Shown piece by piece: positions 1-42,083 of a stretch of 42,083 bases of DNA. The translations under genes were made by a program, and so were the position numbers. The first letter of the stretch is position 1, and each line of letters begins with the position of its first letter. The notes below the pieces were generated by a model. It was not told the DNA's origin, ran no database searches, and was given only the letters and a program-made list of their open reading frames with translations. Source of the stretch: Chloroflexota bacterium (lineage in GTDB: Bacteria > Chloroflexota > Ktedonobacteria > Ktedonobacterales > Ktedonobacteraceae); contig CADDZH010000040.1 in NCBI GenBank assembly GCA_902812455.1, positions 1 to 42,083 of the forward strand, written 5' to 3'.

Positions 1-107
1 GGGTCGCACATGATCGCCGGCCGATGGGAGCCGATCAAAAATTGCGCAAGGTGCGCATATGTAAGAAGTGCGGCAAGGTGATTGAAGACCGGACGAGGAG
101 TGGTTAA
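1..107 (+). CDS. rplX: 50S ribosomal protein L24, C-terminal end (partial)
   Basis: An open frame enters from the left edge and stops with TAA at 105-107, five bases before rplE. Only about 34 residues are visible. They contain the L24-like ending [18 protein letters not shown], with a CxxC pair typical of many bacterial L24 proteins. L24 is an assembly-initiating protein of the large subunit. Its place directly before L5 is the conserved spc-operon order, which supports the identification despite the short fragment. Confidence 0.85.
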
Positions 108-112
108 AGCGT

Positions 113-655
113 ATGGCATCAAGGTTGAAAGAAAGATACCGCCAGGAGGTCGTGCCAGCCTTGCAGAGGCAATTTAACTACAAGAATCCGATGCAGGTTC
201 CGGCCGTCCATAAGGTGGTGGTTAATATTGGTATGGGTGAAGTCATCCAGAATCCAAAAGCGATGGATGCTGCTGTGGCCGACCTGGCAGCAATTACCGG
301 GCAGCGACCCGTGATCACGCGCGCAAAGCGCTCGGTTGCTGCATTTAAGTTGCGTGAAGGGATGCAGATTGGTTGTATGGTAACCCTGCGCGGCGAGCGC
401 ATGTACCACTTTCTCGATAAGCTGATGAACATAGCCTTGCCCAGGCTGCGCGACTTCCAGGGCGTTTCCCCTGAGGCGTTCGATGGCCGTGGCAACTATA
501 CGCTCGGCTTGCGAGAGCAGTTGGTGTTCCCCGAAATCGACTATGATAAAGTCGATAAAGTTCGTGGCATGGAAGTGAGTATTGTAACGACGGCTCGCAC
601 GGACGAAGAAGGGCGAGAGCTGCTCAGGTTGATGGGGATGCCCTTCAGGAGATAA
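113..655 (+). CDS. rplE: 50S ribosomal protein L5
   Basis: The product is 180 residues, the normal length for L5. L5 binds 5S rRNA together with L18 in the central protuberance of the large subunit. The central segment with VVNIGMGE and the ending [14 protein letters not shown] are typical of the family. The gene lies between rplX and rpsN as in other spc operons, with a five-base gap to rplX that implies translational coupling. Nothing odd is seen in the protein. Confidence 0.97.
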
Positions 656-673
656 GAGCGAGTGGAGGACTAA

Positions 674-859
674 ATGGCAAAAGTCTCAATGATTGTCAAA
701 GCGCAGCGCAAGCCCCGCTTCAAAGTGCGACAGCACAATCGCTGTAAAATTTGCGGGCGACCGCGTGCGTATATGCGCAAATTCGGTCTCTGCCGCATCT
801 GCTTCCGTGAGCACGCACTGCGCGGGGAGTTGCCTGGCGTGACCAAGTCGAGCTGGTAG
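674..859 (+). CDS. rpsN: 30S ribosomal protein S14, zinc-binding type
   Basis: This 61-residue protein is the short, zinc-binding (type Z) form of S14. It has two CxxC pairs, CKIC and CRIC, separated by about 12 residues and followed by the conserved ending [12 protein letters not shown]14 helps assemble the 30S head. A GGAGG-type Shine-Dalgarno lies at about 663-667. About 100 bases without a gene follow before rpsH, long for this operon; they show no ORF or clear terminator, although an S8-type translational control site could lie there. Confidence 0.97.
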
Positions 860-959
860 TCGCGAAGATGTAAATGGGCGAAAGGACGAAAACGCATATC
901 GCTGGATGAGCAATGGGAAGCAAATGCGGTTTCGCTCCTCGCAATGATGGAGGATTTCC

Positions 960-1355
960 ATGAATATGACTGATCCCATTGCGGATATGCTCACTCGCAT
1001 CCGTAATGCGGTCGCTGCAAGGCATACTCGCGTCCTGATCCCGGCCTCAAAAATGAAGCTGGCGATTGCACGAGTGCTGAAAGAAGAAGGCTACATTAGT
1101 GATTTCGAAATCCTGAAGGATAGCCCGCAAGGCACCATTCGTATCACGTTGCGCTATGTAGACAAGAAACCCGTGTTGACGCAACTGAAGCGTGTGAGCA
1201 AGCCGGGGTTGCGCGTCTATACGAAAAGGGCCGATATCCCGCGTGTCCGTGGCGGCCTGGGAGTGGCCATTCTTTCGACACCGAAAGGCTTGATGACGGG
1301 ACGACGCGCTTACCAGGAAGGGGTAGGCGGCGAGGTTATCTGCTATGTCTGGTAA
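960..1355 (+). CDS. rpsH: 30S ribosomal protein S8
   Basis: The product is 131 residues and begins [17 protein letters not shown], the characteristic S8 start; it ends GGEVICYVW, the conserved S8 C-terminus. S8 binds the central domain of 16S rRNA and, in Escherichia coli, represses the spc operon. ATG 960 is preceded by a GGAGG at about 950, giving good spacing; ATG 966 is the alternative. Length and sequence are ordinary. Confidence 0.97.
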
Positions 1356-1374
1356 GTAGAGAGAGAGGTTTAGC

Positions 1375-1950
1375 ATGTCTCGTATAGGACGAGCTCCAAT
1401 TCCGGTACCGCCAAAGGTACAGGTAAGCTGGACGGACGAAAATCTCGTGACGGTCAAAGGACCAAAGGGTGAGTTGTCCTACCAGATCTCACCTGAGTTA
1501 TCTTTGAAGCTTGAAAATGGCTCGCTGATCGTCTCCCGCCCATCAGACAGCAAGCGGCACAAGGCCATGCATGGCCTGTACCGCACACTCATCAATAACA
1601 TGGTTGTGGGAGTGACGAACGGCTATACAAAGCAGTTGGAAATTCATGGCGTGGGCTATCGCGCCGCCAAAGTAGGTGATAACCTGGTGATCCAGGTTGG
1701 CTACTCACATCCCGTTGAGGTGCAGCCACCTCCAGGGATTAGTTTGACCGTTGATGGTGTCGATCCGGCAACAAAGGCTACAAAAATCAGTGTGGCTGGC
1801 ATCGATAAACAGTTGGTAGGTGAGATGGCGGCCAGGATCAGGAGCATTCGCAAACCTGAGCCATATAAGGGCAAAGGCATACGCTATGCAGGTGAGCCTG
1901 TTCGCCTCAAGGCCGGTAAAGCCGGTAAGATTGGCGGTAAGAAGAAGTAG
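1375..1950 (+). CDS. rplF: 50S ribosomal protein L6
   Basis: The product is 191 residues, slightly longer than the usual 178 or so, because of a Lys/Gly-rich tail after the conserved RKPEPYKGKGIRYAGE signature. L6 binds near the sarcin-ricin loop and takes part in GTPase-factor interaction. It begins MSRIGRAPIPVP, the standard start, and a GAGAGAGG purine tract precedes ATG 1375. It lies between rpsH and rplR in the conserved order. Confidence 0.97.
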   Translation: MSRIGRAPIPVPPKVQVSWTDENLVTVKGPKGELSYQISPELSLKLENGSLIVSRPSDSKRHKAMHGLYRTLINNMVVGVTNGYTKQLEIHGVGYRAAKVGDNLVIQVGYSHPVEVQPPPGISLTVDGVDPATKATKISVAGIDKQLVGEMAARIRSIRKPEPYKGKGIRYAGEPVRLKAGKAGKIGGKKK

Positions 1951-1959
1951 GTTGCAATT

Positions 1960-2598
1960 ATGATTAAGAGATTCAATGCAAATAAGGCGCGCCTGCGGCG
2001 GCACCGGCGCTTACGCCGCCACCTGGCAGGCACCCAGGTGCGTCCGCGGCTGAATGTATTCCGCAGTGGCCAGCATATCTACGCACAGATCATCGACGAT
2101 ATAAGCGGGCGAACGCTTGTATCGGCCTCCTCTCTTGATGAGAGCTTGCGAGGGTTCAAGCCGGTGGCTGCACCTGCAGGGAAAGCAGCGCAGGAGGCCC
2201 CAGCGAGCGCTGAGGCGGTTCCTGAGGTTGCTGAGATGGCAACCGAAGCGGCTCCCACTCCCGCTAAAGGGAAAGCAGCAAGGGCAGAAAAAGCTCCGGC
2301 CAGAAGCGGGCAGCCACAGAAGGGTGCGCCTGCGGGCAAGGGCGGCAGGACCGCAACTCAGGCCAGAACGGTCTTGCCCGCCGCCGAAAAGGGGGAGAAG
2401 AAAACGCCGCTAGAGGCGCTGGCCCCTATTGCCAACAACCGGAAAGTAGCGCTTGCGCGCGAGGTAGGCAAGCTGGTGGCCCAGCGCGCGAAGGAGAAGG
2501 GCGTCACACAGGTTGTTTTTGATCGTGGAGGCTACGCCTATCACGGGCGCGTGGCTGCCCTTGCAGAGGGCGCCCGCGAGGCAGGCCTGATGTTCTAG
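1960..2598 (+). CDS. rplR: 50S ribosomal protein L18 with a large internal insertion
   Basis: L18 binds 5S rRNA next to L5. Residues 1-64 (basic N-terminus, [19 protein letters not shown]) and residues 164-212 ([20 protein letters not shown], then [17 protein letters not shown]) are ordinary L18. Between them lie about 95 extra residues (roughly 2152-2448) rich in Ala, Pro, Lys, Glu and Gly, so the protein is 212 residues instead of about 120. The frame is unbroken, and the insertion replaces the short loop before the second conserved half. It looks disordered and Ala/Pro/Lys-rich rather than a folded domain. Neighbouring genes are in normal order. Confidence 0.95.
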
Positions 2599-2625
2599 TG
2601 TTTCAATCCCTAGCGGAGAGGTAAG

Positions 2626-3327
2626 ATGCCAAAAATAGATGCTTCAAAACTAAACCTGGAAGAGACTGTCGTTCAGGTAAGCCGTGTGGCCAAGGTGGTT
2701 CAGGGTGGCCGGCGCTTTAGCATTCGAGCCATCGTGGTGGTCGGTGACCATAACGGCCATGTTGGTTTTGGCCTGGGCAAGGCCAGCGAATATACAGAAG
2801 CCATACGCAAGGGCGTAGAAGACGCGAAAAAGCACCTGATCGAGGTTCCGTTGCTGGGAACAACCATTCCATACATGGTGACGACTCGTTTCGGCGCTTC
2901 CCAGGTGATGCTCAAGCCGGCAGCCCCCGGTACAGGCGTCATTGCCGGTGGAGCTGTGCGCGCAGTGATGGAATCCGCCGGTGTGCGCGATATCCTGACC
3001 AAGACGCTTGGGAGCACGAATAAAGCGAACACCGTGCAGGCCTGCATAAAAGCGTTGCAGGAATTACGTTCTCCAGAGGCCGAGGCGGCGCTGCGTGGCA
3101 AAACCGTGAGCGAGATTGTTGGCAAAAAGCGTGCCGAACAGATCGCAGCGGCCAATGCCAGCCTGGCCGAGCAGGAGGCGGCAGCACGCAGCGCGCGGGA
3201 AGAAGAGAGCCGCGAGGCCAGGCCATCAGGAGGCCGGCGTACTTCTGCTGAGCGGCGTGGAGGCGCTGAGCGCTCCGAGCGCGGGGAGCGGCGGAGCGAG
3301 CGCCGCAGGGCGAGTAGCCAGCAATAG
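2626..3327 (+). CDS. rpsE: 30S ribosomal protein S5 with charged C-terminal extension
   Basis: S5 acts in decoding accuracy and mRNA unwinding at the 30S entry channel. Residues 1-167 are a full S5: an N-terminal double-stranded-RNA-binding fold with [17 protein letters not shown], then the C-terminal domain with [18 protein letters not shown]. Residues 168-233 are extra: an Ala/Glu-rich probable helix and then a tail dominated by Arg, Ser, Glu and Gly. Bacterial S5 is usually 160-170 residues. A GAGAGG Shine-Dalgarno precedes ATG 2626. Confidence 0.96.
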
Positions 3328-3338
3328 GAGAACAAACT

Positions 3339-3533
3339 ATGGCAAAACTGCGTATTAAATATGTGAAGAGTGCGATTGGCTATCCAAAGGATCAGAAAGC
3401 CACGATCCGTGCGCTAGGCTTTCGCAAGTTGCAGCAGACAGTTGAGCACGAAGATCACCCGGCTATACGTGGCATGATCCGCAAGGTGATTCACCTGGTG
3501 CAGGTAGAGGAGATCAACAGTGAAACTCTCTGA
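3339..3533 (+). CDS. rpmD: 50S ribosomal protein L30
   Basis: The product is 64 residues, normal for L30, a small protein of the large subunit. It begins [20 protein letters not shown] and contains the conserved [34 protein letters not shown] lies just upstream of ATG 3339. Its 3' end overlaps the GTG start of rplO by 14 bases, which suggests tight translational coupling between L30 and L15. Confidence 0.96.
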
Positions 3534-4059
3534 TTTACGGCCAGCTCCTGGTTCGCATAAACAAGCCAGGCGTGTCGGGCGCGGGCATGGCTCCGGGCGC
3601 GGCAAGACAGCCGGGCGTGGCACAAAGGGCCAGAAGGCGCGTACAGGCGGGAAGATCCACCGCGCATTTGCCGGTGGCCAGACGCGCCTGTCGAAGCGCC
3701 TGCCCTTCCTGCGTGGACTGGGCAACAGCAATGCGCCTTTCCGCAAGGAATACGCCATTATTAATCTTTCTGATCTGGCCAGCTTTGAAGCCGGCGCCTA
3801 TGTCACACCTGAGCAGATGGCGCAAAAGCGGCTGATAACGGCTGCCGAGAGCAAAGGCTTAGTGAAGGTGCTTGGCGATGGCGACATCAACCGGGCGTTG
3901 ACAGTACGCGCTCATAAATTCTCGGCCAGCGCTCGCGAAAAGATCGAGAAGGCCGGCGGGACGATTGAGCTTATCCCCATGAAAGTCTACCAGAAGACAA
4001 AAAGGCGCAAAGACGAAAAGGGGAAGAGGATCCCTGCGGGTCAGGAGACCAGCAGCTAA
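3520..4059 (+). CDS. rplO: 50S ribosomal protein L15
   Basis: L15 is a late-assembly protein of the large subunit. Residues 1-150 are typical: [14 protein letters not shown], then a Gly/Arg-rich stretch with [19 protein letters not shown], then the globular domain. The protein has 179 residues, about 30 more than usual, because of a Lys-rich tail after residue 150. The start is GTG 3520, inside the end of rpmD; AGAGGAG at 3507-3513 is the Shine-Dalgarno and also encodes L30. secY follows after 17 bases, the usual order. Confidence 0.96.
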
Positions 4060-4076
4060 AGAAAAGGAGAAACTTT

Positions 4077-5417
4077 ATGTGGGAACGACTGCGCAGCATC
4101 TGGACCATTCCTGATCTTCGCGCAAAGATTCTCTTCACGCTGGGAATGTTGCTCATTTACCGCGTCCTTGCTCATATTACCGTGCCTTTGACTTCCACAG
4201 AGCTGGCCAACCTGAACAAGTTGTTTAGCTCAGGTGGAAACCAGGGCCTGAGCCAGTTGCTCGGACTGCTCAGCGTCTTCTCTGGCGGCTCCCTGCAACA
4301 CTTCTCGATTGTTGCCCTGGGCGTATACCCATACATCACGGCAACCATTGTGATGCAGCTCTTGCAGCCCATCATCCCAGCGTTGCAAGACCTGTCAACG
4401 CAGGGTGAAGCAGGACGCCTGCGCTTTAGCCAGATCACGCGTATCATCACCGTGCCGCTGGCATTCTTGCAAGCGCTGGGGCAGGTCGCGCTCTTTGTGC
4501 GCGTGGGCGTGCTGGATGCAACCACATTTAACCTCTTTGGACCAAACTGGCTGGAAGCACTAACGATCCTGCTGGCGCTGACGACTGGCACAATGATCCT
4601 GGTGTGGTTCGGTGAACTGATCACCGAAAATGGTATTGGGAATGGTATCTCGATCATTATCTTTGGTGGCATTGTGACCGGCATTCCCGGCTTTATCCAG
4701 CAAGGATACCTGACCGCGACTTCGACCAGTGGCAACGGCGGCGGAATCGTGAGCATTGCTGTTGTCCTGCTTATCGGCCTGCTGATCATTGCCGGCGTCG
4801 TCTATATCTACCAGGGGCAGCGGCGCGTGCCCGTGCAGTACCCAACGAAGCGCATGGTGGGACGCGGCATGCTGGTTGGTTCAGCCCAGACAACCTACAT
4901 CCCGATACAGGTCAACATGGCGGGCATGATTCCCTTGATCTTCGCCCAGTCCCTGCTGATTTTCCCGGCAGTGCTCTCGCAGTACCTGGTCTCAAGCTCG
5001 GTACCCTGGCTGGTAAGCGCATCCCAATGGGTGGGAACATACCTGGCCAATACGACGCTCTGGTACTATTGGGCGATCAACTCGGTCCTGGTTGTGCTTT
5101 TCACCTACTTCTACGCCTATGTGCTCTGGCAGCAGCAGAACATCCCGGAGACGTTGCAAAAGCAAGGAGCCTTTATCCCAGGCTATCGACCTGGCGAATC
5201 CACCAGTCGATACCTGACTACGATCCTCAATCGTGTCACGCTGGGTGGAGCGCTCTTCCTGGGCGTCGTTTCCTTCCTGCCATACTTTGCGCGCGTAGGT
5301 GGCAACCAGCTCGTCACGGCGGCATCGCTCTTGATCGTGGTCGGCGTTGTGCTGGATACGGTCAGGCAGCTCGAGGCCCAGATGGTGATGCGCAACTATT
5401 CGGGCTTCCTGACATGA
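4077..5417 (+). CDS. secY: Preprotein translocase channel subunit SecY
   Basis: The product is 446 residues with ten predicted membrane segments and normal SecY length. SecY is the protein-conducting channel of the Sec translocon in the plasma membrane. Diagnostic stretches include FSGGSLQHFSIVALGVYPYI, the GNGISIIIFGGI segment, the cytoplasmic loop with QGQRRVPVQYPTK, and the late loop with FIPGYRPGESTSRYL. It follows rplO as in most bacteria. A GGAGAAAC sequence precedes ATG 4077. A 257-base gap with a dispersed repeat separates it from adk. Confidence 0.97.
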   Translation: MWERLRSIWTIPDLRAKILFTLGMLLIYRVLAHITVPLTSTELANLNKLFSSGGNQGLSQLLGLLSVFSGGSLQHFSIVALGVYPYITATIVMQLLQPIIPALQDLSTQGEAGRLRFSQITRIITVPLAFLQALGQVALFVRVGVLDATTFNLFGPNWLEALTILLALTTGTMILVWFGELITENGIGNGISIIIFGGIVTGIPGFIQQGYLTATSTSGNGGGIVSIAVVLLIGLLIIAGVVYIYQGQRRVPVQYPTKRMVGRGMLVGSAQTTYIPIQVNMAGMIPLIFAQSLLIFPAVLSQYLVSSSVPWLVSASQWVGTYLANTTLWYYWAINSVLVVLFTYFYAYVLWQQQNIPETLQKQGAFIPGYRPGESTSRYLTTILNRVTLGGALFLGVVSFLPYFARVGGNQLVTAASLLIVVGVVLDTVRQLEAQMVMRNYSGFLT

Positions 5418-5423
5418 CCCGTA

Positions 5424-5446
5424 GGTTCCCGATTGATCGTGGAACC
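5424..5446. other. Hairpin just after secY
   Basis: Seven bases after the secY stop, GGTTCC (5424-5429) and GGAACC (5441-5446) can pair, extended inward by CGA/TCG with a TTGA loop and one bulged T. No T-run follows, so it is not a classical intrinsic terminator. It could stabilise the mRNA end or cause partial attenuation before adk. Confidence 0.4.
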
Positions 5447-5465
5447 CGATGTATCGCGCCCACCG

Positions 5466-5631
5466 CCGGTGATGATGTTTACCAACCAAAACCGGTCATG
5501 GGGAAACGATCCTGTCGCCTGTAGGGGCAAGGAGCGGATGTGGCGGGGTGTGGGGGCCTTGTGCTTGCCCTCGCGCCCGCGCGCTTCCCCCTCCTCCCAC
5601 TTCTTCACCATCATCACCGGTTTTGGTCGGT
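5466..5631. repeat. MITE-like dispersed repeat with nested inverted repeats between secY and adk
   Basis: The secY-adk gap holds a 50-base GTAGGGGC...GCTTGCCC unit (5521-5570), closely similar to units at 41927-41977 and 42002-42050. It is enclosed by two inverted-repeat pairs. CCGGTGATGATG (5466-5477) matches CATCATCACCGG (5609-5620) perfectly. ACCAACCAAAACCGGT (5481-5496) matches ACCGGTTTTGGTCGGT (5616-5631) at 15 of 16 positions. The arms share ACCGG on the right, so only one pairing can form at a time. No ORF inside looks real. Confidence 0.6.
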
Positions 5632-5674
5632 ACCATTCATTATCGGCTTTTAGATGCCATAAGGAGAAGGAAAC

Positions 5675-6343
5675 GTGAATATCATCCTGATCGGAGCGCA
5701 GGGATCGGGAAAAGGAACACAGGCAGAGAAACTTTGCCAGGTGCTCAACATCCAGCATGTCGCCAGTGGCGATCTTTTTCGCAAAGCGATTGACGAGAAG
5801 ACCGAGCTGGGGTTGAAGGCCAAAGCTTACCTGGATCGAGGAGAGCTTGTCCCAGATGAGATTACGGTGGCTATGATCCTCAAGCGGATCGAGGAGCCGG
5901 ACTGCGCCAACGGTGTGCTGCTGGATGGTTTTCCGCGCACAATTGCACAGGCGCGGGCGCTGGATGCGGGGTTACAGGGGGTGGGACGCCATATCGATCT
6001 CGCGGTTTTCCTGGATGTACCGCGAGAAGAACTGCTGAAACGGCTCTCTGGCAGGTACATCTGCCGGGCATACGGGCACGTTTACAATATCTATACGAAC
6101 CCGCCCAAAGTGCCTGGCATATGCGACATCGATGGGAGCGAATTGTACCAGCGCTCCGATGATACAGGCGAGGCGGTGCAGAGGCGGCTGGATATCTTCT
6201 TCAGTGAGACCATTCAGTTGCTCGATTACTATGGAAGCCAACACAAACTGGTCGAAGTGAACGGCAACCAGTCAATTGAGCAGGTGGAAGCCGATATCTT
6301 GAGCAAGATACGAGCATTCATGGCGCAGAGACCGCGAGGGTAG
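5675..6343 (+). CDS. adk: Adenylate kinase with partly altered LID zinc site
   Basis: Adenylate kinase converts ATP plus AMP to two ADP in the cytoplasm. Visible features are the P-loop GAQGSGKGT (7-15), SGDLFR (31-36), the AMP-site stretch LLDGFPRT (82-89), and a long-form LID domain at about 125-163. Long LIDs often bind zinc through Cys4 or Cys3Asp. Here the four positions read Cys130, Tyr133, Cys150, Asp153, so at least one ligand is lost. The start is GTG 5675 after AAGGAGAAGG. map follows after seven bases. Confidence 0.95.
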   Translation: MNIILIGAQGSGKGTQAEKLCQVLNIQHVASGDLFRKAIDEKTELGLKAKAYLDRGELVPDEITVAMILKRIEEPDCANGVLLDGFPRTIAQARALDAGLQGVGRHIDLAVFLDVPREELLKRLSGRYICRAYGHVYNIYTNPPKVPGICDIDGSELYQRSDDTGEAVQRRLDIFFSETIQLLDYYGSQHKLVEVNGNQSIEQVEADILSKIRAFMAQRPRG

Positions 6344-6350
6344 GGTATCG

Positions 6351-7100
6351 ATGGCACCGACGCTGAAATCGCTCGCCGAGCGAGAACGCATCCGCGAGAC
6401 AGGCCATATCGTTGCAGAGATTCTGGCGGAACTTCGCTCAGCAGTGCGTCCAGGCATCACAACCGGCCTGCTCGATGACATAGCAGTAGAGGCGCTTAAG
6501 CGCTCTGGGGCGAAATCGAGCTCTTTGGGCTATCATCGTTACCCAAAATCGATTTGCACGTCTGTAAACGATGAAATAGTGCATGGCATCCCAGGCGAAC
6601 GGGTGTTGAAAGAGGGCGATATTGTCAGCATCGACTTTGCCGCAGTCTACAATGGGTGGCATGCAGATGCGGCGATTACCGTTCCGGTGGGGAACGTCTC
6701 ACCTGAAGTGCAGCGCCTCCTGAAGGTGACAGAGGATGCGCTGTATCGTGGGATTGCGGCGGCGCGTGCCGGCAATCGTTTACGGCATATTAGCCGGGCA
6801 GTGCAGGAGTACGTCGAGGCAGCAGGCTTCTCGGTAGTGCGCCAGTATGGAGGGCACGGTGTAGGGCGTAGTATGCACGAGGACCCGCAGGTGCTGAACT
6901 ACATTGAGCCTGGGCATCCTGACTATATATTGAAGCCGGGCATGGTTATCGCCATCGAGCCAATGGTCATCATGGGGGCGAAAGAGACCAGAGTGCTCCC
7001 GGATGGGTGGACAGTTGCTACAGAAGATGGCAGCTATGCTGCCCATTTTGAGCACACGGTAGCCATTACAGAGGGAGATGCAGATATCTTAACGCTTTAA
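6351..7100 (+). CDS. map: Methionine aminopeptidase, type I
   Basis: This 249-residue enzyme removes the initiator methionine from new proteins. It shows the type I pita-bread fold signatures: SICTSVNDEIVHGIP, DIVSIDFAAVYNGWHADAAIT with the two metal Asp residues, YGGHGVGRSMHEDP with the metal His, GMVIAIEPM with a metal Glu, and a final EHTVAIT region. It has no N-terminal zinc-finger extension. It sits in the common secY-adk-map-infA order, directly after adk. Confidence 0.96.
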   Translation: MAPTLKSLAERERIRETGHIVAEILAELRSAVRPGITTGLLDDIAVEALKRSGAKSSSLGYHRYPKSICTSVNDEIVHGIPGERVLKEGDIVSIDFAAVYNGWHADAAITVPVGNVSPEVQRLLKVTEDALYRGIAAARAGNRLRHISRAVQEYVEAAGFSVVRQYGGHGVGRSMHEDPQVLNYIEPGHPDYILKPGMVIAIEPMVIMGAKETRVLPDGWTVATEDGSYAAHFEHTVAITEGDADILTL

Positions 7101-7128
7101 AATGCCTCTGGACGCCCGTTGATTCATG

Positions 7129-7137
7129 TGGTATAAT
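7129..7137 (+). promoter_or_regulatory. Extended -10 promoter before infA
   Basis: TATAAT at 7132-7137 is preceded by TG at 7129-7130, giving the TGnTATAAT extended -10 form. No good -35 lies 16-18 bases upstream, which is usual for extended -10 promoters. It lies in the 124-base gap after map and would start transcription near 7144, giving infA-rpmJ and the alpha genes a promoter of their own. Confidence 0.6.
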
Positions 7138-7145
7138 TCGTAGTT

Positions 7146-7170
7146 GGCAGCAGCGATGTCAACTGCTGCC
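7146..7170 (+). promoter_or_regulatory. 5'-leader hairpin of infA transcript
   Basis: GGCAGCAG (7146-7153) and CTGCTGCC (7163-7170) form an eight-pair stem with a nine-base loop, followed by CTTTTG. It lies at the very start of the transcript predicted from the promoter at 7129-7137. It could be a weak terminator or attenuator, or a 5'-stabilising hairpin. The T-run is short. Confidence 0.5.
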
Positions 7171-7224
7171 CTTTTGTAGTTGTGAACATACCAATCATCT
7201 TTTCAGCGTTAGAGAAAGGATGTT

Positions 7225-7443
7225 ATGCCAAAAAAGGATGAAATCGAGGTAGAGGGCAAAGTGATAGAGGCCCTTCCTAATGCCATGTTCCGGGTGGAAA
7301 TCGATGAAAATCACCAGGTGCTGGCCACCCTCTCAGGAAAGATTCGCATGAATTTTGTACGCATCGTGCCGGGCGATAGGGTGAAAGTGGTCCTCTCACC
7401 CTATGATCTGACACGAGGACGTATAACGTGGCGCGTGAGGTAG
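7225..7443 (+). CDS. infA: Translation initiation factor IF-1
   Basis: The product is 72 residues, exactly the usual size, with the S1-like OB fold. IF-1 occupies the ribosomal A site during initiation. The sequence begins [20 protein letters not shown] and contains the conserved [18 protein letters not shown] and the ending [21 protein letters not shown] precedes ATG 7225. It is separated from map by its own promoter and hairpin, and is followed by 159 non-coding bases before rpmJ. Confidence 0.97.
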
Positions 7444-7510
7444 TGTGTACTTCCTCGGATTTCTGTTCTTCTCGTTGGCATTTTTGTAGTGGAGCCAGGT
7501 GGGGTAAGGA

Positions 7511-7532
7511 AGGAAACAACCAGGGGTTTCCT
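7511..7532 (+). promoter_or_regulatory. Hairpin in the infA-rpmJ gap
   Basis: AGGAAAC (7511-7517) can pair with GTTTCCT (7526-7532) around an eight-base loop. It sits in the 159-base gap between infA and rpmJ, which otherwise holds no convincing gene. No U-run follows, so a terminator is unlikely. A role in mRNA processing or translation control is possible but unsupported by more than the pairing. Confidence 0.3.
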
Positions 7533-7602
7533 GCTGACTTTATCCTCAAGAAGCACAAGAGCACTTATTGTAGCTATTCTATTCTTATGAGGAGGGCAAG
7601 CC

Positions 7603-7719
7603 ATGAAAGTGCGTGCCTCAGTAAAACCGCGTTGTGAGTATTGCAAGGTGATCCGTCGCAAAGGAGTTGTGCGGGTTATCTGTAGTAAGAATCCAAAGCA
7701 TAAACAGAGACAAGGCTAA
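7603..7719 (+). CDS. rpmJ: 50S ribosomal protein L36
   Basis: A 38-codon frame encodes a complete zinc-type L36, starting [20 protein letters not shown] and ending with [13 protein letters not shown]. The CxxC pair, the later Cys and the final His form the zinc site. GAGGAGG at about 7589-7595 supports ATG 7603. L36 is the smallest large-subunit protein. Its position between infA and rpsM is the usual one. Confidence 0.96.
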
Positions 7720-7723
7720 AGCG

Positions 7724-7777
7724 GCGCAGGCAGTCCCTCGCTGCCCAGAAAAGGGCAGGCCAGAGGAAAGCCTGCGC
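7724..7777 (+). promoter_or_regulatory. Structured leader immediately upstream of rpsM
   Basis: Between rpmJ and the rpsM Shine-Dalgarno, GCGCAGGC (7724-7731) pairs perfectly with GCCTGCGC (7770-7777). Inside this helix CTGCCC (7741-7746) pairs with GGGCAG (7753-7758). An alternative helix, GCAGGC (7755-7760) with GCCTGC (7770-7775), would exclude both. In Escherichia coli, ribosomal protein S4 represses the same gene set by binding a folded leader at rpsM. This is a candidate analogue, not a homologue shown by sequence. Confidence 0.5.
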
Positions 7778-7791
7778 ATATGGAGGGAAAG

Positions 7792-8175
7792 ATGGCTAGA
7801 ATTGCCGGCGTTGACATTCCACGCGATAAGCGTGTGGAGATTTCGCTGACGTACATCTTCGGGATTGGCCGCCCAACAAGCCGCAAAATCCTGGAGCGAA
7901 CACGTATAAACCCGGACACACGAGTCAAAGACCTGACGGAAGAAGAGGTTAGCCGTTTACGTGAAGTGATCGACCGCGAATACAAAGTCGAGGGAGACCT
8001 GCGCCGCGAAATAGACATGAATATCAAGCGGCTCATGGAGATCGGCAGCTATCGTGGGATGCGCCATCGCCGCAATCTGCCAGTACGCGGCCAGAGGACG
8101 CGGACGAATGCGCGAACACGTCGTGGGCCAAAGAAGACTGTGGCCGGCAAGAAGAAGGCTACAGCCAAGAAGTAA
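7792..8175 (+). CDS. rpsM: 30S ribosomal protein S13
   Basis: S13 lies in the 30S head and contacts the 50S subunit and P-site tRNA. The start is set at ATG 7792 ([20 protein letters not shown]) because it matches the family and is preceded by GGAGGG at 7782-7787; an in-frame ATG four codons earlier overlaps that Shine-Dalgarno. The product is 127 residues with the helix-two-turn-helix stretch [14 protein letters not shown] and a Lys/Arg-rich tail. It opens the rpsM-rpsK-rpsD-rpoA-rplQ cluster. Confidence 0.97.
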
Positions 8176-8196
8176 GGCCGGGAAGGAAACAGAAAT

Positions 8197-8604
8197 ATGC
8201 CAGCAGACAAAAAGAAAACGACAACAACGGGCAGGCCAAAGCGGCGTGAGCGCAAATCGGTGCCGCGTGGGCAAGCCCATATTCAAGCAACATTCAATAA
8301 TACAATTGTGACCTTAACCGATCCCAACGGGAACGTGATTGCCTGGGGAAGCGCCGGCAGCCAGGGCTTTAAGGGATCGCGCAAAAGCACGCCCTACGCC
8401 GCGCAGGTGACGGCTGAATCGGCGGCCCGCAAGGCAATGGAACATGGCATGCGGCAGGTCGAAGTCTATGTCAAAGGCCCCGGCTCAGGCCGCGAAGCAG
8501 CGATTCGCTCACTGCAGGCCGCCGGGCTTTCAGTTGTTTCCATTACCGATGTTACACCTATTCCGCACAATGGCTGCCGGCCACCTAAACGGCGGCGCGT
8601 GTGA
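8197..8604 (+). CDS. rpsK: 30S ribosomal protein S11
   Basis: The product is 135 residues, normal for S11, which lines the mRNA exit region of the 30S platform. Conserved parts are [19 protein letters not shown], the [11 protein letters not shown] segment, [20 protein letters not shown] and the ending [22 protein letters not shown] precedes ATG 8197. It lies between rpsM and rpsD as expected. Confidence 0.97.
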
Positions 8605-8635
8605 CCGGCAGTGCACCGGAGGAGGATTTGAGTAG

Positions 8636-9262
8636 ATGGCGCGTTATACCGGCCCCGTCTGCAAGCTATGCAGGCGCGAAGGGGTAAAATTGTTTCTCAA
8701 AGGCGACAAGTGCATCACCAAATGCACGCTGGAGCGCCGCAATACTCGCCCAGGGCAACATGGCGGCGGGCGAGCGCGTAAGCCTTCTGGCTATGCCGCA
8801 CAGTTGCGCGAAAAGCAAAAAGTTCGCCGTACCTACGGCGTTCTAGAGCGACAGTTCCGCAGGCACTTCAATACGGCCGCGCGTCGACCAGGCAAGACCA
8901 ACGAAAATCTCCTGCAAGTCCTGGAGATGCGCCTGGACAACCTGGTCTACCGCTTTGGCTTTGCGGACTCGCGCGCCCAGGCTCGCCAGCTTGTTTCCCA
9001 TGGACACTTCGATGTCAATGGGCGTAAAACGAATATTCCTTCATTTATCGCGAAACCAGGTGATGTGATTGCAGTACGCGAGCGCAGCAAGGGCCTTGAG
9101 TACTTCAAGACTCGCGCACTCTTGCTACCACAGAAAGACGTACCGTCCTGGTTGAGCCTGAATGTTGATGAGATGACAGGCCGTGTCCTGTCGCTGCCGT
9201 CTCGCGCAGAGCTTGAACTGCCCTTTGAAGAGCAGATGGTGGTTGAACTGTACCAGCGATAA
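8636..9262 (+). CDS. rpsD: 30S ribosomal protein S4, zinc-binding type
   Basis: S4 nucleates 30S assembly by binding the 5' domain of 16S rRNA. The product is 208 residues. It starts [16 protein letters not shown] and keeps four N-terminal cysteines (CKLC, then Cys27 and Cys31), so it is the zinc form. The S4 RNA-binding domain ([19 protein letters not shown], then [13 protein letters not shown]) is intact. A strong GGAGGAGG precedes ATG 8636. S4 would be the natural repressor to test against the rpsM leader. Confidence 0.97.
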
Positions 9263-9294
9263 TGCGTTGAGCCGGCGGAAAGGCGGGTTGAACC

Positions 9295-10287
9295 TTGATT
9301 GATAACATTACACTGCCTCGCATTAAAAATACCAGAACACAGGATAACTATGCGAGCTATGATATTGAGCCATTAGAGGCAGGGTATGGACATACGCTGG
9401 GTAATGCGCTGCGGCGTGTCTTACTCTCCTCGCTGCCGGGCGCGGCAGTAACTTCGATTCGCATTGAAGGCGTCCAGCATGAGTTCCAGGATATCCCTAA
9501 TGTCGTTGAAGATGTCACCGATATCGTGCTGAACGTCAAGAAGTTACGCCTGCGCTCCTATTCAGACCATCCTGTATCGATGCGCCTGGAGGTCAGCGGC
9601 GAGCGCGATGGGCGGGTGGTCACGGCAGCCGATATTCTGGCTCCCAGTACCATCGAAATTGTCAACCCTGACCTCTATATTGCCACGCTCGATAACGAGG
9701 ATGCTCACCTCGAAATGGAACTGGTCGTTGAGACCGGCAGGGGCTATGTGCCTGCCGACTCAAAAGAGGATCAGCCGATAGGGGTGATTCCTGTCGATGC
9801 GATCTACACGCCCGTGCAAAAGGTCAACTACACGGTTGAACACACGCGCGTGGGGCAAATGACCAACTTCGATAAAGTTATTCTTGAGATTACGACAGAT
9901 GGGACGATCACGCCGGATGAGGCCTTGCGCCAGAGCGCAGATATCCTGGTTCGCCACTTCACACAGCTCGCGAACTACCGCGCTGCCTTAACAGAGCCTG
10001 AGAAGGCTCCGCTGAGCAGCGTGCCGATTCCGCAAAAGATTTACGATACACCCATCGAAGACCTTGACCTGTCTGTGCGTGCATATAACTGCCTCAAGCG
10101 CAGTAATATCACGAAGGTAGGGCAGGTGCTTACCATGAACGAGGATGATCTCCTCGGTGTACGGAACTTTGGGGAGAAAAGCCTGCAGGAGTTGCGCGAT
10201 CGCCTCCTGGCCCGCAACTTCCTTCCCAATCCGCGCACAAGTGCTATAGGAGCCGATCTGGACGGCGACCACGAAATGGAGGAGTAA
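9295..10287 (+). CDS. rpoA: DNA-directed RNA polymerase subunit alpha
   Basis: The product is 330 residues with the N-terminal dimerisation domain ([20 protein letters not shown]) and the C-terminal domain ([20 protein letters not shown], then [13 protein letters not shown]) that contacts DNA and activators. The start is TTG 9295: an in-frame TGA lies two codons upstream and no ATG or GTG lies nearby downstream before conserved sequence; GGCGGAAAGGCGGG upstream gives a ribosome site. rplQ begins one base after its stop. Confidence 0.96.
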
Positions 10288-10288
10288 G

Positions 10289-10918
10289 GTGAGGCACCGC
10301 GTCAATACCAGAAGACGGATGAATATGCCGGAGCCGCGCCGCCGGTCTGCGCGCCGCAACCTGATGGCAGGCCTTATCCGTTACGATAGAATCCAGACCA
10401 CGGAAGCGCGCGCGCGTGCCATCCGTAGCGAGGTCGAAAAGCTCATAAACAAGGCTGTGAAAGGTCGCCAGGCGGCGCGCGAGTACCTGGCCTCGGTTGT
10501 CCCTGACGAGGACACAGCGACAGAGATACTCGAGTTTGCCCGCCGGGGCCGTTTCTCGCTGTATAAGACGGTGGCTTCCAATGAGGAGCGCGCCGAGCAG
10601 GGGAAGCCACCTCTGACCGAGGAGGGGCGCAGGTTTTTAGAAAGCAAGCTCAGGAGGCGTCGCGAAGATTTGCTGCGTATCATCCCGGATGAGGAGGAAG
10701 CTGAGGAAGCGCTCCAGGCAGCGTACCAGGCGATGGTGATTGAGCTACGTGCCCGGCGCCAGATTCTGAAAGCGCTGCCAGACAAGCTGGTTGTGAAGAA
10801 GATGTTCGACGAGCTGGCTCCTCGTTATGCTGGGCGCCCCGGCGGCTATACGCGCATTACCAAGCTAGGACGGCGTAAGGGCGATGCGGCGGAGATGGCC
10901 CAGATCGCCCTGGTATGA
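10289..10918 (+). CDS. rplQ: 50S ribosomal protein L17 enlarged by internal duplications
   Basis: L17 lies near the peptide exit tunnel. The N-terminus ([12 protein letters not shown], then [22 protein letters not shown]) and C-terminus ([20 protein letters not shown], then [17 protein letters not shown]) are ordinary. The protein has 209 residues instead of about 120. The extra 90 or so residues appear to be two degenerate copies of its own helix-loop-helix module: residues 59-86 with [15 protein letters not shown] and 120-147 with [15 protein letters not shown], resembling 152-180 with [19 protein letters not shown] start 10289. The stop overlaps truA by four bases (ATGA). Confidence 0.94.
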
Positions 10919-11739
10919 AGATTGCGTGTGGCATTGAGTACGATGGCAGCGGTTATCACGGCTTCCAGCGCCAGGTAGAGAGCCACGGGCCTACGGTGCA
11001 AGGCACACTGGAGGAGGCCATAACCCGTATCTCAAGTGAGAGGGTAGTGGTTACCGGGGCCGGGCGCACGGATGCCGGGGTCCATGCCAGCGGGCAGGTG
11101 ATACACTTTGTCACGCATTCCCACCTGCCTCCCGCAGTCTGGCTACGCGCTCTGAATGCGGTCTTGCCCACTACCGTAGCGGTGCAATGGGCAAAAGCTG
11201 TCCCTGAGCAGTTTCACGCGCGTTTCAGCGCCTTGAGCCGCTCTTATCGCTACACAATCTGGAACGGGGCCGTGCGCTCGCCGCTGCTGGCACGCTACAG
11301 CTACTACTGTTCGCATGTGTTAGATGTTGATTTGATGGATGAAGCGTGCCAGCTTTTAGTGGGGCGCAAAGACTTCGGAGCCTTCGGGCGAAGCCCCGAG
11401 GAGGGCAATCCGAAGAGGGCAGGATTGCATTCCTGTGTTCGCACGATGCTCGCGGCGCGCTGCTTTCGTCCCGGCCAGAGCGCAAACGGAGATGTACATA
11501 TAGCAGCAACAACGAAGGCGACAGGACTTATCTATTGCGATTTTACTGCGGATGCCTTCCTGACCGGGATGGTGCGCAGGATCGTGGGCACGCTGTTGCT
11601 GGTTGGGCAGCAGCGGCTCGGCCTGGACGAGTTTGCTGCCATTGTGGAGAGCGCGGATAAAACGCATCCTGGCCCGGCAGCCCCACCATATGGGCTATGC
11701 CTGGTGCGGGTTGCCTATCCTGAAGAGTTTGGAGTTTGA
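10915..11739 (+). CDS. truA: tRNA pseudouridine(38-40) synthase TruA
   Basis: TruA isomerises uridines 38-40 in the tRNA anticodon arm. The 274-residue product begins [20 protein letters not shown] and holds the catalytic motif [15 protein letters not shown] with Asp53. LSRSYRYTI and [17 protein letters not shown] are further family signatures. It overlaps rplQ by four bases and precedes rplM, a common arrangement in Gram-positive and Chloroflexota genomes. Confidence 0.95.
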
Positions 11740-11741
11740 CT

Positions 11742-12260
11742 ATGAAGAAGACATATAGCGCCAGGGCCGCTGACCTGGAGCCCAAATGGTACGTAATTGA
11801 CGCCGAGGGCCAGGTGCTCGGTCGACTGGCATCCCAGATCGCGCAGATCTTGCGCGGGAAGCACAAGCCAACCTTTACGCCGCACATGCAAAGCGGCGAT
11901 TACGTAATTGTGATCAATGCCGAGAAGATAGTGGTGACGGGCAGGCGCCTCGATCAGAAAATCTATTATCGCCATAGCCAGTATCCTGGCGGCTTGAAAA
12001 AGCAAACGCTGCGCCAGGTTCTTGAGGGCAAACACCCTGAGCGGGCGCTGGAACATGCAGTGCGCGGTATGGTCATGCATAACCGGCTAGGCGCAAGGAT
12101 TATGTCGCATTTGAAGATTTATGCCGGCCCCACACACCCGCACCAGGCGCAGAAGCCCGTTCCCTGGACAGGCCCGCAGGCATTGTTACAGCAGCGACAA
12201 CAGGAACAGGAGCAACAAAAACAGCAGTCCAGCCAGGCTTCTGAGTCCAAAACTGAATGA
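11742..12260 (+). CDS. rplM: 50S ribosomal protein L13 with Gln-rich tail
   Basis: L13 is an early-assembly protein of the large subunit. The product begins MKKTYSARAADLEPKWYVID. ATG 11742 is preferred over an in-frame TTG at 11736 because GGAG at 11731-11734 has proper spacing to it. The conserved fold ends near residue 145 (THPHQAQKPVPW). The remaining residues form a low-complexity Gln/Glu/Ser tail, so the protein has 172 residues rather than about 145. rpsI follows after 36 bases. Confidence 0.95.
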   Translation: MKKTYSARAADLEPKWYVIDAEGQVLGRLASQIAQILRGKHKPTFTPHMQSGDYVIVINAEKIVVTGRRLDQKIYYRHSQYPGGLKKQTLRQVLEGKHPERALEHAVRGMVMHNRLGARIMSHLKIYAGPTHPHQAQKPVPWTGPQALLQQRQQEQEQQKQQSSQASESKTE

Positions 12261-12296
12261 GAACTCGCTGGATAACAAAGAGGAGGAAAATCTACC

Positions 12297-12707
12297 TTGG
12301 CCGATACCATCAAAGGTGAATACTACTATGGTATGGGACGCCGTAAGACGGCTGTAGCCCGCGTGCGCCTCTACCCTAACGGCGATGGCAGCGTGACAAT
12401 TAACGGCAAAAGTGCCCAGGCGTATTTTGGGGATCGCCCATCGGTAATGGCAACCATGAATGCTCCCTTGCGCCTGTTAGACCTGAACGACGCCTATACG
12501 ATCACGATCCGCGTTATAGGTGGCGGTGTGAGCGGGCAGGCAGGGGCTATTCGCCACGCCATGTCGCGTGCGCTACTGCGTGTGAACCCGGACTGGAAGC
12601 CTCAACTGCGCAAAGCAGGCTTTCTCACCCGTGATCCACGCGTGAAGGAACGCAAGAAATACGGTCTCAAGCGCGCTCGCAAGGCACCCCAGTACACAAA
12701 GCGCTAA
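12297..12707 (+). CDS. rpsI: 30S ribosomal protein S9
   Basis: S9 reaches the P-site tRNA through its basic C-terminal tail. The 136-residue product contains YYYGMGRRKTAVARVRLYPN, the GGGVSGQAGAIRHAMSRAL segment and the conserved ending KKYGLKRARKAPQYTKR. The start appears to be TTG 12297, about ten bases after AGAGGAGG; the next Met lies inside the conserved fold. It ends the ribosomal gene block; its last four bases overlap the convergent dehydrogenase gene. Confidence 0.95.
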   Translation: MADTIKGEYYYGMGRRKTAVARVRLYPNGDGSVTINGKSAQAYFGDRPSVMATMNAPLRLLDLNDAYTITIRVIGGGVSGQAGAIRHAMSRALLRVNPDWKPQLRKAGFLTRDPRVKERKKYGLKRARKAPQYTKR

Positions 12708-13474
12708 TGAGCCGTCCAGCCGCAATCGATGGTCAGAGCGCTACCGGTGATGCCGCTGGCGGCATCGCTGCAGAGGTAGGTAACCAGGTGCGCTACCTCT
12801 TCGGGCTCAAGCAGGCGGCGGATGGCTCCTTCTGCTACCATGATTTTCTCTACGACCTCGGATTCGGGAATGCCATGCACCCTGGCCTGGTCGGCGATCT
12901 GCTTCTCAACGAGCGGAGTACGCACATACGAAGGGCAAATGGCGTTACAGGTGACCCCGTATGGCGCCGCCTCAAGGGCTGTGACTCGTGTGAGGCCCAG
13001 CACACCATGCTTGGCAGCCACGTAGGCGGATTTGAAGGCCGAAGCGCGCAGAGAGTGGACGGAGCCAATGTTGATGATGCGCCCCCAGCGCTGCTCGTAC
13101 ATGCCGGGTAAGACAGCTTTGGTGAGCAAGAAGGGCGCGGTGAGCATAATGTCGATGAGCTGGCGCCACTTCTCCTCGGGAAATTCAATGATGGGGGCGA
13201 CATACTGGATGCCGGCGTTGTTTACCAGGATATCTATCCTGTTCTCGGCGACAAGGGTATCTTTGACAAGGCGCTGGATGTCCTCAGCTTTTGTCATGTT
13301 GGCCCCCTGGAAGCGCGCTCCGGGAAGGTCGGCAGCCTCCGCCTGCCCCTTTTCAGTATCAATATCAGATAACGTGACTCGTATGCCCTGCCGGGCGAAA
13401 TCGCGGGCGATGGCTAATCCGATGCCGGAGGCCGCCCCGGTTACGATAGCTACTTTGCCTTCTAGATCACTCAT
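12704..13474 (-). CDS. 3-hydroxybutyrate dehydrogenase (short-chain dehydrogenase family)
   Basis: A 256-residue short-chain dehydrogenase. It has the nucleotide-binding TGAASGIG (12-19), NNAG (85-88), catalytic Ser138, Tyr151 and Lys155 (YVAAK), and the ICPSYVRTPLVEKQI stretch typical of D-3-hydroxybutyrate dehydrogenases. The family oxidises 3-hydroxybutyrate to acetoacetate with NAD. The divergent neighbour is a PHB-depolymerase-type esterase, whose product would be the substrate, which supports the assignment. Another short-chain dehydrogenase specificity cannot be excluded from sequence alone. Confidence 0.82.
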   Translation of the reverse strand: MSDLEGKVAIVTGAASGIGLAIARDFARQGIRVTLSDIDTEKGQAEAADLPGARFQGANMTKAEDIQRLVKDTLVAENRIDILVNNAGIQYVAPIIEFPEEKWRQLIDIMLTAPFLLTKAVLPGMYEQRWGRIINIGSVHSLRASAFKSAYVAAKHGVLGLTRVTALEAAPYGVTCNAICPSYVRTPLVEKQIADQARVHGIPESEVVEKIMVAEGAIRRLLEPEEVAHLVTYLCSDAASGITGSALTIDCGWTAH

Positions 13475-13539
13475 CGAATTGCTCCCTTTCTAAACCTCTC
13501 ATAAAAAATAGGGTTACTGCCTTTTTTATCATACAACAC

Positions 13540-13569
13540 TTGCATTCAGCCTGCCTACGACGTTATGAT
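13540..13569 (+). promoter_or_regulatory. Promoter for the PHB-depolymerase-type gene
   Basis: TTGCAT (13540-13545) and TATGAT (13564-13569) are separated by 18 bases and lie 29 bases before the ATG at 13599. They lie in the 124-base divergent gap shared with the dehydrogenase gene. Confidence 0.5.
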
Positions 13570-13598
13570 AACACAAAAAAGTAGGTTACAATTATCAG

Positions 13599-14582
13599 AT
13601 GTGGCAAGAATACAAATATAGCAGCCCTGCTGGCAGCCGCCCCTATTTTGTCTACACGCCCAGTGGTTATCAGATGGGAACGCCGGTGCCCCTCATTGTG
13701 ATGCTGCATGGATGCCAGCAAACAGCCCTGGATTTTGCAACCGGCACCCAGATGAACGTGCTGGCAGACCAGTACAATTTTATTGTGCTCTATCCTCAAC
13801 AGACTAGCCAGGCGAATTCCGGTTTGTGCTGGAACTGGTTTACTCCGGTAAATCAGAAGCGCGGGCGCGGAGAACCTGCGATTATTGCCGGGATGGTGCA
13901 GGCTGTTATGCAGGATACAGCCCAATGGACTATCGATCCCAATCGTTTGTATGTTGCGGGCATGTCTGCCGGAGGAGCCATGACCGTGATTCTGGGCGCA
14001 ACCTATCCCGATATCTTCACTGCCATTGGCGTTCATTCTGGCCTGGAATACCGCGCCGCCAGCAACTACACAACGGCGGTGCAGGCGATGCGCAAGGGCG
14101 GGCCAGACCCGCAACTGCAAGGCCGGCTGGCATATCAGGCGATGGGAAGCCTGGCCCGCGTTCTACCCACAATTGTCTTTCACGGCTCCGGCGATACAGT
14201 TGTAGTGCCGGTCAACGGTGAGCAGGTCGTGCAACAGTGGATGCAGGCAGATTTCCTGGCCTCAAATGAGACATACAATGCGGATTTTAATAGTCCCAGC
14301 AGCGTTACCCCAGGGCAGGTTCCAGGAGGCTACGCCTATACGGTGTCTATGTGGGACGACGAGAATGGAAAGATCATCCAGGAGTACTGGAATGTTGCAG
14401 GTCTGGGGCATGCCTGGTCTGGCGGCAATATTGCCGGTTCGTTTACCGATCCATTGGGGCCGAGCGCCAGCCAGGCAATGTATAATTTCTTTATGCGGTA
14501 TGCAATGGTTATGCACGAGGTGCCTTTCTGGGAGCGTGTGCGCGAGGCCGGCGTAAGGCTGTTGAGGCGGCTAACTTCTTAA
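13599..14582 (+). CDS. PHB-depolymerase-family esterase
   Basis: A 327-residue alpha/beta hydrolase of the PHB depolymerase/LpqC family. It has the oxyanion segment LHGCQQ (36-41), a lipase box GMSAGG (121-126, nucleophile Ser123), an Asp-bearing segment near GSGDTVVVPVNG, and a late His in GLGHAWSGG. Members cleave polyhydroxybutyrate or aryl and short-chain esters. No signal peptide is evident at MWQEYKYSSPAGSRPYFVY, so it is either cytoplasmic or exported by another route. The pairing with a 3-hydroxybutyrate dehydrogenase favours storage-polymer use. Confidence 0.8.
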   Translation: MWQEYKYSSPAGSRPYFVYTPSGYQMGTPVPLIVMLHGCQQTALDFATGTQMNVLADQYNFIVLYPQQTSQANSGLCWNWFTPVNQKRGRGEPAIIAGMVQAVMQDTAQWTIDPNRLYVAGMSAGGAMTVILGATYPDIFTAIGVHSGLEYRAASNYTTAVQAMRKGGPDPQLQGRLAYQAMGSLARVLPTIVFHGSGDTVVVPVNGEQVVQQWMQADFLASNETYNADFNSPSSVTPGQVPGGYAYTVSMWDDENGKIIQEYWNVAGLGHAWSGGNIAGSFTDPLGPSASQAMYNFFMRYAMVMHEVPFWERVREAGVRLLRRLTS

Positions 14583-14593
14583 AGTTAGCCGCC
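14566..14593. terminator. Palindrome across two convergent stop codons
   Basis: GGCGGCTAACTT (14566-14577) and AAGTTAGCCGCC (14582-14593) form a perfect 12-pair stem with a CTTA loop. It covers the stop codon of the esterase gene and that of valS on the other strand. No T-run follows on either strand, so it may act as a bidirectional stop, or protect 3' ends rather than end transcription. Confidence 0.5.
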
Positions 14594-17320
14594 CAGCTCT
14601 GCCCGGCGCGTGCGTAGCTTGCCGATGCGCTCCTCCTGGGCCAGCAGCTTTTCACGCTCCCTCTCGACAACCTCTGGTTTCGCCCTTATGACGAAGGATT
14701 CGTTGGCCAGCTTGCTTTGAAGCCGCACAATCTCCTGCTGCGCCTGGGCGATCTCTTTATCGAGCCGTTCCAGCTCCTTGCTAATATCGAGCAGGCCGGA
14801 GAGCGGCAGGTAGATTTCAACGGGGCCGGCCAGCAAAGCCATGGCCTGCTCGGGCTTCTGCTCAAGCTCTACATACCATTGCGGCCCCTCGGTGCGGGCC
14901 AGGAACTCGATCAGAGGAGCCTGGGCCTCGAGCACCGGCAACTGGCTTCCGGCGGCGATGATCACCGGAATGCGGCGTGAAGGTTCCACGCTCGCCTGGT
15001 TGCGGGCATCGCGGATGCGTGTGATCACCTCTTGTAGCAAGCCAAACTCCTGCTCTGCCTGCTCATCGAGAGCCTCCATATTGGCTATAGGCCATGGAGC
15101 GATGATCAAAGCAGAGGAGGGCCAGCACTCCTGGTCAGGCTCGCTGATGCGGTAGAGATACTGCCAGGTCTCCTCAGTGACAAAGGGCATGTATGGATGC
15201 AGCAGGCGCTGGCTCTGATCAAGCACCGCCCGCAGGATACCCGCGGTAGAACGGCGCATCTCTTCATCCCCCTGCAACTGCACCTTGGCAATCTCCACAT
15301 ACCAGTCACAGTAATCCGACCAGAAGAAGTCATGAATCTGGCGGCCAGCTTCTCCTAACTGGAACTCATTGATCAGCCTGGTTACATCGCTGGTCAGCCG
15401 TGCCAGGCGACTGAGAATCCAGCGATCAGCGAGCGTTCGCGGCTGCACAGTGCTGATAGCGGGAACGCCACCGGCAATGTCGGTGGTTGACATAAGCACG
15501 AAGCGCGAAGCGTTCCAGATTTTATTAGCGAAGTTGCGGTTGCCCACAATGCGCTCGGGCACCAGCTTCATATCGTTGCCGGGCGTGCTGCTCGTCGCCA
15601 GGGTAAAACGCAGGGCGTCGGTGCCGTAGCGGTCCATGACCTCCAGGGGATCAACCACATTGTTTTTGGACTTGCTCATCTTCTCGCCCCTGGCATCGCG
15701 CACCAGCCCATGCAGGTAGATGGTGTGGAACGGGATCGTCCCCATGAAATGGATACCCGCCATCACCATGCGCGCCACCCAGAAGAAGATGATATCGTAG
15801 CCCGTTTCCATCACAGATGTTGGATAGTAGCGCAGCAGGTCAGGAGTCACTTCCGGCCAGCCAAGCGTGCTGAACGGCCACAGCCAGGAACTGAACCACG
15901 TATCCAGCACATCCTCGTCCTGGTGAATATCGGAACTGTCGCAGTGCGGGCAAACCGTTATATCCTCGCGGCTGACCGTCATCTGGCCACAGTTGTCACA
16001 GTACCAGACGGGAATGCGATGCCCCCACCAGAGCTGGCGCGAGATGGTCCAGTCGTGGATATTTTCCAGCCAGTCCATATAGATTTTATTGAAGCGCTCC
16101 GGTACGATATTGATCAGCTCGTACTTTACGGCAGCCATCGCCGGAATAGCCAGCGGGGCCATTTTGACAAACCATTGCTTCGAGATCAGCGGCTCGACGA
16201 TGGTATCGCAACGCTGGCAATAGCCAAGCGGCACCGTATAGTCCTCGCTCTTTACGATGAGGCCAAGCCGCTCTAAATCCGCCAGCAGGTTCTTACGTGC
16301 TTCGAAGCGATCTTGCCCGGCATAGGGACCTGCCTCCGGGGTCATCTTCGCATCGAAGCCGATCACCTGCACGCGCGGGAGATTGTGGCGCAGGCCGATC
16401 TCAAAGTCCGTGGGGTCGTGAGCAGGCGTCACCTTCACCGCTCCGGTGCCGAAAGTTGGGTCTACGGACTCGTCGGCAATGATCGGGATTTCGCGCCCAA
16501 TGACCGGCAGGATGGCAATGCGCCCGACCAGGTCTTTGTAACGCGCATCTTTGGGGTTGACGGCCACGGCGGTATCGCCCAGGATGGTCTCAGGGCGCGT
16601 CGTGGCCACGCTGATGTATTCAGTTGGTTCCGATTCGTGCCCAGGCAACGGCTTCAGGGGATAGCGCACGTAGGTCAAGGTGCCCGGCGTATCAACGTGG
16701 GTGACCTCCAGATCTGAGATGGCGCTCATGCAGCGCGGGCACCAGTTGATGATGCGCTCGCCCCGGTAGATCAGGCCCTCTTCATAGAGGCGCACAAAAA
16801 CCTCGCGCACTGCTCGTGAAAGGCCCTCGTCCAGTGTAAAGCGCTCTCGCGACCAATCGCAGGAAGCGCCAAGGCGACGATGCTGATCCTGGATGCGACG
16901 CTTGTACTGGTTTACCCATTGCCAGACTCGCTCTAGAAACGCCTCACGCCCCAATTTTTGCCGATCCAGGCCCTCCGCAGCCAGTTGCCGCTCCACGACG
17001 GTCTGTGTAGCGATTCCGGCATGGTCTTCCCCCGGCACCCACAGCGTTTCATCGCCCAGCATGCGATGATAGCGAATAAGAATATCCTCTATTGTCGCTG
17101 TGATGGCGTGCCCCAGGTGGAGCGCGCCCGTCACGTTGGGCGGGGGCATACTGATTACAAACGTTTTGCCCGCAGGATTATAGCGCGGCTTGAAGTAGCC
17201 GTTTTCTTCCCAGAAGCGATACAACCTGCCCTCTACTGTTTGCGGCTCGTATGCTTTGGGCAAAGATGCAATGAAGAACTGCTTATCCGCAGGCTGAATC
17301 GTATGGTCTTGCTCGATCAT
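14585..17320 (-). CDS. valS: Valyl-tRNA synthetase
   Basis: The enzyme charges tRNA-Val. The start is ATG at 17318-17320, preceded by GGGAGGATTT; the open frame continues 48 codons further but those lie in the T-box leader. The 911-residue product shows the HIGH-type motif PPPNVTGALHLGH, the CP1 editing domain, KMSKS (GEKMSKSKNN), the anticodon-binding domain and the C-terminal coiled coil typical of ValRS (LERLDKEIAQAQQEIVRLQS). A segment with cysteine pairs (CDNCGQ, CPHCDSS) suggests zinc binding in the insert. T-box control is expected. Confidence 0.96.
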   Translation of the reverse strand: MIEQDHTIQPADKQFFIASLPKAYEPQTVEGRLYRFWEENGYFKPRYNPAGKTFVISMPPPNVTGALHLGHAITATIEDILIRYHRMLGDETLWVPGEDHAGIATQTVVERQLAAEGLDRQKLGREAFLERVWQWVNQYKRRIQDQHRRLGASCDWSRERFTLDEGLSRAVREVFVRLYEEGLIYRGERIINWCPRCMSAISDLEVTHVDTPGTLTYVRYPLKPLPGHESEPTEYISVATTRPETILGDTAVAVNPKDARYKDLVGRIAILPVIGREIPIIADESVDPTFGTGAVKVTPAHDPTDFEIGLRHNLPRVQVIGFDAKMTPEAGPYAGQDRFEARKNLLADLERLGLIVKSEDYTVPLGYCQRCDTIVEPLISKQWFVKMAPLAIPAMAAVKYELINIVPERFNKIYMDWLENIHDWTISRQLWWGHRIPVWYCDNCGQMTVSREDITVCPHCDSSDIHQDEDVLDTWFSSWLWPFSTLGWPEVTPDLLRYYPTSVMETGYDIIFFWVARMVMAGIHFMGTIPFHTIYLHGLVRDARGEKMSKSKNNVVDPLEVMDRYGTDALRFTLATSSTPGNDMKLVPERIVGNRNFANKIWNASRFVLMSTTDIAGGVPAISTVQPRTLADRWILSRLARLTSDVTRLINEFQLGEAGRQIHDFFWSDYCDWYVEIAKVQLQGDEEMRRSTAGILRAVLDQSQRLLHPYMPFVTEETWQYLYRISEPDQECWPSSALIIAPWPIANMEALDEQAEQEFGLLQEVITRIRDARNQASVEPSRRIPVIIAAGSQLPVLEAQAPLIEFLARTEGPQWYVELEQKPEQAMALLAGPVEIYLPLSGLLDISKELERLDKEIAQAQQEIVRLQSKLANESFVIRAKPEVVEREREKLLAQEERIGKLRTRRAELGG

Positions 17321-17342
17321 AAATCCTCCCAATACATATAAG

Positions 17343-17375
17343 AAAAGCCCTTCCCGTACAAGGACGAGAAAGGGC
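17343..17375 (-). terminator. T-box intrinsic terminator before valS
   Basis: On the minus strand GCCCTTTC pairs with GGAAGGGC (plus 17347-17375) and is followed by TTTTCT. It lies directly downstream of the T-box core and 23 bases before the valS start, as expected for the terminator arm of the switch. Confidence 0.85.
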
Positions 17376-17636
17376 AAATACTCGTGGTACCACCTTGCTT
17401 CGATCACGGGCACAAGGATAATTTCCTGTGCAATTGATCCTCTACAGCGCTTTAACGGGCGCATCCGTGGAAATTAGCGCAGGCGCGATAAATCGGCAAT
17501 GGGCGCGATCATCAGGAACCTACGGGTTGTTTCCAGGCTCCCAGGCGACCTTCGGCGCACCTGTTCCGGGGAAGACTCGCAGCCTATCGGTCTTCCCTCT
17601 CTTCACGGGGTATGCGCCTACTCCTCCTGTTCGTCG
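17343..17636 (-). ncRNA. T-box leader of valS, specifier GUC (Val)
   Basis: The minus-strand leader has the T-box core AAGGTGGTACCACG (plus 17383-17396). Upstream is a stem I with the AGGAGTAG loop-E motif, a GGCGCA/TGCGCC helix, an upper hairpin with GGGAAGAC/GTCTTCCC, and a lower CAGG/CCTG helix. The specifier loop thus lies between TGCGCC and CCTG and reads GAAGGTCG. Its GTC (plus 17547-17549) is a valine codon, in agreement with valS. Uncharged tRNA-Val would stabilise the antiterminator and allow valS transcription. Confidence 0.9.
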
Positions 17637-17652
17637 TCTCTTCTCGTCTTCC

Positions 17653-17681
17653 ATTATTACGTTTAAGCTACCTACAGTCTA
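17653..17681 (-). promoter_or_regulatory. Probable valS promoter
   Basis: On the minus strand TAGACT (plus 17676-17681) and AATAAT (plus 17653-17658) lie 17 bases apart, just upstream of T-box stem I. Both boxes are moderate matches to the housekeeping consensus. Confidence 0.4.
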
Positions 17682-17726
17682 CTGCGTCTGGGCCGGGATG
17701 TCAAGGACATCACAAGTAACGTGGTC

Positions 17727-20456
17727 TCACCGTTTCTTCCCAACCGGTTGCAAGCTAAACAGCCGGTCGGTATAGACAGTGCCGTCGAAACTAAAAGATC
17801 GCAGGCCCTTGATAGCGCTGGCATCGATATTGAGAACCAGTGTCGGGGTGACGCCGCTCTGTTTCTGCATCAGGATAGCATAGGATGGCTGTCCATTGAC
17901 ATTCTTTACGGCGTGCGGGACGTACCACGAGAGCCAGATATAAGAGATGCAGTTTTTGGGTGTTTCTGTGAGGCCACCCCACATGGCATGCCCTGGCAGG
18001 TCACTGGACAATGCAGTGGGCGGGCCGAGTTTGTCAATGGGCCACATAGTATATCCTTTGCCATAGATGTAGCCGCGCTCGCCAAGAGAGTAATTGCCGT
18101 CGGGACAATAGCGGGCCGTACTGGGAAACGAAGTATTGTACTGGGCACAGTCCGGCGATGGCGGCTTCGATGGAGGTGCTCCCTGGCCAGTTGTTGGAGG
18201 TGGAGGAGTCGACGAAGGAGGCGCTTTAGGAGTGCATAGAGCCTGCCCGGTATCAAAGCCAATCCCACCGAGGAACTGGGCATTGGCGGGCGCGTAGACG
18301 CGAATGTAGTCGGCATAGGTATCATAGCCGTAGACAGGGCCGCGCTGCTGGTAATCGAGTGTGATGGTCAGGTTATGGGTTGCCCCGCCGGAAGAATCCA
18401 GCATCACATCGTCCTCTTCGGTGGTTTGCACGTACTGGCTGGCTTTGCTGATGCTGATATTGGCCTGAATAACCACAAAGCCATCCTGTTTGGAGAATGT
18501 GTCAAGCGAGCCGCTATATCCATGCTCAACCAGCCAGGCCTCAGCAGCCGGATCGGCAAAGTAGATTTCCAGGTCGCGTGTTTGAATATCCTTGAGCGCC
18601 TGCTTACCAATAGCAAGCAAATCCTTTAGCGGTAAATGGCGCACGCGGTCAAGCAGCAATTTTCCAAGCAGCGAGGTAAAGGCTTTACGGCCGCTATTGG
18701 AATGATTCCCGCTGATCTCTTTCTCCAGGGCAATAGCGAGTGGATTTTGCTGGTAGTAATGCAGTTCAGCTTCCAGGTTCTTGGAAGTGATGGTCACATG
18801 ATATTCCGGGACAGTGATTGGCCCGGTAACATCGATAACATGCCCGATTACCGCCGGAGTAAGCGCGATATCGCCATCCACCGGCCCACCGCCTTCCTGC
18901 TCGAAGACCTGCATGGTCATGCGAGCGGTGGTTGGGAAATCGCCTGAAAGGTTGGAGTCGCGCACACCCCAGTTGCCAAAGTTCATCCAGTTGTATCCTG
19001 GTGGCGCCGGGCGTCCAATAGCCGTACCATTTCCGGCGTAGTCGAGCAGCGTTACATCGGTCAGGGTGAAGGGAGCCATCCGCCCATTGTAAATTTGCAA
19101 GACGCCGTACTGCCCGGTGAATCCGCCGCCGGGTCGCAATTCGGCTGTATCCATCGTCTGAACAAGAAAGCGACGTGGATGGCCGATGCCAAGCAGCCAG
19201 GAAACAAGCCCGACCAACCCCTGCACCTGCACGATCGTATTCTCAATGTTGGGTAGCTGTATCATCAACGAAGCAAGCTGGGCCTTCTGGCTCGCGCTGA
19301 ACGGCAGTTCATTCACAGAAACCTGGCTCATTTGCGAACGGATATCGCCAATATAATAAAGTGTATGGGTTATAGCAGCCTCGATGGCCGTGATATCGGC
19401 AACGCTGATGAGCGGTTTCGCAGAACCTGCTGCCAGGGGCGAACTGTGAACTATGTTGGCGGCAATCAGGCCAACACCCGTCAATTCTTCTCCCATATTT
19501 GAGATATCCAGCGCCACCTGAACCAGCCGCCGGGCCATGTTCAGCTTATTTACATATTGTGGCGCGAACTGTGTCACTGCAGATTGGACATCGGGATGAT
19601 TGATGAGTTGCTGCAATTGCTCGAAATCGCTTTGCGCGTCCTGGAAATCAACCCGGGCCTGCTGCAATTTCGTGACATTGAGAGCAGCCGTAGGATCACT
19701 CTTTGAGACAGGAAGTAGGGACCTGACGTCGAGCAAATGGTTGAGGCCATCATGGGCTAAGGCATTCACATTGCTATAGGCGTTGTAAGCGGCCAGACCG
19801 CTGCTCATTGGGACAAGTATGAACAGGAGCAGCACTGCTAATATAGACAGGCTGACAACTTGATAGAAGCGCTTCCGCCTCTGCCGGGTGTCATGCTTCC
19901 AGCGCTTGCGTATCAGCCGTCGTTGTAAGACCTGCCGACCCGAAATGAAATTCGATCTGCTGATTGGAAAGGCAGGAACGAGTCCGGTTTCGATGGGAGA
20001 TGATTCTTCGCTGGGCCTTATGGTAGATTCAATTTCTTCTTGTTGAGCAAGGTCTTGTTCAGTAGGAGTGGATGAGAGGGCAAGATTGGCTGACGGAACA
20101 GGATCGATTGACAGGGCAGAGGCAAGCCCTGCCCCTACAGGTGACGATTCGGCCTTGTGATTTATGACAGTGATGCCGGTAAGGAGGGCACGAAAACCAC
20201 ACAGATTGCCATCTTCATGCTGCATCAAGCATCGTTTTGCCCACTTCAAAAGCGTTTTTTCTGAAAAATGGTATTGAGAGGCTAACTCATCGAGGGGCGC
20301 ATTGGTCGTGAAATATGCTTCAATAGCTGCTTTACGCCTGTTATATACTTTCTTTGCCCGCTTGCTAAGCGTTGTGATATCGCCCTCAAGCCATTCAGAG
20401 ATATCTTGTCTGTGATCAGTAATATCTGGAGCGTTTTTTAGCTGCACTCCCGGCAA
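17727..20456 (-). CDS. DUF4012 membrane protein with N-terminal HTH domain
   Basis: A 909-residue protein of unknown function. Residues 36-90 form a helix-turn-helix like those of transposases (AIEAYFTTNAPLDELASQYH, then FSEKTLLKWAKRCL). A Pro/Ser/Glu-rich linker (100-195) ends in a basic patch, followed by one membrane segment (about 198-222). The rest is a large outer region containing the DUF4012 signature (ELRPGGGFTGQYGVLQIYNG), a Pro-rich stretch near residue 775 and a beta-rich end. DUF4012 proteins are usually envelope proteins without an HTH. The start is TTG 20456 after GGAGCGGAGG. The orientation predicted puts the HTH in the cytoplasm. Confidence 0.7.
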   Translation of the reverse strand: MPGVQLKNAPDITDHRQDISEWLEGDITTLSKRAKKVYNRRKAAIEAYFTTNAPLDELASQYHFSEKTLLKWAKRCLMQHEDGNLCGFRALLTGITVINHKAESSPVGAGLASALSIDPVPSANLALSSTPTEQDLAQQEEIESTIRPSEESSPIETGLVPAFPISRSNFISGRQVLQRRLIRKRWKHDTRQRRKRFYQVVSLSILAVLLLFILVPMSSGLAAYNAYSNVNALAHDGLNHLLDVRSLLPVSKSDPTAALNVTKLQQARVDFQDAQSDFEQLQQLINHPDVQSAVTQFAPQYVNKLNMARRLVQVALDISNMGEELTGVGLIAANIVHSSPLAAGSAKPLISVADITAIEAAITHTLYYIGDIRSQMSQVSVNELPFSASQKAQLASLMIQLPNIENTIVQVQGLVGLVSWLLGIGHPRRFLVQTMDTAELRPGGGFTGQYGVLQIYNGRMAPFTLTDVTLLDYAGNGTAIGRPAPPGYNWMNFGNWGVRDSNLSGDFPTTARMTMQVFEQEGGGPVDGDIALTPAVIGHVIDVTGPITVPEYHVTITSKNLEAELHYYQQNPLAIALEKEISGNHSNSGRKAFTSLLGKLLLDRVRHLPLKDLLAIGKQALKDIQTRDLEIYFADPAAEAWLVEHGYSGSLDTFSKQDGFVVIQANISISKASQYVQTTEEDDVMLDSSGGATHNLTITLDYQQRGPVYGYDTYADYIRVYAPANAQFLGGIGFDTGQALCTPKAPPSSTPPPPTTGQGAPPSKPPSPDCAQYNTSFPSTARYCPDGNYSLGERGYIYGKGYTMWPIDKLGPPTALSSDLPGHAMWGGLTETPKNCISYIWLSWYVPHAVKNVNGQPSYAILMQKQSGVTPTLVLNIDASAIKGLRSFSFDGTVYTDRLFSLQPVGKKR
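20110..20138 (-). repeat. Dispersed repeat copy read in frame inside the DUF4012 gene
   Basis: Read on the minus strand, GTAGGGGCAGGGCTTGCC continues into TCTGCCCTGTC, a member of the GTAGGGGC family seen in intergenic DNA here (26968-26994, 41225-41250, 41286-41330). It encodes VGAGLASALS, residues 107-116, in the disordered linker. A similar peptide, SSPIETGLVPAFPIS (152-166), may be an older, diverged copy. Confidence 0.55.
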
Positions 20457-20515
20457 GAGACACCTCCGCTCCTTAATTTAATTTATAAAGGCAAAAGATA
20501 GATATTTTTCTCTCT

Positions 20516-20543
20516 ATCATAACATGACGGCTAAAATGGGCAA
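20516..20543 (-). promoter_or_regulatory. Promoter for the DUF4012 gene
   Basis: On the minus strand TTGCCC (plus 20538-20543) and TATGAT (plus 20516-20521) are 16 bases apart, 60 bases before the TTG start codon. Confidence 0.5.
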
Positions 20544-20596
20544 AACGTTGCGGAAAGCATCGAAATATGCCAATACATCAATACATATTGAAAATT

Positions 20597-20623
20597 TCTG
20601 GGCGACCATCATGGTCGCCCAGA
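20597..20623 (-). terminator. Terminator after the aminopeptidase gene
   Basis: A 27-base perfect palindrome has 13-base arms (TCTGGGCGACCAT / ATGGTCGCCCAGA) around a single central base. It begins four bases past the stop codon of the minus-strand aminopeptidase gene and is followed on that strand by AATTTTC, a short U-run. Confidence 0.75.
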
Positions 20624-20626
20624 TGG

Positions 20627-23311
20627 TTACTTGATCCTGGCCTCAAGCGAACTTAGTTGCTCCCTCAATTTGCGGTTCTCTTCGCGCATCTCATCAAGGT
20701 CTTTGCGCAACTGCTTCAACTGCTCATCAGTCTTGTCACCGGTACGCAAGCTCTGGGCAGCGAGGCGCATCTCGCGCTGCGCACGGGTTTCAAGTTCGTG
20801 GCTTGCAACACGCTCCAGCACATCGATGGCGCGTTTCTCGCCGAGGAACATGAGCGCCGCTGCCGAGATGGCGCGAATTGGCTCCCAGTGATCGTGTTCC
20901 AGAGCCTGGGATAGGACGGTGACAGCTCGCTGGCGAGCCTCTTCGCTATAGCGATAGCGCTCCTGCCCTAGCGTCCTCATGCCAATAGCTGCTGTAAAAC
21001 GCAACAAGAGCGGGCGATTCTCATCGTCGAGATAGGATGAGATGATATCAACGACGCGATCTTCGCCTGTGGCTGCCAGCCCTCTAAACACTCCACGCTG
21101 GACAAAAGCCATCCAGGATGGACGCTCAATGCACTTCGCCAGCAGATCAACAGCCCCGGCAGTACGCGTTTGACCAAGAGCGGAGGCTGCTGCCGACTCG
21201 ACGCTGTAACTGATATCACCCTGCTCGAGCAGAGTACCGAGCGCCTGCGCCGAGCGGGCCGCCAGTTCTGCTTGCTGCGGCACCTGGAATTTGCCCAATG
21301 TGCTGGCAATAGTAGCGCGCACGCGGGAAAACTGCCTGGCATCCAGCTCTTGCAACGCCTGCAACAGCACATCCTGCGCCGCCTTTGTGCCGATTACCCC
21401 TAGCGCCTCGGCAGCAGCATTGCGCACGCCCCAGAAGGAGTCGTTGAACAATGCCGTCTTCAGCGCCTGGACGTTCTCCTCATCACCGGCACCTGCTTCA
21501 CCCAGAGCTTCGGCAGCCTCGATGCGCCCAAGCACATCGGGGTCATGCGCAAGCTGGTAGCGCATCATCTTCGAGGAGCGCTCGAACTTGAGGGTTTTGA
21601 GCAGCCAGCCATCGGGATCAAAGCGAATCATCACCGGCTCGCGTTCCAGGGGCACATAGAAGTTTTGCTCAACCTGCCCATCTTCCCCAACCATCACACG
21701 CATCTGCACCGTGCGCGTATCGGTGGTATGCTCGTCTCTGGCAGCCTCAGCGGAAAGCGGAACAGTGAATGCCAGATCAACAGGAGTGACAAAGCAAGGC
21801 GTAAGCTCATCAATATGCTGCGTTTGCTTGATCTTGAGCTTGGCCAGGTTGTGCTCGCTATCCCACGAATAGTTGACCTCGAACGCGGGGTAGCCGCCCT
21901 GGTAGACCCACTGCTGGAAGAATTGCCCCAGGCTGTGTCCTGTCACCTCTTCAAGCGTACGCTCCAGGTCGGGAGTGATTACCTCCTTCTCTCGATAGCG
22001 CTCCAGGTAAGTTTTTATAGCCCGCCTGAATGCGGCCTCGCCCAACTGGTGACGTAGCATGTGCAGCACCCAGCCGCCTTTGTTATACATATGCCCATCG
22101 AAAAGCTCGAAGCCGTCGCTGTAATAGACATGATAGACAATGGGACGCCGGTAGTGGCCGTCCTCTTCGAGGTAGCCCTTTTTCAGATCGAGCATCGACT
22201 GCTTGAAGTAATCGCTGCCCTGGTCGTGTTCTCCCCACAGCTCCTCGAAGTAGGTAGCAAAGCCCTCATTCAGCCAGCCATTAGCCCAGTCGCGGCAGGT
22301 CACCAGGTCGCCGAACCATTGGTGCGCGAGTTCATGTGCCACAACGGGCACGAGGTCGATATCCAGCGCGGCCCGCTCGTCGAGCAGCAGCATAAAGCTG
22401 TGAGTGGTGCAGGTTGTATGCTCCATCGCGCCCGTAAAAAGCTCGACGACGGTCTGAGCATACTTCCCATAGGGATATTCGACGCCGGTGTACTCTGAGA
22501 AGAAGCGCATCATTTCAGGCGTCTTGCCGAGGTAAAAATGCGCATCATCCTTGCGGTCTGGGCGCACGTAGTAAGTGACGGGGATATCTTTATAATGATC
22601 CTCGATCACAGCAAATTCACCAACGACGAGCGAGATCAGGTAGGTTGCCTGGGGAATGTCCAGGCGCCAGTGATGCGTTCTGGTTGCGCCATTACCTGTG
22701 ACGCTGACCAGCTCACCATTAGCAACAGTCAGAAATTGCGCCGGGACGGTGGCGATGATCTCGATGGTGGCGCGGTCATTGGGAGCATCATGGCAGGGGA
22801 ACCAGTAGCGATGGTAGCTGGGTTGACCAGACGTCCAGGCCTGCACCGGGCGAGTGGGGTCTTCTGGCGCCGGCTTGATGAAACGCAGGCCCGTGCGAGG
22901 TTTGGCATGGTACATCACGGCAACGGTAAACTCTTCGCCGTGATGGTAAGTACGATCCAGTGTCACGATCAGCTTCTTGCCGTCATAGGTGTAAGCAAGT
23001 TCTTTGCCGTCAAGGGTGGCACGCTCGATATGCAGATCGATAGCATCGAACGAGACCGTTGTAAGCTCGTCAAAGAGCGCGGAGAATGTCGTGCTAACGG
23101 TGCCACTAATGGTTTCGTGGTCAAAGTCAAGTGTGATCTCCAGCCTGACATGCTTCACGTCCGCAGGCCGATCGGGGGCATAATGCACACGATCACCGGG
23201 CAGCTCAAAGGAGCGTGCTTTGGGCACAGGAGCATGAGCATGTTGATGCTGGAAATACCAACTATAGCGATCACCAGGCATAAGAGCCTGCATACGGTTG
23301 CAACCTTTCAT
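20627..23311 (-). CDS. M1-family aminopeptidase with C-terminal HEAT repeats
   Basis: A zinc metallopeptidase that removes N-terminal residues from peptides. It has the N-terminal beta domain, GAMEH (294-298) and HELAH (326-330) with the third ligand Glu349 in WLNEGFATY. The C-terminal third consists of HEAT-like repeats (for example DPDVLGRIEAAEALGEAGAG, DSFWGVRNAAAEALGVIG) and ends in a coiled coil (LRKDLDEMREENRKLREQL). The start is ATG at 23309-23311, preceded by AAGGAG; seven upstream in-frame codons are left out. No signal peptide, so probably cytoplasmic. 894 residues. Confidence 0.9.
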   Translation of the reverse strand: MKGCNRMQALMPGDRYSWYFQHQHAHAPVPKARSFELPGDRVHYAPDRPADVKHVRLEITLDFDHETISGTVSTTFSALFDELTTVSFDAIDLHIERATLDGKELAYTYDGKKLIVTLDRTYHHGEEFTVAVMYHAKPRTGLRFIKPAPEDPTRPVQAWTSGQPSYHRYWFPCHDAPNDRATIEIIATVPAQFLTVANGELVSVTGNGATRTHHWRLDIPQATYLISLVVGEFAVIEDHYKDIPVTYYVRPDRKDDAHFYLGKTPEMMRFFSEYTGVEYPYGKYAQTVVELFTGAMEHTTCTTHSFMLLLDERAALDIDLVPVVAHELAHQWFGDLVTCRDWANGWLNEGFATYFEELWGEHDQGSDYFKQSMLDLKKGYLEEDGHYRRPIVYHVYYSDGFELFDGHMYNKGGWVLHMLRHQLGEAAFRRAIKTYLERYREKEVITPDLERTLEEVTGHSLGQFFQQWVYQGGYPAFEVNYSWDSEHNLAKLKIKQTQHIDELTPCFVTPVDLAFTVPLSAEAARDEHTTDTRTVQMRVMVGEDGQVEQNFYVPLEREPVMIRFDPDGWLLKTLKFERSSKMMRYQLAHDPDVLGRIEAAEALGEAGAGDEENVQALKTALFNDSFWGVRNAAAEALGVIGTKAAQDVLLQALQELDARQFSRVRATIASTLGKFQVPQQAELAARSAQALGTLLEQGDISYSVESAAASALGQTRTAGAVDLLAKCIERPSWMAFVQRGVFRGLAATGEDRVVDIISSYLDDENRPLLLRFTAAIGMRTLGQERYRYSEEARQRAVTVLSQALEHDHWEPIRAISAAALMFLGEKRAIDVLERVASHELETRAQREMRLAAQSLRTGDKTDEQLKQLRKDLDEMREENRKLREQLSSLEARIK

Positions 23312-23334
23312 AAAGAATCTCCTTAATAGCATTC

Positions 23335-23394
23335 AAACCCTTTCACCCAGTAGAGCGTACATGTTATGCTATGCTATAGCAAACGAAAGGGTTT
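23335..23394. promoter_or_regulatory. Symmetric divergent control region (aminopeptidase / ABC1 gene)
   Basis: A perfect 10-base inverted repeat, AAACCCTTTC (23335-23344) and GAAAGGGTTT (23385-23394), brackets 40 bases in the 86-base divergent gap. On the plus strand TTTCAC (23341-23346) and TATGCT (23365-23370) lie 18 bases apart, a fair promoter for the ABC1 gene. The right arm also supplies its GAAAGGG ribosome site. The symmetry suggests a shared operator or paired leaders. Confidence 0.4.
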
Positions 23395-23397
23395 TGT

Positions 23398-25161
23398 ATG
23401 CGCGTTAAAACTCCAAGAATCAATAGATTTTCACAAATGGTGCGGTTCCTGCGTGTCTCGCGCCTTTTGTTATGGACGATCTGGGTCATTTACCGCGAGC
23501 GAAGGCGCGTCATCCGTGCGCACGAGCGTGGCAACTACGAAGTGCGACCGAATATTGACGTTTTGATCAGAGTACTCGTTGCATTTCGCAAGACGGCGAT
23601 TAAGCTCGGCGTGCTGATGATCAAGCTCGGGCAATTCCTCAGTTCCAGGGCCGACATCCTCCCCCAGCAAGCGCTGGATGTGCTGGCTGAGCTGCAAGAC
23701 GAAGTCCCCCCGGCGCCTTTTAGCCACGTCGTTACGGTGATCGAGACAGAGCTGGGCAAACCGGTCGAGCAGATATTTGGCGTCTTAGAACGTAAATGTA
23801 CTGCTGCTGCCTCCTTAGGGCAGGTTCATAAAGGCGTGCTTGCTGCCACAGGTGAAGAGGTCGCGGTCAAAGTGCAGCGACCGAACATCGACCAGCTTGT
23901 GCGTATGGACCTGAGCACCCTCAGATTTGTCATCTGGGTCATCAACCGCTTTGTCGATACGAGCGAGTTTATCGACCTGATGGGCTTCTACCGGGAATTC
24001 AAACGCACGGTGTATGAAGAGATCGACTATATCACCGAAGCAGCTAACGCCAGGCGCTTCAAAGAAATGTTCAAGGATGATCCGGCGATCTACATCCCAG
24101 ACGTATACGACGATTATACATCACGGCGCGTGCTTGTGCTAGAGTGGATTGATGGTATTAAGGTCAATGATTATGCTACGCTAGAGGCGGCAGGTGTCAG
24201 CCGCCTTGAAGTAGCAGAGCGGACTGTCAAGGCATACTTCCGCCAGTTCTTTGAAGAAGGTTTTTTCCACGCCGATCCGCATCCAGGCAACATTTTTGTG
24301 TTGCCACAGGACAAGATTACGCGACAGGTGAAAGCAGTGCAGGATAAGCACCCCGATCGACTTATCAAGCCATTCCAGCCGCCGGTGATCGCCTTCGTTG
24401 ATTTTGGCATGGTGGGATCGATGACGAAGAGTATGAAGAAGGCCATGAAGGATTTGTTTTTGAGCTTTGTGGCGCGAGACTCGCACGGGCTGGTTGATGC
24501 GCTAGGCAGGCTGGGTTTTATCGGGGAGGGCGCGAATATGACGGCTATCGAGCGCGGGATGGCCTTAATGATGGAGCAATATTACGGCATGACGCTAGGC
24601 CAGGCCCGCGAGCTGGAGATTCCCGAAGTAGCGCGGGATATAGAGGATCTGCTCTATGGCCAGCCTTTTCGCATCCCGGCGCAGTTCGCCTTCACGGGTA
24701 AAGCTATTGGCACCCTGGTAGGGCTGGCAACGGGGCTTGCACCGGAGTTCAATTTCATCGAGGTCGCCACACCTTATGCACAGAGCTTCCTCGGGCTTAA
24801 TACCGAGGACATTGGCCAGGCGATGCAGGAGATATTGAACCAGGTGCTGGATACAGGGCGGATTTTGCTGGCGCTGCCGCGCTCTATGGAGCGGGTGATC
24901 AGCAAGCTTGAGACAGGGCTGATCGAAGTAAGGATGGCAGAGGCCGATCGCAGCGGGAGGAGACGCCGTCGCGGGCGGGGGAGAGCCAGAGAAAATGGCA
25001 ACGAGGCCTCTTCCGGCTTGGGTGGATTTTCCTGGGTACTGGTATTCGCTGCAGAGCTGGCCGGTGGCATCGCTCTGACCATGTTACACCAGGTCATCCC
25101 AGGCTGGTTTTGCCTGGGCCTGGCAGGTATTACTGCATTGGGCCTGCTCATCAAAAGATAG
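23398..25161 (+). CDS. ABC1/UbiB-family atypical kinase
   Basis: A 587-residue member of the ABC1/UbiB/ADCK family, atypical kinase-like ATPases linked to isoprenoid-quinone and lipid metabolism. It has the KxGQ motif (KLGQFLSSRAD, 76-86), the Ala-rich loop (AAASLGQVH, 136-144), Lys158 in VAVKVQRP, the catalytic-loop HADPHPGN and the metal-binding VDFGMVG. A hydrophobic C-terminal end (ALTMLHQVIPGWFCLGLAGI) suggests membrane anchoring. ATG 23398 follows GAAAGGG. A specific role in quinone synthesis cannot be read from this context. Confidence 0.88.
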   Translation: MRVKTPRINRFSQMVRFLRVSRLLLWTIWVIYRERRRVIRAHERGNYEVRPNIDVLIRVLVAFRKTAIKLGVLMIKLGQFLSSRADILPQQALDVLAELQDEVPPAPFSHVVTVIETELGKPVEQIFGVLERKCTAAASLGQVHKGVLAATGEEVAVKVQRPNIDQLVRMDLSTLRFVIWVINRFVDTSEFIDLMGFYREFKRTVYEEIDYITEAANARRFKEMFKDDPAIYIPDVYDDYTSRRVLVLEWIDGIKVNDYATLEAAGVSRLEVAERTVKAYFRQFFEEGFFHADPHPGNIFVLPQDKITRQVKAVQDKHPDRLIKPFQPPVIAFVDFGMVGSMTKSMKKAMKDLFLSFVARDSHGLVDALGRLGFIGEGANMTAIERGMALMMEQYYGMTLGQARELEIPEVARDIEDLLYGQPFRIPAQFAFTGKAIGTLVGLATGLAPEFNFIEVATPYAQSFLGLNTEDIGQAMQEILNQVLDTGRILLALPRSMERVISKLETGLIEVRMAEADRSGRRRRRGRGRARENGNEASSGLGGFSWVLVFAAELAGGIALTMLHQVIPGWFCLGLAGITALGLLIKR

Positions 25162-25163
25162 GA

Positions 25164-25979
25164 TTAGGCAGTCGGTTTGCTCAATGCCCAGCCACCATGC
25201 TCCAGCCGCTCAACTAACCCTTCGCGCTCCAGCTTGATCAGGTGAGCCTCAACAGTCCATTCTGCCACCGGGTGGTAGCGCGGATCGACATCTACGTAGA
25301 CAGCCTTGACGATCTCCGGGATCGTCACACCTCGTGGCAGTTCTTCCAGTGCCTCGAGGATCTGCTGCTCGCGCTGCATACGATGGGTGATGTACTCCGC
25401 AAGCTTTTCCTGTGGGTTGGTGATGACCGGGCCATGAGCAGGCACTATCTCTGCGATATCCATCTCCTGCAGGCGTTTAAGCGTATCCAGGTATACCTGC
25501 ACGTCGCCCTCAGGGGGGATAATTACAACAGTACCGCTCCCTGCTACAAGGTCGCCAGCGAAGAGAATCTTCCTGCTCTCTAAAAAAAAGGAGAGATGGT
25601 CGTTGCTATGACCAGGGGTATAGATAGCGCGCAGGGTATCATCGCCTGCCGGAAAGGTTGCGCCATCGGTAATCTCTCGATCTGCTTGCGGTACACGTTG
25701 TTTGCTGAAGGCATAGACAGGCACACGCAGGCGTTTTTGCAGGGCTGCCACACCGCCGGTATGGTCAGCATGACTGTGCGTAACGAGGATATGGCGGATA
25801 TCACCGCGCTCTGCCCCTTCCTCAATGACTGCATCAAGATAGGAAGTATCGTCAACGGCGGGATCGATAACCATCGCACCTTCTACGCCGCCGCCAAGAA
25901 TAATGGTATTGGTACCCGGCCCGGTCATCAGCGAAGGATTGGGGGCCAGGACGATAGTGTATGGCTGTTGCATTTGCAT
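25164..25979 (-). CDS. Metallo-beta-lactamase-fold hydrolase, LACTB2-like
   Basis: A 271-residue hydrolase with the metal motif HSHADH (68-73) followed by TGG, further ligands in FAGDLVAGSG and PAHGP, and a C-terminal winged-helix-like segment (HLIKLEREGLVERLEHGGW). This architecture resembles the LACTB2/glyoxalase-II-like group, whose members act on RNA ends or thioesters; the substrate here is unknown. AGAGGACAC precedes the ATG. It starts seven bases after the NUDIX gene, so the two are probably one transcript. Confidence 0.85.
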   Translation of the reverse strand: MQMQQPYTIVLAPNPSLMTGPGTNTIILGGGVEGAMVIDPAVDDTSYLDAVIEEGAERGDIRHILVTHSHADHTGGVAALQKRLRVPVYAFSKQRVPQADREITDGATFPAGDDTLRAIYTPGHSNDHLSFFLESRKILFAGDLVAGSGTVVIIPPEGDVQVYLDTLKRLQEMDIAEIVPAHGPVITNPQEKLAEYITHRMQREQQILEALEELPRGVTIPEIVKAVYVDVDPRYHPVAEWTVEAHLIKLEREGLVERLEHGGWALSKPTA

Positions 25980-25986
25980 GTGTCCT

Positions 25987-26883
25987 CTAACTTTTTGTCA
26001 TGTGGTCGGGTACATCCCAGACCTCGTCTTCCCCTGGAAGATGGACGCGGGCCACGCCATTCTCGCGTACCAGGATGGGCATACAAACAGGGACATAGTG
26101 CGTCGCCGTGTAATCCAGCGCCTCCTGCACACTATTAAAAGCTGCCAGGTCGCGCAACTGGCGCATAGTGGCAAAAACAAGCGGAAATTCGCCGCGCTCA
26201 GAACGTGCCAGCGCTTCAGCAGGGGCAATCCATACTCCATCGCTTGTCTCCAGCCGGTCATACGTGGCCTGTTGCTCGCCAGGGGCGGCAGCGATAAAGA
26301 AGTGCGTGTCGAAGCGCTTAGGTATGCCCTCGGGTGTAATCCAGTGCGCGAAGTAGCGCAGGCGATCGGTTGCCAGCGTGAGATGCTCAGCTCGCGCCAT
26401 CTCGACCAGGGAGCCTTTGCGCTGGTGAAAGGCTTGGCGATAAGCATCAAAGCGAGCGATATCGCCGGCATTCATTGCCAGTATTTGCCCTTCTCGATAG
26501 GCTAGCAGGATGCCAGCCTCTTCAAAAAGTTCACGAATGGCAGCAGCCCTGACGCCGCTCCCCAGGGCAGTGCGTCTTTCTGGATCAACTTGCAGTTCCT
26601 CTACAGGAGCGCAAATCCCTTCCTGTTCTGCTGCCTGGTCATCCCTGGTGACGGAGCCGCCGGGAAAGACATAGACATCAGGCATGAAATCGCTTTGAAT
26701 GACGCGCCGCACCATGAACGCCTCTATTCCCTGTCCCGTGCCTGCACCTTGCTCATGTATATTGGCTTGCGCCGGGCGCAGTAAAATGATCGTTGAAGCC
26801 AGCCTGGGCTGAACTATCATAACACGTTTCTCCGTTCTGCTCTGCTTCTCGTTCATGATTTTTGGCAACGAGATCGGTCTCAT
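25987..26883 (-). CDS. NUDIX hydrolase
   Basis: A 298-residue NUDIX protein. The catalytic helix reads RELFEEAGI, and FPGGSVTRDD lies before it, but about 30 residues separate the two, as in the NUDT19/peroxisomal-CoA-type branch, rather than the compact GX5EX7REUXEEXGU box. Members hydrolyse nucleoside diphosphates linked to other groups such as CoA. The start chosen is ATG at 26881-26883; its ribosome site AGGAT lies inside a dispersed repeat. ATG at 26854-26856 is the alternative. Shares an operon with the metallo-beta-lactamase-fold gene. Confidence 0.83.
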   Translation of the reverse strand: MRPISLPKIMNEKQSRTEKRVMIVQPRLASTIILLRPAQANIHEQGAGTGQGIEAFMVRRVIQSDFMPDVYVFPGGSVTRDDQAAEQEGICAPVEELQVDPERRTALGSGVRAAAIRELFEEAGILLAYREGQILAMNAGDIARFDAYRQAFHQRKGSLVEMARAEHLTLATDRLRYFAHWITPEGIPKRFDTHFFIAAAPGEQQATYDRLETSDGVWIAPAEALARSERGEFPLVFATMRQLRDLAAFNSVQEALDYTATHYVPVCMPILVRENGVARVHLPGEDEVWDVPDHMTKS

Positions 26884-26885
26884 AT

Positions 26886-26911
26886 GTCATCCTGAGCGCA
26901 GCGAAGGATCT
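26886..26911. repeat. Short dispersed repeat (TCATCCTGAGCG type)
   Basis: GTCATCCTGAGCGCAGCGAA and the following GGATCT form a short imperfect palindromic element of a type commonly dispersed in bacterial intergenic DNA. It directly abuts the NUDIX start codon and supplies its ribosome-binding sequence on the minus strand. Confidence 0.5.
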
Positions 26912-26932
26912 CTGTCGATCGGCTCAGATGTT

Positions 26933-26994
26933 TCCCCTTCCCCTTCACTGCGTTCAGGGCTGCGGCTCAGGGCAGGGGCACGCCCTGTCCCTAC
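26933..26994. repeat. Composite dispersed repeat
   Basis: A segment with CCCTTCCCCTTCAC, then GTTCAGGGCTGCGGCTCAGG, recurs at 32499-32547. It runs into a minus-strand GTAGGGAC unit (26968-26994), a variant of the GTAGGGGC family. No gene is credible here. The rest of the 26884-27333 gap holds a further repeat unit and the promoter at 27200. Confidence 0.55.
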
Positions 26995-27010
26995 CATATA
27001 CGTTTACCAG

Positions 27011-27038
27011 ATCATGTCTCTATAGTATCACGTTTCAA
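27011..27038 (-). promoter_or_regulatory. Possible promoter of the NUDIX operon
   Basis: On the minus strand TTGAAA (plus 27033-27038) and CATGAT (plus 27011-27016) are 16 bases apart. It lies about 130 bases before the NUDIX start, so the leader RNA would carry the dispersed repeats. Confidence 0.35.
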
Positions 27039-27104
27039 AGTTTGCCGGGACTCTGCTTAGCTGCCTGGTTCTCCCCGCAATTGGGGATCGACACCCTGTC
27101 GGGG

Positions 27105-27140
27105 GTAGGGGCGATGCTTCGCCACCGGCCACCCTCGCCC
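27105..27140 (+). repeat. Dispersed GTAGGGGC unit
   Basis: GTAGGGGCGATGCTTCGCC, followed by CACCGG and CCACCCTCGCCC, resembles the family members near secY and at the right edge. It is a free intergenic copy upstream of the promoter at 27200. Confidence 0.5.
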
Positions 27141-27199
27141 TAGCTCTCAGCGCTTAGCCACCTGGCTGCTCAATTCTAAAAACTCATCTCCAAAAACCA

Positions 27200-27228
27200 T
27201 TGCGTCTTTTCTAAATAGCTGGTATAAT
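27200..27228 (+). promoter_or_regulatory. Strong promoter for the 72-residue ORF
   Basis: TTGCGT (27200-27205) and TATAAT (27223-27228) are exactly 17 bases apart, and TGG precedes TATAAT, adding an extended -10. It lies about 100 bases upstream of the small ORF and would also serve the MazF-like gene and selA. Confidence 0.7.
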
Positions 27229-27333
27229 CTCCTTCGTCGGAGAGAGATATGGCAGCCTCGCACTTTTTACCTAGCTGCATGGCACTGGCAGCTTTCATAC
27301 ACAATGTAATCTGGAATTAAAGGGGTATTCTTT

Positions 27334-27552
27334 ATGGTCACACACTTTGCTCGTTCTTCCTTTCTTTTAGAACAGTACAAGCGCGAAATGGAGATGATAG
27401 CGGCTGCTTTGATGGAAGAGAGTCAGGATGAACGGGAAGAACGCTTGAGCCTGGTTGCTCGCGCCTGGCCACTCACCTGTACTTGCTTTCAGTCGCAACT
27501 CGAGTCAAGTGAAACCCCGGTACAGCTTTCTGTAACGTATGTTCGCTCGTAG
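27334..27552 (+). CDS. Small protein of unknown function upstream of MazF-like gene
   Basis: A 72-residue ORF with a good AAAGGGG ribosome site at 27320-27326 and a near-consensus promoter upstream. The N-terminal half (FLLEQYKREMEMIAAALMEE, then SQDEREERL) should be a charged helix; the C-terminal half contains CTC and ends in VTYVRS. I do not recognise a family. The place just before a MazF/PemK-like gene is where an antitoxin would lie, but no known antitoxin DNA-binding motif is visible. It may be a plain small gene. Confidence 0.5.
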   Translation: MVTHFARSSFLLEQYKREMEMIAAALMEESQDEREERLSLVARAWPLTCTCFQSQLESSETPVQLSVTYVRS

Positions 27553-27600
27553 CACCAGTAGTAGACATCGTAGTGAGTAATAAGTAACTAAGTAAAAGTC

Positions 27601-28032
27601 ATGCCTCATCCACCAGAACTCCCAGCGGATGCGCTGACGTACCAGACGCCAGTGCAATTCGGTATGGTGTACTGGGTCAATTTTGGTTACCCCTCCTTGC
27701 CTCCCGGCATTGAAGAAAAGCGTATCCTCGATTGGCATCCCGCGCTGGTTGTTTCGTCGGAACCGTTTTGTCGCCATGCCGGCGCTGTCAATGTTGTGGC
27801 CTTAACCTCCTATCGCGGGAAGCTGCGGCCGTATCATCACCTGCTCCTGAAGCGTGATTACCCCCTGCTCGATACCGATAGCCTGGTCAAGACTGAGTTG
27901 ATGTATCCTGTGCTGCGCACCCTGCTGGCCGATCAATATGCCATCTGTAAACTCAACGACGCCGACTTGCGCGCCATTATGGGCAAAGTCGCCAATAGCC
28001 TCGCTATTACCATGTACTATGCCTTGCATTAA
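27601..28032 (+). CDS. MazF/PemK-like protein
   Basis: A 143-residue protein resembling the MazF/PemK fold: a beta strand GMVYWVNFG, the core HPALVVSS, VVALTSYRGK and DSLVKTEL. MazF toxins cut RNA using an Arg in the RPALV position and a Thr in the second motif. Here the Arg is His46 while Thr69 is kept, so ribonuclease activity is doubtful. No clear Shine-Dalgarno precedes ATG 27601. It is 48 bases after the 72-residue ORF and 42 bases before selA. Toxin, inactive relative or regulator remain open. Confidence 0.6.
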   Translation: MPHPPELPADALTYQTPVQFGMVYWVNFGYPSLPPGIEEKRILDWHPALVVSSEPFCRHAGAVNVVALTSYRGKLRPYHHLLLKRDYPLLDTDSLVKTELMYPVLRTLLADQYAICKLNDADLRAIMGKVANSLAITMYYALH

Positions 28033-28074
28033 GGCCGTCATATCTGCCTGTAAATAAAAAGGAGCAGCGGGCCT

Positions 28075-29463
28075 ATGAGCGTTAACCATAACCAGTTCCG
28101 GCTCTTACCTTCGGTTGATGAGCTATTGCAATCCCCAGCCGGGCAGCAGCTCATTGCCCGTTACTCGCGTGCGCTAGCGCTGAGGGCTGTCCGCACCAGT
28201 ATCGCCCAGGCACGGCAAGATATTCTCAACGGAGCACCCTGTCCCCCGGCAGAAGCGCTCCTGGCTGCTGCCGAGCAATTCCTCCTGCAAGAACAACAGC
28301 CGCACCTGCGCCCCGTGATCAATGCTACAGGCGTGATCATCAACACGAACCTGGGGCGCGCACCGCTCAGCCGCGAGGCGTTGCAAGCTGTGCAACAGGT
28401 AGCGGGCCGCTACTCTAACCTGGAATACGATTTGGAGGCTGGTAAGCGAGGATCGCGTCACGATCACGTTACCAACTTGTTGCGCGAATTAACGGGGGCG
28501 GAAGCGGCGCTTGTGGCAAACAATAATGCGGCTGCTGTGCTTTTAGCGCTCAGCACAGTGGCGGCGGGACGCGAGGTGATTATTTCTCGCGGGCAACTGG
28601 TCGAGATCGGTGGGGGGTTTCGCGTCCCAGATGTGATGCGGCAAAGTGGTTGCCTGCTGGTTGAAGTGGGCACAACTAACCGCACGCGCATCAGCGACTA
28701 CGAGGCCGCTCTGAGCGAGCGCAGCGCTCTTTTGCTCAGTGTTCATCCCAGCAACTTTTTGATCACAGGCTTCACCGAGTCAACACCTCTGAACGAGCTA
28801 GCCGAGCTGGCTCACCGGCATAACCTGCTGGCAATGCACGATCTCGGTAGTGGCTGCCTGCTCGACACGGCTCACTACGGGCTGGCCCATGAGCCAATGC
28901 CGCAGGAAAGCCTGGCAGCCGGGGCGGATATCGTGTGTTTCTCAGGTGATAAGCTGCTCGGTGGGCCACAGGCGGGTATCCTGCTTGGCAAAGCTGAGGT
29001 GATTGCGCGCATTGCAAAACATCCCTTGATGCGTGCTGTGCGTATCGACAAAATGACGCTAGCAGCCCTGGAAGCGACTTTACGACATTATCAACGCGAT
29101 GAGGCTGAGAGCCATATTCCTATCTGGCGTATGATAGCGGCAAGACCGGAGAAGCTGGCCAATCGTGCGGCGCAATGGGCTGCACAGCTTCATGCCCAAA
29201 GTATCCCGGCACGCACGCAGCGCGGAGAATCAACCATTGGCGGTGGTTCGCTGCCCGGTGAGACGCTTCCCACGACGCTGCTGGCGCTCGACGCAGCTCA
29301 GCTTTCGCTGCCTCTGGAAGAGCTGGCGAGGCGCCTGCGCCTGCGCAGCACGCCCATCATTCCGCGCATTTTGCGTGATACTCTCTTGCTCGATCCGCGC
29401 ACCGTCCTCGAGGAACAGGATGAGGAGGTGATGAGGGGGGTGGTGGAGGAGATTATTAAGTAG
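28075..29463 (+). CDS. selA: L-seryl-tRNA(Sec) selenium transferase
   Basis: SelA converts seryl-tRNA(Sec) to selenocysteyl-tRNA using PLP and selenophosphate. The 462-residue product has the N-terminal helical domain, VINATGVIINTNLGRAPLS, a glycine-rich cofactor region and the PLP lysine Lys293 in FSGDKLLGGPQAG. AAAAGGAG precedes ATG 28075. No selB, selD or tRNA(Sec) gene is seen in this window. SelA-like paralogues with other roles exist, so the assignment to selenocysteine depends on the rest of the genome. Confidence 0.88.
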   Translation: MSVNHNQFRLLPSVDELLQSPAGQQLIARYSRALALRAVRTSIAQARQDILNGAPCPPAEALLAAAEQFLLQEQQPHLRPVINATGVIINTNLGRAPLSREALQAVQQVAGRYSNLEYDLEAGKRGSRHDHVTNLLRELTGAEAALVANNNAAAVLLALSTVAAGREVIISRGQLVEIGGGFRVPDVMRQSGCLLVEVGTTNRTRISDYEAALSERSALLLSVHPSNFLITGFTESTPLNELAELAHRHNLLAMHDLGSGCLLDTAHYGLAHEPMPQESLAAGADIVCFSGDKLLGGPQAGILLGKAEVIARIAKHPLMRAVRIDKMTLAALEATLRHYQRDEAESHIPIWRMIAARPEKLANRAAQWAAQLHAQSIPARTQRGESTIGGGSLPGETLPTTLLALDAAQLSLPLEELARRLRLRSTPIIPRILRDTLLLDPRTVLEEQDEEVMRGVVEEIIK

Positions 29464-29470
29464 AAGCTTC

Positions 29471-30508
29471 TTAGCGCTCTTCCCCGGTAACAATCCTTAC
29501 ATAACTCTTGTAGCGCCGCGCATTGATCAGGCCATCATCAACGGTCTGGCGAATAGCGCATCCTTCCTCCTCGATATGCATACAATCGGAGAAGAAGCAT
29601 TCGCCGAGGTAGGGACGGAACTCGACAAAGCATTCAGCAACCTCTTCAGGAGGCACATTCCAGGTAGCCAGGGCGCGAATGCCGGCAGAATCGGCCAGCC
29701 AGCCGCCACCGGATAAAGGGTAGAGCTGCGAGCCGCTTGTTGTATGCCTTCCCTTGCCCGTAGCGTCGCTGATCAGCCCTGTGCGCAGGGCCATGCCAGG
29801 TTCGATAGCGTTGACCAGAGAGGATTTGCCCACGCTCGAAGGGCCAGTGAAAAGTGAGACATGCTCCCTGAGCAGCGAACGCAGTGTATCGATGCCCTGC
29901 CCGGTCTTTGTGCTCGTCCAGATCACTGTATAGCCAAGCTGCTCGTATAATGCTGCTGCCTCCTCTACGCGCGGATCGTGAGGCAGATCGACCTTGTTGA
30001 TGCAGATCAGGGGGCGCAGCTTTGCCGATTCGCAGATGACGAGGTAGCGGTCAAGCATACCAAAATGGGGTTCGGGTTGAGTTGTGGCAAAGACAAGCAC
30101 CACCTGGTCGAGGTTGGCAAGCATGGTCTGCTCTATTGTTTTCTGCGCTGTCGAGCTGGGGTCTGTACGAGATAGCGCGCTCTGGCGTGGCAAAATCTCT
30201 TCGATCAACCCATTTTTTTGGTCAAGCTGGCGCACCTTGACATAATCGCCAATTGAGAGACGGATAGGTAAAGGGGATTCCTGCATATCACGCTGGGCCA
30301 TGCGCTCTGTGCGCGAGGTATAGGCAAGAATTTTATCATGGCGGGGACGAGCTTTATTGATCGATCGGGCGGCTTGAGCCTGGGCAAAGGCTTTTTTGAG
30401 TTTTCCTCGTAAGGTGCAGCGCAGCACGCCATTATCGGTATGGACATCATAAATGCCATGTGCGCCGCTTAAAACTACTCCGGTAAGTATCTCCGGCTCT
30501 TCAGTCAA
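29471..30508 (-). CDS. rsgA: Ribosome small-subunit-dependent GTPase RsgA
   Basis: RsgA is a circularly permuted GTPase that checks 30S maturation. The 345-residue product has an N-terminal OB-fold, then NKVD (171-174, G4) before the P-loop GPSSVGKSS (222-230, G1) and the G3-type DSAGI, proving the permuted order. The C-terminal zinc motif reads CFFSDCMH then GC. The N-terminal OB region is longer than usual, with an inserted basic stretch near residues 40-75. TTG start at 30506-30508 after GGAGGGAAA. Converges with selA, seven bases apart. Confidence 0.94.
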   Translation of the reverse strand: MTEEPEILTGVVLSGAHGIYDVHTDNGVLRCTLRGKLKKAFAQAQAARSINKARPRHDKILAYTSRTERMAQRDMQESPLPIRLSIGDYVKVRQLDQKNGLIEEILPRQSALSRTDPSSTAQKTIEQTMLANLDQVVLVFATTQPEPHFGMLDRYLVICESAKLRPLICINKVDLPHDPRVEEAAALYEQLGYTVIWTSTKTGQGIDTLRSLLREHVSLFTGPSSVGKSSLVNAIEPGMALRTGLISDATGKGRHTTSGSQLYPLSGGGWLADSAGIRALATWNVPPEEVAECFVEFRPYLGECFFSDCMHIEEEGCAIRQTVDDGLINARRYKSYVRIVTGEER

Positions 30509-30549
30509 TGCTTTCCCTCCTTGCAGGCAGAATAAAGAAACACGCCCTC

Positions 30550-30578
30550 AGTATACATTGGCATGCATGTTTTTGCAA
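30550..30578 (-). promoter_or_regulatory. rsgA promoter
   Basis: On the minus strand TTGCAA (plus 30573-30578) and TATACT (plus 30550-30555) are 17 bases apart, 41 bases before the rsgA start. Confidence 0.6.
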
Positions 30579-30615
30579 CTGCGCCGGAGGGCGAGGGTGC
30601 TATTCATGCAAATCG

Positions 30616-30644
30616 TTGACGCCTCACCATCGCAGTGCTAGGAT
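30616..30644 (+). promoter_or_regulatory. Promoter of the Fur-family gene
   Basis: TTGACG (30616-30621) and TAGGAT (30639-30644) are 17 bases apart, about 50 bases before the start codon. No clear Fur-box palindrome is seen overlapping it. Confidence 0.5.
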
Positions 30645-30695
30645 ATAACTACACTTTCTTCTCAGAAATACATATGTAACTAGGCAGGGGATGGG

Positions 30696-31160
30696 ATGCA
30701 TCACTACGTGAATCCGAGCAATGAAATGCTGCGCAAGCAAGGGTATCGACTCACGCCGCAGCGGTATATGATTTTGAGTGTTATTCAAGAGGCAGAGGAA
30801 CATCTAAGCGTTGACCAGATCATGGAGCGCGTGCATAAGCGCAATCCTTACGTAAGCCTCTCGACTGTCTACCGCACTCTGGAATTGTTGCGAGAGCTGG
30901 GATTGGTACGGGAGAATCATTTACCGGGCGAGCAGCCACGCTACGAAGCTGCGGAAGGGGCGGCCCATCATCACCTTGTATGCCGGCGATGCCGTGCAGT
31001 GATCCATCTGGATGATACATTATTAGGCAATCTCCATGAAGCACTGCAGGAACAATACCACTTTCATAGCCTGACCCTTGACCTGGTCGCGGCAGGCTAT
31101 TGCGATGCCTGCTGGAAGGCGATAAAGGGTTCACAGGACCTAAAAAGCCAACAGCAGTAG
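30696..31160 (+). CDS. Fur-family metal-responsive regulator
   Basis: A 154-residue Fur-family repressor. It has the N-terminal winged helix (GYRLTPQRYMIL, then VSLSTVYRTLELLRELGLV), a His-rich metal site (AAHHHLVC) and two CxxC pairs (Cys96/Cys99, Cys136/Cys139) for the structural zinc. Family members sense iron, zinc, manganese or peroxide; which one cannot be told here, although the two complete CxxC pairs fit Zur and PerR as well as Fur. Its 3' end overlaps the convergent phosphatase-family gene by 21 bases. Confidence 0.88.
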   Translation: MHHYVNPSNEMLRKQGYRLTPQRYMILSVIQEAEEHLSVDQIMERVHKRNPYVSLSTVYRTLELLRELGLVRENHLPGEQPRYEAAEGAAHHHLVCRRCRAVIHLDDTLLGNLHEALQEQYHFHSLTLDLVAAGYCDACWKAIKGSQDLKSQQQ

Positions 31161-32426
31161 CGGGATTTCCATCTCCTCCGGTGTGAGACCGCCGTGATGA
31201 CCCAGGAAACGCATCGGGGGAGCGCCTTGCGTATACCACCGCACAGTCTCACCAAAGTAAGGTAAAACAACCACATTCCCTACACGCTCTAAAAACGCGG
31301 CTGACGGCTCTTGCGCACCGAAGAAGCGCTGGGAGATGAGGTCTGCGGTCTTATATACCTCTGCCTTGCCTTCCAGGGCTTCTCGTAGCGAACTCGTCAC
31401 CTCGTCCACATATGCATCTTTCACATACAAGAAATAATCGCGCGGCGAACCTGCCGGAACAAGCAACCGGCCTTGAGCGTTCGTCTCGAGGTATTGTTCA
31501 AGGCCAGGCAGCGCCTGGTTAAGATAGATGGTCGCCTGCGGATCCATAGGGATGTGCCCGTGATCGGCAGTCATTATAAACAAGGTATTGTTGGCGTGGC
31601 CTCTGAGCTGCCTGAAGAAATGTTGCTCCATCGCCTGGCAGAACGTATCGATCTCCTGCGCGGCTTGAGGCGAATCAGGACCATACTGGTGACACGCAGT
31701 ATCGATGCGATCATAGTAGAGGTAATAGTAATATGGCGGCGCTTTCTGCTTCACCACAACTTCTGCAATGACGCCTAACACCTCAGTGAGGGACTTGAAA
31801 GGAACAACTTCGGCTTCCCGGCATACAACGTCGGAAAATGTCGAATGGGCATAAGCTTCGTGCATGAAGACATAGGAGACGATGCCTTTAGCTTTCAGCG
31901 CTTGATACACCGCCTGCTGAGGGTAGAACGCTCCAGGAGGAATGGTAGTGCGTTTCAACGTGTCTCGTTCTCTATCTCTGGCGTAGGAAAAGAGCAATGG
32001 CGCAATGATATCATCTACTAAAGGTTCGTAATAGAACCACTCATAGACGCCACTTTGCCCAACATCCAGGCCAGTATTGATAGTGGTGGTATGGGCCGCT
32101 GTTGTCGAGGGAAACTGCGAGGTCAGTTTCGAGACGACGCCATGCTTCACAATGGTCTTGAGAAACTCATAGTTGCCTGCATAGCGCTCAAAAAATTGCC
32201 AGCCGAACGAATCGACAAAGAACAGGATTACCTTGTCGTACTTGCGTGGGAGATCGCCAAAAACATCGCCTGGAAGCAAGCCTGGGATATCAGTTTGCTC
32301 TCCTGTTAGAAGAAATTCGATAGTTTGGGGGATGTTCGAGAAGCAGTAGGACTCATAGAGGGGTTTCACGAAGCGCTGGCCAAACTTCGCCTTGCTGACA
32401 GCGTTCATCGAATTTGCATTGAGCAT
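31140..32426 (-). CDS. Alkaline-phosphatase-superfamily protein (phosphodiesterase-like)
   Basis: A 428-residue protein of the type I phosphodiesterase/nucleotide pyrophosphatase branch of the alkaline phosphatase superfamily. It shows the metal Asp72 in FFVDSFGW, a nucleophile region FPSTTAAHTTT (Thr108 or Thr109), DRIDTACHQYGP, TADHGH and a final GHHGGLTPEEM with metal His. No signal peptide is evident. Zinc or a similar metal is expected at the active site, so the convergent Fur-family neighbour may be relevant, but this is only context. GGAAGGAAG precedes the ATG. Confidence 0.85.
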   Translation of the reverse strand: MLNANSMNAVSKAKFGQRFVKPLYESYCFSNIPQTIEFLLTGEQTDIPGLLPGDVFGDLPRKYDKVILFFVDSFGWQFFERYAGNYEFLKTIVKHGVVSKLTSQFPSTTAAHTTTINTGLDVGQSGVYEWFYYEPLVDDIIAPLLFSYARDRERDTLKRTTIPPGAFYPQQAVYQALKAKGIVSYVFMHEAYAHSTFSDVVCREAEVVPFKSLTEVLGVIAEVVVKQKAPPYYYYLYYDRIDTACHQYGPDSPQAAQEIDTFCQAMEQHFFRQLRGHANNTLFIMTADHGHIPMDPQATIYLNQALPGLEQYLETNAQGRLLVPAGSPRDYFLYVKDAYVDEVTSSLREALEGKAEVYKTADLISQRFFGAQEPSAAFLERVGNVVVLPYFGETVRWYTQGAPPMRFLGHHGGLTPEEMEIPLLLLAF

Positions 32427-32498
32427 GTGCTTCCTTCCTGCTTCCTTTATAGCACGCCTGGCTGCTATCGCTGCTTGATAGTATACCTCATGATCAGA

Positions 32499-32547
32499 CC
32501 CTTCCCCTTCACGCGCGTTCAGGGCTACGGCTCACGCGCTCAGGGTG
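32499..32547. repeat. Second copy of the composite dispersed repeat
   Basis: CCCTTCCCCTTCACGCGCGT, then TCAGGGCTACGGCTCACG and CGCTCAGGG, closely resembles 26933-26975. It fills the gap between two minus-strand genes. No gene is visible here. Confidence 0.5.
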
Positions 32548-32613
32548 ACATACCTGGCACCTTAGTATGAAAGCCGAGTATCAAGGGCAACCGTATGGGT
32601 TGGCCTGCCAGGC

Positions 32614-32997
32614 TTAACGATGATTATAAAATTCGAGGCTCCAGCGCCATTCCTGGTGGGCTGGATCATTCCACCATTTTTGCAGGGTGCCCGCTTCTCC
32701 ACCAGCCACGATGACCAGAGTGCCAAAATCGGCTGTAGTTGGCCAGATGTCTTCGCGCGTGATCTTGTTTCCCTGGCGACGCAAACGGGCCATCGGCGTA
32801 TCGGCCGTGCGCGATAAATTCTCGCCTTTTGCTACGACCATGCCTGCGCTGTTGCGAACCTCGACATTCAGTTTCTCCGGCGCGGCATGAACGAGCAGGA
32901 CATCCGTTGGGTCGAGGCGACTGCGCGCAAATGAGATACCAGTTGCTCCAACATCAGCGATCCAGAGATCCCATATTTCTTGTTCGTTTGCGGGCAT
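32614..32997 (-). CDS. Unknown 127-residue protein, operon partner of the ClpC-NTD regulator
   Basis: I do not recognise the family. The start is ATG at 32995-32997 (MPANEQEIWDLWIADVGATG), preceded by GAGGG; the longer open frame overlaps the upstream gene and is ignored. The sequence looks like a compact, beta-rich soluble protein with a Trp-rich end (LQKWWNDPAHQEWRWSLEFY). No signal peptide or membrane segment is seen. It begins 22 bases after the HTH/ClpC-NTD gene on the same strand, so the two are probably co-transcribed and may work together. Confidence 0.75.
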   Translation of the reverse strand: MPANEQEIWDLWIADVGATGISFARSRLDPTDVLLVHAAPEKLNVEVRNSAGMVVAKGENLSRTADTPMARLRRQGNKITREDIWPTTADFGTLVIVAGGEAGTLQKWWNDPAHQEWRWSLEFYNHR

Positions 32998-33019
32998 ATG
33001 TTTTTCCCTCGCTTTCTTA

Positions 33020-33922
33020 CTACGCCAACTGCTTTCCACAGTTGAAACAGTAATGGAAGTAGGCCGGATTCGCTGCTCCGCAATAGCTGCATATCTGCCC
33101 CTGCTCGCCTTCTTTGAGCAGAGAAGAGGCTTCGGGTGGTACCGGAGGTATGACTCCCAAATTGGGCTCTTGCTCCTGATCGTTTTCACGCTCCTGACCT
33201 TGCCCCTGAACTTGACTGAGCACCTGCGTAGTCGCAATACGTACCTGCTCCAGTCTGACTCCCAGGCTTGCCAGCACACCTGCGGCGACGCCTTCTCCTT
33301 CACGGACCAGTCCTAGCAAGAGATGCTCCGTGCCAATATAATGATGGTTCATCCTGCGGGCTTCATCCATTGACAGTTCGATCACTTTCTTCGACCTCGG
33401 CGTCAGGCCCACCGGACCAACCACAATTCGATCGCCACGCCCTATGATATGTTCGATGCTACTGCGAACCTTGTCTAGCTCAACACCAAGATTTGTCAGA
33501 ACTTTGGCCGCGACACCTTCTTTCTCACGTATGAGGCCAAGCAGAAGATGCTCAGTACCAATATAATTGTGCTGGAAACTCCTGGCCTCCTCCTGCGCCA
33601 GTGATAAAACTTTACGCGCCCGCCCTGTGAACTTGTCAAATCTATCGCTCGCAACAAATTCCACCGGGGAAACTCGTTTTCCTTGCAGCATCTTGCGCAC
33701 CCATTGTGCAGGGTCTCCTGGAGCCCTAGCAGGCTGTTCTTCCATGCCAGCGCCAGAAACACGCTGTTGTTGGAGATACTGGTCAATATCGGCTTTCGTG
33801 AAACGATATTCACCGCCGACGCGATAGGCAGAGAGTTCGCCGCGATTGACGAGGCGGCGTACTGTGACGACATCGACTTTCAGGTATTCAGCCACTTCTT
33901 CTGTTGTGAGCAAAGGTTCCAT
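33020..33922 (-). CDS. HTH - two ClpC N-terminal domains - zinc ribbon protein
   Basis: A 300-residue three-part protein. Residues 1-52 are an excisionase/MerR-type DNA-binding helix-turn-helix (LLTTEEVAEYLKVDVVTVRR). Residues 95-160 and 172-236 are two Clp N-domain repeats, each with IGTEHLLLGL. Residues 278-295 form a zinc ribbon (CSYC, CFNC). There is no AAA+ ATPase. In ClpC the Glu of each GTEH motif binds phospho-arginine; both are kept (Glu124, Glu199). A DNA-binding protein with a substrate-recognition module suggests a proteostasis-sensing regulator; this is inference. TAAGGAGG precedes the ATG. Confidence 0.88.
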   Translation of the reverse strand: MEPLLTTEEVAEYLKVDVVTVRRLVNRGELSAYRVGGEYRFTKADIDQYLQQQRVSGAGMEEQPARAPGDPAQWVRKMLQGKRVSPVEFVASDRFDKFTGRARKVLSLAQEEARSFQHNYIGTEHLLLGLIREKEGVAAKVLTNLGVELDKVRSSIEHIIGRGDRIVVGPVGLTPRSKKVIELSMDEARRMNHHYIGTEHLLLGLVREGEGVAAGVLASLGVRLEQVRIATTQVLSQVQGQGQERENDQEQEPNLGVIPPVPPEASSLLKEGEQGQICSYCGAANPAYFHYCFNCGKQLA

Positions 33923-33941
33923 GCTTACCTCCTTATAGTGC

Positions 33942-33987
33942 AGTATACATTACTATACGGTACTATACAGAATTTAACATTACTATA
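33942..33987 (-). promoter_or_regulatory. Helically phased TACTATA array at the ClpC-NTD gene promoter
   Basis: TACTATA occurs on the plus strand at 33951, 33961 and 33981, so the spacings are 10 and 20 bases, one and two helical turns. On the minus strand a -10-like TATACT lies at plus 33942-33947, with only a poor -35 (CTGTAT at 17 bases). The array overlaps this promoter, 20-65 bases before the start of the HTH gene. It is a candidate operator for autoregulation. Confidence 0.55.
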
Positions 33988-34126
33988 TAGTACATGTCAA
34001 TACTTATTTCTTACAACTATTGCCGAACGCCTCCTGGATATGGTTTAATTGAAGTAGAGATTGCATTGGCTACGGGACGCTAGTATGCAGCGATCCACAT
34101 GTTTGCAGAATTGAAAGGGAAATAGT

Positions 34127-34639
34127 GTGAGCAACGAGGAAAAGCATAGACGAATAGCCGTGTATCCTGGCAGTTTTGATCCATTGACCAATGGGCATCT
34201 CGACATTGCACGGCGAGCAGCCAGGCTGTTTGACACGTTGATTATTGCCGTCTATGCCTTCCCCGACAAGAATCTCCTCTTTTCGGTCGATGAGCGCCTG
34301 GCTCTCTGGCAAGAAGTGCTGGAGGCCGAGCATTTAAGCAATGTGCGAGTCGAGAAGTTTTCCAACCTCACAGTAGAGTTCGTACGCTCGGTAGGAGGGC
34401 AGGCGATTATTAAGGGGTTGCGTTCACCGAACGACTTTGAGGCAGAGTTCCAGCAAGGATTGATGAACCGCAAGCTGGCGCCAGAAATCGAGACCATCTG
34501 CTTACTGACGAACCTGCAGCAACTTTTCGTGAGTTCATCGTTATTAAAAGAAGTTGCTCGCTTAGGAGGGGATGTTACGGATATGCTTCCCCCTGCCGTA
34601 GTACGAGCGCTGCAACGGAAAATGGGCATGGAGCGATAG
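34127..34639 (+). CDS. coaD: Phosphopantetheine adenylyltransferase
   Basis: CoaD makes dephospho-CoA from phosphopantetheine and ATP, the step before the last in CoA synthesis. The 170-residue product contains YPGSFDPLTNGHLD with the HxGH-type motif (TNGH), IKGLRSPNDFEAE and the SSSLLKEVA motif. Start is GTG 34127 after GAAAGGGAAA. The downstream gene begins 21 bases after its stop with its own strong ribosome site. Confidence 0.95.
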   Translation: MSNEEKHRRIAVYPGSFDPLTNGHLDIARRAARLFDTLIIAVYAFPDKNLLFSVDERLALWQEVLEAEHLSNVRVEKFSNLTVEFVRSVGGQAIIKGLRSPNDFEAEFQQGLMNRKLAPEIETICLLTNLQQLFVSSSLLKEVARLGGDVTDMLPPAVVRALQRKMGMER

Positions 34640-34660
34640 TATCGGGGAAGGAGGTGTACC

Positions 34661-35305
34661 CTGGATATACTCTATCTTATAGATCGCCTGGAGAACCTGA
34701 TTGCCAGCAGCCGTAAAATGCCCCTGGTCAACCAGATCATGATCAAAGAGACCGATATCCTGAATATTGTGGATCAGATGCGCACTTCTATCCCCGATGA
34801 GATCAAGCAGGCCCGCCGCATCATTCAGGAGAAAGAGCGCATTCTTGCCCAGGCTCAGGCTGATGCTTCGGCATTGCTGGCAAAAGCACGCGAAGAAACC
34901 GAACGAGCTATGAACCGGGAAGGCCTGTTACGTGCCGCAGAACTGCGTTCGCAAGAACTTGTCCAGCAGGCCGAGGAGCGGGCCAGGGCGCTCGTCCAGC
35001 AGGCCGAAGAGCAGGGCGAAGGACTCAAAATAGATGCTGACGCCTATGTTGTGGAGACCCTGCGCAATCTCAGAGATCACCTGGCCAGCATTGAGATGGA
35101 CGTAAGCCGCACCATCTTGAGCATTGAGAAAGGCCTGGAAAGCCTTGAGATACCAGAAGAAAGCGCTGCTGAGGAGGAAGAGGAAAACGCAGGTGAGGGG
35201 TATGATGACGCAGGTGAATTTGAAGACACGCCTTCGCCGCCTCGCCCGATTCCACGCCGCGCATCGCTCGCCAACGATACGACAGGAGGGCCACGCTACC
35301 AATAG
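34661..35305 (+). CDS. Coiled-coil DivIVA-like protein starting at CTG
   Basis: A soluble protein with a long coiled coil (residues about 45-145: Glu, Gln, Ala and Arg-rich heptads) and an acidic, Pro-rich tail. Such proteins next to coaD and rpmF in Gram-positive and Chloroflexota genomes are often labelled DivIVA-like or mislabelled ATP synthase subunit b. The first ATG is at 34718, but the upstream DILYLIDRLENLIASSRK matches the usual N-terminal helix of the family. AAGGAGG (34648-34654) lies six bases before CTG 34661, and no ATG, GTG or TTG is in frame there. Confidence 0.72.
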   Translation: MDILYLIDRLENLIASSRKMPLVNQIMIKETDILNIVDQMRTSIPDEIKQARRIIQEKERILAQAQADASALLAKAREETERAMNREGLLRAAELRSQELVQQAEERARALVQQAEEQGEGLKIDADAYVVETLRNLRDHLASIEMDVSRTILSIEKGLESLEIPEESAAEEEEENAGEGYDDAGEFEDTPSPPRPIPRRASLANDTTGGPRYQ

Positions 35306-35311
35306 CAGGGC

Positions 35312-35340
35312 TTGACACCCCCTGCGTGCTTGCATATAAT
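35312..35340 (+). promoter_or_regulatory. Perfect consensus promoter for yceD-rpmF-fabD
   Basis: TTGACA (35312-35317) and TATAAT (35335-35340) match the housekeeping consensus completely, with the ideal 17-base spacer. Transcription would begin near 35347, giving about 100 bases of leader before the DUF177 gene. Confidence 0.88.
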
Positions 35341-35446
35341 GAGCAGGCACTTGCAGAGAAGTGTTCTTTCCATCGAGCTGCGCCTTAGCTCTTATTTTAT
35401 CTGCATCATGTGTGTTTCTCTCTGTTTGTGGAAAGGATGGGTTACT

Positions 35447-35974
35447 ATGCTGTATAATGTGGCGCAGTTGATGAAGGCCTCAGTGGGAACATCGCTGGAA
35501 GCCGATATCCACGAAGAAGATATCCAGCTCGATGAAGACCTCAAGATTGTTAGCCCGATTGATGGGCATGTGCGCATACGCCGTATCAATCAAGGATTAC
35601 TGGTTGATGGTTGGGTAGACCTGGTGCTGGAGCTGTCGTGCGATCGCTGCTTGAAGGATTTTGAGCAGCCCATGCATGTGACATTTCTCGAGCAATTCTA
35701 TCCCACAGTGGATATACTGACCGGCCTGGCGCTACCACCGAGTGAGGAGGAAGATGCCTTTCCTATCGATGATCACCACCAGGTCGATCTAACCGAGGCG
35801 ATACGGCAGCGGGTATTCCTCGATCTGCCTATGGTGACGCTTTGCAGCGAAAACTGTGCCGGGTTGTGTCCCCAGTGCGGGCACGATCTCAACCTCGGCC
35901 CCTGTGAATGCAAGCCAGAAGTGGATCCCCGCTTCAGCGTGCTGGAAAAGCTCTTACATAATAGCCTTGAGTAA
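35447..35974 (+). CDS. yceD: DUF177/YceD family protein
   Basis: A 175-residue DUF177 protein, a family encoded next to rpmF and linked to 23S rRNA or large-subunit accumulation. It has SCDRCLKDF near residue 63 and a Cys-rich end (ENCAGLCPQCGHDLNLGPCEC) that should bind zinc. The start is ATG 35447 (MLYNVAQLMKASVGTS) after AAAGGAT; a longer in-frame TTG start would lie inside the -35 box and is excluded. rpmF follows after 38 bases, the typical pairing. Confidence 0.88.
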   Translation: MLYNVAQLMKASVGTSLEADIHEEDIQLDEDLKIVSPIDGHVRIRRINQGLLVDGWVDLVLELSCDRCLKDFEQPMHVTFLEQFYPTVDILTGLALPPSEEEDAFPIDDHHQVDLTEAIRQRVFLDLPMVTLCSENCAGLCPQCGHDLNLGPCECKPEVDPRFSVLEKLLHNSLE

Positions 35975-36012
35975 GGCTTCTGAAATACTGGTAGAAGAGG
36001 AGAAAACAAGAT

Positions 36013-36204
36013 ATGGGAGCGTTGCCAAAACAACGTGTTTCACATGCGCGTAAGGGTGAGCGGCGAGCACATCTCCACCTGACTGTGCCACAACTGGTTC
36101 CTTGCCCGCATTGCAAGAAGCCACGGCTTCCGCACCACGCTTGCCCGAACTGTGGCATGTATCGAGGCCGGCAAGTCTTTGTGCCAAAAACAAAGAAGAA
36201 ATAA
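36013..36204 (+). CDS. rpmF: 50S ribosomal protein L32
   Basis: The 63-residue product begins MGALPKQRVSHARKGERRAH and has the zinc pairs CPHC and CPNC, followed by YRGRQV. It is normal in length. L32 is a small protein of the large subunit. GAGGAGAAAAC precedes ATG 36013. It sits between yceD and fabD, linking ribosome and fatty acid synthesis genes as in many bacteria. Confidence 0.96.
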   Translation: MGALPKQRVSHARKGERRAHLHLTVPQLVPCPHCKKPRLPHHACPNCGMYRGRQVFVPKTKKK

Positions 36205-36217
36205 GTAAGTATATAGT

Positions 36218-37267
36218 ATGACAGTACAGATTGCCTTCCTTTTTCCGGGGCAAGGAAGCCAGGCAGTAGGCATGGGCGCTGATGTCTTTGCAGCATCCAG
36301 TGCCGCCCGGCGCGTCTTTGAAACAGTTGACGAGGCGCTAGGCTTTTCACTTAGCGCCCTTTGCTTTCAGGGTCCCGAAGATAGCTTGCGAGAAACGATC
36401 AACGCCCAGCCTGCCATCGTCGCTGTGAGCCTTGCCCTGCTAGTCGCCTTTCAAGAAGCTATCTCTCCGCGTGATTCATCCTGGTCATCACCGCTGGCTC
36501 CCAGTTATACCGCCGGGCATAGCGTCGGAGAATACGCGGCCCTGGTTGCCGCCGGGGCGCTCGATCTCACAGATGCCATCCGGCTTGTGCGCGAGCGCGG
36601 GCGCTTGATGCATCACGAAGGCACAGTCTGCCCAGGAGGCATGGCAGCCATTATCGGTATGCAAAAAGAACCATTGCAAGCGGTGTGCCAGGAAGCGACA
36701 GAGCAGGCGCTGGCAGGTATTGCGGCAAACAAGGAAGGCACAGGCGCAACCGGGCATCCCGGTCTGGGGCACGTGATCATCGCGAATTATAATGCGCCGG
36801 GGCAGATCGTGATTTCGGGCGAACAGCGCGCCCTGGATATCGCCATGAAGCTGGCAAAAGAGCGAGGGGCCTTGCGAGTCATTCCCCTGGCGGTGAGCGG
36901 CGCGTTTCACTCGCCTGTCATGCAGCCAGCCGCCGGGGCGCTGGGCCAGGTAATCGCAACCACTCCCATACGCGATGCCCATATTCCCATCATTAGCAAC
37001 ATTCATGCTACTCCTTTGATGGAAGCGCAGGCTATACGAGAAGAACTCGCCCAACAAATAGCGGCTCCGGTTCAATGGGTGCGCAGCATTGAGTACCTGC
37101 TTGGCGCCGGAGTACAGGCCTTTATCGAAATTGGCCCCGGCCAGGCGCTAACCGGCATGGTTAAACGTATCGCGAAAGGCCTCACCACCATGAATATCAG
37201 CAGCCAGGCCGATATTGCAAAGGTGGTCTCAGCCATGCGTGAAATAGGGGCTATAGATGGGGTATAA
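36218..37267 (+). CDS. fabD: Malonyl-CoA:ACP transacylase
   Basis: FabD loads malonyl groups onto acyl carrier protein for fatty acid synthesis. The 349-residue product shows FLFPGQGSQAVGMG, the nucleophile motif GHSVGEYAA with Ser102, an Arg-bearing RERGRLMH segment, and the catalytic His in VSGAFHSPVM. It is slightly longer than usual (about 310) because of short insertions near residues 80-98 and 170-185. acpP, its partner, lies 950 bases downstream. Confidence 0.95.
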   Translation: MTVQIAFLFPGQGSQAVGMGADVFAASSAARRVFETVDEALGFSLSALCFQGPEDSLRETINAQPAIVAVSLALLVAFQEAISPRDSSWSSPLAPSYTAGHSVGEYAALVAAGALDLTDAIRLVRERGRLMHHEGTVCPGGMAAIIGMQKEPLQAVCQEATEQALAGIAANKEGTGATGHPGLGHVIIANYNAPGQIVISGEQRALDIAMKLAKERGALRVIPLAVSGAFHSPVMQPAAGALGQVIATTPIRDAHIPIISNIHATPLMEAQAIREELAQQIAAPVQWVRSIEYLLGAGVQAFIEIGPGQALTGMVKRIAKGLTTMNISSQADIAKVVSAMREIGAIDGV

Positions 37268-37281
37268 TCTGAATAGTACCC

Positions 37282-37310
37282 TTGACATCTGCCCGAAAAA
37301 CTCATATCTT
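37282..37310 (+). promoter_or_regulatory. Promoter before the Asp23-nusB-acpP genes
   Basis: TTGACA (37282-37287) and TATCTT (37305-37310) are 17 bases apart in the 145-base gap after fabD. It would drive the small leader ORF, asp23-like gene, nusB and acpP. Confidence 0.65.
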
Positions 37311-37345
37311 TGCAGTAAGACAAGACGCGAGACGAAGGATACACG

Positions 37346-37423
37346 ATGACCGATCAGATGTTCAGCAGGAATGAGAGACTTTCACTCTCGGCTAGTCTAG
37401 AAAGAGCAGGCCATGGCGGCTGA
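37346..37423 (+). CDS. Possible 25-codon leader peptide
   Basis: ATG 37346 is preceded by AAGGA (37335-37339) and opens a 25-codon frame, MTDQMFSRNERLSLSASLER then AGHGG, whose stop overlaps the first 11 bases of the Asp23 gene in another frame. The Asp23 start itself has only a weak ribosome site, so coupled translation is plausible. No codon-run typical of attenuators is seen. Confidence 0.3.
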   Translation: MTDQMFSRNERLSLSASLERAGHGG

Positions 37424-37766
37424 AACGCTGGGAGTCGTACGTGTTGCCCGTCCGGTTCTCTTAACTATCGTGATACACGCGGCCTTGCAGGTGCCAGGGA
37501 TTGTGCGCATGGCTCAGAGCAGCGCTCAGTGGCCTCACCTGCGAGGTAGACCCATACCCAGGCAGGGTGTGGCGCTGGTGATCAAAGACAACACGGTAGC
37601 AGCGGATCTGTACCTGGTTGTCGCAAACAACGTCAATATCGTCAAGGTCGGTTCAGCCGTCCAGGAAGAGGTAGCATCAGCAATTGAGCACATGGTTGGG
37701 ATGCAGGTGCGTGAGGTGAATGTGTATATTCAGGATGTTGTTTCAAGCCCCTCTAGCGGGTCATGA
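37413..37766 (+). CDS. Asp23/Gls24 family envelope-stress protein
   Basis: A 117-residue Asp23/Gls24 (DUF322) protein. It shows the family pattern of a short alpha/beta domain with VLLTIVIHAALQVPGIVRMA, then VALVIKDNTVAADLYLVV, and the ending VREVNVYIQDVV. Relatives attach to the membrane or answer alkaline and envelope stress, and in many Gram-positive genomes they lie just before nusB, as here. ATG 37413 has a weak upstream AGAAAGAG. Confidence 0.88.
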   Translation: MAAETLGVVRVARPVLLTIVIHAALQVPGIVRMAQSSAQWPHLRGRPIPRQGVALVIKDNTVAADLYLVVANNVNIVKVGSAVQEEVASAIEHMVGMQVREVNVYIQDVVSSPSSGS

Positions 37767-37775
37767 GAGGACACC

Positions 37776-38222
37776 ATGCCTATAGGAATACGCAGGCAAG
37801 CGCGGATAGTCGCGCTGCAAACACTCTATGAGTACGATATTGCTCATCATCCTCCCCTGGAGGTCTTGCAGCGTCATGCCGAGGAGCGCCATCTGCAACC
37901 AAAGGTGGTAGAATATGCCAGCGAGCTAGTCATAGGAGTCTACGACCATCTTACCGAGATCGATGCTCATATCCAAAGCGCCGCTCGCGAATGGCCATTA
38001 CATCAGATGGCCCGCATCGACAAAAACATCCTGAGGCTTGCAATCTACGAGATTCTGTTCAATAATACGGTACCAGCCAAGGCCGCCATTAATGAAGCGG
38101 TGGAACTCGCCAAACAATATGGCAGCGATACCTCCAGCCGCTTTGTGAATGGTGTTCTCGGCACCATATTTAACCGGGTACAGCAACAACCCATCCCAAA
38201 AGCTGAAAGCGAGGTAAAATAA
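37776..38222 (+). CDS. nusB: Transcription antitermination factor NusB
   Basis: NusB, with S10 (NusE), forms the rRNA antitermination complex. The 148-residue helical protein begins with [20 protein letters not shown] and contains [18 protein letters not shown] and [19 protein letters not shown], all NusB signatures. Its stop TAA overlaps the acpP ATG by one base (TAATG), implying coupled translation. Confidence 0.95.
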
Positions 38223-38470
38223 TGGAAGAAGACGATATCTACCAACGGCTGAAAAAAATCATCGTTGACCAGCTCGGCGTTGACGAAAGTGAGGTTGTTC
38301 CCAGCGCATCTTTCGTTGAGGACCTGAATGCGGACTCCCTTGACCTGGTTGAACTGATCATGTCTCTGGAAGAGGAATTTAAGCTCCAAATTTCAGATGA
38401 GGAGGCCGAAAAGATCTCAACGGTTCAGGAGGCGCATGATTATATAGAAGAGCACCTGCGCGAGGCCTGA
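38222..38470 (+). CDS. acpP: Acyl carrier protein
   Basis: The 82-residue acidic, helical protein carries the phosphopantetheine site DSLDLVE with Ser39, preceded by FVEDLNA. It carries growing acyl chains in fatty acid synthesis and works with FabD encoded upstream. The unusual point is the one-base overlap with nusB. A strong hairpin follows 15 bases after the stop. Confidence 0.96.
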
Positions 38471-38485
38471 TCTGGACTTCTATGT

Positions 38486-38526
38486 GCTGCCACGACCATC
38501 TCTTGTAGAGGAAATGGCGTGGCAGC
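38486..38526 (+). terminator. Long hairpin after acpP
   Basis: GCTGCCAC (38486-38493) pairs with GTGGCAGC (38519-38526), continued inward by CCAT/ATGG and CTCT/AGAG. This makes a roughly 16-pair stem with small internal defects. No U-run follows, so it may be a Rho-type or processing end rather than an intrinsic terminator. It marks the end of the asp23-nusB-acpP transcript. Confidence 0.5.
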
Positions 38527-38640
38527 GGGTTCATAATGGGCGCAGGTAGACAACCTATCTTTTCCTCTTGTCACATTTCCCCTATTTCGTGCATCTATAT
38601 TAGCATAGCGTACTCAAAGGAAGCGAAAAAGAGTTGTGTC

Positions 38641-39429
38641 GTGGATATGATGCCTGCTGGCCAAGCAGTAGAGGAACTCATTGAGAAATATGGCCAGTTG
38701 GTCTTTCATGCCATCTATGGTATGACAGGCGATTGGGAAGAGAGCCAGGATCTCACTCAGGAGACCTTTCAACAGGCCCTGAGAGGGATCGATACTGCTC
38801 GCGCTGCGAATGGCAACCAGTTTCGCGAAAAAGCCTGGTTAATGCGGATTGCTCTCAATACCGTGCGTATGTACTACCGCAAAAGACGCCTTTTCCGCTT
38901 CATTCCCTTCTCTAGCATGAAGCGGGAGAAAAGGGAGAGCGAAGGCATGCTAGAAGCGTATGCCGCGCCTGTGCAACCAGGAGGATATGGAGCCATAGAG
39001 CAGGAGGATCCGGCAGCGCTGGTGGCCGAGCGAGACACAGTGTATCGCACGATGGCTCGCTTGCCGGAGACGTACCGCGAGTGCCTGTTGCTCTCGATCG
39101 TTGGCAATTTCTCGACGCACGAGATCGCTCACATGCTTAACCTGCAGGAGGCCGCCGTTCGCCAGCGGCTCAGCCGGGCAAGAAAGCAATTCCAGCACAT
39201 ATATGCGCTGGAGAGCGGCGAGCAGGATAGCGCTCAAACTATGCCTGCCAGCAATGAGCCTGTGAACGCAAAAGAGATCAGCAAGCATCAAAACCGAGAA
39301 GAACGTGCTGCATACCGGGCAGCATACGAAGAGCCAGAAGATGCTTGCCCCGGCACGCTTTCTTTGACAGGATGGAGGAGCTATGCAGAACGACTCAATC
39401 GAGGCTCTACTGTTACGTCATTATGGTAA
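38641..39429 (+). CDS. ECF-type RNA polymerase sigma factor
   Basis: A sigma-70-family factor of the extracytoplasmic type. Region 2 contains DWEESQDLTQETFQQAL and AWLMRIALNTVRMYYRKRR; region 4 contains RLPETYRECLLLSIVGNF, then EIAHMLNLQEAAVRQRLSRA. About 65 further residues form a charged tail of unknown use. The start chosen is GTG 38641, seven bases after AAAGAG; ATG 38647 and 38650 are possible, and the longer frame back to 38536 looks non-coding. Its end overlaps the next ORF by 47 bases. Confidence 0.85.
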   Translation: MDMMPAGQAVEELIEKYGQLVFHAIYGMTGDWEESQDLTQETFQQALRGIDTARAANGNQFREKAWLMRIALNTVRMYYRKRRLFRFIPFSSMKREKRESEGMLEAYAAPVQPGGYGAIEQEDPAALVAERDTVYRTMARLPETYRECLLLSIVGNFSTHEIAHMLNLQEAAVRQRLSRARKQFQHIYALESGEQDSAQTMPASNEPVNAKEISKHQNREERAAYRAAYEEPEDACPGTLSLTGWRSYAERLNRGSTVTSLW

Positions 39430-39703
39430 CACTGCCCCTACTCCCCCCGATCTGGAGGATCGATTACTCGCCTCGGTACGGCTCGAAGCCGGAGAATCGC
39501 GCAAACAGCAGCAAGCTGTCGCTCGCTTGCATCAAGAACGCGTGAGCCGGCGCCGGGCATTTCGCCTGTTAGCGAGGGGAACGGGCAAAGCCGGTTTGAA
39601 CGTCTTGAGCCTCGGCCTGGACGGCCTGCAAGCTCTGGAAACCACGTTAAGCGGCCTGGATGTTACAACTACCACTGCGACACCCCGGTCCGCACGTTCA
39701 TGA
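39383..39703 (+). CDS. Small protein overlapping the sigma gene, possible regulator
   Basis: A 106-residue protein with a good GGAGGAG ribosome site just before ATG 39383. Its start lies inside the sigma gene, so translation should be coupled. The sequence (SIEALLLRHYGNTAPTPPDL, then EDRLLASV) resembles the N-terminal helices of some anti-sigma factors, but there is no membrane segment and no zinc motif HxxxCxxC. It ends in a Thr/Ser-rich tail. I infer a regulatory partner of the sigma factor; this is unproven. Confidence 0.6.
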   Translation: MQNDSIEALLLRHYGNTAPTPPDLEDRLLASVRLEAGESRKQQQAVARLHQERVSRRRAFRLLARGTGKAGLNVLSLGLDGLQALETTLSGLDVTTTTATPRSARS

Positions 39704-39721
39704 TTGAGGGGATAAACTGCC

Positions 39722-39922
39722 ATGTTTGGATTACACATGCCGGAATTGATCATCATCCTCGTCGTTGCCTTCTTGATCTTTGGCCCAAAGAGGCTGCCGG
39801 AGGCAGGCTCGGCCATTGCCAGGACCATCAAATCCTTCAACAAGAGCATGCATGAAGAGGATGAACAGCCTGAGGAGCAATCTTCTCCTGATGAAAAACA
39901 GGAGAAGAGCGAAACACATTAA
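39722..39922 (+). CDS. tatA: Twin-arginine translocase subunit TatA (first copy)
   Basis: TatA forms the variable-size pore element of the Tat system, which exports folded proteins across the plasma membrane. The 66-residue protein has one membrane helix (ELIIILVVAFLIF), the hinge FGPKRLPEAG, an amphipathic helix and an acidic tail. The first 12 residues, MFGLHMPELIII, are identical to those of the second copy. GAGGGGAT precedes ATG 39722. Confidence 0.92.
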   Translation: MFGLHMPELIIILVVAFLIFGPKRLPEAGSAIARTIKSFNKSMHEEDEQPEEQSSPDEKQEKSETH

Positions 39923-39991
39923 GCATGTAGGGGCCGATTGATCGGCTCGCATGGAATGACTACGGCTCACAGCACAGAAAGGATGCCTACA

Positions 39992-40282
39992 ATGTTTGGA
40001 TTGCATATGCCAGAATTAATTATCATTCTCGTTGTCGCCCTGCTCATCTTTGGGCCCAAAAAGCTGCCGGAGATGGGTTCAGCCATCGGCAAGAGCATCA
40101 AAGAATTTCGCAAGGGCATGAACGAGATGGCTCAGCCGAAAGAGGAAGAGGAGAAACAGCTTCCAAAGCCTGTTGAACCTGAAACCACAAGCAGCGCAAG
40201 CAGCGGAGCCGCTTACTCCCCTCCCGCAAATAGTGAGGTAGCCAGCAGCGAAGCCGGTAAGCCAGAGATTCCCGTTGAGTAA
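39992..40282 (+). CDS. tatA: Twin-arginine translocase subunit TatA/TatB-like (second copy)
   Basis: A 96-residue paralogue of the preceding gene, with MFGLHMPELIIILVVALLIF and FGPKKLPEMGSAIGKSIKEF, then a longer Glu/Pro/Ser-rich tail. The start is set at ATG 39992 by match to the first copy and by AAAGGA at 39978-39983. Together with the first copy and tatC it may provide separate TatA and TatB functions, the longer tail making this one the more TatB-like candidate. Confidence 0.9.
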   Translation: MFGLHMPELIIILVVALLIFGPKKLPEMGSAIGKSIKEFRKGMNEMAQPKEEEEKQLPKPVEPETTSSASSGAAYSPPANSEVASSEAGKPEIPVE

Positions 40283-40315
40283 TGTGCTCTGCTGGCACCT
40301 GCTGGGAGAAAAACT

Positions 40316-41122
40316 ATGGCAACCAATAGACTAAATGAGCAGGGCCTCCTGGAAAATCCTCGTGTGACCGGTAACGAAGACGACGAGGACGGGCTGCCTA
40401 CCATGACATGGATAGAGCACCTGGAGGAACTGCGCTGGCGGATAATCAAATCACTGATCGCGCTGGTAATTACGAGCGTCATCGCCTTTATCTTTCGCAC
40501 ACAGATCGTTGGCTTCCTGACGAGACCGCTTCCCACGGCCCAGTCAGATGTGATAGGCCACAAGCTGGTCGTCACCGGCATAATGGAGGGCTTCACGACC
40601 TTCCTGCTGATCTCGATTGCTGCGGGTTTCGTGCTCGCGCTGCCGGTAATCCTTTACCAGGCGTGGGCATTCATCTCACCGGCCCTGTATGAGAAAGAGA
40701 AAAGGTATGCCGTCCCGTTCATCTTCATCGGCATTTTCCTTTTCCTCGCGGGCGTCTCCCTGGGCTATATTGTCCTGCGCTATCCCGTTGAATGGCTGGT
40801 AACCTTTGCTTCTAGTAGCTTTACCGAGCTTGTCTCGGCCAGCAGCTACTTTACCTTTGTGGCATTCTTTATACTGGCCTTTGGCGTCGTCTTTGAGATT
40901 CCCCTGGTGCTGACCTTCATGGCCAAGGTTGACCTGATAACGGCAAGGACACTGGCCCGCAAGAGGCCCGTTGCTTATATCGGAATGTGGGCCGCAGCCA
41001 CAATTCTCACCCCTGGGGCCGATCCCTACAGCCCCATCTTCCTGGGCGTGGCGATGACTTGCCTCTATGAATTAACGATCATCTTGATCAGGGTATTCGT
41101 AAAGAGAGAGGAAGCTGTATAA
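40316..41122 (+). CDS. tatC: Twin-arginine translocase subunit TatC
   Basis: TatC is the receptor for twin-arginine signal peptides. The 268-residue product has a charged N-terminal extension of about 30 residues, then the signature MTWIEHLEELRWRIIKSL and six predicted membrane helices, including ALPVILYQAWAFISPALYEKE, the GVVFEIPLVLTF segment and ILTPGADPYSPIFLGVAM. GGGAGAAAA precedes ATG 40316. It follows the two tatA genes in one likely operon with the sigma factor. Confidence 0.96.
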   Translation: MATNRLNEQGLLENPRVTGNEDDEDGLPTMTWIEHLEELRWRIIKSLIALVITSVIAFIFRTQIVGFLTRPLPTAQSDVIGHKLVVTGIMEGFTTFLLISIAAGFVLALPVILYQAWAFISPALYEKEKRYAVPFIFIGIFLFLAGVSLGYIVLRYPVEWLVTFASSSFTELVSASSYFTFVAFFILAFGVVFEIPLVLTFMAKVDLITARTLARKRPVAYIGMWAAATILTPGADPYSPIFLGVAMTCLYELTIILIRVFVKREEAV

Positions 41123-41224
41123 GACTCTGCTGGCAAATGACACGATGAATGCAATGGCCTGGCAGGGTGACCACAAGGACTTTGTTGGCGAATGCGATGG
41201 AGAGGCGAATCGGCGCCCGAAGCA

Positions 41225-41330
41225 GGGCGGGGACAAGCCGCCGCCCCTACTATGGTGACGGCTTCGCAGACCGATACGTGCCATGGTAGGGGCAGGGCTT
41301 CGTCACGCCATGACCATCCCTGCCCTGTCC
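41225..41330. repeat. Inverted pair of GTAGGGGC dispersed repeats
   Basis: The tatC-MFS gap holds a minus-strand unit (41225-41250) and a plus-strand unit (41286-41330), facing apart. Their heads form an inverted repeat, CCCCTACTATGG (41244-41255) and CCATGGTAGGGG (41281-41292), matching at 11 of 12. The gap (41123-41345) contains no credible gene; the folded repeat pair may serve as the boundary between the convergent genes. Confidence 0.5.
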
Positions 41331-41345
41331 GCCCCCTAGAGTCAC

Positions 41346-42083
41346 TCACTCATTCTTGCCTTCCCGTCTCACTCCAAAATTCCCCCATAGCGTTCCAATC
41401 CCCAGCAAGTAGCAGATAGCCGCTCCAACGAAGATTGGGGGATAGCCCAGATAGGTAATGGCCAGGCCTCCTAAGGGAGTGGCGAGTGCATTCGCCACCT
41501 GGAAGCCTGCCTGGTAACAGCTATTCGCGAGGCCGCGCCGCTGTTCCGGTACGGCTTCCATCGAGAACACCTGCAGGATGCCATTGGACATATCCATAAA
41601 GCCCTGCCGGAACAGGTAGAGCACAGCTACCAGCGGCAGCACCGGCACCAAGCCAATGATGAGCAGAAGGGGGATGCTGCTTAGCTCGGTCAAGACGATG
41701 GTCTTGACCCGCCCTATATGCAGGGCCAGCCAGGGAGCAGCCAGCGTAAAGAGCGAGGTTGTGGCAATCGCGCCCCCATTGATGAGGCCAAAAAGAGCAG
41801 GCGAGGCCTTCAAATACTGCACAAAATAAATATTGAAATAAGGAATGAACAAACCCGCCCCAAACCCTATTAACACCTGCACCAGCGCCAGCACAAACAG
41901 AGGCGTGCGAAGCACAATTCCTATCTGTAGGGGCAAGGAGCGGAAGGGGACGTGGAGTGGGGGCCTTGCGCTTGCCCTTTCAGGAGCACCGGTTCGTATC
42001 CGTAGGGGCAAGGGGCGGAGCGGTGTGGTGTGGGGGCCTTGCGCTTGCCCTCGTTCCCCCTCCTCACCCTCATCTCTTACATG
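41346..42083 (-). CDS. MFS transporter, C-terminal half (partial)
   Basis: The frame is open from the right edge to the stop at 41346, so the 5' part lies outside the window. From TPLFVLALVQVLIGFGAGLF onward it shows about six membrane segments and GLANSCYQAGFQVANALATP, typical of the C-terminal half (helices 7-12) of a major facilitator protein. The segment before helix 7, the cytoplasmic central loop, is encoded by two dispersed-repeat copies and is rich in Pro, Arg and Leu. Substrate unknown. Confidence 0.75.
   Translation of the reverse strand, partial: HVRDEGEEGERGQAQGPHTTPLRPLPLRIRTGAPERASARPPLHVPFRSLPLQIGIVLRTPLFVLALVQVLIGFGAGLFIPYFNIYFVQYLKASPALFGLINGGAIATTSLFTLAAPWLALHIGRVKTIVLTELSSIPLLLIIGLVPVLPLVAVLYLFRQGFMDMSNGILQVFSMEAVPEQRRGLANSCYQAGFQVANALATPLGGLAITYLGYPPIFVGAAICYLLGIGTLWGNFGVRREGKNE
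41927..41977 (+). repeat. Dispersed repeat copy inside the MFS gene (1)
   Basis: A 51-base GTAGGGGCAAGGAGCGG...GCTTGCCC unit, closely similar to 5521-5570. It is read in frame on the minus strand as part of the central loop of the transporter (encoding GKRKAP-like Arg/Pro/Leu-rich residues around ASARPPLHVPFRSLPLQ). Confidence 0.65.
42002..42050 (+). repeat. Dispersed repeat copy inside the MFS gene (2)
   Basis: A second 49-base GTAGGGGCAAGGGGCGG...GCTTGCCC unit, 24 bases from the first and in the same orientation. It too is open on the minus strand in the transporter frame, giving a tandem repeat-derived loop. It is followed by a C/T-rich stretch (TTCCCCCTCCTC) also present after the secY-adk unit. 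Confidence 0.6.

Follow-up and report, generated by a model that had tools for sequence, protein, structure and literature searches.

The closest described system is ClpC2, which occurs in mycobacteria and other actinobacteria. It is an ATPase-less protein with the N-terminal domain (NTD) of ClpC that represses its own gene, and cyclomarin A releases it so that the gene is induced (PMC10030653). ClpC2 serves as a sponge for a ClpC1 toxin, and both the autorepression and the release by ligand are reported from experiment (PMC10030653). The protein begins with a four-helix dimerisation domain without homology to ClpC1; mapping placed its contact with DNA in the Clp_N domain, and its operator, a palindrome (CGTCAAC-N5-GTTGACG), lies at its own start (PMC10030653). 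The second system of relevance is BldC, a protein of 68 residues that is reported to form cooperative multimers which bind direct repeats in head-to-tail order (PMC5859096). Clp_N repeats are also reported as fusions to vWA proteins in conflict systems (PMC7159879). In ClpC itself, the pockets for phospho-arginine (pArg) are reported to touch the ring as well in the resting state (PMC12583610), a role that would be impossible for a protein without the ATPase.

Here we consider a protein encoded in a 42,083-nucleotide stretch of DNA from the Chloroflexota (the window), which is likely a DNA-binding regulator that carries the substrate-reading domains of ClpC and lacks its ATPase. In the open-access literature, searched by title and start of abstract, we found among the papers listed no description of an HTH_17-Clp_N fusion, and we do not claim its absence from print.

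Architecture of the protein

The reading frame starts with ATG and its features are collected in Table 1. The N-terminal helix-turn-helix (HTH) matches HTH_17 well over the curated cut-off (E 2.5e-18; 66.5 bits against a gathering score of 27) and also matches the excisionase-type model TIGR01764 (E 4.3e-17). In the predicted model, residues 1-50 have pLDDT values of 89-95 by blocks of ten, and the linkers are of low confidence. The MerR_1 and MerR models of Pfam stay below their cut-offs (15.4 against 21.6 bits and 12.2 against 28.2 bits, respectively), and so does the BldC model NF033787 of NCBIfam (31.1 against 77 bits). Judged from its sequence, the HTH is of the excisionase/BldC-like type; the list of structure matches was filled by the Clp_N domain and thereby barely probed the HTH fold.

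Two stretches of the protein match Clp_N (E 5.1e-39). Structural alignment to 5hbn lays model residues 97-239 on residues 5-146 of the chain, and Glu124 and Glu199 on positions 32 and 106 of Bacillus subtilis ClpC. The match of the C-terminal ribbon to Zn_Ribbon_1 (E 4.7e-4; 20.3 bits against 25) is under the curated cut-off, and the four Cys are present. Among the 13 Pfam families listed for the protein, none is an AAA+ family; the protein is thus without the unfoldase modules of ClpC. The original prediction had proposed this same order of domains, without AAA+, and is borne out by the Pfam matches. Its coordinates for the frame and its numbering of the two Glu residues are correct, and the strand, which is minus, was missing from it.

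Table 1. Features of the regulator gene and its surroundings in the window.
Feature	Position	Strand	Basis
HTH_17-Clp_N-Clp_N-zinc ribbon protein, 300 aa	33020..33922	-	Pfam, homologue search, alignment
HTH_17 / excisionase-type winged HTH, residues 4-54	33761..33913	-	PF12728, TIGR01764, pLDDT
Double Clp_N domain, residues 95-237, Glu124 and Glu199 in GTEH motifs	33212..33640	-	Pfam, structural alignment
Four-Cys ribbon, C-terminal, residues 278-299	33026..33091	-	Zn_Ribbon_1, below Pfam cut-off
DUF7712 protein, whose gene begins 22 bp past the stop of the regulator	32614..32997	-	ORF, family scan
Operator candidate, phased direct repeats TATAGTAATG / TATAGTACCG / TATAGTAATG at -65, -45 and -35 from the start codon	33948..33987	-	
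Sigma-70-like promoter, TTGACA-18-TAAATT	33971..34000	-	consensus scan

Family and distribution

A search with residues 1-95 returned 244 proteins of 0.55 to 1.75 times the query length, a range in which HTH-only proteins of less than about 165 aa cannot appear. The best 120 of the 244 all carry both PF12728 and PF02861, which upholds the linkage of HTH and Clp_N put forward earlier for checking in homologues. HTH_17 is likewise found, at E up to 0.001, in 20/20 members of the set called A1. The organisms named among the listed relatives are Ktedonobacteraceae, Ktedonobacterales, Chloroflexi and, once, a Roseiflexaceae MAG. Scanning genome contigs with two peptide patterns gave ten loci, nine from Ktedonobacteria and one from an Anaerolineaceae MAG, and they include the isolates Ktedonobacter racemifer, K. 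robiniae, Ktedonobacter sp. SOSP1-85 and Ktedonospora formicarum. Of the 47 genomes from the class that includes K. racemifer, 21 contain a match (E up to 1e-15), and the fusion is shown in at most 19 of these, two (G021 and G025) having short open frames only (97 and 67 aa). A survey of 400 genomes of the phylum, with at most 11 candidates scored per genome, matched the same 21. The Anaerolineaceae genome matches at 1e-20 in a search of its own and is not among the matches of that survey, whose sample may not have contained it.

The ribbon varies within the family: its Cys columns are kept in 61 of the 120 members, the others being gapped there. L016, which is counted in the main clade, is without it. 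A clade of shorter HTH-Clp_N paralogues (L018, L033, L035 and L037; 219-227 aa) also lacks the ribbon. On a tree of Clp_N domains, the HTH-bearing rows need six changes and 30 of the 51 inner branches are open; the fusion may have arisen once or more often. Clp_N repeats occur widely in other contexts as well. Of the best 120 of 7452 matches, 119 have neither HTH_17 nor an AAA+ family, and in each of three Ktedonobacter-type genomes there are between 18 and 21 Clp_N matches, a number that includes frames the size of ClpC and ClpB.

The putative sensor domain and phospho-arginine

The Clp_N part of the window protein (residues 95-237) is 83% identical to the NTD of K. racemifer ClpC. For 22 HTH-Clp_N domains the identity to the same NTD is 36-85%, in a comparison whose gap filter removed the HTH rows of G034 and of the second copy of G003, and the ClpC of G037. 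With this K. racemifer NTD, eleven other ClpC NTDs of Ktedonobacteria share 99-100% identity, which amounts to strict conservation. Given this difference in variation, strict mimicry of ClpC is not general in the family. ClpC itself mostly accompanies the gene: 17 of the 21 gene-bearing genomes were searched, a match with E up to 1e-150 came from 16 of them, and 15 have a clear ClpC at no less than 89% identity, the partner that had been predicted.

The original prediction was of a transcription regulator that reads damaged, arginine-phosphorylated or ClpC-bound proteins. Both pocket residues are indeed kept, Glu124 in 120/120 and Glu199 in 119/120 aligned family members. In 119 Clp_N-only proteins, Glu is kept almost as strictly (281/286 domains in the Glu124 column and 274/291 in the Glu199 column), and its conservation therefore does not single out pArg binding. 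The McsB catalytic family, PF00217 (ATP:guanido phosphotransferase), has no match in the 47 genomes of the class or in the 400 Chloroflexota genomes. The 14 control genomes gave no match either; lacking a positive control, the search makes the absence of an McsB-type arginine kinase from the Chloroflexota examined suggestive only. From M. smegmatis, in which no McsB homologue is known, arginine phosphorylation is reported all the same (PMC9604228), so that the pArg idea is weakened rather than dismissed. With a pocket Glu that is not specific to the family and a kinase that was not found, we do not take pArg reading to be the main function. What stands of the original prediction is a likely DNA-binding regulator with the substrate-reading domains of ClpC; the pArg part and the regulon that follows proteolytic load are not supported.

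The candidate operator

Upstream of the window gene lie repeat units similar to TATAGTAATG, all in one orientation and in 10-bp phase. A two-unit pattern with up to three mismatches is unique to this region within the window. We read 26 upstream regions, HTH-only or interrupted frames (L020, L036 and L038) being excluded beforehand. The consensus TATAGTAATG, with a spacing of mostly 10 bp, covers the promoter region in 20 of them, that is, in the whole main clade, the distant Anaerolineaceae gene included. It should be added that this split was made after the reading; the short clade is also distinguished by the length of its proteins, and the 20 likewise exclude L034 and L019, which have a short frame or a start that is unsure. 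When near-copies are grouped, the 20 regions form 15 groups plus L017. In one case (L025) the called start was too far upstream and the scored stretch was moved 40 bp downstream.

Scored with the decamer of the window, the best pair of units at 10-bp spacing outdoes no fewer than 98% of 500 dinucleotide shuffles for 19 of the 20 regions, that of the window among them. The exception is L017 (7% of shuffles), whose units are spaced by 20 and which was for this reason left out of the operator alignment of the other 19. How many good units (at least 8 of 10) a region contains says less, being above 95% of shuffles for just 10/20 regions. Some units are spaced by 9 instead of 10 in L013, L024 and L031; the spacing of mostly 10 bp persists between diverged members.

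Profiles built by leaving out one group at a time rank the gene's own site first in 16/16 loci of 2.7 to 42 kb, where "first" admits a best match no more than 60 bp away on the strand of the site (the offset is 0 in 13/16). In the window, the own site ranks 1 of 84,068 positions. The window's decamer had served to choose the profile sites from roughly 150 bp upstream of each gene, and leaving one out keeps that choice, so that some bias is left in the ranks.

A consensus scan for promoters in the region upstream of the window gene gave two sites against 0.7 in shuffles. In the window, one unit falls in the spacer and two just downstream of the -10 element, which the units thus flank. For 11/20 upstream regions, TATAGT, with which a unit begins, serves as the -10 of the best promoter-like match; two of the 20 have no promoter match. 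A stricter flag, the repeat core inside the -10 region, is raised in 9/20 regions, the window not among them, and was set without a shuffle control. The short clade has no clear TATAGTAATG array (pair test 0.03 to 0.63 of shuffles), and the region before L035 matches the operator profile weakly (E 0.78). By eye, this clade may use another operator made of ATGCTA-like repeats.

Targets and neighbouring genes

When the operator profile was run over 47 genomes, promoters of the family itself took all of the first 18 places (E up to 0.005), 17 of them training sites and one (L017/L008) from outside the training set. The best match elsewhere, G036:C2:1326657 (E 0.013), which also matches a 17-mer with one mismatch at 1326671, is a possible further target. 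The 17-mer with up to two mismatches hits 45 sites in the 47 genomes, 10 in own promoters and 35 elsewhere, and its reversed control also hits 45. Only 10 of the 18 own sites pass this cut, hence weak targets could be missed. A global regulon was accordingly dropped: neither pattern nor profile gave a signal over background beyond the own promoters in the 47 genomes at the stringency used, which leaves the proposal that gene expression follows proteolytic load without support.

The DUF7712 gene is possibly co-transcribed with the regulator in this organism; no DUF7712 match lies beside the family gene in nine other loci. A conserved operon partner was sought by comparing the genes of nine of the ten loci (L007 was left out) with those of the window, and 0/9 share the window's neighbours. 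Besides the family gene, the comparison gave only matches of 27-28% to a dehydrogenase elsewhere in the window. Inspection by eye suggests that L005, L006 and L008 share neighbours, as do L002 and L003. The six neighbouring proteins scanned are DUF7712, a phosphodiesterase, Fur, a cytidylyltransferase-like protein, one without a family and RsgA. Since there is neither a regulon signal nor a shared neighbour, the switch seems to raise the protein's own level and, in the window, perhaps that of DUF7712.

Proposed mechanism and alternatives

The repeats at the own promoter, the top rank of the own sites and the lack of another detected target make the protein most likely an autoregulator. We favor, at about even chances, a ligand-released autoregulator of the ClpC2 kind that acts as a decoy. 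The HTH would bind at the promoter of its own gene, where monomers would probably line up head to tail on the roughly 10-bp direct repeats that span the promoter, and the resulting row would repress the gene. The double Clp_N domain would be the sensor, in the window protein a close copy of the domain by which the host ClpC reads its substrates. A ligand of the ClpC NTD, be it a peptide directed at ClpC, an adaptor or a client that is unfolded or marked, would occupy Clp_N, whereupon the row would dissolve and the gene be induced. The output would be more of the same protein, which could titrate the ligand away from ClpC. The sign of the autoregulation could possibly be the opposite, activation in place of repression.

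The main competitor is an autoregulated anchor or adaptor, in which Clp_N binds partners of ClpC without sensing anything and DNA binding is a negative feedback that holds the protein at a constant level. An operator detected only at the own promoter would suit such feedback, the ribbon and the low-confidence linkers could serve interactions, and many Clp_N proteins of the same bacterial group have no HTH; yet, within the length range of the search, none of the 120 listed members separates HTH from Clp_N, a linkage that simple feedback on an adaptor could do without, and we consider this explanation rather unlikely. More doubtful still is the regulator of the original prediction, which couples a stress regulon to proteolytic load by reading arginine-phosphorylated or damaged proteins. 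Against it stand the near-equal strictness of Glu in Clp_N-only proteins, the missing PF00217 kinase (in a search without a positive control) and the failure to detect targets beyond the own gene in the 47 genomes.

The repeats themselves might be bound by another regulator, or be a mere feature of AT-rich promoters, with the protein acting elsewhere. Binding to the repeats is a prediction from sequence, the promoter is itself AT-rich, and the decamer that served to pick the sites had itself been spotted in the window. However, the own site tops every other place in all 16 loci under leave-one-out, the spacing of about 10 bp is kept between diverged members, and the top sites in the 47 genomes are the family's own promoters, so we regard this explanation as improbable. 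That the protein is an excisionase, the recombination directionality factor of a mobile element, is brought to mind by the TIGR01764 match and by the many relatives that a source names "excisionase family DNA binding protein". No integrase is found among the six neighbouring proteins scanned, and the Clp_N pair and the array at the own promoter are conserved, which makes an excisionase very improbable indeed.

A bolder proposal, which we put forward tentatively and at less than even chances, is that a target-mimic autorepressor evolved in the Chloroflexota independently of actinobacterial ClpC2, from a copy of the ligand-reading part of ClpC and a BldC-type HTH. Any ligand of the ClpC NTD (toxin, adaptor or client) would free the head-to-tail row of repressors, and decoy ClpC domains would flood the cell. 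Were this true, using a decoy copy of a drug or client target as its own switch would be a recurrent bacterial strategy. The conserved operator makes the idea directly testable, and the releasing ligand would show what engages ClpC in these soil bacteria, be it peptides, adaptors or damaged proteins.

Comparison with known systems

The original prediction knew of no described regulator that works in this way; in outline, mycobacterial ClpC2 does (PMC10030653). The two share a double Clp_N domain without an AAA+ ATPase. Binding of the own promoter, as in ClpC2, is predicted here from the conserved array at that promoter, which does not bear on release by a ligand. They differ at the N-terminus, where ClpC2 has its four-helix domain and the window protein HTH_17, and in the operator, which is palindromic in ClpC2 and appears as direct repeats here. 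Two matches to the ClpC2-type palindrome (two to three mismatches, at 3885 and 27885) occur in the window, none near the gene, against 1.25 expected by chance. In score, the Clp_N part of the window protein is also far nearer to ClpC1, at about 170 bits, than to ClpC2, which reaches 54-81 bits. The N-terminal HTH, the direct-repeat operator and the greater nearness of Clp_N to ClpC place the family outside ClpC2. Since DNA contact in ClpC2 is made by Clp_N and not by an HTH, its release mechanism need not carry over.

With BldC, the protein shares a winged HTH of the excisionase type, and direct repeats with a 10-bp period would fit head-to-tail binding of the BldC kind; BldC, however, has no sensor domain. 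From ClpC, whose NTD it resembles, the protein differs in having no AAA+ modules and in being joined to a DNA-binding domain. Like the Clp_N-vWA proteins, it combines Clp_N repeats with another domain and lacks the Clp ATPase, whereas neither an HTH nor a role in transcription is described for those proteins in the account cited (PMC7159879). The ClpC2 principle was thus already known, and what is new here is the phased direct repeats at the own promoters of the main clade. With this family, a distant phylum would provide a second way of building a ClpC-domain regulator without the ATPase along the lines of ClpC2, one in which the DNA-binding and the sensing parts are cleanly separated in one chain.
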